Below are positions 1 through 40,021 of a stretch of 40,021 bases of DNA, in pieces; the first letter of the stretch is position 1; the number at the start of each line of letters is the position of its first letter. Origin of the DNA: Oscillospiraceae bacterium Zagget6 (GTDB lineage: Bacteria; Bacillota; Clostridia; Oscillospirales; Oscillospiraceae); assembly GCA_001941075.1 (NCBI GenBank), contig MSHH01000030.1:1-40021 (forward strand), written 5' to 3'. The position numbers and the translations under genes are program-made. The notes under the pieces are model-generated. The model did not search any database, was not told where the DNA came from, and saw only the letters and a program-made list of their open reading frames with translations.

Positions 1-24
1 AACGCAGTAGGTAAATTGATTCAT
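1..24 (-). CDS. Possible 5' end of a leftward gene cut by the window edge
   Basis: On the minus strand an ATG at position 24 opens eight codons (MNQFTYCV) before the window ends. A G-rich stretch lies a few bases upstream as a weak ribosome binding site, and a promoter-like pair lies at 69-96. Eight codons are too few to recognise a family. The call rests only on the promoter, start and reading direction, so it is tentative. Confidence 0.25.
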
Positions 25-68
25 AGAAAAGCCCCCGGAAATGGTGATAGAATGTGATACTATTCAAA

Positions 69-96
69 AGTATACCTGATTTTGCGGGAAAAGCAA
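69..96 (-). promoter_or_regulatory. Promoter-like pair directed leftward
   Basis: Read on the minus strand, TTGCTT (91-96) is followed after 16 bases by TATACT (69-74). This resembles a housekeeping sigma factor promoter and would transcribe out of the left edge, toward the possible start codon at position 24. Inference from sequence only. Confidence 0.4.
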
Positions 97-203
97 GAGC
101 GGCGAAGCATTTCTTTGTAAATCTTCCGTTAATTTCGCGTCTAAACGGGTTTTTCGCCCTACGGCATCCCACCGCGAAATGATTTGTTTGGACAAAGAGA
201 CGG

Positions 204-232
204 TTGTCAGAACTGGAAACCTGTGGTATACT
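204..232 (+). promoter_or_regulatory. Promoter of the nucleotidyltransferase gene
   Basis: TTGTCA (204-209), a 17-base spacer and TATACT (227-232) form a good sigma-A type promoter. Transcription would start near 239, giving a leader of about 110 bases before the ATG at 352. Confidence 0.65.
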
Positions 233-351
233 GTCTGCGGTGTGAGTGTCCCCTGAGCAAACACACCATATGATACAGCAAAATGAAAGCCGTCCCAGGC
301 GTACAGCGCCGCAAGGAAGGACGGTTCCGACGATTTTGGAGGAAAACAGAG

Positions 352-1275
352 ATGAAAAAACCGATTTTGGCGGTGCTGGCCGCCGGTATGGGCAGTCGGT
401 ACGGCGGCCTGAAGCAGATGGACCCGGTGGGACCCAGCGGCGAATTTATCATTGACTATTCCATCTACGACGCCCACCGCGCAGGCTTCGAGACGGTGGT
501 CTTTATCATCAAGCACGAGATCGAGGAGGCGTTCAAGGCCACCGTGGGCAGCCGGGTGGCCAGCTACATGGAGGTGCGCTACGCTTTCCAGCAGCTGGAT
601 ATGCTCCCCGAAGGCTACACTGTCCCCGAAGGACGGGTGAAGCCCTGGGGCACCAGCCACGCGATCCTCTGCGCCCAGGAGGTGCTGGACGCGCCCTTCG
701 CCGTCATCAACTCCGATGACTACTATGGGCCGGAGGCGTTCCGGGCGGCCTACGATTTTCTGAGCGGCGCAGACGACGAGCCGGGCAAGTGCCACTACGC
801 TATGGTGGGCTACCATTTGAAAAACACCGTCACCGAGAGCGGCAGCGTGGCCCGGGGCGTGTGTGACCTGGACGAAAACGGCTGCCTGACCCGCGTGACC
901 GAGCACACCCAGATCGAGACCTATCCCGGCGGCATCCGCACCACCCTGGACGGCGGGGCCACCTGGTCCGACCTGGACCCGGACACTCTGGTCTCCATGA
1001 ACCTGTGGTGCTTCCGGCCCAGCTTCGTGCAGGAGCTGGCGGCGGAGTTTCCCGGGTTCCTGGACAAGGCCCTGGTAGAGAACCCCCTGAAGGGCGAGTT
1101 CTTCCTGCCCCTGACCGTCACGGAGATGCTCCAGAGCGGCAAGGCAGACATCAAGGTCCTCTCCAGCCGGGACAAGTGGTACGGCGTGACCTACAAGGCC
1201 GACCGGCCCGGCGTGGTTGCGGCGCTCCAGCGCAAGACCGACGAGGGGCTGTACCCCTCCCCGCTGGTGAAGTAA
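352..1275 (+). CDS. Sugar-phosphate nucleotidyltransferase family protein
   Basis: A 307-residue protein of the nucleotidyl transferase fold (NTP_transferase), which joins a nucleoside triphosphate to a sugar phosphate to make an NDP-sugar. The signature LAAGMGSRYGG is at residues 9-19 with a downstream Lys (KQ, 21-22), and the metal-site-like NSDDYYG is at 120-126. The start at 352 is chosen because GGAGG (338-342) lies nine bases upstream and the protein then begins right at the first beta strand of the nucleotide-binding motif; a longer frame from 283 has no such site. It has its own promoter (204-232) and a terminator (1294-1331), so it looks monocistronic. The actual sugar and nucleotide cannot be told from sequence. 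Confidence 0.85.
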   Translation: MKKPILAVLAAGMGSRYGGLKQMDPVGPSGEFIIDYSIYDAHRAGFETVVFIIKHEIEEAFKATVGSRVASYMEVRYAFQQLDMLPEGYTVPEGRVKPWGTSHAILCAQEVLDAPFAVINSDDYYGPEAFRAAYDFLSGADDEPGKCHYAMVGYHLKNTVTESGSVARGVCDLDENGCLTRVTEHTQIETYPGGIRTTLDGGATWSDLDPDTLVSMNLWCFRPSFVQELAAEFPGFLDKALVENPLKGEFFLPLTVTEMLQSGKADIKVLSSRDKWYGVTYKADRPGVVAALQRKTDEGLYPSPLVK

Positions 1276-1293
1276 CTGTCATTTCCTGAATGT

Positions 1294-1331
1294 GGGAGCG
1301 CTGTGGGGCAACGCCTGCGGCGCTCCCGTTT
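1294..1331 (+). terminator. Intrinsic terminator after the nucleotidyltransferase gene
   Basis: GGGAGCGC (1294-1301) pairs with GCGCTCCC (1320-1327), followed by GTTTTC. It starts about 20 bases after the stop codon at 1275. Confidence 0.7.
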
Positions 1332-1371
1332 TCTCCCACGCAGGAACTCCGGGAAAAAGTAAAAATAATTG

Positions 1372-1400
1372 TTGACAAACGAAGGACGAACCAGTATAAT
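1372..1400 (+). promoter_or_regulatory. Consensus promoter of the tRNA operon
   Basis: A perfect TTGACA (1372-1377), a 17-base spacer and a perfect TATAAT (1395-1400), 41 bases before the first tRNA gene. An exact consensus is typical of stable RNA operons and suggests very strong transcription of the whole 1441-2950 array. Confidence 0.9.
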
Positions 1401-1440
1401 ATCCCTTGTTGAGAGCGCGGACGACAGCGGCAACAAGCGA

Positions 1441-1517
1441 GGGAGCATAGCTCAGCTGGCTAGAGCACATGCCTTACAAGCATGGGGTCACAGGTTCGAG
1501 CCCTGTTGTTCCCACCA
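1441..1517 (+). tRNA. tRNA-Val (anticodon TAC)
   Basis: The acceptor stem GGGAGCA pairs with TGTTCCC; the anticodon loop CTTACAA contains TAC; the T arm holds GGTTCGAGCC; CCA is encoded at 1515-1517. All arms fold normally in 77 bases. It is the first gene behind the consensus promoter at 1372-1400. Confidence 0.95.
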
Positions 1518-1535
1518 TCTCCTTTTTCTTTTTGT

Positions 1536-1612
1536 GGCCCGGTAGTTCAGTTGGTTAGAACGCCAGCCTGTCACGCTGGAGGTCGACGGTTCGAGCCCGT
1601 TCCGGGTCGCCA
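1536..1612 (+). tRNA. tRNA-Asp (anticodon GTC)
   Basis: The acceptor stem GGCCCGG pairs with CCGGGTC, the anticodon loop CTGTCAC carries GTC, the T arm is canonical, and CCA is encoded at 1610-1612. It is separated from tRNA-Val by 18 bases. Confidence 0.95.
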
Positions 1613-1631
1613 CTTTTTTGCCTTTCTCAAC

Positions 1632-1707
1632 GCCTCTGTAGCTCAGTTGGTAGAGCAGGGGACTGAAAATCCCCGTGTCATTGGTTCGATTCCGATCGGA
1701 GGCACCA
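1632..1707 (+). tRNA. tRNA-Phe (anticodon GAA), copy 1
   Basis: The acceptor stem GCCTCTG pairs with CGGAGGC, the anticodon loop CTGAAAA carries GAA, and CCA is encoded at 1705-1707. It is identical to the second copy at 2276-2351, and in both places a tRNA-Gly gene follows within three or four bases, so the Phe-Gly pair is a duplicated cassette. Confidence 0.95.
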
Positions 1708-1710
1708 TTT

Positions 1711-1786
1711 GCGGGAGTAGCTCATCTGGTAGAGCGCCACCTTGCCAAGGTGGAGGTAGCGAGTTCGAGCCTCGTCTTCCGCTCCA
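1711..1786 (+). tRNA. tRNA-Gly (anticodon GCC), copy 1
   Basis: The acceptor stem GCGGGAG pairs with CTTCCGC, the anticodon loop TTGCCAA carries GCC, the T loop is TTCGAGC, and CCA is encoded at 1784-1786. The sequence equals copy 2 at 2356-2431. Pieces of its 3' half recur downstream in both orientations (1787-2144 and 2432-2900). Confidence 0.95.
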
Positions 1787-1967
1787 TTTTAGGGGAACCG
1801 GTAACGTTTGGTTTTCCTCTCACGTCGTTGAGGGGAATTGAACTCGCTGCCTCCACCTAAATTCGCCGTCAGGCGAATTTTGCAATGAGAGGTTCCCGGC
1901 GCCCGGAAAAGCCGCAAGGCTTTTGCGGGACAGGGTAGCGAGTTCCGAGCCTCGTCTCGCCGCTCCA
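1787..1967 (+). repeat. tRNA-Gly-derived structured repeat, unit A
   Basis: A 181-base unit. In order it has a weak hairpin (AGGGGAACC 1791-1799 with GGTTTTCCT 1810-1818), an inverted copy of tRNA-Gly T-arm sequence (1838-1858, 19 of 21 bases complementary to the upstream gene), a hairpin AAATTCGCC/GGCGAATTT (1859-1880), a second hairpin around CCCGGAAAAG, and a direct copy of the tRNA-Gly 3' end with CCA (1933-1967). The inverted and direct tRNA pieces can pair as a closing stem. The direct copy has an extra C in its T loop (GTTCCGAG instead of GTTCGAG), so it is not a working tRNA end. Confidence 0.8.
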
Positions 1968-2144
1968 TTTTAGGGGAACCGGTAACGTTTGGTTTTCCTC
2001 TCACACCGTTGAGGGGAATCGAACTCGCTACCTCCACCTAAATTCGCCGTCAGGCGAATTTTGCAATCGGAGGTACCGGGTACCCGGAAAAGCCTCGCTT
2101 TTCCGGGGCAAGGAAGCGAGTTCCGAGCCTCGTCTTCCGCTCCA
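1968..2144 (+). repeat. tRNA-Gly-derived structured repeat, unit B
   Basis: A 177-base unit with the plan of unit A and nearly identical at its start. Its inverted tRNA-Gly segment at 2019-2039 is an exact 21-base reverse complement of tRNA-Gly. The internal hairpin CCCGGAAAAG...CTTTTCCGGG is intact, and the unit ends in a tRNA-Gly 3' end (2111-2144) that again carries the extra T-loop C. No acceptor 5' strand or anticodon arm is present. Confidence 0.8.
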
Positions 2145-2196
2145 AGCCGCCCCCCTGAACTTCAGCCCAGCTTAAACGGCTCTAACGAAAGCACAT

Positions 2197-2271
2197 GGCG
2201 CCATAGCCAAGTGGTAAGGCACAGGTCTGCAAAACCTCTATTCCCCGGTCCGAATCCGGGTGGCGCCTCCA
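2197..2271 (+). tRNA. tRNA-Cys (anticodon GCA), slightly unusual
   Basis: A perfect seven-pair acceptor stem (GGCGCCA with TGGCGCC), the anticodon loop CTGCAAA with GCA, and CCA at 2269-2271. Two deviations are visible: the T loop reads TCCGAAT, so the nearly invariant T at position 55 is C, and the outermost anticodon-stem pair is C-C. All other arms are normal, so I call it functional with some caution. Confidence 0.85.
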
Positions 2272-2275
2272 ATTT

Positions 2276-2351
2276 GCCTCTGTAGCTCAGTTGGTAGAGC
2301 AGGGGACTGAAAATCCCCGTGTCATTGGTTCGATTCCGATCGGAGGCACCA
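2276..2351 (+). tRNA. tRNA-Phe (anticodon GAA), copy 2
   Basis: Identical over all 76 bases to the copy at 1632-1707, including the encoded CCA. It starts four bases after tRNA-Cys and is followed after four bases by tRNA-Gly copy 2. Confidence 0.95.
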
Positions 2352-2355
2352 TTTT

Positions 2356-2431
2356 GCGGGAGTAGCTCATCTGGTAGAGCGCCACCTTGCCAAGGTGGAG
2401 GTAGCGAGTTCGAGCCTCGTCTTCCGCTCCA
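2356..2431 (+). tRNA. tRNA-Gly (anticodon GCC), copy 2
   Basis: Identical to copy 1 at 1711-1786, with the same stems, GCC anticodon and encoded CCA. As after copy 1, the gene is followed by structured units that carry fragments of its own 3' half. Confidence 0.95.
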
Positions 2432-2614
2432 CAAGAAAGGGATCTGCAACGGCAGGTCCCTTTTCTTTCGTTCGGCAGGGAAATCGAACTCGCTGCCTCC
2501 ACCCAAAATCCGCCGGTAGGCGGATTTTTGCAATCAGAGGTTCCCGGCGCCCGGAAAAGGCGCAAGACTTTTCCGGGACAGGGTAGCGAGTTCCGAGCCT
2601 CGTCTTCCGCTCCA
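2432..2614 (+). repeat. tRNA-Gly-derived structured repeat, unit C
   Basis: A 183-base unit. It begins with a terminator-type hairpin (GAAAGGGATCTGC with GCAGGTCCCTTTTC, 2435-2466). Then come an inverted tRNA-Gly T-arm segment (2484-2504), a hairpin AAATCCGCC/GGCGGATTT with a T tail (2505-2529), the CCCGGAAAAG hairpin, and a direct tRNA-Gly 3' end with CCA (2581-2614, extra T-loop C). Compared with units A and B, one pair of the small hairpin changed from T-A to C-G on both sides. Confidence 0.8.
2435..2466 (+). terminator. Terminator-like hairpin after tRNA-Gly copy 2
   Basis: A 13-pair hairpin with one G-T pair and loop AACG, its 3' arm ending in TTTTCTTTC. It lies directly behind the CCA of tRNA-Gly copy 2 and recurs unchanged at 2799-2830 in unit E. 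Confidence 0.6.
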
Positions 2615-2795
2615 CATTGAAAGGCCCACTGTGTTGGGCCTTTCTCTTTTGTTCGGTGGAAGCAATCGAACTCGATACCTCCACCCAAAATCCGCCGGTA
2701 GGCGGATTTTTGCAATCAGAGGTTCCCGGCGCCCGGAAAAGGCGCAAGACTTTTCCGGGACAGGGTAGCGGGTTCGAGCCTCGTCTTCCGCTCCA
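2615..2795 (+). repeat. tRNA-Gly-derived structured repeat, unit D
   Basis: A 181-base unit with the plan of unit C but a different leading hairpin: GAAAGGCCCA with TTGGGCCTTTC followed by TCTTTT (2619-2650). The inverted tRNA segment is at about 2666-2685, the AAATCCGCC hairpin at 2687-2711, and the direct tRNA-Gly 3' end at 2763-2795. This copy alone lacks the extra T-loop C (GGTTCGAG). The flanks are nearly identical to unit C while the leading terminator differs, so that hairpin has been exchanged as a module. Confidence 0.8.
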
Positions 2796-2900
2796 CAAGA
2801 AAGGGATCTGCAACGGCAGGTCCCTTTTCTTTCGTTCGGCAGGGAAATCGAACTCGCTGCCTCCACCCAAAATCCGCCGGTAGGCGGATTTTTGCAATCA
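2796..2900 (+). repeat. tRNA-Gly-derived structured repeat, unit E (truncated)
   Basis: The last unit repeats the first 105 bases of unit C: the same leading hairpin (2799-2830), the inverted tRNA-Gly segment (2848-2868) and the AAATCCGCC hairpin with its T tail (2869-2893). It then stops, with no second hairpin and no direct tRNA end. Confidence 0.75.
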
Positions 2901-2918
2901 CACATCCACAGACGCAAA

Positions 2919-2954
2919 AACCAGCCACTCCGGGGAGCGACTGGTTCGTTTTTT
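2919..2954. terminator. Bidirectional terminator between the tRNA array and the small minus-strand gene
   Basis: AACCAG (2919-2924) pairs with CTGGTT (2941-2946), with an inner CTCC/GGAG. T runs flank it on both strands (TTTTTT on plus; the A run before 2919 on minus). It can end the tRNA operon and the minus-strand gene at 2995-3237. Confidence 0.7.
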
Positions 2955-2994
2955 GTTGAGCGCCGCCGTTGGCAACATCTCCCATACGCACGAT

Positions 2995-3237
2995 TTATTC
3001 GTCCAGGTAGTTGCCGGTGTCGTAGCTGTTGTACTGCTTGCGGATACGGATGATGATGGACTGGTCGGGCTGGACCTCCTCAGAGACGATGCGGTACTGG
3101 GTGCCGCTACGCTTGAGTTGGGCCTTATAGTTCTCCAGCTCAGTGCGGACATCCCCCGCCGGGTCGTTGGAAAGGGCGGCGTCCCGCACCTGAAAATGGA
3201 TGGTTTGTAACAAACAAGCCTGTTTAATGCGTTTCAT
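2995..3237 (-). CDS. Small hypothetical protein (80 aa)
   Basis: I do not recognise a family. The protein is 80 residues, basic at its N terminus (MKRIKQ), mixed-charge in the middle, and rich in Ile/Arg and Tyr near the end; no signal peptide or membrane segment is evident. The ORF is supported by AGGAGG at the right distance upstream of the ATG at 3237, by a promoter at 3265-3294, and by the terminator at 2919-2954. It is a single transcription unit convergent with the tRNA operon. Confidence 0.65.
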   Translation of the reverse strand: MKRIKQACLLQTIHFQVRDAALSNDPAGDVRTELENYKAQLKRSGTQYRIVSEEVQPDQSIIIRIRKQYNSYDTGNYLDE

Positions 3238-3264
3238 GTGGCATTTCCCTCCTTTTTTGATACT

Positions 3265-3294
3265 ATTTTAGCATTTATAGAGGAGGAATTTCAA
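3265..3294 (-). promoter_or_regulatory. Promoter of the 80-aa hypothetical gene
   Basis: On the minus strand TTGAAA (3289-3294), an 18-base spacer and TAAAAT (3265-3270) precede the gene. The leader is about 20 bases and contains the ribosome binding site. Confidence 0.6.
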
Positions 3295-3524
3295 ACGAAA
3301 AATCCAATGCGCGCAAAAAATTGTGAATTCTGCGCAGAGGGAAGCGCCTCTTTTTTGTGAAAAATACGCAGATGACGCGGCAGTGCGCTTAGACCTTTTG
3401 CCGATTTTGCCATGCAAAAAAGCGAACTTCCCCCAAATTCTCCCCCAGAGGGATGGTCTTTTTCCGTAGAAACTGCTATCCTTTTGGTATCATCCGAAAC
3501 AGCCACAGCAGAAGGAGGAACATC

Positions 3525-3887
3525 ATGGAACAAACAAAAACCGGGGCCTTTCTCCGACAGCGGCGCAGGGAATTGAACCTGACCCAAGAGCAGTTGGTCC
3601 AGCAGTTGGGGGTCTCCAACAAGACGATTTCCAAGTGGGAAAACGGCTGGACCATGCCAGATTACGGCATCGTCCCCGCCCTGTGCCAGGCGCTGGACAT
3701 CACCGTGGCGGAACTGATCCAGGGCCAGGAGGCCGAGGAGAAGGGCGCGCCCCTGTCGGAAGAGCAGGCGATGGAACTGGTGGAGCGCATCAGCAGTCTG
3801 GAAAAGATGGTCCGGCGGCAAAGGCGGGCGCGAAGGACAGCTAACACACGAAAACAAGGCTCTTTTTGCAACGTTTCCCAAAATTGA
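3525..3887 (+). CDS. XRE-family transcriptional regulator (120 aa)
   Basis: The N-terminal Cro/CI helix-turn-helix spans about residues 8-62: FLRQRRRELNLTQEQLVQQL, then VSNKTISKWENG and the typical PDYGIVPALCQALDITVAEL. The remaining C-terminal part is short and charged with coiled-coil character and a basic tail (RRQRRARRT); there is no peptidase or ligand domain. The start at 3525 is set by AGGAGG at 3513-3518; a frame open from 3453 lacks a comparable site. A TATCAT at 3488-3493 could be a -10 box but no convincing -35 is visible. The gene has no partner on its strand, so its target is unknown. The neighbouring toxin-antitoxin locus at 3914-4251 may be coincidental. Confidence 0.85.
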   Translation: MEQTKTGAFLRQRRRELNLTQEQLVQQLGVSNKTISKWENGWTMPDYGIVPALCQALDITVAELIQGQEAEEKGAPLSEEQAMELVERISSLEKMVRRQRRARRTANTRKQGSFCNVSQN

Positions 3888-3913
3888 TTTCTGTGCAAAC
3901 GCCGCGCCGCCCC

Positions 3914-3942
3914 TTGACATTTCCCAGTCGCGGGGGTATACT
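3914..3942 (+). promoter_or_regulatory. Strong promoter of the antisense RNA
   Basis: Perfect TTGACA (3914-3919), a 17-base spacer and TATACT (3937-3942). No open reading frame follows; only a short transcript ending at the hairpin 3996-4042, so it drives a small RNA starting near 3949. Confidence 0.75.
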
Positions 3943-3948
3943 AAGAAT

Positions 3949-4042
3949 TAGAAAAGGGCGTTGCCCGGCAACGGTCAGCCCCTTATAGTGTTACTAAAGA
4001 AGTAACCGCCATAGTTGCAGGCTGGGGCGGTTACTTCTTTTT
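3949..4042 (+). ncRNA. Probable antisense antitoxin RNA (about 95 nt)
   Basis: A near-consensus promoter (3914-3942) and a strong intrinsic terminator (3996-4042) enclose about 95 bases with no ORF. The 5' part holds a hairpin (GTTGCCCGGCAAC, about 3961-3973). The 3' part is complementary to the end of the minus-strand toxin mRNA, including its last four codons, stop codon and terminator. This layout, with a convergent RNA overlapping the toxin mRNA 3' end, is that of type I pairs such as txpA/RatA of Bacillus. Function is inferred from layout and from the toxin family. Confidence 0.6.
3996..4042. terminator. Shared terminator of the toxin mRNA and antisense RNA
   Basis: A 15-pair perfect stem (3996-4010 with 4026-4040) with a 15-base loop. 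On the plus strand TTTTT follows, a strong terminator for the small RNA; on the minus strand only a short T stretch follows. The toxin stop codon (4031-4033) lies inside the stem. Confidence 0.8.
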
Positions 4043-4111
4043 GTCCTGAATAAACAGGTTGCAGACGCCGATGATGACGAGGAGAAGCGTCAACACTTCC
4101 ATCGTACTCAT
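4031..4111 (-). CDS. Small hydrophobic holin-like toxin (26 aa)
   Basis: A 26-residue peptide: MSTMEV, one membrane-spanning segment (about LTLLLVIIGVCNLFI, residues 7-21) and a polar, basic end QDKKK. This is the plan of the 'putative holin-like toxin' family (Hol_Tox) of Firmicutes, whose members usually begin MSTYEA and end in lysines. Such peptides act at the membrane when over-produced. A purine-rich AAGGGGGG precedes the ATG at 4111, and a promoter lies at 4223-4251. The antisense RNA at 3949-4042 overlaps its 3' end, supporting a type I toxin-antitoxin unit. Family assignment is by pattern; toxicity is inferred. Confidence 0.7.
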   Translation of the reverse strand: MSTMEVLTLLLVIIGVCNLFIQDKKK

Positions 4112-4222
4112 TGAGCAGCCCCCCCTTCTTTGAGAACGGGGGCAAAAGAAGCTGCCCCCGCAGGGGGGCCAACCGCATACCGTATTGGGCAACGCCCTGG
4201 TTCTCCGAGGAGAACCAATGAC

Positions 4223-4251
4223 AGCATACCACAGTTTTTGGCTTGATGCAA
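4223..4251 (-). promoter_or_regulatory. Promoter of the toxin mRNA
   Basis: On the minus strand TTGCAT (4246-4251), a 17-base spacer and TATGCT (4223-4228). The resulting leader of about 105 bases contains inverted repeats (GGTTCTCC/GGAGAACC at 4199-4216, and GGGCGTTGCCC at 4187-4197). A long folded leader is common for type I toxin mRNAs. The element GGGCGTTGCCC also occurs in the antisense RNA (3957-3967). Confidence 0.5.
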
Positions 4252-4300
4252 CAATAAATGACAAATCCCCCGTGCAGGGGGATTTCCTTTCTCCTGAAAA

Positions 4301-4377
4301 TACCCCCGTGGGGTACTTGACAACTACCCCGTGGGGGTATATACTGTTCCCATCCCAAAGGATACCCCCAGAGGGTA
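4301..4377 (+). promoter_or_regulatory. csoR-copA promoter with three CsoR-type operators
   Basis: TTGACA (4317-4322), a 17-base spacer and TATACT (4340-4345) form the promoter. Three near-palindromes of the CsoR operator type TACCCC...GGGGTA are present: 4301-4315 just upstream of -35, 4325-4339 filling the spacer exactly, and 4363-4377 around +18 to +30. A repressor bound to the middle box would cover both promoter elements. CsoR proteins bind G-tract palindromes of this kind and are released by Cu(I). Confidence 0.8.
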
Positions 4378-4405
4378 CCCCAACTGCCGCATAAGGAGGC
4401 GCAAA

Positions 4406-4714
4406 ATGGACAACGATACCTGCAACCACTGCACCCGAAAGACCAAGCACCGGGACGAAGCAGAATACACCGACCTGATTCACCGGCTCAACCGTATCGA
4501 GGGCCAGGTGCGGGGGGTGCGCCGCATGGTGGAGGAGGACTGCTACTGTGTGGACATCCTGACCCAGGTCTCCGCCATCACCGCCGCCCTGAACAGCTTC
4601 AACAAGGTGCTGCTGGGCAACCACATCCGCACCTGCGTGGCCGACGACATCCGGGCGGGTAACGACGAGGTTGTTGATGAGCTGGTGAAAACGTTGCAAA
4701 AGCTGATGAAGTGA
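4406..4714 (+). CDS. csoR: CsoR-type copper-sensing repressor
   Basis: A 102-residue all-helical protein of the CsoR/RcnR family (metal-sensitive transcriptional repressor). HRLNRIEGQVRGVRRMVEED (26-45) is the family core. The Cu(I) ligands are present as Cys48 (in CYCVDIL), His73 and Cys77 (in NHIRTC), the C-H-C set of true copper sensors. The N terminus adds a short CNHC segment of unknown use. AGGAGG lies seven bases before the ATG at 4406. It is preceded by a promoter with three CsoR-type operators, so it should repress itself and the copA gene downstream. Release by Cu(I) is family knowledge. Confidence 0.93.
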   Translation: MDNDTCNHCTRKTKHRDEAEYTDLIHRLNRIEGQVRGVRRMVEEDCYCVDILTQVSAITAALNSFNKVLLGNHIRTCVADDIRAGNDEVVDELVKTLQKLMK

Positions 4715-4717
4715 ATT

Positions 4718-4850
4718 TAGTGGCTAGTATGCAGTGGCTAGTGGCTAGACGGGCTGGCGATTAGCGAAGGGTATTCCGGCAGGGCCTGCTTTTGTCTAGG
4801 CAATGTTGCACACTGTTCTCTTAACCACAATTCTAGCCACTAACCACTAT
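4718..4850. repeat. Heptad-ended repeat element between csoR and copA (TAGTGGC variant)
   Basis: The left arm (4718-4749) is made of 7-base steps around TAGTGGC; the right arm (4832-4850, CTAGCCACTAACCACTA) is its inverse. The 80-base core has no ORF or terminator. It has the same build as the AGCTAAC-type elements elsewhere in the window. I see no promoter in it, so copA is probably transcribed with csoR. Confidence 0.6.
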
Positions 4851-4867
4851 AGAAAGGAACCCACCCT

Positions 4868-7450
4868 ATGAAAACAAAATTTGACGTGACCGGGATGTCC
4901 TGCGCCGCGTGCCAGGCCCACGTCCAGAAGGCGGTGGAAGCCCTGGACGGGGCGGACCAAGTCAACGTAAACCTGCTCTCCGGCAGCATGACGGTGGAAC
5001 TGGACCCCTCCAAGCTGACCGCCGCCCAGGTCTGCCAGGCGGTGGCCCAGGCGGGCTATGGGGCCACCCCCGTGGGGCAGAAGTCCCGCCCCCAGGACGA
5101 CGCCGCCCGGAAAAAAGAGGCCCAGGAGAAGGAGCAGCGCTGGATGAGGATCCGGCTGACGGTCTCCATCATTTTCCTCATCCCCTTGTTTTACCTGTGC
5201 ATGGGGCATATGTTTGGCGCGCCGCTGCCATCCATCCTCAAGGGGGTGGAGAACTCCATGGTCTACTGCCTGGCCCAGCTGTTGCTGGTGCTGCCCATCC
5301 TCTACGTGAACGACAAATACTTCAAAAACGGCTTCACCACCCTGGCCCACCGCGCCCCCAACATGGACTCCCTCATCGCCGTGGGCGCCACCGCCTCGCT
5401 GGTCTACTCCCTCTACGCCATGTTCGTGGTGGCCTGGGCGCTGGGCCACGGGGACATGGCGCTGGCGGAAGAATACCACATGAACCACCTCTATCTGGAG
5501 TCAGTGGGCATGATTTTGACGCTGGTGACGGTGGGCAAGTACCTTGAAACCCGCTCTAAGGGGCAGACCGGCGCAGCCATTGAGAAGCTGATGGACCTGG
5601 CCCCCAAGACCGCCTGTGTCCTCCGGGACGGGGTGGAAGTCACCCTTCCCGTGGAGGAAGTGCAGGTGGGCGACCTGGTGGTGGTGCGCCCCGGCCAGGC
5701 AGTGCCTGTAGACGGCCAGGTGGTAGAGGGCAGCTCCTCCGTGGACGAGAGCGCCCTGACCGGCGAATCCATTCCAGTGGAAAAGTTCCCCGGCGACAAG
5801 GTTTCCGGGGCTACCATCAACAAAAACGGCACCTTTACCCTCCGGGCCACCCGCGTCGGGGAGGACACCACCCTCTCCCAGATCATCCGGCTGGTGGAGG
5901 ACGCCTCCTCCTCCAAGGCCCCCATCGCTAAGCTGGCGGACAAAGTCGCCGGGGTGTTTGTGCCGGTGGTGCTGTGCATCGCGCTGGTGACGTTTATCGT
6001 GTGGATGCTCCTCACCGGCACCGTGACACGGGCCATCAGCGCGGGCGTGGCGGTGCTGGTCATCTCCTGCCCCTGCGCGTTGGGTCTGGCGACCCCCGTG
6101 GCCATCATGGTGGGTACCGGCAAGGGCGCAGAGCTGGGGGTGCTGTTCAAGTCCGCTGAGGCGCTGGAGACGCTGCACAGCATCAACGCCGTGGTGCTGG
6201 ACAAAACCGGCACCATCACCCAGGGCAAACCCCAGGTCACCGACCTGCTGCCCGCCCAGGGCGTCGCCCAAGCCCGGCTGCTGACCCTGGCCGCCAGTCT
6301 GGAGTCCGCCTCGGAGCACCCGCTGGCGGAGGCCATCGTCACCGCCGCCAAAGAGCAGCGCTTGACCCTGCTACCGGTGGAAAACTTTGAGGCCGTCCCC
6401 GGCAAGGGCCTGCGGGCGGAAATCGCGGGTAAAAAATATTCCGCGGGCAACCTGCGGCTGATGGAGGAATCCGGCGTGGCCATTCCCCCAGAGGTGGCCG
6501 ATCAACTGGCCGACCAGGGCAAGACCCCCCTGTTCTTCGCGGAGGAAACCCACCTGCTGGGCCTCATCGCCGTGGCGGACGTGGCGAAGCCCACCAGCCG
6601 GGAGGCCATCGCCGCCTTCCAGGAGATGGGCATTGACGTGGTCATGCTCACCGGCGACAACCGCCGCACCGCCGAAGCCATTGGCCGGGAGCTGGGCGTG
6701 ACCCAGGTGGTGGCGGAGGTTCTGCCCCAGGAGAAGGAGCGGGTCATCTCCGACCTGCAAAAAGAGGGCAAAAAGGTGGCCATGGTGGGCGACGGCATCA
6801 ACGACGCCCCTGCCCTGACCCGGGCCGACGTGGGCCTCGCCATTGGCGCGGGCACCGACGTGGCCATCGAGTCGGCGGACGTGGTGCTCATCCGCTCTGA
6901 CCTGCTGGATGCCGTCACCGCCATGGAGCTGAGCCGGGCCACCATCCGCAACATCAAGCAGGACCTGTTCTGGGCCTTCTGCTACAACTGCATCGGCATC
7001 CCCCTGGCCGCCGGGGTGTTCTACCCCCTGCTGGGCTGGCAGCTGAACCCCATCTTTGGCGCGGCCGCTATGAGCCTCTCCTCCGTCTCGGTGGTGAGCA
7101 ACGCCCTGCGGCTGCGGCTGTTCAAGCCCCGCCACAAGGCCCCCAATCCCGTCCCAACCCCTTCGGAACCGATGGAATCCATGGAGGGTTTGAGTTTAAG
7201 TGCTGAAAGTGCCGATCCTGATGAGAAAGGAGGGAGTTCTATGACGAAAACTCTGACCGTCGAGGGCATGATGTGCGTCCACTGCCAGGCCCGCGTTGAA
7301 AAGGCCCTGGCCGAGGTCCCCGGCGTCACCGCCGCCGTGGTGAACCTGGAGGCCAAGACCGCCACCGTCACCGCCGACGAGACCGTCACCGACGAGGCGC
7401 TGACCGCCGCCGTCACCAACGCGGGCTATGAAGTGAAGTCCGTGGGCTGA
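4868..7450 (+). CDS. copA: Cu(I)-exporting P1B-type ATPase with C-terminal CopZ-like domain
   Basis: An 860-residue membrane pump that exports Cu(I) using ATP. In order: an N-terminal heavy-metal-binding domain with GMSCAAC (9-15); six to eight membrane helices from about residue 95; the actuator motif TGES near 298; the transmembrane metal site CPC near 400-402 in [11 protein letters not shown]; the phosphorylated Asp of DKTGTIT near 445; [17 protein letters not shown] near 641; then helices to about 755. After a 35-residue linker a second metal-binding domain begins at Met792 (GMMCVHC). The CPC motif and the CsoR next door indicate copper. AAAGGA precedes the ATG. The usual layout has CopZ as a separate gene; here it is in frame, with its own ribosome binding site (see 7241-7450). 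Confidence 0.95.
7241..7450 (+). CDS. copZ: CopZ-like copper chaperone made from an internal start in copA
   Basis: The last 69 codons of copA form a complete heavy-metal-associated domain (ferredoxin-like fold) starting at an internal ATG. The Cu(I) motif is GMMCVHC (residues 9-15) and the length is that of free CopZ. AAAGGAGGG at 7226-7234 ends six bases before this ATG, as strong as any gene start in the window. I infer that both a fused and a free form are made. E. coli copA also yields a free chaperone, but by ribosomal frameshifting. An alternative is a recent fusion that merely kept its old start site. Confidence 0.6.
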
Positions 7451-7468
7451 GAGTCTACAAACGACAGC

Positions 7469-7511
7469 GCCGCCGCAGGGTTCCTGAAAGGGACTGCGGC
7501 GGCGTGTTTTT
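7469..7511 (+). terminator. Terminator of the csoR-copA operon
   Basis: GCCGCCGCAG (7469-7478) pairs with CTGCGGCGGC (7494-7503), followed by GTGTTTTT. Very stable stem, 18 bases behind the copA stop. Confidence 0.85.
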
Positions 7512-7636
7512 GCACAGATTTGTCTGATTTCGTCAACCTCTTAAATTTGCGAGAAAAAAACCGAAAAAAACAGCGGTTTGCCCTTCTTTTTCCGTCCTTG
7601 ACGAAATATTTCGCTCAAAATTTCAATAAATTGTCA

Positions 7637-7666
7637 TTGACAGGCCATATATGGGTGTGGTATAGT
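7637..7666 (+). promoter_or_regulatory. CRISPR leader promoter
   Basis: TTGACA (7637-7642), an 18-base spacer and TATAGT (7661-7666) in an AT-rich leader (about 7520-7687). Transcription would start near 7673, some 15 bases before the first repeat at 7688, so the array is read left to right. Confidence 0.65.
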
Positions 7667-7687
7667 AAGGGTACACAAATTGTTGTT

Positions 7688-8126
7688 GTGTTTTCTTACC
7701 TCTAAGGGATTGATACGTGAATTCATTCGGGACATGATCAGCAAGGTTGTTTTCGGTGTTTTCTTACCTCTAAGGGATTGATACTCAATCGCAGTCTGAT
7801 TCTGGATAGCCTGCGTTTCGGCTTCCTGGTGTTTTCTTACCTCTAAGGGATTGATACGTTGAAGACCAAGTGAAGTCTTTCTTAACCATGGCGTCAAGTG
7901 TTTTCTTACCTCTAAGGGATTGATACTAAATCATCATTTTGTCCTAGGTTTCGACGAACTCTGCCAGGTCTTCCGTGTTTCCTTACCTCTAAGGGATTGA
8001 TACATGCTTCAATTATCGTCGTTCTCTCCTCCAACGCTATTGTGTTTTCTTACCTCTAAGGGATTGATACCGCTTTTTGTACTCATCTTCTGCAACTTCA
8101 ACAACGAGTGTTTTCTTACCTCTAAG
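7688..8126 (+). CRISPR. Short CRISPR array: six full repeats, one truncated repeat, six spacers
   Basis: The 29-base repeat starts GTGTTTTCTTACC and ends AAGGGATTGATAC. Copies are at 7688-7716, 7756-7784, 7829-7857, 7898-7926, 7975-8003 (one T-to-C change), 8042-8070, and a truncated 19-base copy at 8108-8126. The spacers are all different and 39, 44, 40, 48, 38 and 37 bases long. The AT-rich leader with promoter on the left and the broken repeat on the right fix the orientation. The repeat end GGGATTGATAC resembles the GGGATTGAAAC ending of many type I-B and type III arrays. No cas gene is found between copA and birA or anywhere in the window. Spacer lengths vary more than usual for type I. 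Confidence 0.93.
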
Positions 8127-8143
8127 AAAACCCCGCCACAACA

Positions 8144-8192
8144 AAAAACCGGGACAGACGAATCAACTCGTCTGTCCCGGTTTTTGTATTTT
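8144..8192 (+). terminator. Terminator after the CRISPR array
   Basis: A long perfect stem: AAAACCGGGACAGACGA before an AATCAAC loop pairs with TCGTCTGTCCCGGTTTT, followed by TGTATTTTTC. It lies 20 bases after the truncated repeat and would end the pre-crRNA. It is nearly as good on the minus strand. Confidence 0.75.
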
Positions 8193-8206
8193 TCTTTGTT
8201 GCGGCG

Positions 8207-8424
8207 AAACCCCTCCGCCACCGCCTAAAGGCGGCGGCCCTCCTCCGCCGTCAAGCGGCACTTCCGGGGCTTTGCCCCTCCCTGCCCTTTCAGGGGAGGC
8301 AAGAGTGGTGGTCAGTTGCAAAATGATAGTTCTTCGTGGAAAACTAGTGCTCTTTGGGGTAAAAAGCTGACGAAACAGCAACACACCAGCCACTAACAGC
8401 TAATGGCTAATGGCTAACAGCTCA
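8207..8424. repeat. Composite GC-rich plus heptad repeat element downstream of birA
   Basis: It starts with AAACCCCTCCGCC and an internal GC hairpin (CCGCC...GGCGG), then the segment CGTCAAGCGGCACTTCCGGG, then CCCTTTCAGGGGAGGCAAG, and ends in a heptad array (8385-8424, AACAGCT/AATGGCT steps) that touches the birA stop codon. The same parts recur at 17166, 18568, 25632, 33826 and 34733. No coding potential. Confidence 0.75.
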
Positions 8425-8425
8425 C

Positions 8426-9421
8426 TCAATCCACATACCCCCACAGCCCACGGACGCTGACCTCCCCGGAGGTGACTTTTTCCTCCCGTCCGTCGGGGTG
8501 CTGAACCACAAGGCCGAAGTCCTCCGCCACGGCGACAGCGCGAGCCGGTTCCTGCCGCCCGTCGGCCCGGAGCAGCCGCACCTCCCGGCCCACGGTCAGG
8601 CACCGGGCGCGGTACTTCTCCAGATAGTCTCCCCCGTCGGAGAGCCACGCGGCGTACATCCGGTCCAGGGCGTTGAGGATTTCCGCTGTCAGTCGGCCCC
8701 GCTGCACCGGTTTCCCGGCGGCCATGGCGAGGGACCCGGCGATGTCCCGGATGTCCTCCGGGAAGTCCTCCAGCCGCTGGTTGACGTTGAGGCCGATGCC
8801 GGTGACGATGGATTGCAGCGCGCCGCTCTCCCCTTCGATGGACATCTCCGTGAGGATGCCGCAGACCTTCCGCTTCTCCAACACGATGTCGTTGGTCCAC
8901 TTGATTTGGGGTTGCAGGCCGGTGGCGGCCTCAATGCCCTCGCACACTGCCACCGCCACGAACGCGGTGAAGTTCAGCGCCCGCTCCGGGGGGATGTTCG
9001 GGCGCACCAGGGCGCTCATGTAGACCCCAGTGTCTTTGGGAGACTGAAAGCTCCGCCCCAGGCGGCCCCGGCCCCCGGTCTGTTCGTTGGCGACAGCCAC
9101 GGCCCCGTCGGGCAGGCGGTGGGCCTCCCGCTTGAGGTAGTTGTTGGTGGAGTCGATGGTCTCAAAGCACTCCAGCGCCACGCCGATGTGTTCCACATGG
9201 AGCCACGGCTCGATTTCCCCCGCCGTCAGCCGGTCAGGGCCGGATACCAGCCGATAGCCCCGGTTGGTGACGGAGTGGATGTCGTAGCCCTCCTGCCGCA
9301 GGCCGCTGACCGCCTTGGACACCGCCGCCCGTGAAATGCCCAGCTGACGGCTCATGGCCTCGCCGGAGGTGTAGCCCTCCGGGTTCTGCCGCAGCAGCGC
9401 CAAAATCTTCTGTTTGCTCAT
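8426..9421 (-). CDS. birA: Biotin operon repressor / biotin-protein ligase
   Basis: A 331-residue bifunctional BirA. An N-terminal winged helix-turn-helix (about 5-60; GISRAAVSKAVSGLRQEGY in the DNA-reading helices) binds biotin operators. The central catalytic domain activates biotin with ATP and attaches it to carboxylase carrier domains; its ligand loop GGRGRLGR is at 116-123 and KWTND at 174-178. The C-terminal SH3-like domain ends GLWGYVD. The length matches two-domain BirA proteins (about 320). It is read alone, convergent with the CRISPR array. Its stop codon lies next to a heptad repeat (8385-8424). No biotin genes are in the window. Confidence 0.93.
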   Translation of the reverse strand: MSKQKILALLRQNPEGYTSGEAMSRQLGISRAAVSKAVSGLRQEGYDIHSVTNRGYRLVSGPDRLTAGEIEPWLHVEHIGVALECFETIDSTNNYLKREAHRLPDGAVAVANEQTGGRGRLGRSFQSPKDTGVYMSALVRPNIPPERALNFTAFVAVAVCEGIEAATGLQPQIKWTNDIVLEKRKVCGILTEMSIEGESGALQSIVTGIGLNVNQRLEDFPEDIRDIAGSLAMAAGKPVQRGRLTAEILNALDRMYAAWLSDGGDYLEKYRARCLTVGREVRLLRADGRQEPARAVAVAEDFGLVVQHPDGREEKVTSGEVSVRGLWGYVD

Positions 9422-9473
9422 GGTGTTCGCCCCGTTTTTCCTTTGGTTGGGTCTATCCTATCACAAATTCGCA

Positions 9474-9500
9474 CAATTAGCAATTAGCAATGTGCAATGC
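9474..9500. repeat. Heptad array (CAATTAG/CAATGTG variant)
   Basis: Four 7-base steps, CAATTAG CAATTAG CAATGTG CAATGCG, in the gap between the Nudix and birA genes. The same variant flanks the element at 25543-25793. Confidence 0.6.
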
Positions 9501-9529
9501 GCTTTAGCGGCCACGCCGCACACTCCCCT

Positions 9530-10135
9530 TCAATCAGGCAACCCTTCCAGCGTCTCCAGCAGGTCCACCAACATTTTTGCGGTCAATCCCCAGATGACCC
9601 GGCCCTGATAGACCCAGATGGGGGTGCGCCGCTCCCGGCGGTAATGGGGCAGGAAGGGCAGCAGTTCCTCCGGCGCGGTGTCCAGCTCCGCCACTGTCGC
9701 GTAAGTGGCCCATTTGGGCGGGTTGGCCCGGAGCCAGGACATCGGCAGCAGAAACGCTTCCGCCACCTCCTCCCGCTGGAGGCGCAGCCCCTCCAGGCTG
9801 TTCACCCAGCCCAGCACCGCCTCCACCCGCTGGCCGGAGCTGTGCCGCAGGGCGGGCAGCGGGGCGATGAGGTCGATTTGCCGGGCGGTCAGGCCCAGCT
9901 CCTCCTCCATCTCCCGGAGGGCGCAGGCAGTTGCGTCCTCTCCCGGCTCCATGCCGCCGCCGGGAAAGCAAATCTCCCCCGGCTGATGCCGCAGGGCGGC
10001 GGCGCGCACCTCCAGCAGGACGCAGACCTCCCCGTCTCTCTCGGCCAGGGGCACCAGCACCGCCGCGTTCCGCTCGGTTGGCTCTGCCGCAGGGGGAAGA
10101 TTCTTGAAAAGCTGTTCAATGTCGTTTCGTGTCAT
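9530..10135 (-). CDS. Nudix hydrolase, probable CoA pyrophosphatase (NudL type)
   Basis: A 201-residue Nudix enzyme. The full Nudix box G-x5-E-x7-REMEEELGL is present, just after LRHQPGEICFPGG, which matches the signature (LRxHxGExxFPGG) that separates CoA-diphosphatases from other Nudix proteins. Those enzymes cleave CoA and oxidised CoA derivatives to 4'-phosphopantetheine and 3',5'-ADP. The start at 10135 is the first Met that leaves the usual short N terminus (MTRNDIEQLFKNL); the longer frame runs back through a hairpin and the GC-rich repeat and is unlikely. No strong ribosome binding site is visible. Confidence 0.85.
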   Translation of the reverse strand: MTRNDIEQLFKNLPPAAEPTERNAAVLVPLAERDGEVCVLLEVRAAALRHQPGEICFPGGGMEPGEDATACALREMEEELGLTARQIDLIAPLPALRHSSGQRVEAVLGWVNSLEGLRLQREEVAEAFLLPMSWLRANPPKWATYATVAELDTAPEELLPFLPHYRRERRTPIWVYQGRVIWGLTAKMLVDLLETLEGLPD

Positions 10136-10153
10136 AGCAGTTTGAAAGAGGCA

Positions 10154-10182
10154 AAGCCTCCGCCGCAGCGGAGGCTTTTTTT
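10154..10182. terminator. Terminator between the cupin and Nudix genes
   Basis: AAGCCTCCGC (10154-10163) pairs with GCGGAGGCTT (10168-10177), with T7 on the plus strand and a weaker TTTGCCTCTTT tail on the minus strand, where the cupin gene ends upstream. Confidence 0.6.
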
Positions 10183-10241
10183 GTTGGTGATGGTAGAGAT
10201 GTGGTTGTCCCTTTGTACCCTGCCTGTTACTGATTCCGGCG

Positions 10242-10295
10242 AAACCCCTCCACCATGCTGCGCATGGAAGGCGTAAACCGCGACGGAGGGGTTTT
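10242..10295. repeat. Short copy of the GC-rich ACCCCTCC element
   Basis: AAACCCCTCC (10242-10251) faces GGAGGGGTTTT (10285-10295) across a core with CCATGCTGCGCATGG. It is a reduced 54-base palindromic form of the element found at full length near 18568 and 33826. Confidence 0.65.
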
Positions 10296-10336
10296 CCCCG
10301 CATGGCTGTGTAAAACGAACGCTCAAAACCAGAGAA

Positions 10337-10684
10337 TCAGTGCGGGAAAATCACTGCCAGCAGCTTGGCGGGCTTGTCCCCTCGGTTGGCGATGCTGTGG
10401 CTCTCCCCGTCGGAGGTGAACACCACGTCCCCGGCCTGGATGATGCAGAGCTGGCCGTTCTGGTTCAGCTCCAGATGGCCCTCCAGCATATAGTAGATCT
10501 CGGCGTTGGTGTCGTGGGTGTGCAGGCCAATGGAACAGCCCGGCTCCACGGTGCAGACGCTGCACAGGCCGGTGCGGTCCCCGGTCTCGCTGTTCTCCAG
10601 CAGATGTTCCAGGTGAATTTCACCCTCGCCGCCCCGCATATGCTCAATGACCGCGTGACGCATCTGGTCCTTCTTCTTGATCAT
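10337..10684 (-). CDS. Cupin-domain protein (115 aa)
   Basis: A small single-domain cupin. The first cupin motif is seen as GLHTHDTNAEIYYMLEG (G-x-HxH-x-E-x-G) with two metal-binding His and a Glu; the second as GDVVFTSDGESHSIAN with a further His. These residues usually bind a divalent metal. Upstream of the beta barrel is a Cys-containing stretch (GLCSVCTVEPGC). AAGGAG precedes the ATG at 10684. It follows ftsZ by 21 bases on the same strand and is probably read through from ftsZ, with a terminator at 10154-10182. The substrate is not deducible, and the link to division is probably only positional. Confidence 0.85.
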   Translation of the reverse strand: MIKKKDQMRHAVIEHMRGGEGEIHLEHLLENSETGDRTGLCSVCTVEPGCSIGLHTHDTNAEIYYMLEGHLELNQNGQLCIIQAGDVVFTSDGESHSIANRGDKPAKLLAVIFPH

Positions 10685-10705
10685 TTGTTCTCCTTGTTCC
10701 GTCGG

Positions 10706-11926
10706 TTACTGGCGGTTCCCGAAAATGCGGAGGATGGCCTCGTAGGGGTCCTCCTCTTCTTCCTTCTTGGGCTTGGGCTGGGCCACAGGCTCCTCCACAA
10801 AGACGGGAGGCTGCTCCGGCTCCGGCGTGGGCGCGGGTTCAGGCGTGGGAACCGGCTCCGGCTGGGCCGCCGGCGCCGCAGTGGGAGCTTGCCCCGGTGT
10901 GGTCGCCGGTGCGGGCTTGGGCGTTTCCGGCACCGGCTTAGAAAAAGAAGGGGTTTTCTCCTCTGCGGGGGTCTCGTCAAAACCGGTGGCGATGACCGTG
11001 ACCCGAATTTCGTCCTCCAGGCTCTCGTCGAAGGTGGCACCAAAGATGATGTTGGCGTCGGGGTTGGCGGCCTCCTGCACCAGCGTGGCGGCGGTCTCCA
11101 CCTCTTCCAGGCCGATGTTCATGTCACCGCAGATGTTGACCAGCACACCGCGAGCGCCCACGATGGAGGTCTCCAGCAGCGGGGAGGAGATGGCCATTTT
11201 TGCAGCCTCTTCCGCTTTGTTGGCCCCCGCAGCGCGGCCCATGCCCATGTGGGCCAGGCCCGCGTCCTTCATGACGGCGGTCACGTCTGCGAAGTCCAGG
11301 TTGATGAAGCCCACGTCAGTCACCAGGTCGGAGATGGAGGTCACCGCCTGGCGCAGCACGTCGTCTGCGATCTCAAAGGCGTTGTTCAGGGTGATCTTCT
11401 GGTCCGTGGCGTGTTTCAGCCGGTCGTTGGGGATGATGACCAGAGAGTCCACCTTTTCCTTCAGCTCGTTGATGCCGGCCTCGGCCTGGAGCATCCGCCG
11501 CCGCCCCTCGAACTTGAAGGGCTTGGTGACCACGCCCACGGTGAGGATGCCCTTCTCCCGGGCCACGTCCGCCACGATGGGGCTGCCGCCGGTGCCGGTG
11601 CCGCCACCCATGCCGCAGGTGACGAACACCATGTCGGCGTTCTCCAGGGCCTTGTCCAGCTGGCTGCGGCTCTCCTCGGCGGCCTTACGGCCCACCTCCG
11701 GGTCGGCCCCGGCCCCCTGGCCGTGGGTGATCTTCTCACCGATCTGAATCTTGCTGGTGGCGCTGGAGTGGTCCAACGCCTGACGGTCTGTGTTGACTGC
11801 GATAAATTCCACACCCTGGGTGCCGGAATTCGCCATGCGGTTGACGACGTTGTTGCCGCCGCCGCCTACGCCGACCACCTTGATATTGACAACGGTGTCC
11901 GGCTCCAACTCAAATCCAAGGGACAT
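10706..11926 (-). CDS. ftsZ: Cell division protein FtsZ
   Basis: A 406-residue tubulin-like GTPase that forms the Z ring. The tubulin signature GGGTGTG is at 107-113, the N-terminal nucleotide loop GVGGGGNN at 19-26, and NxxFxxAD-type [10 protein letters not shown] in the GTPase core. The globular part ends at [11 protein letters not shown]; then comes a Pro/Glu-rich linker of about 70 residues and a conserved C-terminal tail [13 protein letters not shown] for partner binding. The start at 11926 has AGGAGG eight bases upstream and matches the family N terminus ([10 protein letters not shown]); a start at 11953 would precede that site. The gene has its own promoter (11990-12018) besides read-through from ftsQ. 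No ftsA is nearby. Confidence 0.97.
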
Positions 11927-11989
11927 ACGCTTTCCTCCTAAGTTCAGCTCCATATTTGGAAGTAATACAACCTATTTTTTCTAAATAAC

Positions 11990-12018
11990 ATTTTATCGGA
12001 TATTTTCTATGGGGTCAA
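11990..12018 (-). promoter_or_regulatory. Promoter directly upstream of ftsZ
   Basis: On the minus strand TTGACC (12013-12018), a 17-base spacer and TAAAAT (11990-11995), in an AT-rich 104-base gap. It gives ftsZ transcription independent of the long upstream cluster. Confidence 0.7.
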
Positions 12019-12030
12019 TACCTTTCTCTT

Positions 12031-12867
12031 TTATTTTTCATTTTTCACCAGATGGGGATTTCCGTCGCTGTAAGTCATATCCAGGGTGCCGGTGTCGTCC
12101 TCCGTCCAGTTTTCCGCCACATAATCCGTCAAAATCTCGGCGAAATACTTGATTTTCTCGTTGTAATCGGCCTCCAGGGGTAGCTTCACCTGGAGGCGCC
12201 CGTCATAGTCCAGCGTCACCGTGCTTTCGGAGGACAGGTCGATGGACACCACGTCGTCCAACAGCCCGTAGTCCTGGAGGGGGGTCAGCAGCTCCAGCAG
12301 GCTGCTCAGCTGGAGGGCCTGGCTCCCGACCTCCTCGTCGCTGCCGTCCGGCACGGACAAGGCCGCGCCCTCCACCGGGTCCACCGGGGTCAGCCCCAGG
12401 AGGACGGTGCAGCCCGGGTCGCTGTCGGTTTCCTCCAGCAGCTTGCCGTTCAGGTCGATGAGCCACCAGCTCTCCCCGTCCTGAATGGCCGCCGCCGCGC
12501 CGCTCTCGGCCAAGGTCAGCACCACGGTGCCGGGCAGCTTTTTCTGGATGGACACGCTGGAAACATAGGTCAGGCGGGACAAAATGGTGGCCGCCGCCCG
12601 GTTTTTGTTCAGCAGGAACAGGTTGTCGCCGATGTCGATGCCGGCGGCCTCCAAAATCTCCTCCTGAGAATAGCGGTCATCCTGGGCCAGCGCTGCCGTG
12701 TTCCCTTCGCTGTCGCGGATGTAGACCTCCACGCTGCTGACCTTGAAAAACACGATACAGCCTGCGCCGATGGCGGCCAGCACCAGGACAGTTGTGAGAA
12801 CGACATACAGGCCCCAAAGCCGTCCGCCGCCCTGGTAGCTGCGCTGGTGTCGTCGTTTGTTCGCCAT
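12031..12867 (-). CDS. ftsQ: Cell division protein FtsQ/DivIB
   Basis: A 278-residue bitopic membrane protein of the divisome. A basic cytoplasmic start (MANKRRHQRSYQ), one membrane helix (about 18-42), then a POTRA domain (about 45-110; EEILEAAGIDIGDNLFLLN and LTYVSSVSIQKKLPGTVVL) and the beta domain (about 112-255). Length and order match DivIB. It follows murA by 22 bases with AAGGGGGA before the ATG, and precedes ftsZ. It is expected to work with FtsL and a DivIC protein (not in the window). Confidence 0.88.
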   Translation of the reverse strand: MANKRRHQRSYQGGGRLWGLYVVLTTVLVLAAIGAGCIVFFKVSSVEVYIRDSEGNTAALAQDDRYSQEEILEAAGIDIGDNLFLLNKNRAAATILSRLTYVSSVSIQKKLPGTVVLTLAESGAAAAIQDGESWWLIDLNGKLLEETDSDPGCTVLLGLTPVDPVEGAALSVPDGSDEEVGSQALQLSSLLELLTPLQDYGLLDDVVSIDLSSESTVTLDYDGRLQVKLPLEADYNEKIKYFAEILTDYVAENWTEDDTGTLDMTYSDGNPHLVKNEK

Positions 12868-12890
12868 GCTATTCCCCCTTATTGCAGCGT

Positions 12891-14168
12891 CTAACGCTGT
12901 TCCTTTGTATCTGTATCTACATCCACCCGCCGGATGTCCGCCCCCAGGGAGGACAGGTCCTCCTCCAGCCGGGCATAGCCCCGGTCGATGTGGTGCAGTC
13001 CGGCGATTTGGCTCTCGCCCTCTGCGGCCAGGGCCGCCACGACCAGCGCCGCGCCGCCCCGCAGGTCTGCCGCCTCCAGACGGGCGGCGTGGAGCCGGGG
13101 CACGCCACAGACCACGGCCACCCGGCCCTCCACCCGAATGTCGGCTCCCATCCGGGCCAGCTCCGCCGCCTGGCGGTAGCGGTTCTCAAAGATGGTCTCC
13201 ACAAAGACGGTGGTCCCTCTGCCGCCGCAGAAGGCGGCCATGACCATGGGCTGGGCGTCGGTGGGGAAGCCGGGATAAGGGGCGGTGCGGATGGGCCGAA
13301 CGCCGGTCAGGGGCCGGTCACACCGCAGCTCCACCCGGTTTTCCCTGCCGGAGACGGTGCAGCCCGCCTGCCGGAGGGTGTCCAGCACCGGCAGCAGCCA
13401 CCGCCGGTCCAGGCCCTCCAGGGCCATACGGCCCCCGGTGGCCGCAGCAGCGGCCAGATAGGTGGCCCCCACGATGCGGTCCGCGATGACGGTGTGTTCC
13501 CCGCCGTGGAGGGGCGCGCCGCCCCGTATCGTCACGGTGGAGGTGCCAGCCCCGTCGATGTCGGCCCCCAGGGTGCGCAAAAAGTTCTGCAAATCCACAA
13601 TTTCCGGCTCTCTGGCGGCGTTGGAGATGACCGTCACGCCTTCGGCGGCACAGGCCGCCAGCATGATGTTCTCCGTGGCCCCCACGCTGGGGAGGGAGAG
13701 GGAAAGCTCTGCCCCGTGGAGCCGTCCCCGGCAGCGGATGCCGCCACAGGCGGCGTCGATCTCCGCCCCCATGGACCGCAGGGCGCTCAGGTGCAGGTCG
13801 ATGGGCCGGGGACCCAGCTCGCACCCGCCGGGGAAGGACAGCTCCGCCTGGCCGCACCGGGCCAGGATCGCCCCCAGAAAGATGACCGAGGAGCGCATTT
13901 CCCGCATGAGGGCGTCGGGGATGTCCATACGGGTCAGGGTGGTCGAGTCCACCGTCACCGTCTCGCCCTCTCGCTGGACCCGGCAGCCCAGGTGCCGCAG
14001 GATGGCCACCGCCGCGTCCACGTCGGTCAGGGCGGGGCAGTTATGTATCACGCTGACGCCGCCCGCCAAAATCGCCGCCGCCAGAATGGGCAGCACACTG
14101 TTTTTGGCCCCGTGGACGACCACAGCGCCGGAGAGCGGCCTGCCGCCGCGCACGCGCAACACACGCAT
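12891..14168 (-). CDS. murA: UDP-N-acetylglucosamine 1-carboxyvinyltransferase
   Basis: A 425-residue EPSP-synthase-fold enzyme for the first committed step of peptidoglycan synthesis, transferring enolpyruvate from PEP to UDP-GlcNAc. Lys22-Asn23 (GAKNSVLP) and the catalytic Cys116 (FPGGCELGPRPIDLH; Cys115 in E. coli, the fosfomycin target) are present. YPGFPTDAQ carries the catalytic Asp, and FENRYRQAAEL is conserved. Firmicutes often have two MurA copies; this one sits inside the division cluster between murG and ftsQ. GGAGG precedes the ATG at 14168. A repeat element (14225-14400) separates it from murG. Confidence 0.95.
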   Translation of the reverse strand: MRVLRVRGGRPLSGAVVVHGAKNSVLPILAAAILAGGVSVIHNCPALTDVDAAVAILRHLGCRVQREGETVTVDSTTLTRMDIPDALMREMRSSVIFLGAILARCGQAELSFPGGCELGPRPIDLHLSALRSMGAEIDAACGGIRCRGRLHGAELSLSLPSVGATENIMLAACAAEGVTVISNAAREPEIVDLQNFLRTLGADIDGAGTSTVTIRGGAPLHGGEHTVIADRIVGATYLAAAAATGGRMALEGLDRRWLLPVLDTLRQAGCTVSGRENRVELRCDRPLTGVRPIRTAPYPGFPTDAQPMVMAAFCGGRGTTVFVETIFENRYRQAAELARMGADIRVEGRVAVVCGVPRLHAARLEAADLRGGAALVVAALAAEGESQIAGLHHIDRGYARLEEDLSSLGADIRRVDVDTDTKEQR

Positions 14169-14224
14169 AGGGATTCCTCCATTCGGATTTGAGGTTATCC
14201 CTTTAAATCAGCCGCGTTGTGATA

Positions 14225-14400
14225 AGCTATTAGCCATTAGCTGTTAGCTGTTAGTCAGGTGCTACCAGTCTAAAGCGGACAGCCAAAAAGGAAGCTAAGA
14301 GTGAAGCCATCCGTTTGTAAAGAAATGCAAACGGTAAGCGTAGCACATCATGCCAAGCACCACAAAGCTAATAGCTAAAAGCCAGGAGCTAAGAGCTAAA
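14225..14400. repeat. Heptad-ended element, full copy 1 (murG-murA gap)
   Basis: The left arm (14225-14256) and right arm (14364-14400) are inverse arrays of 7-base steps around AGCTAAT/AGCTAAC. The core of about 110 bases (from GTCAGGTGCTACCAGTC to TGCCAAGCACCACAAAG) is nearly the reverse complement of the core at 15671-15776. So this and the element at 15635-15809 are two copies of one element in opposite orientation, on either side of murG. No ORF inside. Confidence 0.85.
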
Positions 14401-14479
14401 ATGCTCATAAGGCCGAAGAAAAGGGATAGCCAGCAACAGATTTATCCCATTCTATGCGTCTGGCAGTCCGTTTGACCGC

Positions 14480-15610
14480 TTATTGTTTCATCAAATCCTT
14501 CAGCACCTGATAAATGCGCTCGTTGGCGTTGCTGACAAAGAGCCGTTTCAGCTCCATCTGCATCTGCTCCAGCCGTCCCCGGTGGTCCAGCAGGTCGGTG
14601 ACCTGGTCATAGAGCTTTTTGCCGGTGCAGTCCGCCTCCAGCATCAGCATGGCCGCCCCCTGGTCGGAGAGGACGCGGGCGTTCTTCTCCTGGTGGTTGG
14701 CGGTGACGTTGGGGGAGGGCACCAGAATACTGGGCTTGGCGATGGCGGAAATTTCCGCGATGGTGGAGGCTCCGGCCCGGCTGAGGACCACGTCCGCCGC
14801 CGACATCACCACGGGCATGTCATAGATATAGTCCCGGATGTCCACGTTGGGGTAGAGGCTCAGGTCGATGCCCCGGGCAGCGATGCCGTCCAGCACCCGC
14901 TGGTAGTACCGCTGCCCCACGCCGAAGATGTGGTGGAAGGGGGTGCCCGCCTCGATTTCGCGGGCCACGAAGTCCACCATATGGTCGTTCATCACCTGCG
15001 CCCCAAGGCTGCCCCAGGTGGTGACCACCACGGGTTTGGTGTCCCCGAAGCCCAGCTTGGCCCGGGCCTCCGCCTGAGTCTGGGCAAAGAAGTCCTCCCG
15101 GACAGGGGTGCCGGTGACTTCCACCTTGCTCTGGTCCTCATAGTGGTTTTTGCTCTCCTCAAAGCCCACCATCACCTTGTCCACCACCTTGGCCAGCCGC
15201 TGGGTGGTCAGGCCGGGGAAGGCGTTGGACTCGTGGACGGCGGTGGGGATGCCCATTTTCGCCGCCTGGTTCACCACCGGGTAAGAGGCGTAGCCACCGG
15301 TACCCACCACCAGGTCGGGCTGGAACTCCGCCAGGATTCTTTTGGCCTGGCCGGGGGAGACCAGCAGGTTTTTCGCGGTGGTCAGGTTGTGCTTCAGGCT
15401 GTTCAGGTTGACCGAACGGTAAAAGCTGGAGATGGTGACGGTGCGGATGGGGTAGCCGGACTTGGGCACGAGAGATTCCTCCATGCCGCCGTCGGCCCCC
15501 ACGAAGAGGATCTCCGCGCCGTCCCGCTCCTGGAACAGGCCCGCCAGGGCCACCGCCGGGTTGATGTGTCCGGCGGTGCCGCCGCAGGTGAAGAGAATTT
15601 TCGGATTCAT
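14480..15610 (-). CDS. murG: UDP-GlcNAc:lipid I GlcNAc transferase
   Basis: A 376-residue GT-B glycosyltransferase at the inner face of the membrane that converts lipid I to lipid II. The glycine loop CGGTAGHINPA is at 9-19; the N domain shows the conserved VVGTGGYASYPV and HESNAFPG; the C domain has SRAGASTIAEISA, where UDP-GlcNAc binds, and LVPSPNVTANHQEKNA. CAGGAGGG precedes the ATG. It is flanked on both sides by copies of one repeat element (15635-15809 and 14225-14400). Confidence 0.96.
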   Translation of the reverse strand: MNPKILFTCGGTAGHINPAVALAGLFQERDGAEILFVGADGGMEESLVPKSGYPIRTVTISSFYRSVNLNSLKHNLTTAKNLLVSPGQAKRILAEFQPDLVVGTGGYASYPVVNQAAKMGIPTAVHESNAFPGLTTQRLAKVVDKVMVGFEESKNHYEDQSKVEVTGTPVREDFFAQTQAEARAKLGFGDTKPVVVTTWGSLGAQVMNDHMVDFVAREIEAGTPFHHIFGVGQRYYQRVLDGIAARGIDLSLYPNVDIRDYIYDMPVVMSAADVVLSRAGASTIAEISAIAKPSILVPSPNVTANHQEKNARVLSDQGAAMLMLEADCTGKKLYDQVTDLLDHRGRLEQMQMELKRLFVSNANERIYQVLKDLMKQ

Positions 15611-15634
15611 AGGTATATCCCTCCTGGAGGATTG

Positions 15635-15809
15635 TAGCTTTTTAGCTCTTAGCTATTAGCCGTTAGCTTTGTGGTGCTTGGCATTATGTGCTGCGTTTAC
15701 CGTTTGTATTTCTTTTCAAACAGGTGGCTTCGCACTCAGCTTCCTTTCTGCTGTTCGCTTTAGACTGGAAGCACCTGGCTAACAGCTAACAGCTAAAAAC
15801 TAACAGCTC
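15635..15809. repeat. Heptad-ended element, full copy 2 (ftsW-murG gap)
   Basis: Left arm 15635-15670 (TAGCTCTTAGCTATTAGCC and so on), core with TGGTGCTTGGCATTATGTGC and CCAGTCTAAAGCGAACAG (read in reverse), right arm 15777-15809. The right arm overlaps the ftsW stop codon: TGAGCTGTTAG on the minus strand supplies the TGA. It is an inverted near-copy of 14225-14400. Confidence 0.85.
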
Positions 15810-17055
15810 AATTTTGCTTCGGCGGGGCGATCTGCCGGGAGACGGCCAGGATAATGCCCATCTCCACCAGCTGAATCACCAGCGCGGTGCCGCCGTAGGA
15901 GAAGAAGGGCAGAGAGATGCCCGTGGCGGGGATGAGGTTCAGCACCACCGCCATGTTCAAAAACACCTGCACCGCCAGCAGGGTGGTGATGCCCACGATG
16001 AGCAGGGAGCCGAACCGGTCCCTGGCGTGGAGGGCCAGCCAGTAGCCCCGGATGACCAGCAGCGCGAACGGCACCACGATGAGCGTGGCCCCGATGAAGC
16101 CCAGCTCCTCGCAGATGATGGCGAAGATAAAGTCGTTTTGCTCTTCGGGCAGGTAGAGGTATTTCTGGCGGCTCAGGCCGAAGCCCAGGCCGGTCAGCCC
16201 GCCGGAGGCCACCGCGTAGAGGGACTGCACCACCTGATAGCCAGTGTCGGTGGGGTCCGACCAGGGGTCCAGCCAGATGGCGATGCGGCTGCTGTTGTAG
16301 CCGATGACGCCGATGACCAGGTAGGCCACAGCTCCCATGGCTCCCGCGCCCAGGGCGAACCAGCCCAGCCGGATCCCGGCGGCGAACAGGATAGCCGCGC
16401 CTGCGGCCAGCACCAGCAGGGTGCCGGACATATGCGGCTCCATGAGCATCAGCACGGCGATGACCACCAAAATCACCCCGTAGGGGATCAGCTCGGCCAG
16501 GTCGCTCCAGTAGAAGAAGTAACGAATGTTTTCCCAGGGCTGGGGCAGCCGCCGGGGGAACTCCGGCGGTCCCTGCCGCCGTTTAGACAGCCGGGCGGAG
16601 AAAAACAGCACCACGCCCAGCTTGGCGACCTCCGAGGGCTGATAGGTCGGCCCGGCCACAAACGCCAGCCGCAGCCAGCGGGTGGCGTTGTTCTGGGTGA
16701 CGCCCAGGGGGGTCAGCACCAGAATCAACAGCACGATGGCCACCAGCAGCACCGGCACCGACAGGATGCGCAGATACTGGTAATCCAGCCGGGAGGCCAG
16801 CAGCATAAACACAATGCCCAGCACGGCGAAGATCGCCTGCCGCTTGAAGTAATAATAGGGGTCGCCCAGGGTGCCGGTGGCGGCGTTATACCCCGCCGCT
16901 TTGTCATAGAGGGCGGCGTAGGACGAGGCCGACAGCAGCATGATGAGGCCGATGCCCAACAGCAGCAGCACCAGCATCAGAAAGGGCAGGTCAATCGGCC
17001 CTTTCGCCAGCTGCTGGTAGCGGTTCAGTCCCCGCCGGGAAGATTTGACTGCCAT
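15808..17055 (-). CDS. ftsW: SEDS peptidoglycan glycosyltransferase FtsW
   Basis: A 415-residue polytopic protein of the SEDS family (FtsW/RodA/SpoVE) with about ten membrane helices, polymerising lipid II at the septum with a partner class B PBP. Family signatures: ATRWLRL, PSEVAKLGVVLFF, the long extracytoplasmic loop with YQVVQSLYAVASGGLTGLGF, QNDFIFAIICEELGF, and the C-terminal NMAVVLNLIPATGISLPFFS. A likely partner is the SpoVD-like PBP at 19990-22329. AAAGGAGGG precedes the ATG. SpoVE is an alternative name; position in the cluster favours FtsW. Its stop codon overlaps a heptad repeat. Confidence 0.93.
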   Translation of the reverse strand: MAVKSSRRGLNRYQQLAKGPIDLPFLMLVLLLLGIGLIMLLSASSYAALYDKAAGYNAATGTLGDPYYYFKRQAIFAVLGIVFMLLASRLDYQYLRILSVPVLLVAIVLLILVLTPLGVTQNNATRWLRLAFVAGPTYQPSEVAKLGVVLFFSARLSKRRQGPPEFPRRLPQPWENIRYFFYWSDLAELIPYGVILVVIAVLMLMEPHMSGTLLVLAAGAAILFAAGIRLGWFALGAGAMGAVAYLVIGVIGYNSSRIAIWLDPWSDPTDTGYQVVQSLYAVASGGLTGLGFGLSRQKYLYLPEEQNDFIFAIICEELGFIGATLIVVPFALLVIRGYWLALHARDRFGSLLIVGITTLLAVQVFLNMAVVLNLIPATGISLPFFSYGGTALVIQLVEMGIILAVSRQIAPPKQN

Positions 17056-17076
17056 ACGGCCCCTCCTTTCGATGTA

Positions 17077-17339
17077 ATAGCTATTAGCTTATAGCTATTA
17101 GCTGTTAGCTTGGTTGTGCTTGCTTTTGCGGTTCTCTTTGAACCAGTCTTGTTTGTAATTCCGACGTGAAACCCCTCCGCCACCGCCTACGGCGGCGGCC
17201 CTCCTCCCCTTTCAGGGCAGGGAGCGAAGCGGAAGTGCCGCTTGACGGCGGAGGCAAGGGGGATAGTGCTCTTTTTTTGCGATTCGCTTATGGGCGGCAA
17301 CACCTGACTAAAAGCTAATAGCTAACAACTAATAGCTCA
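17077..17339. repeat. Heptad-ended element with inserted GC-rich element (mraY-ftsW gap)
   Basis: Left heptad arm 17077-17120, right arm 17305-17339 reaching the mraY stop. Between them lies a GC-rich element (17171-17262, AAACCCCTCCGCC...GGCGGAGGCAAG) in the same composite arrangement as 34733-35022. No ORF. Confidence 0.75.
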
Positions 17340-17340
17340 T

Positions 17341-18318
17341 TCACCGTCCCATCACACCCAGATACGCCAGCACACACGCCACAGCGGTGATGCCGGAAAA
17401 CACGGCGAACAGCTTGTATTCACTCCAGCCGCCCATCTCGAAGTGGTGGTGGAGGGGCGCCATGCGGAAGATGCGCTTGCCGTGGGTCAACTTGAAGTAC
17501 GTCACCTGGATGATGTCGGAGGCGGTCTCCGCGATATAAATGATACCCACCAGAATCAAAATCAGCGGCATATCCAACGCGAAGGCCATTCCGCAGACCA
17601 TGCCTCCCAGGAACAGGGAGCCAGTGTCCCCCATGAACACCTTGGCGGGGTGGAAGTTATAGACCAGAAATCCCAGCAGGCCCCCCAGCATGGCGGCGCT
17701 GAGCACCCCCAGCTCTGTATAGCCCCACAGCAGCGCCGTGGCCAGGTAAAACACCATCACCGGGATGGTCACGCCGGTGGCCAGACCGTCTACGCCGTCG
17801 GTGATGTTGACGGCGTTCACCGTCCCCACCATCACGAAGGCGGCAAAGACCATGTACACCACCCAGGGAATCTCCACCGTCACGTTGGCGAAGGGGATAT
17901 AGAGGTCAGGGTTCAGATACCCGGTGTTCCGCAGCAGCAGGGTGAACACGATGGCCGCCACCAACTGGAGCAGGAACTTCTGCGCAGCGGTGAGGCCCTC
18001 GTTCTGGTGGTAGCGGACCTTTTTGTAGTCGTCGATAAAGCCGATGACGCCGAACACCAGGGCGAAGCAGAACACAATCAGCGCCCCGAAGTCGCCGCTG
18101 ACGAAGTCGCTCCACCCCAAGATAATCAGGGCCAAAAAGCTGCCCCCGATGAACATCAGGCCCCCCATGGTGGGGGTGCCCTGCTTGGACATATGCCACT
18201 TGGGGCCGATCTCCTTGATGGTCTGGCCCGCTTTCAGGGCGTGAAGCCAGGGGATCAGGAAGTGTCCAATAAGCACCGTGGCGGCAAAGGCCACAATCAG
18301 GCTGATAATTGCTCTCAT
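17341..18318 (-). CDS. mraY: Phospho-N-acetylmuramoyl-pentapeptide-transferase
   Basis: A 325-residue integral membrane enzyme with about ten helices that transfers phospho-MurNAc-pentapeptide to undecaprenyl phosphate, giving lipid I. Catalytic motifs are visible: GFIDDYKK (Asp pair), NAVNITDGVDGLA, NFHPAKVFMGDTGSLFLG, and PLHHHFE. KQGTPTMGG near the N terminus is also typical. AAGGAG precedes the ATG at 18318. It lies between the Mur-ligase-like gene and ftsW, the usual mraY position. Confidence 0.97.
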   Translation of the reverse strand: MRAIISLIVAFAATVLIGHFLIPWLHALKAGQTIKEIGPKWHMSKQGTPTMGGLMFIGGSFLALIILGWSDFVSGDFGALIVFCFALVFGVIGFIDDYKKVRYHQNEGLTAAQKFLLQLVAAIVFTLLLRNTGYLNPDLYIPFANVTVEIPWVVYMVFAAFVMVGTVNAVNITDGVDGLATGVTIPVMVFYLATALLWGYTELGVLSAAMLGGLLGFLVYNFHPAKVFMGDTGSLFLGGMVCGMAFALDMPLILILVGIIYIAETASDIIQVTYFKLTHGKRIFRMAPLHHHFEMGGWSEYKLFAVFSGITAVACVLAYLGVMGR

Positions 18319-18370
18319 CTTTCGCTCCTTCGGCTCTGTCGTTCCAGAGCCTTGTTTCTTTCTATTATAG

Positions 18371-18476
18371 TAGCTCTTAGCTCCTAGCTTTTAGCTCTTA
18401 GCTCGGTTGTGCGATTTTTCTGGCGTTGCGTTTTTGGCTTGCAGTGCGCAGCTAACAGCTAACGGCTAACAGCTCA
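18371..18476. repeat. Heptad-ended element, short copy upstream of mraY
   Basis: Left arm 18371-18403 (TAGCTCTTAGCTCCTAGC...) and right arm 18450-18476 (GCTAACAGCTAACGGC...) enclose a core of about 46 bases. No ORF. Confidence 0.75.
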
Positions 18477-18565
18477 TTTCTATTTTAGACGGCAAACAGC
18501 GGAATTTATCCCTCTGTTTGTGTTTTTTGGGTTATCCCATTGTATCAAACCAGTCTGTGATTCCA

Positions 18566-18872
18566 GCGGGAACCCCTCCACCATGCTAACGCATGGTCCC
18601 CCTCCCCTTTCAGGGGAGGCGAGGGGGAGAGTGCGTGTCGTTTGTTTTACGTTTTACTCAAAGCAGCGAGAATCGGGAATGTATCTTACCTAACAGCAGA
18701 ACGTTACCCCTAACGAAGCACTATTCTATTACCGACCACCCCTCTTGCCTCCCCTGAAAGGGGAGGTGGCACGGCGTAAGCCGTGACGGAGGGGTTTCTC
18801 TGCCGAAAAACAAATTTAAGGCTGATTCAAAGGGACATCCGCAAAATGAGCACTTTCTAGCTAACAGCTCAT
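18566..18872. repeat. Inverted pair of GC-rich elements plus heptad end
   Basis: Two GC-rich elements face each other: about 18571-18632 (AACCCCTCCACC...CCTTTCAGGGGAGGCGAG) and 18739-18797 (CTTGCCTCCCCTGAAAGG...GACGGAGGGGTTT). The pair can form a long hairpin with a 106-base spacer. A heptad arm (18858-18872) follows and supplies the last codons and stop of the Mur-ligase-like gene. The spacer has no ORF. Confidence 0.75.
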
Positions 18873-19997
18873 TTCTGTTTGAAATTCCTTCAAAATATCC
18901 CGCTCATCGAAGGGCACTTCCTCCCGCCCCACCAGCATGGCGGTGCGGTCGCCCCGCCCGGCAAGGATGACCAAATCCCCCGGCTCCGCAGCGGACACCG
19001 CCCGGCGGATGGCTTTGGCCCGGTCGGGGATCAGCGTCCCCTTGCGGCCCTGCATCCCGGCCCGGATGTCCCGGCAGATGTCCTCCACCGGCTCAGTGCG
19101 GGGGTCGTCGGCGGTGAGATAGACCCGGTCGGCCATGCGGGAAATCACCGAGCCGATTTGCGCCCGGCGGCTCCTGTCCCGGTCCCCCGGCGCGCCGCAG
19201 ACCAGCAGCAGCCGCCCCTGGGCCATGGAACGGGCAGTGAGCAGCAGATTCTCCATCTGCTCCGGGGTGGTCGCGCTGTCGATGAGGGCGGCCACGCCGC
19301 CGTCCAGCTCGTGCAGCTCCATGCGGCCCGGTACGCCTCCGGCGTGGCCCAGCACCTCCACCATTCGCCCCAGAGGAACGTTCCACAGCTGCCCCACCGT
19401 CAGGGCGGCCAGGCTGTGGTAAAGGCCGAAGCCGCCGGGGATGGGCAGCCGCACCCGGGAGATGCCCTGGTCGGTCAGGGCCTCGAACTCAATGCGGTCC
19501 CGCAGCAGGCGCAGGTTCCGACCGTTCACGTCGGCCTCCCCCCGCTTTTCCGCGTAGGTACGCTTTTTGCCGGGCCACAGCTGGGCCAGGCGGCGCACGT
19601 CGCCGTCGTCGATGCAGCACACCAGCGTCTCGCACCGGCCCGCCAGTTTCTGGCACACCAGCTCGGCTTCCTGCTCGTTTTGCAGGCTGGTGATCACCGC
19701 CAGCTCCAGAGGCAGGTGTTCCGCCAGCCCCGCCGCCAGCATGGGGACGGTCATGGTGAACACCGCCCGGTCACATCCCGCGTCCGCCATGCGGTCCAGG
19801 ATGTCCGGCAGCTGCCGCGCCCACCCCGGCCACGCCGGAGGCGGAAGCACTTCGTCCCGGAGGTAGCTGTGGCGGGTGGTGATGAGGCCGGTGGTCTGGC
19901 CCGCGCCGTCCTCCAGCATCCGGCGCACCAAATGCGCCGTACAGGTCTTGCCTGCCCCGCCGATCACCGCCGTCAGCGGGATTCTTGGACTAATCAT
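18861..19997 (-). CDS. Degenerate Mur ligase-like protein in the murE position
   Basis: A 378-residue protein related to MurE but apparently incapable of normal ligation. A typical MurE (about 490) has an N-terminal UDP-MurNAc-binding domain of about 100 residues; here the P-loop is already at residues 13-20 and reads GGAGKTCT instead of GTNGKTTT. The EVSS motif is FTMTVP, the DHLD motif is missing (VITSLQNEQEAE), the Asn of GxFNxxN is lost (GGFGLYHSLAA), and DYAHTPD is DSATTPE. Retained are GGVPGRME, CGAPGDRDRSRR and DDPRTEP (DNPRSE in DAP-adding MurE). The start codon overlaps the spoVD stop by eight bases (ATGATTAG), so the two are translationally coupled. It ends MSC inside a heptad repeat. 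Possibly regulatory; the true MurE should be elsewhere. Confidence 0.75.
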   Translation of the reverse strand: MISPRIPLTAVIGGAGKTCTAHLVRRMLEDGAGQTTGLITTRHSYLRDEVLPPPAWPGWARQLPDILDRMADAGCDRAVFTMTVPMLAAGLAEHLPLELAVITSLQNEQEAELVCQKLAGRCETLVCCIDDGDVRRLAQLWPGKKRTYAEKRGEADVNGRNLRLLRDRIEFEALTDQGISRVRLPIPGGFGLYHSLAALTVGQLWNVPLGRMVEVLGHAGGVPGRMELHELDGGVAALIDSATTPEQMENLLLTARSMAQGRLLLVCGAPGDRDRSRRAQIGSVISRMADRVYLTADDPRTEPVEDICRDIRAGMQGRKGTLIPDRAKAIRRAVSAAEPGDLVILAGRGDRTAMLVGREEVPFDERDILKEFQTEMSC

Positions 19998-22329
19998 CAA
20001 TTTCCTGTCCTGTGTAGTCGGCCACGGCGCTGTCGGCGAAGTTCACCGTAATGACGCTGCCCCGCTCCACCTCCGTTCCGGCGGCGGTGCTCTGGCTGTA
20101 GGCCAGCGTGGTGCTGTTGTAGTAGCTGGAGGAGCCGGTGGCCGTCATGTAGAGGTCCAGCTCGCTCAGCGCCTCCTTTGCCTGGTCCACCGTCATGCCG
20201 GTCAGGTCCGGGACGGTGACGGTGTCATCGGGGGCCTCCTCCCCCATATAGAGGATGACCTCGCTGCCGCTGGGCAGGACTGACCCGGAGGCGGGGCACT
20301 GGTCGGTGACGGTCTCCCCGTCGCCCACCACCCGATAGGTCAGGTCCTTGGCCTCCAGCGCCTCCGCCGCCTCGCTCTCGCTCAGCCCCGCCAGGGCGGG
20401 CATGGAGACGCTGACGCCGGAGAGGTCGTCGTCGGTGTACTGCTTTTCGTAACCCATATAGTCCAGAATGTCCGCGATGAGCTGCCCCGCCACCGGCGCG
20501 GCCATGTTGCCGCCGGAGATGTAATAGCCGGTGGTGGAGTAGTTGCTGCCCGCCGCGTCCACCTTGGGGGAGTCGAAGGCCACCAGCACGATGATCTCCG
20601 GGTCGTCCGCCGGGGCGAAGCCCATAAAGGAGACGATGTACTCGTCGTCCACCAGGGTCTGGGAGGTGCCGGTCTTGCCGCCGATGCGGTAGCCGGACAT
20701 ATAGGCGTTGCGCCCGGTGAAGCTGGTGACAACTCCCTCCAGGATGGTGGCGCAGCGCTGAGAGGTCTCCTCGCTGATGACCTGGCGGACAGGGGTAGTG
20801 TCCGCCTCATAGGTGGTGTCGCCGTCGGCATCCACGATGCTCTGCACCACATGGGGGGTGTAGAGATAGCCGCCGTTGACTACCGCGTTGATGGCGGTGA
20901 TGAGGCTGATGGGGGTGACGGTGAACCGCTGCCCGAAGGAGGCGGTGGCCAGCTCGGTGATGCCGAAGTTCTCCAGGCTCCAGATGACGTTGGCGCTCTC
21001 GCCGGGCAGGTCGATGCCGGTGGAGTCCATCAGGCCGAACCGCTCCATGTAGGAGTAGAAGGTCTCCGCGCCCAGGCTTTGGCCGATGGAGATAAAGGCG
21101 GGGTTGCAGGAGTTGCCCACCGCCTCCGCCAGGGTCTGGAGGCCGTGGCCGGAGCGGTTGGAGCAGCGGATGGTGTAGTTGGAGACGGTGACGGAGCCAG
21201 AGCAGTTGAAGGTGGTGCTCTCGCTGACGGTCCCCTCCTGCAACGCGGCGGCCAGCACCAGCGACTTGAAGGTGGACCCCGGCTCATAGGTGTCGTTCAG
21301 CGCCTTGTTGCGCCACATCTCGTTCAGCGCCTCCGACTCGGTGATGGCCCCGGACTCCACTTCCTCCTGAAGGACGCTGTCAATGATGGTGCTGTAGTTG
21401 TTCAGGTCGTAGGTGGGACTGCTGGCCATGCCCAAAATCGCGCCGCTGTCGCAGTCCATGACGATGATAAAGCCGCCGTTCTGGGCGTCGTACTTCTCCA
21501 CGCCGTCCGCCAGCGCGTCCTCGCACAGCTTCTGGATTTCAGTGGACAGGGTCAGGGTGACGGTGCTGCCGCTCTCTGCGTCGTAATACTCCTGGTAGAA
21601 GTTCAGCAGGTCGGTGCCGCTGGCGTTCTGGGCTGTGACCACCAGGCCGGAGGTGCCGGACAGCTCGTCGTCCAGCTCGGCCTCAATGCCGTAAGCGCCG
21701 CCGTTGTCGTTGGTGAAGCCGATGATCTGGGCGGCCAGGGTGGAGTAGGGGTAGTACCGCTTGGAGTTGGGGGTCAGGTAGACGCAGCCGGAGAGGTCAT
21801 ATTCGTCCATAAACGCCCGTACCTCCGCCTCAGTGGTGGCGTCCAGCTTGGTGGCGATTTTTTTGTACTGGCTGTTGGTGTCCTGGCACTTCTCCCGGAT
21901 AGTGTCCGCGTCCACGCCGTCCAAAATCTCCGCCAGGCCGGTGGCGATGGTCTCCACCACGTCCAGCACCTCGCCGGGGTCCTCGCCCTTTTCGCGGGCG
22001 GTCTCTGCGGCGGCGTCCAGCTCCTGCTGTTTGTCGTTGATGGCCTTGGGGGACAAAATCACGTCGTAGGCGCTGGCGCTGATGGCCAGCACATTGCCCT
22101 CGGCGTCGTAGATGGCCCCCCGCTGAGCGGAGACGGACAGCTCGCTGGTCTGCTGCTGCACCGCCTTCTGCTCGATCTCGTCGTGGCGGCTGATCTGCCA
22201 GTACCACAGCTTGTAGACGATGGGGAGGAACATGACCACGCCGCAGATGACCAGCAGGAACACCGTCCTGCGGAAAATGCGCCGGTTGGCCTGGCGGCTG
22301 CTGCTCTTTTTCCGCTTTTGCCTGTTCAT
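19990..22329 (-). CDS. spoVD: Class B penicillin-binding protein, SpoVD/PBP2 type, with two PASTA domains
   Basis: A 779-residue D,D-transpeptidase that crosslinks peptidoglycan outside the membrane. A basic cytoplasmic start and one membrane helix (about 22-42), the PBP dimer domain (about 60-250), then the transpeptidase domain with all three motifs: STFK (Ser352), SCN (407-409) and KTGTS (552-556). Two PASTA domains follow (about 640-697 and 703-766), ending in an acidic tail. PASTA-bearing class B PBPs next to mraY in spore formers are called SpoVD (spore cortex) or PBP2B/FtsI (division). Only one is present here, so it may serve vegetative division; I cannot separate the two by sequence. 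Confidence 0.92.
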   Translation of the reverse strand: MNRQKRKKSSSRQANRRIFRRTVFLLVICGVVMFLPIVYKLWYWQISRHDEIEQKAVQQQTSELSVSAQRGAIYDAEGNVLAISASAYDVILSPKAINDKQQELDAAAETAREKGEDPGEVLDVVETIATGLAEILDGVDADTIREKCQDTNSQYKKIATKLDATTEAEVRAFMDEYDLSGCVYLTPNSKRYYPYSTLAAQIIGFTNDNGGAYGIEAELDDELSGTSGLVVTAQNASGTDLLNFYQEYYDAESGSTVTLTLSTEIQKLCEDALADGVEKYDAQNGGFIIVMDCDSGAILGMASSPTYDLNNYSTIIDSVLQEEVESGAITESEALNEMWRNKALNDTYEPGSTFKSLVLAAALQEGTVSESTTFNCSGSVTVSNYTIRCSNRSGHGLQTLAEAVGNSCNPAFISIGQSLGAETFYSYMERFGLMDSTGIDLPGESANVIWSLENFGITELATASFGQRFTVTPISLITAINAVVNGGYLYTPHVVQSIVDADGDTTYEADTTPVRQVISEETSQRCATILEGVVTSFTGRNAYMSGYRIGGKTGTSQTLVDDEYIVSFMGFAPADDPEIIVLVAFDSPKVDAAGSNYSTTGYYISGGNMAAPVAGQLIADILDYMGYEKQYTDDDLSGVSVSMPALAGLSESEAAEALEAKDLTYRVVGDGETVTDQCPASGSVLPSGSEVILYMGEEAPDDTVTVPDLTGMTVDQAKEALSELDLYMTATGSSSYYNSTTLAYSQSTAAGTEVERGSVITVNFADSAVADYTGQEIDD

Positions 22330-22442
22330 TCGTCCACCTCCCCGGCTGTCGAAGAAGGGCGCAAGAATGTACTCTTCTTACGCCCTCTGTTGTTTCTTAT
22401 GGCTATTGCCGTTCTCTCGTCCAAAACACTGATATGTCCTGT

Positions 22443-23012
22443 TTAACTGAAATATGCCCCCAGGCCGGTGAAGAAGGAGACTACTGCCTGCCAGCAGCCC
22501 CGCAGCCCGGTGGCCTGCTCCTGCTGGGTATAGACCACGGTGTTGTCCGGGGAGGAGAACTCGATGTAGACCTTCTGGCTGGCGCTGGGTTCGGTCAGTC
22601 CGGCGTCCTCCGCCGCCTGGCGCAGGGTCTCGGTGTCGAACACTTCCTCCTCCTCGGCGGCCAGCTTGGTGTAGGTGTCCTCCAGCTCGGTCAACTCAGT
22701 CTGGGCGGTGACGGTCTCGGCGTAAACACTGTTGAGCTGGATGTAGCTGGTCAACACGCCCACCGCCAGCATTGCCACCAGCACGAAGCCGGCCACGGCG
22801 GTGAGGGAGACGGGCTGTTGCTTGCGCAGCTCCACCGGCTGGCGGCGGGTGTTTTTGGCCCGCTGGAGGCCGGTGTCGGAGATGCGCTGCTGTTCCGTGT
22901 GCTCCTCCCGCTCCGGCTCGTAGGCGACGTTGCCGCGGGTGTTGACATTATAGGCCACATTTCCGCTGATAGCCGTCTGAAAAGGGTTCTGTCTTTTGCG
23001 TCGTGCAGCCAT
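22443..23012 (-). CDS. ftsL: FtsL-like cell division protein
   Basis: A 189-residue bitopic protein. A long basic cytoplasmic part (1-66; MAARRKRQNPF, many Arg/Gln), one membrane helix (about 68-90, VSLTAVAGFVLVAMLAVGVL) and an extracellular coiled coil (about 95-140; QTELTELEDTYTKLAAEEEE), then a short tail. This topology, and the position between rsmH and the PBP gene, define FtsL, which diverges too fast for motif recognition. It is longer than the usual 120 residues, mainly at the N terminus. GAGAGG lies upstream of the ATG. Confidence 0.8.
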   Translation of the reverse strand: MAARRKRQNPFQTAISGNVAYNVNTRGNVAYEPEREEHTEQQRISDTGLQRAKNTRRQPVELRKQQPVSLTAVAGFVLVAMLAVGVLTSYIQLNSVYAETVTAQTELTELEDTYTKLAAEEEEVFDTETLRQAAEDAGLTEPSASQKVYIEFSSPDNTVVYTQQEQATGLRGCWQAVVSFFTGLGAYFS

Positions 23013-23036
23013 GATGAACTACCTCTCTTTTGTGAA

Positions 23037-23231
23037 TTTAGCTGTTAGCTATTGCCGTCAAGCGGCACTTCCGGGGCTTTGCCCTTCCCTGTAGCTTTTA
23101 GCTATTAGTGTGTTTTGCGAACGGGAATCGCTTGCTTTATACCATTCCGCGCTCTTTCCTCTTCGTTCGTAGCTGTTCGCTTTTCGATAGCACTACCTGA
23201 CTAACAGCTAACAGCTAATGGCTAATAGCTC
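23037..23231. repeat. Heptad-ended element (rsmH-ftsL gap)
   Basis: Left heptads at 23037-23052 and 23094-23110 flank a fragment of the GC-rich family (GCCGTCAAGCGGCACTTCC); the right arm at 23200-23231 runs to the rsmH stop codon. Core of about 90 bases with no ORF. Confidence 0.75.
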
Positions 23232-24167
23232 TCAAACTTTTTCCGCGATGCGCAGCTTGGCGCTGCGGGCGCGGGGATTTTCCTTTATCTCCTCCGCCGT
23301 GGGGAGAATGGGCTTTTTGGGGGTCATTTTGATGGCCGGGGTTCTGCCGCAGACGCACACCGGGAACTCCGGCGGGCAGATGCACCCTCTGGCCTGGGCC
23401 TGGTAACCATTTTTCACCAGCCGGTCCTCCAGGGAGTGGAAGGTGATGACGCACAGCCGCCCGCCCGGATTCAGCCGGGGGATGATGGCGTCCACCGCCT
23501 GGGAGCAGGCGGAAAGCTCGTCGTTGACGGCGATGCGGATGGCCTGAAAGCTCCGCTTGGCCGGGTGCTGCTTCTCCCGCAGGGCGGCGGCGGGCATGGC
23601 GGACTTGATGACCTCCACCAAATCCAGCGTCTCCTCGATGGGCCGTTCTTCCCGGCGGCGGACGATGGCGGCGGCAATGGAGCGGGCGTAGCGCTCCTCC
23701 CCGTACCGGGAGAGGATGAAGCTCAGCTCCTGCTCCGGCCACTCGTTGACCACCTGGGCGGCGGTCAGCGGCTGGGTCTGGTCCATGCGCATGTCCAGCG
23801 GCGCGTTGTGCATGTAAGAAAAGCCACGGCTGGGGTCGTCCAGCTGAGGGGAGGACACCCCCAGGTCCAGCAACACCCCATCGGCCCCTGGAATCCCCAG
23901 GTCATCCATCACCTGGGGGATGTTGACAAAGTTGTCGTGGACCAGCGTGACCCGGTCCATATAGTCGGCCAGGCGCGTTTGGGCGGCGTCCAGCGCCGCC
24001 TGGTCCCGGTCAATGCAGATGAGCCGTCCGCCATTCAGCCGCTTGGCGATCTCCCGGCTGTGGCCCGCCCGCCCCAGGGTCCCGTCGATATAAACCCCTT
24101 CCGGGCGGATGCGCAGGCCCTGGATGCACTCTTGCAGCAGCACCGGGCGATGGGTCAGCTCTTCCAT
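23232..24167 (-). CDS. rsmH: 16S rRNA (cytosine-1402 N4) methyltransferase
   Basis: A 311-residue SAM-dependent enzyme (old name MraW) that methylates N4 of C1402 in the ribosomal P site. Visible: HRPVLLQECI at the start, the SAM motif YIDGTLGRAGHS, the acidic ICIDRD, the conserved LLDLGVSSPQLDDPSRGFSY, RMDQTQPLTAA, and the C-terminal LCVITFHSLEDRLVK with KPILPT. AAAGGAG precedes the ATG at 24167. It is second in the cluster behind mraZ, the standard order. Confidence 0.96.
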   Translation of the reverse strand: MEELTHRPVLLQECIQGLRIRPEGVYIDGTLGRAGHSREIAKRLNGGRLICIDRDQAALDAAQTRLADYMDRVTLVHDNFVNIPQVMDDLGIPGADGVLLDLGVSSPQLDDPSRGFSYMHNAPLDMRMDQTQPLTAAQVVNEWPEQELSFILSRYGEERYARSIAAAIVRRREERPIEETLDLVEVIKSAMPAAALREKQHPAKRSFQAIRIAVNDELSACSQAVDAIIPRLNPGGRLCVITFHSLEDRLVKNGYQAQARGCICPPEFPVCVCGRTPAIKMTPKKPILPTAEEIKENPRARSAKLRIAEKV

Positions 24168-24197
24168 GAACGGCTCCTTTGTTTGGATGGTGTGAGG

Positions 24198-24638
24198 TCA
24201 GCCCCGGATGGCCTGCATCATCCGGGCGATGTTGTTGACGTTCAGCTTCATGCTCTCGGTCTGGGCCAGCAGGTCGGCGTCCCACAGCTTGGCGCGGGTG
24301 TTGCAGCCGATAAGCACCACGGCCTTTTTCAGCTGGGCGTACTCCCGCAGGTAGCTGGGGATGACAATGCGGTACTGGCTGTCCGGCTCGCAGCGCTCCG
24401 CCGAGGCGAAAAACGCCTCCGCCACGCTGCTCTCGTCCTCCGGCAGGGCGGCGAACTTGGCGCACATGTCGTTCCATGCGTCCATAGGGTAGAGGGTCAG
24501 GTTGGGGATCAGGTTCCCGTCCTGGGTCCTGTGGTAGCCTGCGGCGACGTAGAACGCCTCGCCCAGGTCGGCGCGGAAGCGCACGGGCAGGATGAGACGG
24601 CCCTTGCTGTCCAGGTTATGCTCGGATTTCCCGGTCAA
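24198..24638 (-). CDS. mraZ: Transcriptional regulator MraZ (TTG start)
   Basis: A 146-residue protein of two AbrB-like MraZ repeats. LTGKSEHNLDSKGRLILPVRFR matches the canonical MraZ N terminus (family start about GEYQHNLDxKGRLxxP), and the second repeat has RCEPDSQYRIVIPSYLREYA. I choose the TTG at 24638, because GGAGG (24647-24651) is eight bases upstream and the length then fits the family (about 143); an ATG at 24680 would run over that site and the operator. MraZ forms an octameric ring that binds GTGG repeats upstream of its own gene. Four such boxes are present (24655-24699), so autorepression of the division cluster is expected. Confidence 0.9.
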   Translation of the reverse strand: MTGKSEHNLDSKGRLILPVRFRADLGEAFYVAAGYHRTQDGNLIPNLTLYPMDAWNDMCAKFAALPEDESSVAEAFFASAERCEPDSQYRIVIPSYLREYAQLKKAVVLIGCNTRAKLWDADLLAQTESMKLNVNNIARMMQAIRG

Positions 24639-24654
24639 CTGCGCCACCTCCGCT

Positions 24655-24699
24655 CCACTTTGCCGCTTATCCCTCCACAAAGGACCACTTTACTACCAC
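24655..24699 (-). promoter_or_regulatory. Candidate MraZ operator: four GTGG boxes
   Basis: On the minus strand GTGG occurs at 24696-24699, 24685-24688, 24675-24678 and 24655-24658, i.e. spaced 11, 10 and 20 bases, all on one helix face. Two are part of AAAGTGG. They lie between the mraZ promoter and its start codon, the usual MraZ site. Confidence 0.7.
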
Positions 24700-24710
24700 C
24701 GGTATCTTAT

Positions 24711-24739
24711 AGTATAATTCAGCCTTTTGGAAATAGCAA
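24711..24739 (-). promoter_or_regulatory. Promoter of the mraZ division cluster
   Basis: On the minus strand TTGCTA (24734-24739), a 17-base spacer and TATACT (24711-24716). The first MraZ box begins about 12 bases after the -10 element. Confidence 0.7.
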
Positions 24740-24887
24740 GCCTTTTTTCTTGGATTTTTCTCGTTGGGCGGCGGGGTTTCTGAAATTTTTTGTCGATTTT
24801 GCGGTCATTTCGCCGCAAAAAGATTCGGTTTGCATCCTTTCCCCTGCGGGGTGTTCCTTTTTCCTCCATTTTTGACGGATAATGGGA

Positions 24888-24927
24888 ACAAAAAGCCCGG
24901 CAACGTCTGGCAAACGCTGCCGGGCTT
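24888..24927 (-). terminator. Terminator after the coiled-coil protein gene
   Basis: On the minus strand AAGCCCGGCA (24918-24927) pairs with TGCCGGGCTT (24893-24902), followed by TTTTTG. It insulates the mraZ cluster from the upstream gene. The 150 bases between it and the mraZ promoter show nothing else I can name. Confidence 0.8.
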
Positions 24928-24946
24928 GCGCCTGTCCCTGACAGGC

Positions 24947-25519
24947 TCACGAATCCTTCTCCGCGTCGTAAGCGGTCTTTTTCTTGCCCTTCTCCTTGCC
25001 GGAGATGGCCTGGAACTGGCTGCGGGCCTGCTGCACCTCGGTCAGCGCCTCGTTCAGCGCCTCCTCCGTCCGGCGCAGCACGTCGTCGCAGTAGCCGTTG
25101 GCCGCCTGCTGGAGTTCGGTGGAGCGCTGTTCCGCCTTGGCGGTGGCTTCGCTGGCGGCGGTCTCCGCCTGTCGGATCATCTCGTCTCTCCGGCGTTCCG
25201 TCTCCTGGAGGATCTCAGTGGCCTTGGCCTTGACTCTGGCCTGAATTTCGCTGTCGTCGATCATCTGCCGGGCCTGCTCCTCCGCCTGCTTGCGGATGCG
25301 GTCCGCGTCCCGCTCCGCGTTGGCCAGGTACTCCGCACGCTGCGCCATGATCCGCTGGGACTCGTCGATCTCCACCGGGAACACCCTGCGCACCTCGTCT
25401 AGGATGTCCAGCGCCTTGTCCCGGTCGATCTTGCAGCTTCCGCCGAACCCGCCTCTGGCCTCGTCGATCATCTCGTACAGTGCGTTCAGCAGCTCGTTTA
25501 CCTTTTCCTTGTTTGCCAT
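24947..25519 (-). CDS. Coiled-coil protein related to V-ATPase subunit H/E-like proteins (190 aa)
   Basis: An almost entirely helical, highly charged protein without membrane segment. The N-terminal part has KVNELLNALYEMIDEA and RDKALDILDEVRRVFP; residues of about 60-170 form long coiled coil rich in Glu, Arg, Gln and Ala (RIRKQAEEQARQMIDDSEIQ). A related small protein, usually labelled ATPase or V-type ATP synthase subunit H, often neighbours coaD in Clostridia; the label reflects only coiled-coil similarity, and I know of no tested function. The start at 25519 (MANKEKVNELL) has GGAGGG eight bases upstream. It is probably the last gene of the rsmD-coaD unit, with a terminator at 24888-24927. 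Confidence 0.7.
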   Translation of the reverse strand: MANKEKVNELLNALYEMIDEARGGFGGSCKIDRDKALDILDEVRRVFPVEIDESQRIMAQRAEYLANAERDADRIRKQAEEQARQMIDDSEIQARVKAKATEILQETERRRDEMIRQAETAASEATAKAEQRSTELQQAANGYCDDVLRRTEEALNEALTEVQQARSQFQAISGKEKGKKKTAYDAEKDS

Positions 25520-25542
25520 TAACTGCACCCTCCCCTTTTTTT

Positions 25543-25793
25543 AATTAGCAATGTGCAATTAGCAATGAGCAATGACCGGCTTTGCAGCCGCAGCTGTATC
25601 ACCGGAACGCAGTCGAAAACGGTTCCCCCCATAAAATGCCACCCCTCTTGCCTCCCGTGAAAGGGGAGGAGGGCCGCCGCCTTTAGGCGGTGGCGGAGGG
25701 GTTTTCCGCTGGAATTACCGACAAGACAAGTGCAAAAGGATACCCACATCCCTTTATAATTGCACATTGCACATTGCTAATTGCTAATTTTTA
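25543..25793. repeat. Heptad-ended element (GCAATTA/GCAATGT variant) around a GC-rich element
   Basis: The left arm (25543-25573) and right arm (25757-25790, TTGCACA TTGCACA TTGCTAA TTGCTAA) are inverse 7-base arrays. They enclose a GC-rich element in reverse orientation (25641-25704, CACCCCTCTTGCCTCCC...GGCGGAGGGGTTTT). The same composite build with another heptad is seen at 17077-17339. No ORF. Confidence 0.75.
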
Positions 25794-26294
25794 TTGCTTT
25801 TCCAACTGTTGGCGCATCCGCTCGGTCACGTCGTCCGCGATGCTCCCGGCCACATAGCCCCGCAGGTCCACCTGATACCGGGCCATTTCCTTGACGATGG
25901 TGGAGCTGATAAAGGCCAGTTCAGGCCGGGCGGTGAGAAACAGGGTGTCCACTCCGGGGCTGAGCTGCCGGTTCAGGTCGGCCATCTGCATCTCCGCCTC
26001 GAAGTCCGCCACCCGCCGCAGGCCCTTGACCACGCAGTTGGCGTTTTGGCGGCGGGCGTAGTCCACCAGCAGGCCGTCGGCGTAGTCCACCTCCACGTTG
26101 TCCACGCCGTCCAGTCCGGTCAGGCTCCGGCGAATGAGGTCCGCCCGCTCCGCCGGGGTGAACAGCCCCTGCTTTTCCGAGTTGTACATCACGCAGACCA
26201 CCAGCCGGTCAAACTGGGCCGCCGCCCGCTGGATGATGTCCAGATGCCCCGCAGTGACGGGGTCAAAGCTGCCGGGATAGATGGCAGTCCTCAT
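25791..26294 (-). CDS. coaD: Pantetheine-phosphate adenylyltransferase
   Basis: A 167-residue nucleotidyltransferase for the penultimate step of coenzyme A synthesis (4'-phosphopantetheine plus ATP to dephospho-CoA). YPGSFDPVTAGHLDII (6-21) contains the TxGH signature (His17), and FISSTIVKEMARY carries the second ATP motif ISSTxxR/K. The start at 26294 gives the exact family N terminus, MRTAIYPGSFDP, and lies four bases beyond the rsmD stop, so rsmD and coaD are coupled. Longer frames upstream lie within rsmD. Confidence 0.96.
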   Translation of the reverse strand: MRTAIYPGSFDPVTAGHLDIIQRAAAQFDRLVVCVMYNSEKQGLFTPAERADLIRRSLTGLDGVDNVEVDYADGLLVDYARRQNANCVVKGLRRVADFEAEMQMADLNRQLSPGVDTLFLTARPELAFISSTIVKEMARYQVDLRGYVAGSIADDVTERMRQQLEKQ

Positions 26295-26298
26295 GGCG

Positions 26299-26844
26299 TC
26301 AGCCTTCCTTTCGATAGAGAGTGACCTTGATCTTGCCGTAACGGTAGTCCCTGCTCTTGACAAAGGGGGCGGGCAGGTCGGGCAGCTGGGCCTCTGCGCG
26401 GCTCTCACAGATGATTATACCATTATCCGTCAAAATGTCAATTCCGCTGAGCTTTTTCAGCGCAGATTCCAGCAATCCGCTGTCATAGGGCGGGTCCAGG
26501 AACACCAGATGGAAGGGCTGGCGGACGGTGCTGAGGTAGCCGATGGAATCCCCCTGCACCACCTTGGCCTTGTCGGTGAAGCCGGTGACGCGCAGGTTGT
26601 CCCGGATGAGCTTCACCGCATCCTTCCGCTGGTCCACAAAGACGCACTCCGCCGCCCCCCGGCTCAGGCACTCGATGCCCAGCTGTCCGGTGCCGCCGAA
26701 GAGGTCCAGCACCCGGCGGCCCTCGATGTCGAATTGGATGATGTTGAACATGCCCTCCTTCACCCGGTCAGTGGTGGGGCGGGTCTCCATGCCGGGCAGT
26801 TCGCCCAGGCGACGGCCTCTGGCCGTACCGGTGATGACGCGCAT
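26299..26844 (-). CDS. rsmD: 16S rRNA (guanine-966 N2) methyltransferase
   Basis: A 181-residue SAM-dependent methyltransferase. MRVITGTARGRRL is the family start, the SAM loop is VLDLFGGTGQLGIE (45-58), and the base-flipping motif DPPY is at 117-120. It methylates G966 in the small-subunit head. Its neighbour coaD is the usual partner. A heptad repeat (26863-27059) separates it from uvrC. Confidence 0.94.
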   Translation of the reverse strand: MRVITGTARGRRLGELPGMETRPTTDRVKEGMFNIIQFDIEGRRVLDLFGGTGQLGIECLSRGAAECVFVDQRKDAVKLIRDNLRVTGFTDKAKVVQGDSIGYLSTVRQPFHLVFLDPPYDSGLLESALKKLSGIDILTDNGIIICESRAEAQLPDLPAPFVKSRDYRYGKIKVTLYRKEG

Positions 26845-26862
26845 GGCGGGGTCCTCCTTTTT

Positions 26863-27059
26863 GTGAGCTATTAGCTTTTAGCTTTTAGCTCTTAGCTTTG
26901 GTAGTGCTGAACGAGTGGTTCGTGGTTAGTGACTAGTGGCTAGTCGTGCCTGGCCTTTTTTGCTTCTCGCTTCTGGCCAGTAGTGCCTGGCTACAGGGAG
27001 AAGCGCAGCTTCGGAAGTGCCGTTTGACGGCAACGGCTAACAGCTAATGGCTAACAGCT
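26863..27059. repeat. Heptad-ended element (uvrC-rsmD gap), mixed heptad types
   Basis: The left arm (26863-26899) uses TTAGCTT/TTAGCTC steps; inside, 26930-26955 uses the GACTAGTGGCTAGT variant; then a GC-rich family fragment (CGGAAGTGCCGTTTGACGGC, 27012-27031); the right arm (27031-27059) reaches into uvrC and supplies its last two codons and stop. Two heptad variants nested in one element. Confidence 0.75.
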
Positions 27060-28883
27060 CTTATCTTCCGAGCGGAAGTGCGTATACACCGCTTTCGCGG
27101 CGTTCTTCGGCACCGCCTGGCGCAATTCCTCGTAGCTGGCGGCGCGGATGTTCTTCACGCTTTTGAACTGCTTCATCAGCGCCTTGCGCCGGGCCTCTCC
27201 CACGCCGGGAATGGCCTCCAGCTCCGAGGCGACGGTGTGTTTCGCGTGGCTCTCCCGGTGGTAGGTGATGGCGAAGCGGTGAGTCTCCTCCTGGATGCGT
27301 CCGATCATGGAGAAGATCGCCTGGTTGGACTGGATGCCGATCTCCCGTCCGTCCCCCGCCACCAGAGCGCGGGTGCGGTGGCGTCCGTCCTTCACCATGC
27401 CGAACACGGGGACGGTCAGCCCCATCGTCTCCAGCACCGTTTCCGCCGCGTGGACCTGGCCCAGGCCGCCGTCCATCAGCAGCACGTCGGGCAGGGTGTT
27501 GAATTTCTCGTCCCCGTCCAGGTAGCGGCGGAACCGACGGGTCAGCACCTGCTCCATGGAGGCGTAGTCGTCGGGGCCGGTCATGTCCTTGAGCCGGAAC
27601 CGGCGATAGTCCTTTTTCAGGGGCTTTCCGTCCACAAAGACGGTCATGGAGGCCACGATGTCCGCCGCGCCGGTGTTGGAGATGTCATACGCCTCGAACC
27701 GGTGAGGGACGCTCTCCAGCCCCATCATGCTGCCCAGCAGCTCCATCAGGCGGTTTTGCCGTTCTTCCTTAGTGGTGGCGCGCTCAGCTTCGTCAGCGGC
27801 GTTTTTCCCCGCCAGCTCCACCAGCCGCACCTTGTCCCCCCGCTGGGGCACCAGCAGCTCGATTTTGCGGCCCGCCGCCTGGGTCAGCAGCTGTTGCAGG
27901 GCCTCCCGGCCCTCCACCTCGCAGGGCAGCAGGATTTGACGGGGCAGGTTGCCCCGGTCCCCGTAATACTGGCTCACCAGCGCGGAGACCACGTCTTGCT
28001 CGTCCTCCTCCATGGGGGTGGGCAGCAGCTCGGTGTCCCGGTCCGCCAGCGCCCCGTCCAGAAAGTGCAGCACCACGAAGCAGCTCTTGGCCTCGCCCCG
28101 GTAGAACCCCACCACGTCGGTGTCCGCTCCGGCTCCGGCCACCACCTTCTGCCGGGTGCCCAAGAGCTGGATGGCCTGCAAGCGGTCCCGCAGCTCGGCG
28201 GCGTTCTCGAACCGCAGCTCGGCGGAGGCTTGCAGCATTTCTTCTTCTAATTCCTTCTCCACCTGGGCGAATTTTCCGTCCAGCAGGCGGATGGCCTGGC
28301 GGATGCGGGACTGGTACTCCTCCGCGCTCATCGTCGGCTGACACCAGCCGTCGCAGGTTCCCAGATGGTGGTTCAGGCAGGGGCGCTCCTTGCCGATGTC
28401 CCGGGGGAACTTCTTTTTGCAGGTGGGCAGGCGCAGGGCGGCGGAGACGGTCTTGATGATCTCGTAGCTGCTGCCCCGGCTGCCGTAGGGACCGAAGTAC
28501 CTGGCCCCGTCGTCCACAGATTTGGAGGCCAGGGAGAACCGGGGATACTCGTCCTTGACGGACAGGCGGATATAGGGGTATCCCTTGTCATCCTTTAATA
28601 AGATGTTATACTTGGGCTTGTGGCGCTTGATGAGGGAGTTTTCCAGCACCAGCGCCTCAAACTCGCTGTCGGCCAGGATATAGTCGAAGTGGTCGATCTG
28701 GCTGACCATGGCCCGGGTCTTGCCCGTGTGACTGGCCAGATCCGCGAAGTATTGGCTGACCCGGTTTTTCAGCGCCCGGGACTTGCCCACATAGATGACC
28801 TCTCCCGCCTTGTCCATCATGATGTAGACCCCCGGCTGGAGGGGAAGGGAGTGGGCCTTTTCCTTGAGTTCTTCCTTGGTCAT
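27051..28883 (-). CDS. uvrC: Excinuclease ABC subunit C
   Basis: A 610-residue nuclease making both incisions in UvrABC nucleotide excision repair. The N-terminal GIY-YIG domain (GVYIMMDKAGEVIYVGKSRALKNRV, about 18-42) cuts 3'; a UvrB-binding segment (about 205-240, EEEMLQASAELRFENAAELR) follows; the RNase H-like domain (about 380-500; FEAYDISN, DGGLGQVHAA) cuts 5'; the C-terminal helix-hairpin-helix pair (IPGVGEARRKALM) binds DNA. GGAGG precedes the ATG at 28883. The reading frame ends KSC-stop with AGC TGT TAG taken from the heptad repeat, so the original C terminus was probably altered slightly. Confidence 0.96.
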   Translation of the reverse strand: MTKEELKEKAHSLPLQPGVYIMMDKAGEVIYVGKSRALKNRVSQYFADLASHTGKTRAMVSQIDHFDYILADSEFEALVLENSLIKRHKPKYNILLKDDKGYPYIRLSVKDEYPRFSLASKSVDDGARYFGPYGSRGSSYEIIKTVSAALRLPTCKKKFPRDIGKERPCLNHHLGTCDGWCQPTMSAEEYQSRIRQAIRLLDGKFAQVEKELEEEMLQASAELRFENAAELRDRLQAIQLLGTRQKVVAGAGADTDVVGFYRGEAKSCFVVLHFLDGALADRDTELLPTPMEEDEQDVVSALVSQYYGDRGNLPRQILLPCEVEGREALQQLLTQAAGRKIELLVPQRGDKVRLVELAGKNAADEAERATTKEERQNRLMELLGSMMGLESVPHRFEAYDISNTGAADIVASMTVFVDGKPLKKDYRRFRLKDMTGPDDYASMEQVLTRRFRRYLDGDEKFNTLPDVLLMDGGLGQVHAAETVLETMGLTVPVFGMVKDGRHRTRALVAGDGREIGIQSNQAIFSMIGRIQEETHRFAITYHRESHAKHTVASELEAIPGVGEARRKALMKQFKSVKNIRAASYEELRQAVPKNAAKAVYTHFRSEDKSC

Positions 28884-28897
28884 TTCCGCCTCCGAAC

Positions 28898-28926
28898 AAA
28901 AAAGCGCCGCAAAACCCTGCGGCGCT
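28898..28926 (-). terminator. Terminator of the HPr/Crh-like gene
   Basis: AGCGCCGCA and TGCGGCGCT pair around a six-base loop (28903-28926); on the minus strand TTTTTT follows. It lies between the HPr-like stop codon (28947) and the uvrC ribosome binding site. Confidence 0.8.
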
Positions 28927-28946
28927 GATTTTTGTCCTCAAACAGA

Positions 28947-29210
28947 TCAGTTGACGGTATCGCAGGCCAGGACTTCCACCAGGCCCTCAATGGCCTCTTT
29001 TTCGTCCGGTCCGTCTGCCATCAGCTTCACAACGGTTCCCTGGAGGATGCCCATAGACAACACACCCAGCAGACTTTTGGCGTTTACCCGGCTGTCCTCG
29101 ACCTCTACCCAGATGGAGCTGACGTATTCATTGGCTTTCTGGATGAAAAACGTGGCAGGGCGCGCATACAGGCCAACCTTGCTGCTGACAACCGCTTCTT
29201 TTACAGTCAT
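28947..29210 (-). CDS. HPr-family protein with Tyr15 (Crh-like)
   Basis: An 87-residue HPr-fold protein. HPr carries phosphate of the sugar phosphotransferase system on His15 in GLHARPA. Here the motif is GLYARPATFF, so the residue at position 15 is Tyr and phosphotransfer from enzyme I is not possible in the usual way. Arg17 is kept, and so is Ser46 (AKSLLGVLSMGI), the site of HPr kinase. In Bacillus, Crh has the same design (Gln15, Ser46) and acts only in CcpA catabolite control. I infer a regulatory, Crh-like role. The start at 29210 is set by GGGGAGGA; a frame open to 29258 runs into the promoter. Own promoter (29254-29283) and terminator make it a single-gene unit. Confidence 0.85.
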   Translation of the reverse strand: MTVKEAVVSSKVGLYARPATFFIQKANEYVSSIWVEVEDSRVNAKSLLGVLSMGILQGTVVKLMADGPDEKEAIEGLVEVLACDTVN

Positions 29211-29253
29211 GAAAGATTCCTCCCCAAAGGCTATCCTGTTATAGCTGGAGTAT

Positions 29254-29283
29254 ATCATAACAAATTTTATTTCCCGCCGTCAA
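29254..29283 (-). promoter_or_regulatory. Promoter of the HPr/Crh-like gene
   Basis: On the minus strand TTGACG (29278-29283), an 18-base spacer and TATGAT (29254-29259), 45 bases before the start codon, in an AT-rich gap. No clear catabolite-response element is seen. Confidence 0.7.
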
Positions 29284-29400
29284 TGTCAAATTTAACAAAC
29301 TTTTTCCCACCGGGAGAGGAAATATGCCACATTGTCGTGAAAATGGTACGAAAGACGCAGGGAAAGGGCGAAATATGCCTCGGAATATGCAAGATTTGTG

Positions 29401-31779
29401 TCATTTCAGTTCGACAACGGTGACGCCGTCCTCGCCCTCTCCGAAACGGCCCAGCCGGTAGCGCTTCACGTACTTGCAGGTTTTCAGGTACTGGTGGACC
29501 GCCTGGCGCAAAACGCCGGTGCCCTTGCCGTGAATGATGGAGACGCCGGTGAGATGGGCCATCACCGCGCTGTCCAAAAACCGCTCCACCATGGCCACGC
29601 CCTCGTCGCAGGTCATGCCCCGGATGTCCAGCTCCTGGCCCACGCTGCTGCGGGTGACCTGGTGGTGGGCGGTGTTGGATTTGCGCTGGGGCTGCTTTTT
29701 GGGCTGAGCAGAGGCGGCGGAGACCACCCGCACCTCATCCTGGGTGGCGGAGATGGTCAAAATGCCGGCTTTCAGCTGCAAGGCCCCGTCCTTGCCCACG
29801 GACAGCACCTGGGCGCGGGTGCCCAGGCTGAGCAGCTCCACTGTGTCCCCCGCCTGGGCGGGGCGGGACGGCTCCGGCTGGGGCAGGCTGCGGCTCTGGC
29901 CCACCCGCTGGCTGGCCTGGTTCAGCTGGCGGCGCAGCTCGGCGCGCTGGGCATTGGTGTCCCCGGCCTCCTGTCCCTGCTTCTGGCGTTTTTTCATGCC
30001 GTCCAGCTCGTGGAACACCCGGTTGGAGGCGCTGCGGGCGTCGTCCAGAATCTGCTGGGCCTCGGCGCGGGCCTTGTCCACCACCTTGGCTCGCTCCTCC
30101 TCAATGGCCCGGCGGCTCTCGGCGGCGGCGGCGGCGTCCTGCTCCATCTGGCGGCGGAGCTTTTCTGCCTCCTGCTGCTGGTCTTCCAGCTCCTGGCGCT
30201 GTTGCTCCAGCCGGGTCAGCACATCCTCAAACTGGACATTCTGCCGGTCGATGCGGCCTCCCGCGTTGGCGATGACGTGTTCCGGCAGGCCCAGCCGCCG
30301 GGAAATGGCGAAGGCGTTGGACTTGCCGGGGACGCCGATGAGCAGCCGGTAGGTGGGCTGCAACGTCTCCACGTTGAACTCGCAGGAGGCGTTTTCCACC
30401 CCCGGCGTGGTCATGGCGTAAACTTTGAGTTCGGCGTAGTGGGTGGTAGCCGCAACCCGCGCCCCGATGCTCCGGGCCTCCTCGATGATAGCAACAGCCA
30501 GGGCAGCGCCCTCGATGGGGTCGGTGCCCGCCCCCAGCTCGTCGAAGAGAATCAAGGTGTCCTCCCCCGCCTGGGCGAGAATTTCCACGATGTTGGTGAT
30601 GTGGGAGGAGAAGGTGGACAGGCTCTGCTCGATGGACTGCTCGTCCCCGATGTCCGCCAGCACCGCCTGGAAGATGGAAAAGCTGCTGTCGTCCCCCACG
30701 GGCAGGTGGAGGCCGCACTGGGCCATCAGGGTCAGCAGTCCGGCGGTTTTCAGCGTCACCGTCTTGCCGCCGGTGTTGGGGCCGGTAATGACCAATGTAT
30801 CGAAGTCCTCCCCCAGCCGCAGGTCGATGGGGACCGCCGTCTTGGGGTCCAGCAGGGGGTGCCGGGCCTTGCGGAAGTGGAACCCGCCGCTGTGGGACAG
30901 TCTGGGGGGCATCCCGTTCATGGCGTAGGAGAGCTTTCCTCTGGCGAAAATCACGTCTAACTGGAGCAGCAGGTCATAGTCCAGCAGGATGTCCTCCCGG
31001 CGCTGGGCGGCCAGGGCGGAAAGCTCCGCCAGAATCCGGGCCACCTCTTTTTCCTCCCGGCTCAGCAGCTCCCGCAGCTCGTTGTTGGCCTGCACCGCCG
31101 CCATAGGTTCCACGAACAGGGTGGAGCCAGAGGCGGACACATCGTGGATGAGGCCGGGAACGCTGCCCCGGCACTCGGCCTTCACCGGCACCACAAAGCG
31201 GTCGTTGCGGATGGTGACGATGGCCTCTTGCAAATATTTGGACGCGGAGGAGGAGATGAGCCGCTGCAACACCTCCCGGGCCTTGCCGGAGGCGCTGCGG
31301 ATGTGGCGGCGGATGTCCGCCAGGGCTGGGCTGGCGCTGTCGGCCACCTCGTCCTCGGAGAGGATGGCCCCGGTGATGCGGTTCTCCAGAGCCTGGTCGG
31401 GGACCAGACTGCGAAACAGGGGGTCCAAAATGGTGCTTTTCTCCCCGAAGCCGCTGTAGGCAGCCACGTTTCGGGCGGTGCGCAGCACCGCCGCCACCTC
31501 CAGCAGCTCCCGGTTGTTCAGCGCGCCCCCCAACGCCGCCCGCTGGAGGGTGGCGTCCACCGGTTTCAGGTTGGCAAGGGCGGGGTTGCCGTGGAGGTCC
31601 ATCATGTCCCTTGCGGCGGTGGTCTCCGCCTGACGGCGCAGCACCTCTACCTCTTCGCCGCTGGGCCGCAGGGCCAGGCAGCGCTCCTTGGCACCGTCGC
31701 TGACCGCCTGCTCCGCCAACAGCTCCAGCACGCGGGGCAGCTCCAGGGTGTGGATGGATTTTTCGTATAAGTCTGTCAT
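29401..31779 (-). CDS. mutS2: MutS2 family ATPase with C-terminal Smr domain
   Basis: A 792-residue protein lacking the mismatch-reading domain of MutS. An N-terminal clamp/lever region (about 1-290), the MutS ATPase with Walker A GPNTGGKT at 333-340 and the later DELGAGTDPIEGAALA and TTHYAELK motifs, a long coiled coil (about 520-620), a KOW-like segment (GDTVELLSLGTRAQVLSV), and a C-terminal Smr nuclease domain (about 717-792; LDIRGMTCDEG, HGKGTGVLR). MutS2 suppresses recombination in some bacteria and, in Bacillus, rescues collided ribosomes (RqcU); which role applies here is not clear. AAAGGA precedes the ATG. Confidence 0.94.
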   Translation of the reverse strand: MTDLYEKSIHTLELPRVLELLAEQAVSDGAKERCLALRPSGEEVEVLRRQAETTAARDMMDLHGNPALANLKPVDATLQRAALGGALNNRELLEVAAVLRTARNVAAYSGFGEKSTILDPLFRSLVPDQALENRITGAILSEDEVADSASPALADIRRHIRSASGKAREVLQRLISSSASKYLQEAIVTIRNDRFVVPVKAECRGSVPGLIHDVSASGSTLFVEPMAAVQANNELRELLSREEKEVARILAELSALAAQRREDILLDYDLLLQLDVIFARGKLSYAMNGMPPRLSHSGGFHFRKARHPLLDPKTAVPIDLRLGEDFDTLVITGPNTGGKTVTLKTAGLLTLMAQCGLHLPVGDDSSFSIFQAVLADIGDEQSIEQSLSTFSSHITNIVEILAQAGEDTLILFDELGAGTDPIEGAALAVAIIEEARSIGARVAATTHYAELKVYAMTTPGVENASCEFNVETLQPTYRLLIGVPGKSNAFAISRRLGLPEHVIANAGGRIDRQNVQFEDVLTRLEQQRQELEDQQQEAEKLRRQMEQDAAAAAESRRAIEEERAKVVDKARAEAQQILDDARSASNRVFHELDGMKKRQKQGQEAGDTNAQRAELRRQLNQASQRVGQSRSLPQPEPSRPAQAGDTVELLSLGTRAQVLSVGKDGALQLKAGILTISATQDEVRVVSAASAQPKKQPQRKSNTAHHQVTRSSVGQELDIRGMTCDEGVAMVERFLDSAVMAHLTGVSIIHGKGTGVLRQAVHQYLKTCKYVKRYRLGRFGEGEDGVTVVELK

Positions 31780-31879
31780 GGTCGGGTTCCTTTAATTCTG
31801 TATCTATGTTTCTGCAATGGTTGCCTGTTTATCCTTGCCCCTACAAGAAACGTGAAAGATACTGCACAGTTATTCCTTC

Positions 31880-31957
31880 TAATGTGTACTATGCCGGGCA
31901 AAAGTGCTGTTGAAACGGAAAGCACGAGCCAAGCTAACAGCTAACAACTAATGGCTC
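31880..31957. repeat. Partial repeat element with heptad arm at the recO 3' end
   Basis: The segment TACTATGCCGGGCAAAAGTG (31887-31906) resembles the right part of the composite elements at 33940 and 34950; the heptad arm (31933-31957) reaches into recO and supplies its stop codon. The remaining 31780-31880 shows no gene and no clear promoter. Confidence 0.6.
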
Positions 31958-32703
31958 TTAATCTGTTTATAAAAATCCAATGTATGAAACCCCCGCTCCA
32001 GCTGGGTCAGCAGAAACCCCTCCGCCGCGTCCCCCAGCCGCTTTTCCCCCGGCCCGGAGAGCCGGAAGGAGAACAGCCGCTTGGAGGGGCAGGAGGTGAT
32101 GTGCCGCATGGCGGCCAGGCTCCCGGCGTCCAGGGGCAGGGAGATGCCCTCTCCCACCTGGCAGCCCCGGCAGTGCAGCACCCCCTCCCGCAGGTGGAAG
32201 CGGGGTTCTTCCGGCTGCTCCGCGCCGCAGAGGGCGCACCGGTCCAGCGCGGGGGCGTACCCCGCCAGGCACAGGACGCGCAGCTCGAAGGCCGCCTTGA
32301 CCAGCGGCAGGGGCCGGTCCAGGCTCTCCAGGGCGTAGAGGGAGTTCAGCAGCAGGGCCAGCAGCTCCGGGGCGGGGACCCCCTCCGGGGCCAGCAGCTC
32401 CGTCACCTCCGCGAAGTAGGAGCCGAGGGCCATTTTGTCCAGGTCCTCCCGGACCCCCCGGAACTCCCGATTGGTCACCGCCTCGCTGAGGGTCCAGCGG
32501 CCCCGGTACTCTTTCAGCACCACGTCGGACCAGACCAGCAGCTGAGCGGCGGCGGAGACGCCGCCCCCCTGTTTGCGGCTTTTGCGGCAGGCCCGCGCCG
32601 TGGCGGTCAGCTTGCCGCTGTCACGGGTCAGCAGGGTCAAAATTTTGTCCGATTCCTTGTAATTCACCGCCCGCAGGACGATAGCCTGGGTGGTCAGGTT
32701 CAT
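31948..32703 (-). CDS. recO: DNA repair protein RecO
   Basis: A 251-residue recombination mediator that helps load RecA in the RecFOR pathway. An N-terminal OB fold (about 1-80; IVLRAVNYKESDKILTLLT), a helical middle, and a zinc-binding cluster CALCG...HCRGC (about 152-180). Length fits the family (about 250). The start at 32703 has GAGAGGACGG upstream, inside yqzL, with which it overlaps in another frame. The last codons (AAG AGC CAT TAG) come from a heptad repeat. Confidence 0.93.
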   Translation of the reverse strand: MNLTTQAIVLRAVNYKESDKILTLLTRDSGKLTATARACRKSRKQGGGVSAAAQLLVWSDVVLKEYRGRWTLSEAVTNREFRGVREDLDKMALGSYFAEVTELLAPEGVPAPELLALLLNSLYALESLDRPLPLVKAAFELRVLCLAGYAPALDRCALCGAEQPEEPRFHLREGVLHCRGCQVGEGISLPLDAGSLAAMRHITSCPSKRLFSFRLSGPGEKRLGDAAEGFLLTQLERGFHTLDFYKQIKSH

Positions 32704-32797
32704 GGTGGTCCCGTCCTCTCTCAGCGGCCTTGGCCAGCACGTAAGCCTCCGGCAGGCCGGTGCGGAAAAAGAGCGCCCAACTCTGTTCAGATGTCAT
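32621..32797 (-). CDS. YqzL-like small protein (58 aa) overlapping recO
   Basis: A short frame between era and recO: MTSEQSWALFFRTGLPEAYV, then LAKAAERGRD and a polar tail read out of frame over the first 83 bases of recO. The first part matches the YqzL pattern (a short W-x-LF-x-TG-x-xxAYxL peptide), which in Bacillus and many Clostridia sits exactly between era and recO; its function is unknown to me. GGAGG lies eight bases before the ATG at 32797. The long overlap suggests translational coupling with recO, and perhaps that an earlier stop was lost. Confidence 0.75.
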   Translation of the reverse strand: MTSEQSWALFFRTGLPEAYVLAKAAERGRDHHEPDHPGYRPAGGELQGIGQNFDPADP

Positions 32798-32867
32798 AGT
32801 CGAATCCTCCGTTAAGGTTAGGCTGTGAGGATTCCACTGGGTTTATGTCTGGAAATGAACGGCTGGG

Positions 32868-33764
32868 TCAGTCCTCCCGGTAGCCGAAGTTGTGGATGGC
32901 GGTCAGGCTGTCCCGCCAGTTCTCCTTGACCTTGACCCAGGTCTGGAGGTAGACTTTTGCGCCCATGAAGCGCTCCATGTCCCGCCGGGCGGCGGTGGAG
33001 ATACTTTTCAGCATGGCGCCGTTTTTGCCGATGATAATTCCCTTGTGGCTGGCCTTTTCGCAGAAGATGGTGGCCTCCACGTCGATGATGCCGTCGTCCC
33101 GCTCAGCGAAGCGGGTGATCTCCACGGCGGTGCCGTGGGGAATTTCCTTGTTCAGCCGCAGCAGCAGCTTCTCCCGCAAAATCTCCGCCATCATCTGGCG
33201 TTCGGGCTGGTCGGTGGTCATGTCGTCGGGGAACAGCTGGGGACCTTCGGGCAGCAGCCCCCCCAGGGTATCCAGCAGCTCGTCCACGCCGTCCTTTTTG
33301 GCGGCGGAGAGGGGGATGATGGCCTCGAACCGACACTGTTTCTGGTAGGCGGCGATGACCTCCAGCAGCTTGTCCTTGTTGTCCAGCAGGTCGATTTTGT
33401 TGATGACCAGCACGGCGGGAACCTTCAGCGCCTGGATGCGCTGCATGAGCTGCACCTCCGGTTCGCCGGGGGTGGGGATGGGTTCCACCACCAGCACCGC
33501 CGCGTCCACGGAGTCGATGCTGGCCCGGACCACCCCGTCCATATACTCCCCCAGCCGGTTGCGGGCCTTGTGGAGGCCGGGGGTGTCGGTAAAGACAAAC
33601 TGCTTGTCCCCCCGGTTGACGATGCCGGTGATGCGGTTCCGGGTGGTCTGGGGCTTGTGGCTGACGATTGCCACCTTCTCCCCCACCAGGGCGTTGAGCA
33701 GGGTGGACTTGCCCACGTTGGGGCGGCCCACGATGGTGATGATGCCGGAATAGTTGATGTTCAT
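32868..33764 (-). CDS. era: GTPase Era
   Basis: A 298-residue essential GTPase in 16S rRNA maturation and 30S assembly. G1 GRPNVGKST at 13-21, effector HKPQTTRNRI, G3 DTPG at 60-63, G4 NKID near 122, and a C-terminal KH RNA-binding domain (GIIIGKNGAMLKSI). Length is typical. It lies directly upstream of yqzL-recO, with YbeY and PhoH further upstream, a common ribosome/RNA-maturation operon. Confidence 0.97.
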   Translation of the reverse strand: MNINYSGIITIVGRPNVGKSTLLNALVGEKVAIVSHKPQTTRNRITGIVNRGDKQFVFTDTPGLHKARNRLGEYMDGVVRASIDSVDAAVLVVEPIPTPGEPEVQLMQRIQALKVPAVLVINKIDLLDNKDKLLEVIAAYQKQCRFEAIIPLSAAKKDGVDELLDTLGGLLPEGPQLFPDDMTTDQPERQMMAEILREKLLLRLNKEIPHGTAVEITRFAERDDGIIDVEATIFCEKASHKGIIIGKNGAMLKSISTAARRDMERFMGAKVYLQTWVKVKENWRDSLTAIHNFGYRED

Positions 33765-33825
33765 AGTTACCTCTTTTTATGGGCGGTTATGCCCTCTTTT
33801 GCTGAAAGCGTAATTTATCGCGGCA

Positions 33826-34004
33826 CACAAACCCCTCCGTCACGGCTTTCGCCGTGCCACCTCCCCTTTCAGGGGAGGCAAGAGGGGTGGCCGATTGCGG
33901 AACGGCAGTTTTTTTGCAGAAAACCTGCACTATTCTGGGCAAAATTGCTGACCCTGCAATAAGTACGATCCAGGCTAATGGCTAACAGCTAATAGCTAAT
34001 AGCT
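33826..34004. repeat. Composite GC-rich plus heptad element (YcxB-like to era gap)
   Basis: The GC-rich part (33827-33893; AACCCCTCCGTCACGG...CCCTTTCAGGGGAGGCAAG) is followed by a segment shared with 8318-8380 and 34916-34990, then a heptad arm (33974-34004). No ORF. Confidence 0.75.
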
Positions 34005-34023
34005 TAAATTGCACATTATTCTG

Positions 34024-34650
34024 TCACGCCGGGTTTTCCGCGCCCTCGTCCAAATTTTCTACAGACATAGCGTCGCCCAAATAGACGTAGAGCAGCTCCT
34101 TCAAATCATCTTCTTCGTCCTCGTCCAGGCTGTCCTGCCGGAATACGATGGACTGACCTGCGACTTCCATCATATAACAGCCGTCCTCCAGCCACCAGCC
34201 GGTGATCTCCTCCCACTTGAACAGGGCCTCCTGGCCGTTCAGGGTCAGGGTGATGCCATCGTCGGAGACGACGTAGTGCCACGCCTGGCCCAGGTAGGGC
34301 TGCATCCGCCGCTCCATCGTGTCGATCAGCGGGGTGCGGAGATACCGCAGCAGGGTGATTGCCATGATGACCATGATGGCGATCATCACCGGCCCGCGGG
34401 TGGTGTTGGTCTTGGTGATGAAGTAGGTGTAGGCCAGGTACGCCGCCAGCACCAGAATGGCGATGGCAAGGCCGGTGTAGATGGGGCGGCGCTTCTCGCT
34501 CTTTTGGTCCCGGCGGGCGGCGCTTTTGGCCAGCACATGGACCAGCCGCTGGTCGATGACGGTGATGGTCTCCACGATGGGGCGGGATTCCTCCTCGTCC
34601 ACTTCCTCGATGGTGACGTTCATGGTCTCGTTTTGTTCCTGTTCGCTCAT
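34024..34650 (-). CDS. YcxB-like membrane protein (208 aa)
   Basis: An acidic N-terminal region (1-45) rich in Glu, a basic stretch (RRDQKSEKRRP), two adjacent membrane helices (about 58-77 and 86-103), then a cytoplasmic beta-rich domain (about 115-180; WHYVVSDDGITLTLNGQEALFKWEEITGWW) resembling the C-terminal domain of YcxB family proteins, and an acidic tail. Biochemical function is unknown. AAGGAAG precedes the ATG at 34650. It interrupts the ybeY-era order where dgkA and cdd lie in Bacillus, and is flanked on both sides by repeat elements. Confidence 0.65.
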   Translation of the reverse strand: MSEQEQNETMNVTIEEVDEEESRPIVETITVIDQRLVHVLAKSAARRDQKSEKRRPIYTGLAIAILVLAAYLAYTYFITKTNTTRGPVMIAIMVIMAITLLRYLRTPLIDTMERRMQPYLGQAWHYVVSDDGITLTLNGQEALFKWEEITGWWLEDGCYMMEVAGQSIVFRQDSLDEDEEDDLKELLYVYLGDAMSVENLDEGAENPA

Positions 34651-34732
34651 GGGTTCGCTTCCTTTGTAAATTTGATGTTGCTTTTAGTTGCTTTTATAGG
34701 TATCTCTTGGAATCAGCCTTCTGGTGATTCCA

Positions 34733-35022
34733 GGGAAACCCCTCCACCATGCTTCGCGTGGTCCCCCTCCCCTTTTGCGACTCGCATGGCCTAGAGGCCA
34801 TAGCTCGCTGCATTTGCGCGAAAGAGGAATTGGCCATTGCCGTCAAGGGCACTTCCGGGGCTTCGCCCCTCCCTGTCGGCCAGCGCTTCACAGGGGAGGC
34901 AAGGGGGTGGTCGGTTGCAAAAAGCCGTTCTTCGTGAAAAAGTGGTGCTATGCTGGGCAAAAATGCTGGCGGAACAGCATCCACTATCCTGACTAACAGC
35001 TAACAGCTAACGGCTAACAGCT
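34733..35022. repeat. Longest composite GC-rich plus heptad element (ybeY to YcxB-like gap)
   Basis: About 290 bases: AAACCCCTCCACCATG..., an enlarged middle with GCCGTCAAGGGCACTTCCGG and CAGGGGAGGCAAGGGGG, the shared tail (GTTCTTCGTGAAAAAGTGG, then TGCTGGGCAAAAATGCTGG), and a heptad arm (34992-35022) adjoining the ybeY stop codon. No ORF or promoter. Confidence 0.75.
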
Positions 35023-35516
35023 CATCTGGGTATCCCCAGTCCGTTCATAATGGCCTCTTCCCGCGCCCGCATTTGCCGCTTCATGGGGCCGTCGTCCCCG
35101 TCCATGTGGTCGTAGCCCAGCAGGTGGAGGACGGAGTGGACCGCCAGATAGCCCAGCTCCCGCCGGACGCTGTGGCCGTACTCCTCGGCCTGAGATTGCG
35201 CCCGCTGATAGGAGATGACCATGTCTCCCAAGGGTAGCAGGCCGGTGGCGGGGTCCAGCTCCGCCGTCTCCGGGGTGGGTGGGATTCCCGGCTCCAGCTG
35301 GAACATGGGGAAGGACAGCACGTCAGTGGGCCGGTCCACCCCCCGCTGCTCCCGGTTGATCTCGTGGATGCCCGCGTCGTCGGTGATGAGCACGTCCACC
35401 TCGCAGCCCACCGTGACTCCCTCCTGCTCCAGGGCGGCGCAGATGCAGGTCTCCAGCAGGTCGGCGTAGGGAAACGGTTCTTCCAGCTCGGACTCCAAAA
35501 TGATTTCGTGGTTCAC
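35022..35516 (-). CDS. ybeY: Endoribonuclease YbeY (GTG start)
   Basis: A 164-residue zinc-dependent RNase for 16S rRNA 3' maturation and ribosome quality control. The metal motif H-x3-H-x5-H is seen as [11 protein letters not shown] (His127, His131, His137), with RPTDVLSFP and LGDMVISY also conserved. The first His-x-Gly of the usual HGxLH is Ser. The GTG at 35516 overlaps the phoH stop by four bases (GTGA), and GGGAGG is upstream, so translation is coupled. Confidence 0.93.
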
Positions 35517-36532
35517 GGCGTTTTTCCTCCCTTGTGGGGCTTGTCCGCCGGATGCTTTTTGGGCGGGTTCCGGCGCTGCTCGTCCTCCTCGTACGCCTGA
35601 ATGATGCGCTGCACCAGGGCGTGGCGCACCACGTCGGCCCCGGTCAGGCGGCGAATGGCGATGTCCTCCACCCCGTTCAGCACCCGCATGGCCTCCTTCA
35701 GGCCGGAGGTCTGGTCTTTCGGCAGGTCGATTTGGGTGATGTCGCCGGTGATGACGATTTTGGAGCCGAAGCCCAGCCGGGTCAGGAACATCTTCATCTG
35801 CTCCCGGGAGGTGTTCTGGGCCTCGTCCAGGATGATGAACGAGTCGTCCAGCGTCCGGCCCCGCATGTAGGCCAGGGGCGCCACCTCGATGTTGCCCCGC
35901 TCCACATACTTCTCATAGGTCTCGCTGCCCAGCATTTCAAACAGGGCGTCGTACAGGGGCCGCAGGTAGGGGTCCACCTTGCTCTGGAGGTCGCCGGGCA
36001 GGAACCCCAGCCGCTCCCCGGCCTCCACCGCCGGGCGGGTCAGGATGATGCGGTTGACCTCCCGGGCCTTGAACGCGGCCACCGCCGCCGCCACCGCCAG
36101 GTAGGTCTTGCCGGTGCCCGCAGGCCCCACCCCCAGGGTGATGGTGTGGGTCTGGATGTCCTTGACGTAGCGGGCCTGTCCCACGGTCTTGGCCTTGATG
36201 GGCTTGCCGTTGGCGGTGACGCAGACCACGTCCTTCGCCATGTCGTTGATGCGCTCCTCCTGGCCCGCCCGGGCCAGGGAGATCATGTAGCGGATGTTCT
36301 GCTCGTTCAGCGGCTCGCCCCGGGCGATGAGGCTCATCAGGCCCTGGACGGTTTTCACCGCCAGCAGCACCTGCTCCGCCTCGCCGCTGATTTTCAGCTC
36401 TTCCTCCCGGATCAAAATGCGAACGGACAACTCCCGCTCGATGATGCGGATATTTTCATCAAAAGCGCCGAAGAGGGTGGCCGCTTCCTCCATCCGCTCC
36501 AGACTGACGCGCTGTTCGATCAATGGGTTCAT
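35513..36532 (-). CDS. phoH: PhoH-like ATPase
   Basis: A 339-residue P-loop NTPase. A KH-like N-terminal part, Walker A GPAGTGKT (136-143), Walker [10 protein letters not shown], and GDITQIDLP. PhoH is thought to act in RNA metabolism with YbeY, with which it is coupled here. The start is uncertain: the ATG at 36532 directly touches its AAGGAG, leaving no spacing, whereas the in-frame TTG at 36523 has nine bases and gives [15 protein letters not shown] think TTG is the likelier start. The sequence immediately upstream of AAGGAG is a heptad repeat, so the leader was probably formed by the repeat. Confidence 0.92.
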
Positions 36533-36539
36533 CTCCTTC

Positions 36540-36633
36540 GTTAGCTGTTAGCTATTAGCCGTTAGCTGTTAGCCAGGTGCTGCAAATCAAAGACGCTGGG
36601 CTTAAAATCCAGCACCACCAAGCTAATAGCTCA
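36540..36633. repeat. Short heptad-ended element (yqfD-phoH gap)
   Basis: Left arm 36540-36570 (TTAGCTG TTAGCTA TTAGCCG TTAGCTG), core of about 50 bases bounded by CAGGTGCT and AGCACCACC, right arm 36619-36630. It fills the whole gap between the phoH ribosome binding site and the yqfD stop codon. Confidence 0.75.
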
Positions 36634-36637
36634 TTTG

Positions 36638-37837
36638 CTAATTCCCCAGCTCCACCGTTCGCCCAATTTGCTCCAAACACGAGGCCCGCAGGGTGCCGGT
36701 CAGCACGCCGTCCACCTCTTCAAAGCTGATTTGGCTGGAGAGCAGCTGTCCCTCCTCCCCCAGCAGGGCGGAGAGCCGGGTCTCCAGCACCCCGGTCAGG
36801 TAGTCCTCGGCGCTGGCCCGGTCCACGCTGGCGGAGGTCCGCTCGCCGGTGGCGACGGTCAATTTCTCCCATGCCAGGGGCAAAACCGTCCCGCCCGGCA
36901 AAGTCAGGGCGTAAACTTTTTTTATTTTACCACAGGTCAGACCGGAAATGCCACTGTTTTGATAAAATTTGACCGAGCGTTTTAAAATTTTTAACGAGTA
37001 CAGGGCCTGTTCTTTCTCTCCGGCCCCGGTTTCCGCCGTCAGGGGGGTGGCGGAGCGGAGGGTCCGGTTGGTCAGCGCCCAGACGTCCCCCTCCGCCCGG
37101 ACCTGCCGGGAGGACAGCACCGTTCCGCTGCCGTCGCCCCGCTCGTAGGTCTCCAGCCCGGAGATGAGGATCTCCCCTGCCAGCACCGCCTGCCCCTCCT
37201 CCACCTGGGTCTTGCCCCGGACGGCGTCCACGTCCACCACCACCCCGTCCACAGCGGCCACGATGTCCGCCGCCGCCGCGGGATCCTCCACCTCCGGGGC
37301 GGGAGTGGCCTCCCGTACCACCACCTCGGCGTAAATGCCGCTGATATTGACCGACAGAAAACTCAGCTCCCGCAGGTTCAGCAGGGCCTGATTTGCCAGC
37401 GCCCGGCAGTCCACGCCGGGGCCATAGGTGCCAATTCCGAATCCTAAGCAATCCAATTCGGTCAAAATGACGGAATTTGGGACGGCGGTGTTTCCCGTCA
37501 CTTCAATGACCCAAACGAACTGGGACAGAATGACAGCGCAAAAAAGTGCGAAAACCAGCCCGGCGGCCAGAGCGTACCGCCGCCGGAACCGATACAAAAA
37601 GGCGGGCAATCCAAAGCGCTGCTCCACCGTCAGCGCACACATGGCCCGCTCCGCCAACGCCCTGGCCCGGCGAAGCTGCCAGACAGGGAGCGTGACCCGA
37701 AGCACCTGGTCGCTCTCCCGCTCCACGTCCCAAAAGGGGAGGCGCGCCGTGCCGCACAGGTTCAGGAACCGCTCCGGGAACGCCCCCTCCAGGCGGATTT
37801 GCGCAGAACCGCCGATGAAATGGATGATTTTCCTCAC
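36638..37837 (-). CDS. yqfD: Sporulation protein YqfD (GTG start)
   Basis: A 399-residue protein of the YqfD family, expected in the mother cell in sporulation. N-terminal cytoplasmic domain (about 1-88), one membrane helix (about 90-112; YALAAGLVFALFCAVILSQFVW), then a large extracytoplasmic domain including GIYAEVVVREATPAP and VDGVVVDVDAVRGKTQV. The GTG at 37837 is preferred because AAAGGCGG precedes it and MRKIIHFIGG is the family start; the much longer open frame (to 38272) runs out of frame across yqfC. Together with yqfC it is the usual head of the phoH-ybeY-era operon. Confidence 0.88.
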   Translation of the reverse strand: MRKIIHFIGGSAQIRLEGAFPERFLNLCGTARLPFWDVERESDQVLRVTLPVWQLRRARALAERAMCALTVEQRFGLPAFLYRFRRRYALAAGLVFALFCAVILSQFVWVIEVTGNTAVPNSVILTELDCLGFGIGTYGPGVDCRALANQALLNLRELSFLSVNISGIYAEVVVREATPAPEVEDPAAAADIVAAVDGVVVDVDAVRGKTQVEEGQAVLAGEILISGLETYERGDGSGTVLSSRQVRAEGDVWALTNRTLRSATPLTAETGAGEKEQALYSLKILKRSVKFYQNSGISGLTCGKIKKVYALTLPGGTVLPLAWEKLTVATGERTSASVDRASAEDYLTGVLETRLSALLGEEGQLLSSQISFEEVDGVLTGTLRASCLEQIGRTVELGN

Positions 37838-37866
37838 GTTTCGCCCGCCTTTCTGCCGCCGCCCGG

Positions 37867-38145
37867 CTACTCCAGCTCCACGGCGCGGATAGCGCCTGTG
37901 ATGAGCAGGGAATCCCCGCTCATGGCCCCCAGGGTCAGCCCCTCCCCCCGGACCCGCACCAGCAGCCGCCCGCCGCTGATGCTGATCTCCTCCGGGCCGT
38001 AGGACAGGATGCCCCGGTGATTCTCCATCCGAAGTTCCCGTTTGCCCACCAGCTCGATGAGGGGCGCGCCCGCTACAACATCCGCCGGAAGTTCCAACGC
38101 CTCCGCTGCGGCGTCCATAAAATCCCAACGCTCTTTTTTTCCCAT
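37867..38145 (-). CDS. yqfC: Sporulation protein YqfC
   Basis: A 92-residue protein of the YqfC (YabP-like) family, under mother-cell sigma factor E control in Bacillus. The core LIELVGKRELRMENHRGILS followed by YGPEEISISGGRLLVRVRGE is characteristic. It precedes yqfD by 29 bases. GGAAG lies upstream of the ATG at 38145. No convincing sigma-E promoter is visible to me in the upstream region, which it shares with the divergent nrdD gene. Confidence 0.88.
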   Translation of the reverse strand: MGKKERWDFMDAAAEALELPADVVAGAPLIELVGKRELRMENHRGILSYGPEEISISGGRLLVRVRGEGLTLGAMSGDSLLITGAIRAVELE

Positions 38146-38269
38146 TCGCCGTCACTTCCCGCCTCCAGCCTATGCCGGAGGGGGCAAAAGGTTGCCTGTC
38201 CACCGCCGTTCCAGAGAGATTTTTTCCTTTTTCCCGCCGTTTGTGCAAAACGTAGAAATTTGCGTACCG

Positions 38270-38316
38270 CACGATGTAGTGGGGTCAAATTTTCTACACC
38301 ACAACATATTGATTTT
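38270..38316 (+). promoter_or_regulatory. Two candidate NrdR boxes upstream of nrdD
   Basis: Against the NrdR consensus ACACWATATATWGTGT, GCACGATGTAGTGGGG (38269-38284) matches about 10 of 16 and CCACAACATATTGATT (38299-38314) about 12 of 16. The two are 30 bases apart, i.e. about three helix turns, close to the 31-32 expected. The second overlaps the -35 element, fit for repression by NrdR at high dATP. Confidence 0.5.
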
Positions 38317-38337
38317 TGGCTTGGAATCTGGTATGCT
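38309..38337 (+). promoter_or_regulatory. Promoter of nrdD
   Basis: TTGATT (38309-38314), a 17-base spacer and TATGCT (38332-38337). It implies a leader of about 340 bases before the ATG at 38683. The leader has no ORF I trust and contains the palindromic repeat 38528-38598. Confidence 0.6.
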
Positions 38338-38527
38338 GAAAGCCACTCACCGGTGCGGTGCGCCGGCAGTCCATCGCACAAAAACAGAACCGTTTCCCGC
38401 ACGCACAGCCCCGCCCGCCGGGAAAGGCGGCGGCCGGTTTTAGATGCGGCGTTTTTCAACTTGCCATCATCGTTGTTTCTTTGTATCCGCATTTTACAGT
38501 GTTGTTTCCAACGGTCACGGCACTTTC

Positions 38528-38598
38528 TGTAGGGGCGGCCCGTGGCCGCCCAGGAACAAGAAGGCGTTTCCTGCGGGCGGCCGAGGGCCGCCCCTACA
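38528..38598. repeat. 71-bp palindromic GC-rich repeat in the nrdD leader
   Basis: TGTAGGGGCGGCC (38528-38540) is inverted as GGCCGCCCCTACA (38586-38598); inside, GGCCGCC and GGGCGGCC give further pairing. It is different from the ACCCCTCC element. The build (perfect inverted ends, no ORF) is that of a small non-autonomous element; transcribed, it forms a very stable hairpin about 85 bases before the nrdD start. Confidence 0.75.
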
Positions 38599-38682
38599 CA
38601 CAGCATCAAAACGGAGAAAAAGAGACTCGCCTGATTCACCCTTTTCGCATACACCCTGCGCACACCCCAAGGAGGAAGGAAC

Positions 38683-40021
38683 ATGAAAGTTATCAAGCGA
38701 GACGGCTCCACCGTCGATTTCGACCGCACAAAAATCATCGTCGCCGTCCAGAAGGCCAACGCCGCCGTTCCCCCGGAGGACCGCATCACCAACGCGGAGA
38801 TCGAGTCCATCGCGGACTACGTGGCCGCCGTGGACCGGCCCCGGCTGCTGGTGGAGGACATCCAGGACATGGTGGAAAATCAGCTGGTCAAAATCGGCAC
38901 CTATCCCCTGACCAAAGCCTATATCATCTACCGCTATCAGCGCTCCCTGGCCCGGAAGCAGAACACCACTGACAACGACATCCTCAAGCTGCTGGAGGGC
39001 ACCAACAAGGAGATGGCGGAGGAGAACTCCAACAAGGATACCAGCGTGGCCTCCACCCAGCGGGACTACATCGCCGGCATCGTCAGCCGGGACCTGACCC
39101 GCCGCCTGCTGCTGCCGGATAAAATTTCCAAGGCTCACGATGAGGGCGTGCTCCACTTCCACGACGCGGACTATTTCGTTCAGCCCATCTTCAACTGCTG
39201 CCTCATCAACATCGGGGACATGCTGGACAACGGCACCATGATGAACGGCAAGCTCATCGAAAGCCCCAAGAGCTTCCAAGTGGCCTGCACCGTCACCACC
39301 CAAATCATCGCCTGCGTTGCCTCCAACCAGTACGGCGGCCAGAGCGTGGACGTCAGTCACCTGGGCAAGTACCTGCGCCGCAGCCGGGACAAGTTCCGCA
39401 AGAAGATTTTGAACGCCGTGGGCGGCGACCTGCCCGCCGACGTGCTGGAGCGGCTGGTGGACGAGCGGGTGCGCACCGAGCTGTCCAACGGCGTGCAGAC
39501 CATCCAGTACCAGATCAACACCCTGATGACCACCAACGGCCAGTCCCCCTTCGTCACCCTGTTCCTCTACATCCGGGACAACGACCCCTATGAAGAGGAA
39601 AACGCCATGATTATCGAAGAGATCCTCCGCCAGCGGCTGGAGGGCATCAAGAACGAGAGCGGCGTCTACGTCACCCCCGCCTTCCCCAAGCTGGTCTACG
39701 TGCTGGACGAGAACAACAACCTCTCCGGCGGCAAGTACGACTACCTGACCCACCTGGCCGTCCGCTGCTCCGCCAAGCGGATGTACCCCGACTACATCTC
39801 CGCCAAGAAAATGCGGGAGAACTACCAGGGCAACGTGTTCTCCCCCATGGGCTGCCGCTCCTTCCTGGCCCCCTGGAAAAACGACAAGGGCGAGTACCAG
39901 TTCGAGGGCCGCTTCAACCAGGGCGTAGTCTCCATCAACCTGCCCCAGGTGGGTCTGGAGGTCCGGGGCAATATGGACAAGTTCTGGCCGGAGTTTGACC
40001 GGCGGCTGGAGCTGTGCAAGG
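38683..40021 (+). CDS. nrdD: Anaerobic (class III) ribonucleoside-triphosphate reductase, 5' part
   Basis: The first 446 codons of NrdD, open to the right edge of the window. The N-terminal ATP-cone (about 1-95; MKVIKRDGSTVDFDRTKI, the allosteric dATP/ATP switch) is complete. The catalytic domain shows FHDADYFVQPIFNCCLINIG (the FNC Cys near 172), SPKSFQVACTVTTQIIACVASNQYGGQSV, and SPMGCRSFLAPW (second conserved Cys near 391). The glycyl radical region lies beyond the window. The enzyme reduces ribonucleoside triphosphates to dNTPs without oxygen and needs the activase NrdG, probably downstream. GGAGGAAGG precedes the ATG. Candidate NrdR boxes upstream suggest dNTP-dependent repression. Confidence 0.96.
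   Translation, partial: MKVIKRDGSTVDFDRTKIIVAVQKANAAVPPEDRITNAEIESIADYVAAVDRPRLLVEDIQDMVENQLVKIGTYPLTKAYIIYRYQRSLARKQNTTDNDILKLLEGTNKEMAEENSNKDTSVASTQRDYIAGIVSRDLTRRLLLPDKISKAHDEGVLHFHDADYFVQPIFNCCLINIGDMLDNGTMMNGKLIESPKSFQVACTVTTQIIACVASNQYGGQSVDVSHLGKYLRRSRDKFRKKILNAVGGDLPADVLERLVDERVRTELSNGVQTIQYQINTLMTTNGQSPFVTLFLYIRDNDPYEEENAMIIEEILRQRLEGIKNESGVYVTPAFPKLVYVLDENNNLSGGKYDYLTHLAVRCSAKRMYPDYISAKKMRENYQGNVFSPMGCRSFLAPWKNDKGEYQFEGRFNQGVVSINLPQVGLEVRGNMDKFWPEFDRRLELCK

Follow-up and report, generated by a model that had tools for sequence, protein, structure and literature searches.

tRNA-linked repeats (TLRs) were first described in Escherichia coli in 1978. The parts of PMC8144298 that deal with them count 22 TLRs at ten loci, whose 3′-terminal 18-19 bp are the same as in the tRNA or rRNA upstream, and give them no known or agreed function; the earlier literature named there includes Egan and Landy 1978, Rudd 1999, and a 1994 withdrawal. 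In the same parts, the rrA, rrB, and rrF repeats of E. coli are presented as processed RNAs with Hfq and CsrA as interaction partners. Northern signals were obtained for RtT homologues in a bacterium of the Pasteurellaceae, according to PMC4986893. These Pasteurellaceae RNAs were what our literature search returned for such repeats outside E. coli; it found none in Clostridia, which does not prove their absence.

In E. coli K-12, rttR starts 8 nt downstream of tRNA-Tyr and is annotated as ending at the repeated CCA. Among the 40 tRNA genes in 11 stretches of that genome, we found a partial 3′ copy behind 11; a looser rule gave 12 units, and 11 were used to test the inverted piece. This piece was better matched to the local tRNA than to all swapped tRNAs in only four of the 11 units, and in the other seven none stood out.

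The window, that is, the whole 40,021-nucleotide stretch of DNA that was analysed, contains repeats of the same plan (Table 1). The original prediction had described structured units behind its tRNA-Gly genes, with a tRNA-derived repetitive element as one of the options. The units are real, two full ones behind each gene and a partial unit E in the second array, and this option was supported, the class being already named in the TLR passages of PMC8144298. The fixed plan was also confirmed: a leading hairpin, a stretch antisense to the 3′ half of tRNA-Gly, hairpins 1 and 2, and a direct 3′ end with CCA. Full units measure 177-183 bp, and the arrays hold direct repeats of 112-137 nt with a period of 181-182 bp. 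A third tRNA-Gly(GCC) gene, on contig C75 of the genome, is followed by two full units and one partial unit, so that of the three loci one has two copies and the others have two and a partial copy each.

Table 1. Features of the tRNA operon and its repeat units in the window
Feature	Position	Strand	Remarks
Promoter-like site TTGACA-17-TATAAT	1372..1400	+	12/12 bases match; ahead of tRNA operon
tRNA-Val(TAC)	1441..1517	+	
tRNA-Asp(GTC)	1536..1612	+	
tRNA-Phe(GAA), first copy	1632..1707	+	
tRNA-Gly(GCC), first copy	1711..1786	+	Template for arms of units A, B
Unit A	1787..1967	+	Mid-operon
Unit A leading hairpin	1791-1820		Without T-run
Unit A inverted arm	1840-1858		
Unit A hairpin 1	1859-1880		
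Unit A hairpin 2	1902-1929		
Unit A direct arm	1934-1967		Altered acceptor strand
Unit B	1968..2144	+	Mid-operon
Unit B inverted arm	2019-2039		21/21 antisense to tRNA-Gly
Unit B hairpin 1	2040-2061		
Unit B hairpin 2	2083-2107		
Unit B direct arm	2112-2144		
tRNA-Cys(GCA)	2197..2271	+	3′ of units A, B; no promoter-like site found between
tRNA-Phe(GAA), second copy	2276..2351	+	
tRNA-Gly(GCC), second copy	2356..2431	+	Template for arms of units C-E
Unit C	2432..2614	+	
Unit C terminator-like T1	2435-2464		
Unit C inverted arm	2484-2503		
Unit C hairpin 1	2505-2528		
Unit C hairpin 2	2550-2577		
Unit C direct arm	2582-2614		
Unit D	2615..2795	+	
Unit D terminator-like T2	2619-2644		
Unit D inverted arm	2666-2685		
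Unit D hairpin 1	2687-2710		
Unit D hairpin 2	2732-2759		
Unit D direct arm	2764-2795		
Partial unit E	2796..2900	+	Stops after hairpin 1; end of array
Unit E terminator-like T1	2799-2828		
Unit E inverted arm	2848-2867		
Unit E hairpin 1	2869-2892		

The complete match claimed for the inverted arm of unit B was found; the arms of C, D, and E match tRNA-Gly at 19 of 20 positions and that of A at 18 of 19 (95%). The final 21 bases of units B, C, and D are exactly the tRNA-Gly 3′ end, and these three units have the 18-19 bp of 3′ identity to the upstream tRNA that TLRs show. The 3′ end of unit A differs from tRNA-Gly, and unit E has no direct arm. Since an extra C is inserted in the copied T-loop of units A, B, and C, and the acceptor strand of A is altered as well, the copies in these three are not intact tRNA ends.

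As with TLRs, the units lie in a tRNA operon downstream of an RNA gene, and their copy number is within the range of one to five per locus of that class. Like the E. coli repeats (the 178-bp tyrT/tyrV repeats, RtT RNA RF00391, and rrA/rrB/rrF), which stand behind a tRNA or 5S gene, they are tandem, have a hairpin-rich core, and end in a copy of the host gene 3′ end, CCA included for tRNAs; the E. coli tyr, argV, lysV, and lysQ units also contain an inverted piece of the local tRNA. The proportions differ. The direct arm of the Gly units has 32-34 nt, against 18-19 nt from the T-loop for the E. coli copy, and it is the variable loop of the copied tRNA end that houses the Gly core. At 19-21 nt, the inverted arm of these units is also longer than its E. 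coli counterpart, and it extends past the direct copy into the anticodon stem. The covariance model of RtT (Rfam RF00391) gave no match above the gathering threshold in this genome, with a positive E. coli control, and Rfam at a relaxed threshold returned nothing but tRNAs and sub-threshold matches. The units are not members of the RtT sequence family; the plan is common to TLRs, but the core is different. They also resemble the dual terminators of E. coli rrn operons, where a small structured segment lies between two terminators behind a stable-RNA gene (T1-rrB-T2, as outlined in PMC8144298), but have tRNA-Gly as host gene and several tandem copies. A T-box leader, an intron, and acceptor-stem mimicry were dropped on inspection of the sequence.

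A paired change from T-A to C-G in hairpin 1 had been taken as a sign that the fold is kept. The change is real, with AAATTCGCC/GGCGAATTT in units A and B and AAAATCCGCC/GGCGGATTTT in C, D, and E. In an alignment of 56 matches from 35 loci (E up to 1e-8), which was fitted to the structure, double changes occurred in nine of nine pairs of hairpin 1 and nine of ten pairs of hairpin 2, but in only one of eight pairs of the inverted-direct stem. The two hairpins thus covary, while the stem between the arms, on which the emphasis had been laid, hardly does. The first covariance model was built from 11 of 35 distinct units, excluding those with N or a full tRNA, and a wider set comprised 85 matches at 54 loci (E up to 1e-4). 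The folding energy of full units was 3.0 to 6.9 s.d. below that of dinucleotide shuffles.

The paired changes that preserve hairpins 1 and 2 would suit a small RNA from tRNA operons that acts in trans by binding a protein or mRNA, by analogy with what has been proposed for E. coli rrA, rrB, rrF, and CsrA; that those repeats are processed and interact with Hfq and CsrA (PMC8144298, in the parts cited above) points the same way. We regard such a role as unlikely here, because hairpin 1 is absent from three loci (L118-L120) and hairpin 2 has free-standing relatives. The hairpin type GGGGTCCCCGC...GCGGGGTG, as in the Gly units of the order, recurs in other genomes of this order in dispersed and at times tandem copies, so the covariation of hairpin 2 may belong to a repeat element. 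In this it is like REP/BIME/MITE-type hairpin repeats. Unlike these, hairpin 2 of the own genome was found only in tRNA-linked arrays: an exact pattern in this 76%-complete assembly found five copies, every one inside the arrays, and no free-standing copy away from tRNA genes.

A generic scan of 164 of the 251 tRNA matches in six genomes, all chosen for holding a unit, gave a TLR-type signal (direct or inverted arm) at 22 tRNA genes with 13 anticodons. Both arms were present in 12 of these, and the remaining 10 did not have both at the thresholds used. Swapped tRNAs gave four direct and three inverted signals in 790 controls, and the reversed sequence none in 164. In 43 of 59 units the direct arm was exact over 22 bases to the local tRNA; none of 649 comparisons with other tRNA ends gave an exact match. 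For the inverted arm there were 2.97 mismatches of 21 against the local tRNA and 5.83 against other tRNAs, which suggests that it also tends to follow the local tRNA. Tracking was seen in the anticodon stem, beyond the direct copy, in Thr (GGATG with CATCC, L155), in Gly(CCC) (AAGCTG with CAGCTT, L131/L318), and in Gly (GGTCG with CGACC, both L151 units), the last resting on a single base. Beside the unchanged tRNAs of L033 and L055 there is also a CCCGC variant similar to that of L156, where it matches a changed T-stem. One genome (G035) has nearly the same 66-bp core at tRNA-Arg, tRNA-Glu, and tRNA-Val (identical in 62/66, 61/67, and 59/67 columns), each with a local direct arm; the Val copy has three inverted-arm mismatches of 13.

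Complementarity to the local tRNA is therefore kept, although the change followed in the Gly variants amounts to one base. The complementary stretch of 19-21 nt tends to track the local tRNA also at positions that do not belong to the stem of the unit, and the minimum-energy fold of a read-through precursor joins the arm to the tRNA. A regulatory RNA could exploit this: after read-through, the antisense arm would pair, either in cis or in trans, with the 3′ half of the tRNA and lower functional tRNA-Gly, and the direct arm would mask the antisense arm. However, the predicted pairing is weak evidence, because the folding program also misses the cloverleaf for the unmodified tRNA alone. Occurrence is patchy in genus and family, the length and place of the arm vary at other tRNAs with no sign of one binding site, and at operon ends the arm sits behind a terminator-like hairpin. 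An antisense role is possible but unsupported, and we consider it improbable.

Related units occur across the order, most of them behind tRNA-Gly(GCC). The covariance-model search of relatives, which had been suggested as a check, matched 23 of the 32 genomes of the genus. At the family level, 32 of 200 genomes matched (24 of these below E 1e-5), and a widened Gly model matched eight of 391 genomes of the class. Of the latter, five were weak and three clear, the clear ones being the own genome and two others from the order; four of the weak matches coincide with a tRNA-Gly gene (L130, L132-L134) and one leads to a Gly(CCC) unit (L131). Close inspection of 20 places, at least 17 of which were weak, assigned 13 to a tRNA-Gly gene and the remainder to Gly units, free-standing hairpins, or decayed units. 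A very strict pattern for Thr-type units matched the known genome only (1/300), and tRNA-Thr genes were mainly what a DNA search with a Thr unit returned. Three of 24 tRNA-Thr(GGT) neighbourhoods gave a signal: the known unit, a unit with a different core, and a remnant. Two families with one plan may be present: the Gly(GCC) units, whose core occupies the variable loop, and a T-loop type at other tRNAs.

The own genome consists of 86 contigs and is 76% complete, and many related arrays lie at contig ends, as they would if the arrays were assembly artefacts. That explanation is extremely improbable. Tandem units are present in E. coli K-12 and at L151 in G804, a genome assembled into two contigs and 100% complete, which argues that the arrays are not artefacts as a kind; a unit also occurs at L153 in G835, a single-contig genome.

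Attachment sites of integrating elements end in a copy of the tRNA 3′ end. Every unit likewise ends in such a copy, and stacked scars of elements that use the tRNA-Gly 3′ end had been another option. Scars would not account for the inverted arm and the hairpins of these short units, nor for a terminator copied along with the unit. The four downstream ORFs of the window that were tested code for a helix-turn-helix protein, a metal-sensing repressor, a P-type ATPase, and a small ORF without family, with no integrase among them; one unit queried against phage and plasmid collections and an exact pattern scanned against viral contigs gave no match. This option found no support and is very improbable.

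The original prediction had all units transcribed from a perfect promoter. The match is indeed complete (Table 1), and the site is the only promoter-like one found between 1280 and 3000, against 0.4 expected; the repeats are probably transcribed, with transcription beyond the terminators being inferred. The leading hairpins of A and B share one type, and those of C, D, and E alternate as T1-T2-T1. The terminator pattern was present in C, D, and E and absent from A and B. With three terminator-like sites found and 2.6 (sd 1.9) expected from shuffles, the pattern by itself is weak evidence. Across loci, the leading hairpin was terminator-like in 25 of 30 at operon ends and in 1 of 14 in mid-operon, with the pattern also arising in shuffled sequence. 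The alternation had been read as a swap of hairpins between units; T1 and T2 do alternate, but the leading hairpin most likely represents the native terminator of the tRNA gene, copied as part of the unit. The similarity of T2 in unit D to the hairpin at C75 suggests that tRNA-Gly loci have exchanged sequence.

The order of tRNA end, terminator, inverted end, direct end, and terminator is the one we would expect of an inversion duplication. The last units are truncated and array ends are variable, which also fits a functionless replication by-product, in which template switching at T-arm and terminator hairpins makes short tandem inversion duplications that are later filled by a hairpin repeat. 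This is rather unlikely as a full account: the core is near-identical at three tRNAs of G035 and the Gly core is order-wide, so the core needs spread or descent and not new local events alone.

In our judgement, the units are probably clostridial TLRs, with the plan of the E. coli tyrT type, a different core, and arms derived from the neighbouring tRNA, which would spread between tRNA genes and be kept in step by recombination. A unit is a hairpin-rich core between inverted (left) and direct, CCA-ending (right) tRNA copies, preceded by what is most likely the terminator of the tRNA gene itself. Either the hairpin core would be mobile, or replication would switch template between T-arm and terminator hairpins; in both cases the core would come to lie beside a tRNA gene, and the tRNA 3′ part would be copied in both orientations around it. 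Recombination of direct arms with the tRNA 3′ end could then produce tandem copies, deletions, and sequence equality. Mid-operon units would be co-transcribed and operon-end units expressed only upon T1 read-through; the RNA would fold and be trimmed at the tRNA-like CCA end, where the E. coli rttR annotation ends. The effect on the cell is most likely small, that of a tolerated repeat with some use as terminator and in 3′ processing and not of a dedicated regulator.

More tentatively, miniature mobile hairpin elements might settle behind tRNAs and build inverted and direct arms from whichever tRNA adjoins, the E. coli TLRs and the clostridial units being branches of one retargetable system. 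Template switching and RNA-guided or reverse-transcribed copying are conceivable mechanisms for such a system.

The near-identical core with different local arms in one genome raises the question of how a repeat gains arms that match a new tRNA, and our analysis supplies covariance models and loci in near-complete genomes. It explains structured clostridial repeats that could otherwise be mistaken for pseudo-tRNAs or noise. With the same plan found in Clostridia, with an inverted arm besides the direct one and with signals at tRNAs of 13 anticodons, what had been an E. coli oddity becomes a wider phenomenon.

The tRNA operon of the window runs Val-Asp-Phe-Gly, two units (A and B), Cys-Phe-Gly, and then two full units (C and D) and one partial unit (E). 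From 5′ to 3′, a unit comprises a leading hairpin, an inverted arm, hairpin 1, hairpin 2, and a direct tRNA-Gly 3′ end with CCA (the direct arm). The inverted arm is the inverted tRNA-Gly 3′ half, spanning the anticodon stem to the T-loop, and in unit B it is antisense to tRNA-Gly at 21 of 21 bases, as claimed in the original prediction. Hairpin 1 is made up of an A-run, a G+C stem, and a T-run; hairpin 2 of the window units has the form CCCGGAAAAG...CTTTTCCGGG. The expectation of units of about 180 bp after each tRNA-Gly, at least two per gene, agreed with the observed length (177–183 bp) and held also at the third tRNA-Gly gene of the genome, which is followed by two full units and part of a third.

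A generic script detected 59 units at 44 of 263 tRNA neighbourhoods, a fraction that is uninformative on frequency because the loci were picked for holding units; the reversed control gave 0/263. No units were found by this script at the Phe, Val, Asp, and Cys genes of these stretches (0/34, 0/31, 0/30, and 0/25). In 43 of the 59 units, the direct arm was identical to the local tRNA over 22 bases; none of 649 comparisons with the other 11 tRNA ends gave such identity. When units with the genus-type acceptor are left aside, identity was found in 22/26 local versus 0/234 other comparisons. Across 21 bases, inverted arms differed from the local tRNA at 2.97 and from other tRNAs at 5.83. They reach the anticodon stem, and a partner for that part is absent within the unit. 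At locus L155, GGATG of tRNA-Thr corresponds to CATCC in the inverted arm; at L131 and L318, AAGCTG of tRNA-Gly(CCC) corresponds to CAGCTT; at L151, GGTCG of tRNA-Gly is answered by CGACC in both tandem units, the difference being a single base. A changed T-stem at L156 is accompanied by CCCGC in the inverted arm, but this case is weakened by L033 and L055, where CCCGC is present although the adjoining tRNA is unchanged. The match to the local tRNA in the anticodon stem indicates that the tRNA gene itself served as template for the inverted arm, or that the arm is kept complementary to it.

Weak model matches revealed a unit at tRNA-Thr(GGT) (L155), with the same core type, that is, hairpin part, as the Gly units, and one at tRNA-Gly(CCC) (L131) in another order. 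We scanned stretches around 164 tRNA genes in the source genome and five others, all six known to hold a unit (251 tRNA matches were counted in these genomes). Of the 164 genes, 22 were accompanied by a partial direct copy or by an inverted piece ≥12 bases long; these 22 genes represent 13 anticodons (three Thr, Ile, Met, two Gly, two Glu, Lys, two Arg, and Val), and 12 of them showed both arms under the thresholds applied. With swapped tRNAs, 790 trials produced four direct and three inverted signals, and reversed sequence gave 0/164. The core position at several Arg, Glu, Met, Val, and Lys sites is the T-loop of the copied end. In one genome (G035), a near-identical 66–67 bp core stands at Arg(CCG), Glu(TTC), and Val(CAC), with identities of 62/66, 61/67, and 59/67 columns; the direct arms there had 0 mismatches to their own tRNA and 6 to 10 to the others, and the inverted arms 0, 0, and 3 versus 1 to 5. 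Three tandem 116-bp units follow tRNA-Met in a genome of 0.9 Mb from a different order (L317; G494 contig C10, ~204300–204700), each unit showing by eye an inverted arm, a direct arm, and a terminator-like hairpin.

The tyrT repeats of E. coli have the same part order as the window units and a period of 178 bp, and the end of the annotated RNA rttR is the repeated CCA. The extract of PMC8144298 names this class tRNA-linked repeats, with the copied 3′ end as the defining trait; it also records the withdrawal, in 1994, of the rtT claim made in 1991, and has no mention of an inverted arm. Since units B, C, and D carry a copied tRNA 3′ end, they are tRNA-linked repeats by the definition in that extract, under which unit A is a damaged member and unit E a truncated one. 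The RtT sequence family (RF00391) was ruled out as their identity, as the window units are not members. E. coli K-12 has a partial 3′ copy at 11 of 40 tRNA genes (11 stretches examined). The longest inverted piece beat all swapped tRNAs in four of the 11 units (Tyr, 10 bases; argV, 8; two Lys, 13) and not in seven; thus, the inverted arm is clear in some E. coli repeats and short or absent in others. Cores at different E. coli tRNAs have sequence in common, and their position is the T-loop, as in the clostridial Arg, Glu, Met, Val, and Lys units, whereas that of the clostridial Gly units is the variable loop.

The folding energy of the four full window units was 3.0 to 6.9 s.d. better than that of shuffled sequence. 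The proposed stem of inverted and direct arms around both hairpins appeared in the minimum-energy fold of three of them, but not of unit B. In a covariation alignment fitted to the covariance model (56 matches, 51 distinct), which leans to structure, double changes were seen in 9/9 pairs of hairpin 1 and 9/10 of hairpin 2, but in 1/8 pairs of the inverted–direct stem and 0/5 of its continuation CCTC/GAGG. Paired cells amounted to 94.8% versus 82.8% in shuffles, which do not correct for relatedness. Conservation of the fold was therefore borne out for the two hairpins and hardly for the stem enclosing them.

Hairpins of the type found in the order's Gly units (GGGGTCCCCGC...GCGGGGTG) exist elsewhere in the order as free-standing copies too, either dispersed or in tandem (7/197 genomes, exact pattern). 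The double changes in hairpin 2 may thus stem from a repeat element and not from the tRNA-linked unit. A same-strand upstream tRNA lay within the examined stretch at 2 of 21 inspected free-standing loci, 198 and 307 nt off. The hairpin-2 pattern was not found outside the arrays in the window's own, incomplete genome. Other genomes of the order (L202, L205, L207, L209) have tandem hairpin repeats, GGGGTCCCCGC...TTTGTGGGGTG, a REP-like family similar to the hairpin 2 found in tRNA-linked units of the order, with no tRNA upstream within the examined stretch. At L175 (G178 contig C12, ~21850–22030), two hairpin-2-like elements in opposite orientation, without tRNA arms, flank an A-run/T-run hairpin like hairpin 1.

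The leading hairpin lies outside the unit core. Those of C, D, and E passed the terminator pattern and those of A and B failed it; because the three terminator-like sites of the scanned stretch do not exceed the shuffle number (2.6, sd 1.9), this reading depends more on where the sites lie than on how many there are. Among 44 distinct tRNA-Gly loci with units, counted without a shuffle control, the leading hairpin was terminator-like at 25/30 operon-end versus 1/14 mid-operon loci. Of the five operon-end exceptions, L126, L151, L156, and L168 look terminator-like by eye, and L047 is followed by another tRNA gene after 573 nt. One hairpin type, varying among species, stands behind both tRNA and unit in most arrays. 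The predicted swapping of leading hairpins holds in that the type of unit D (T2) differs from that of units C and E (T1); its similarity to the hairpin at the third tRNA-Gly locus (contig C75) suggests exchange between tRNA-Gly loci. We therefore read the leading hairpin as the tRNA's own terminator, seemingly copied along with the unit.

The covariance-model search for relatives returned matches at every rank from genus to class. A first model, built from 11 units, matched 23/32 genus genomes and, with strict filters, 32/295 order genomes at E ≤ 0.01 (16 of these <1e-5). A second, widened with order members, matched 32/200 family genomes at E ≤ 0.001 (24 of these <1e-5, two through Thr-type units) and 8/391 class genomes, three of them clear. 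A complete tRNA-Gly(GCC) was present in the examined stretch at 11 of the 13 order loci L117–L129. With an exact pattern, 23 stretches of the named genome collection matched, all titled uncultured Clostridiales. Comparison of tRNA-Gly loci in related genomes gave six (L037–L042) with a simple hairpin after tRNA-Gly and no unit by eye at the examined locus. Several arrays terminate in a common sequence, TCGTCGGAGTGGACTCCA..., directly after the tRNA-end copy (L019, L020, L021).

Two further features of the window are listed in the table. The direct repeats look like a small CRISPR array; the sequence between copies differs and the last copy is degenerate. The repressor and P-type ATPase are likely a copper efflux pair.

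Other features of the window
Feature	Position	Description
Candidate small CRISPR array	7688-8142	Seven ~29-bp direct repeats (GTGTTTTCTTACCTCTAAGGGATTGATAC), spaced 66-77 bp
Metal-sensitive repressor (Trns_repr_metal), then heavy-metal P-type ATPase with two HMA stretches	4331-7447	Downstream of array

A pattern scan found no promoter-like site ahead of tRNA-Cys, -Phe, and -Gly in the second tRNA group of the window, so mid-operon units are probably in transcribed DNA. A dedicated antisense or trans-acting role is a less likely possibility. In a read-through precursor, the inverted arm is predicted to pair with the tRNA; the prediction is weak because the folding program, given the unmodified tRNA by itself, does not return a cloverleaf.

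As read from the sequences, the units have the architecture described above, tandem copies, a terminator pattern, and a core common to different tRNAs; direct arms are tied to the local tRNA, and inverted arms tend to be. We infer that the hairpin core would spread among tRNA genes and acquire its arms from the gene it lands beside, either through template switching at the hairpins of the T-arm and the terminator or via an enzyme. Recombination between direct arms and the tRNA end would follow, changing the copy number and keeping the sequences equal. Mid-operon units would be transcribed with their operon, the others when the terminator is read through, and their RNA may fold and then be trimmed at CCA.
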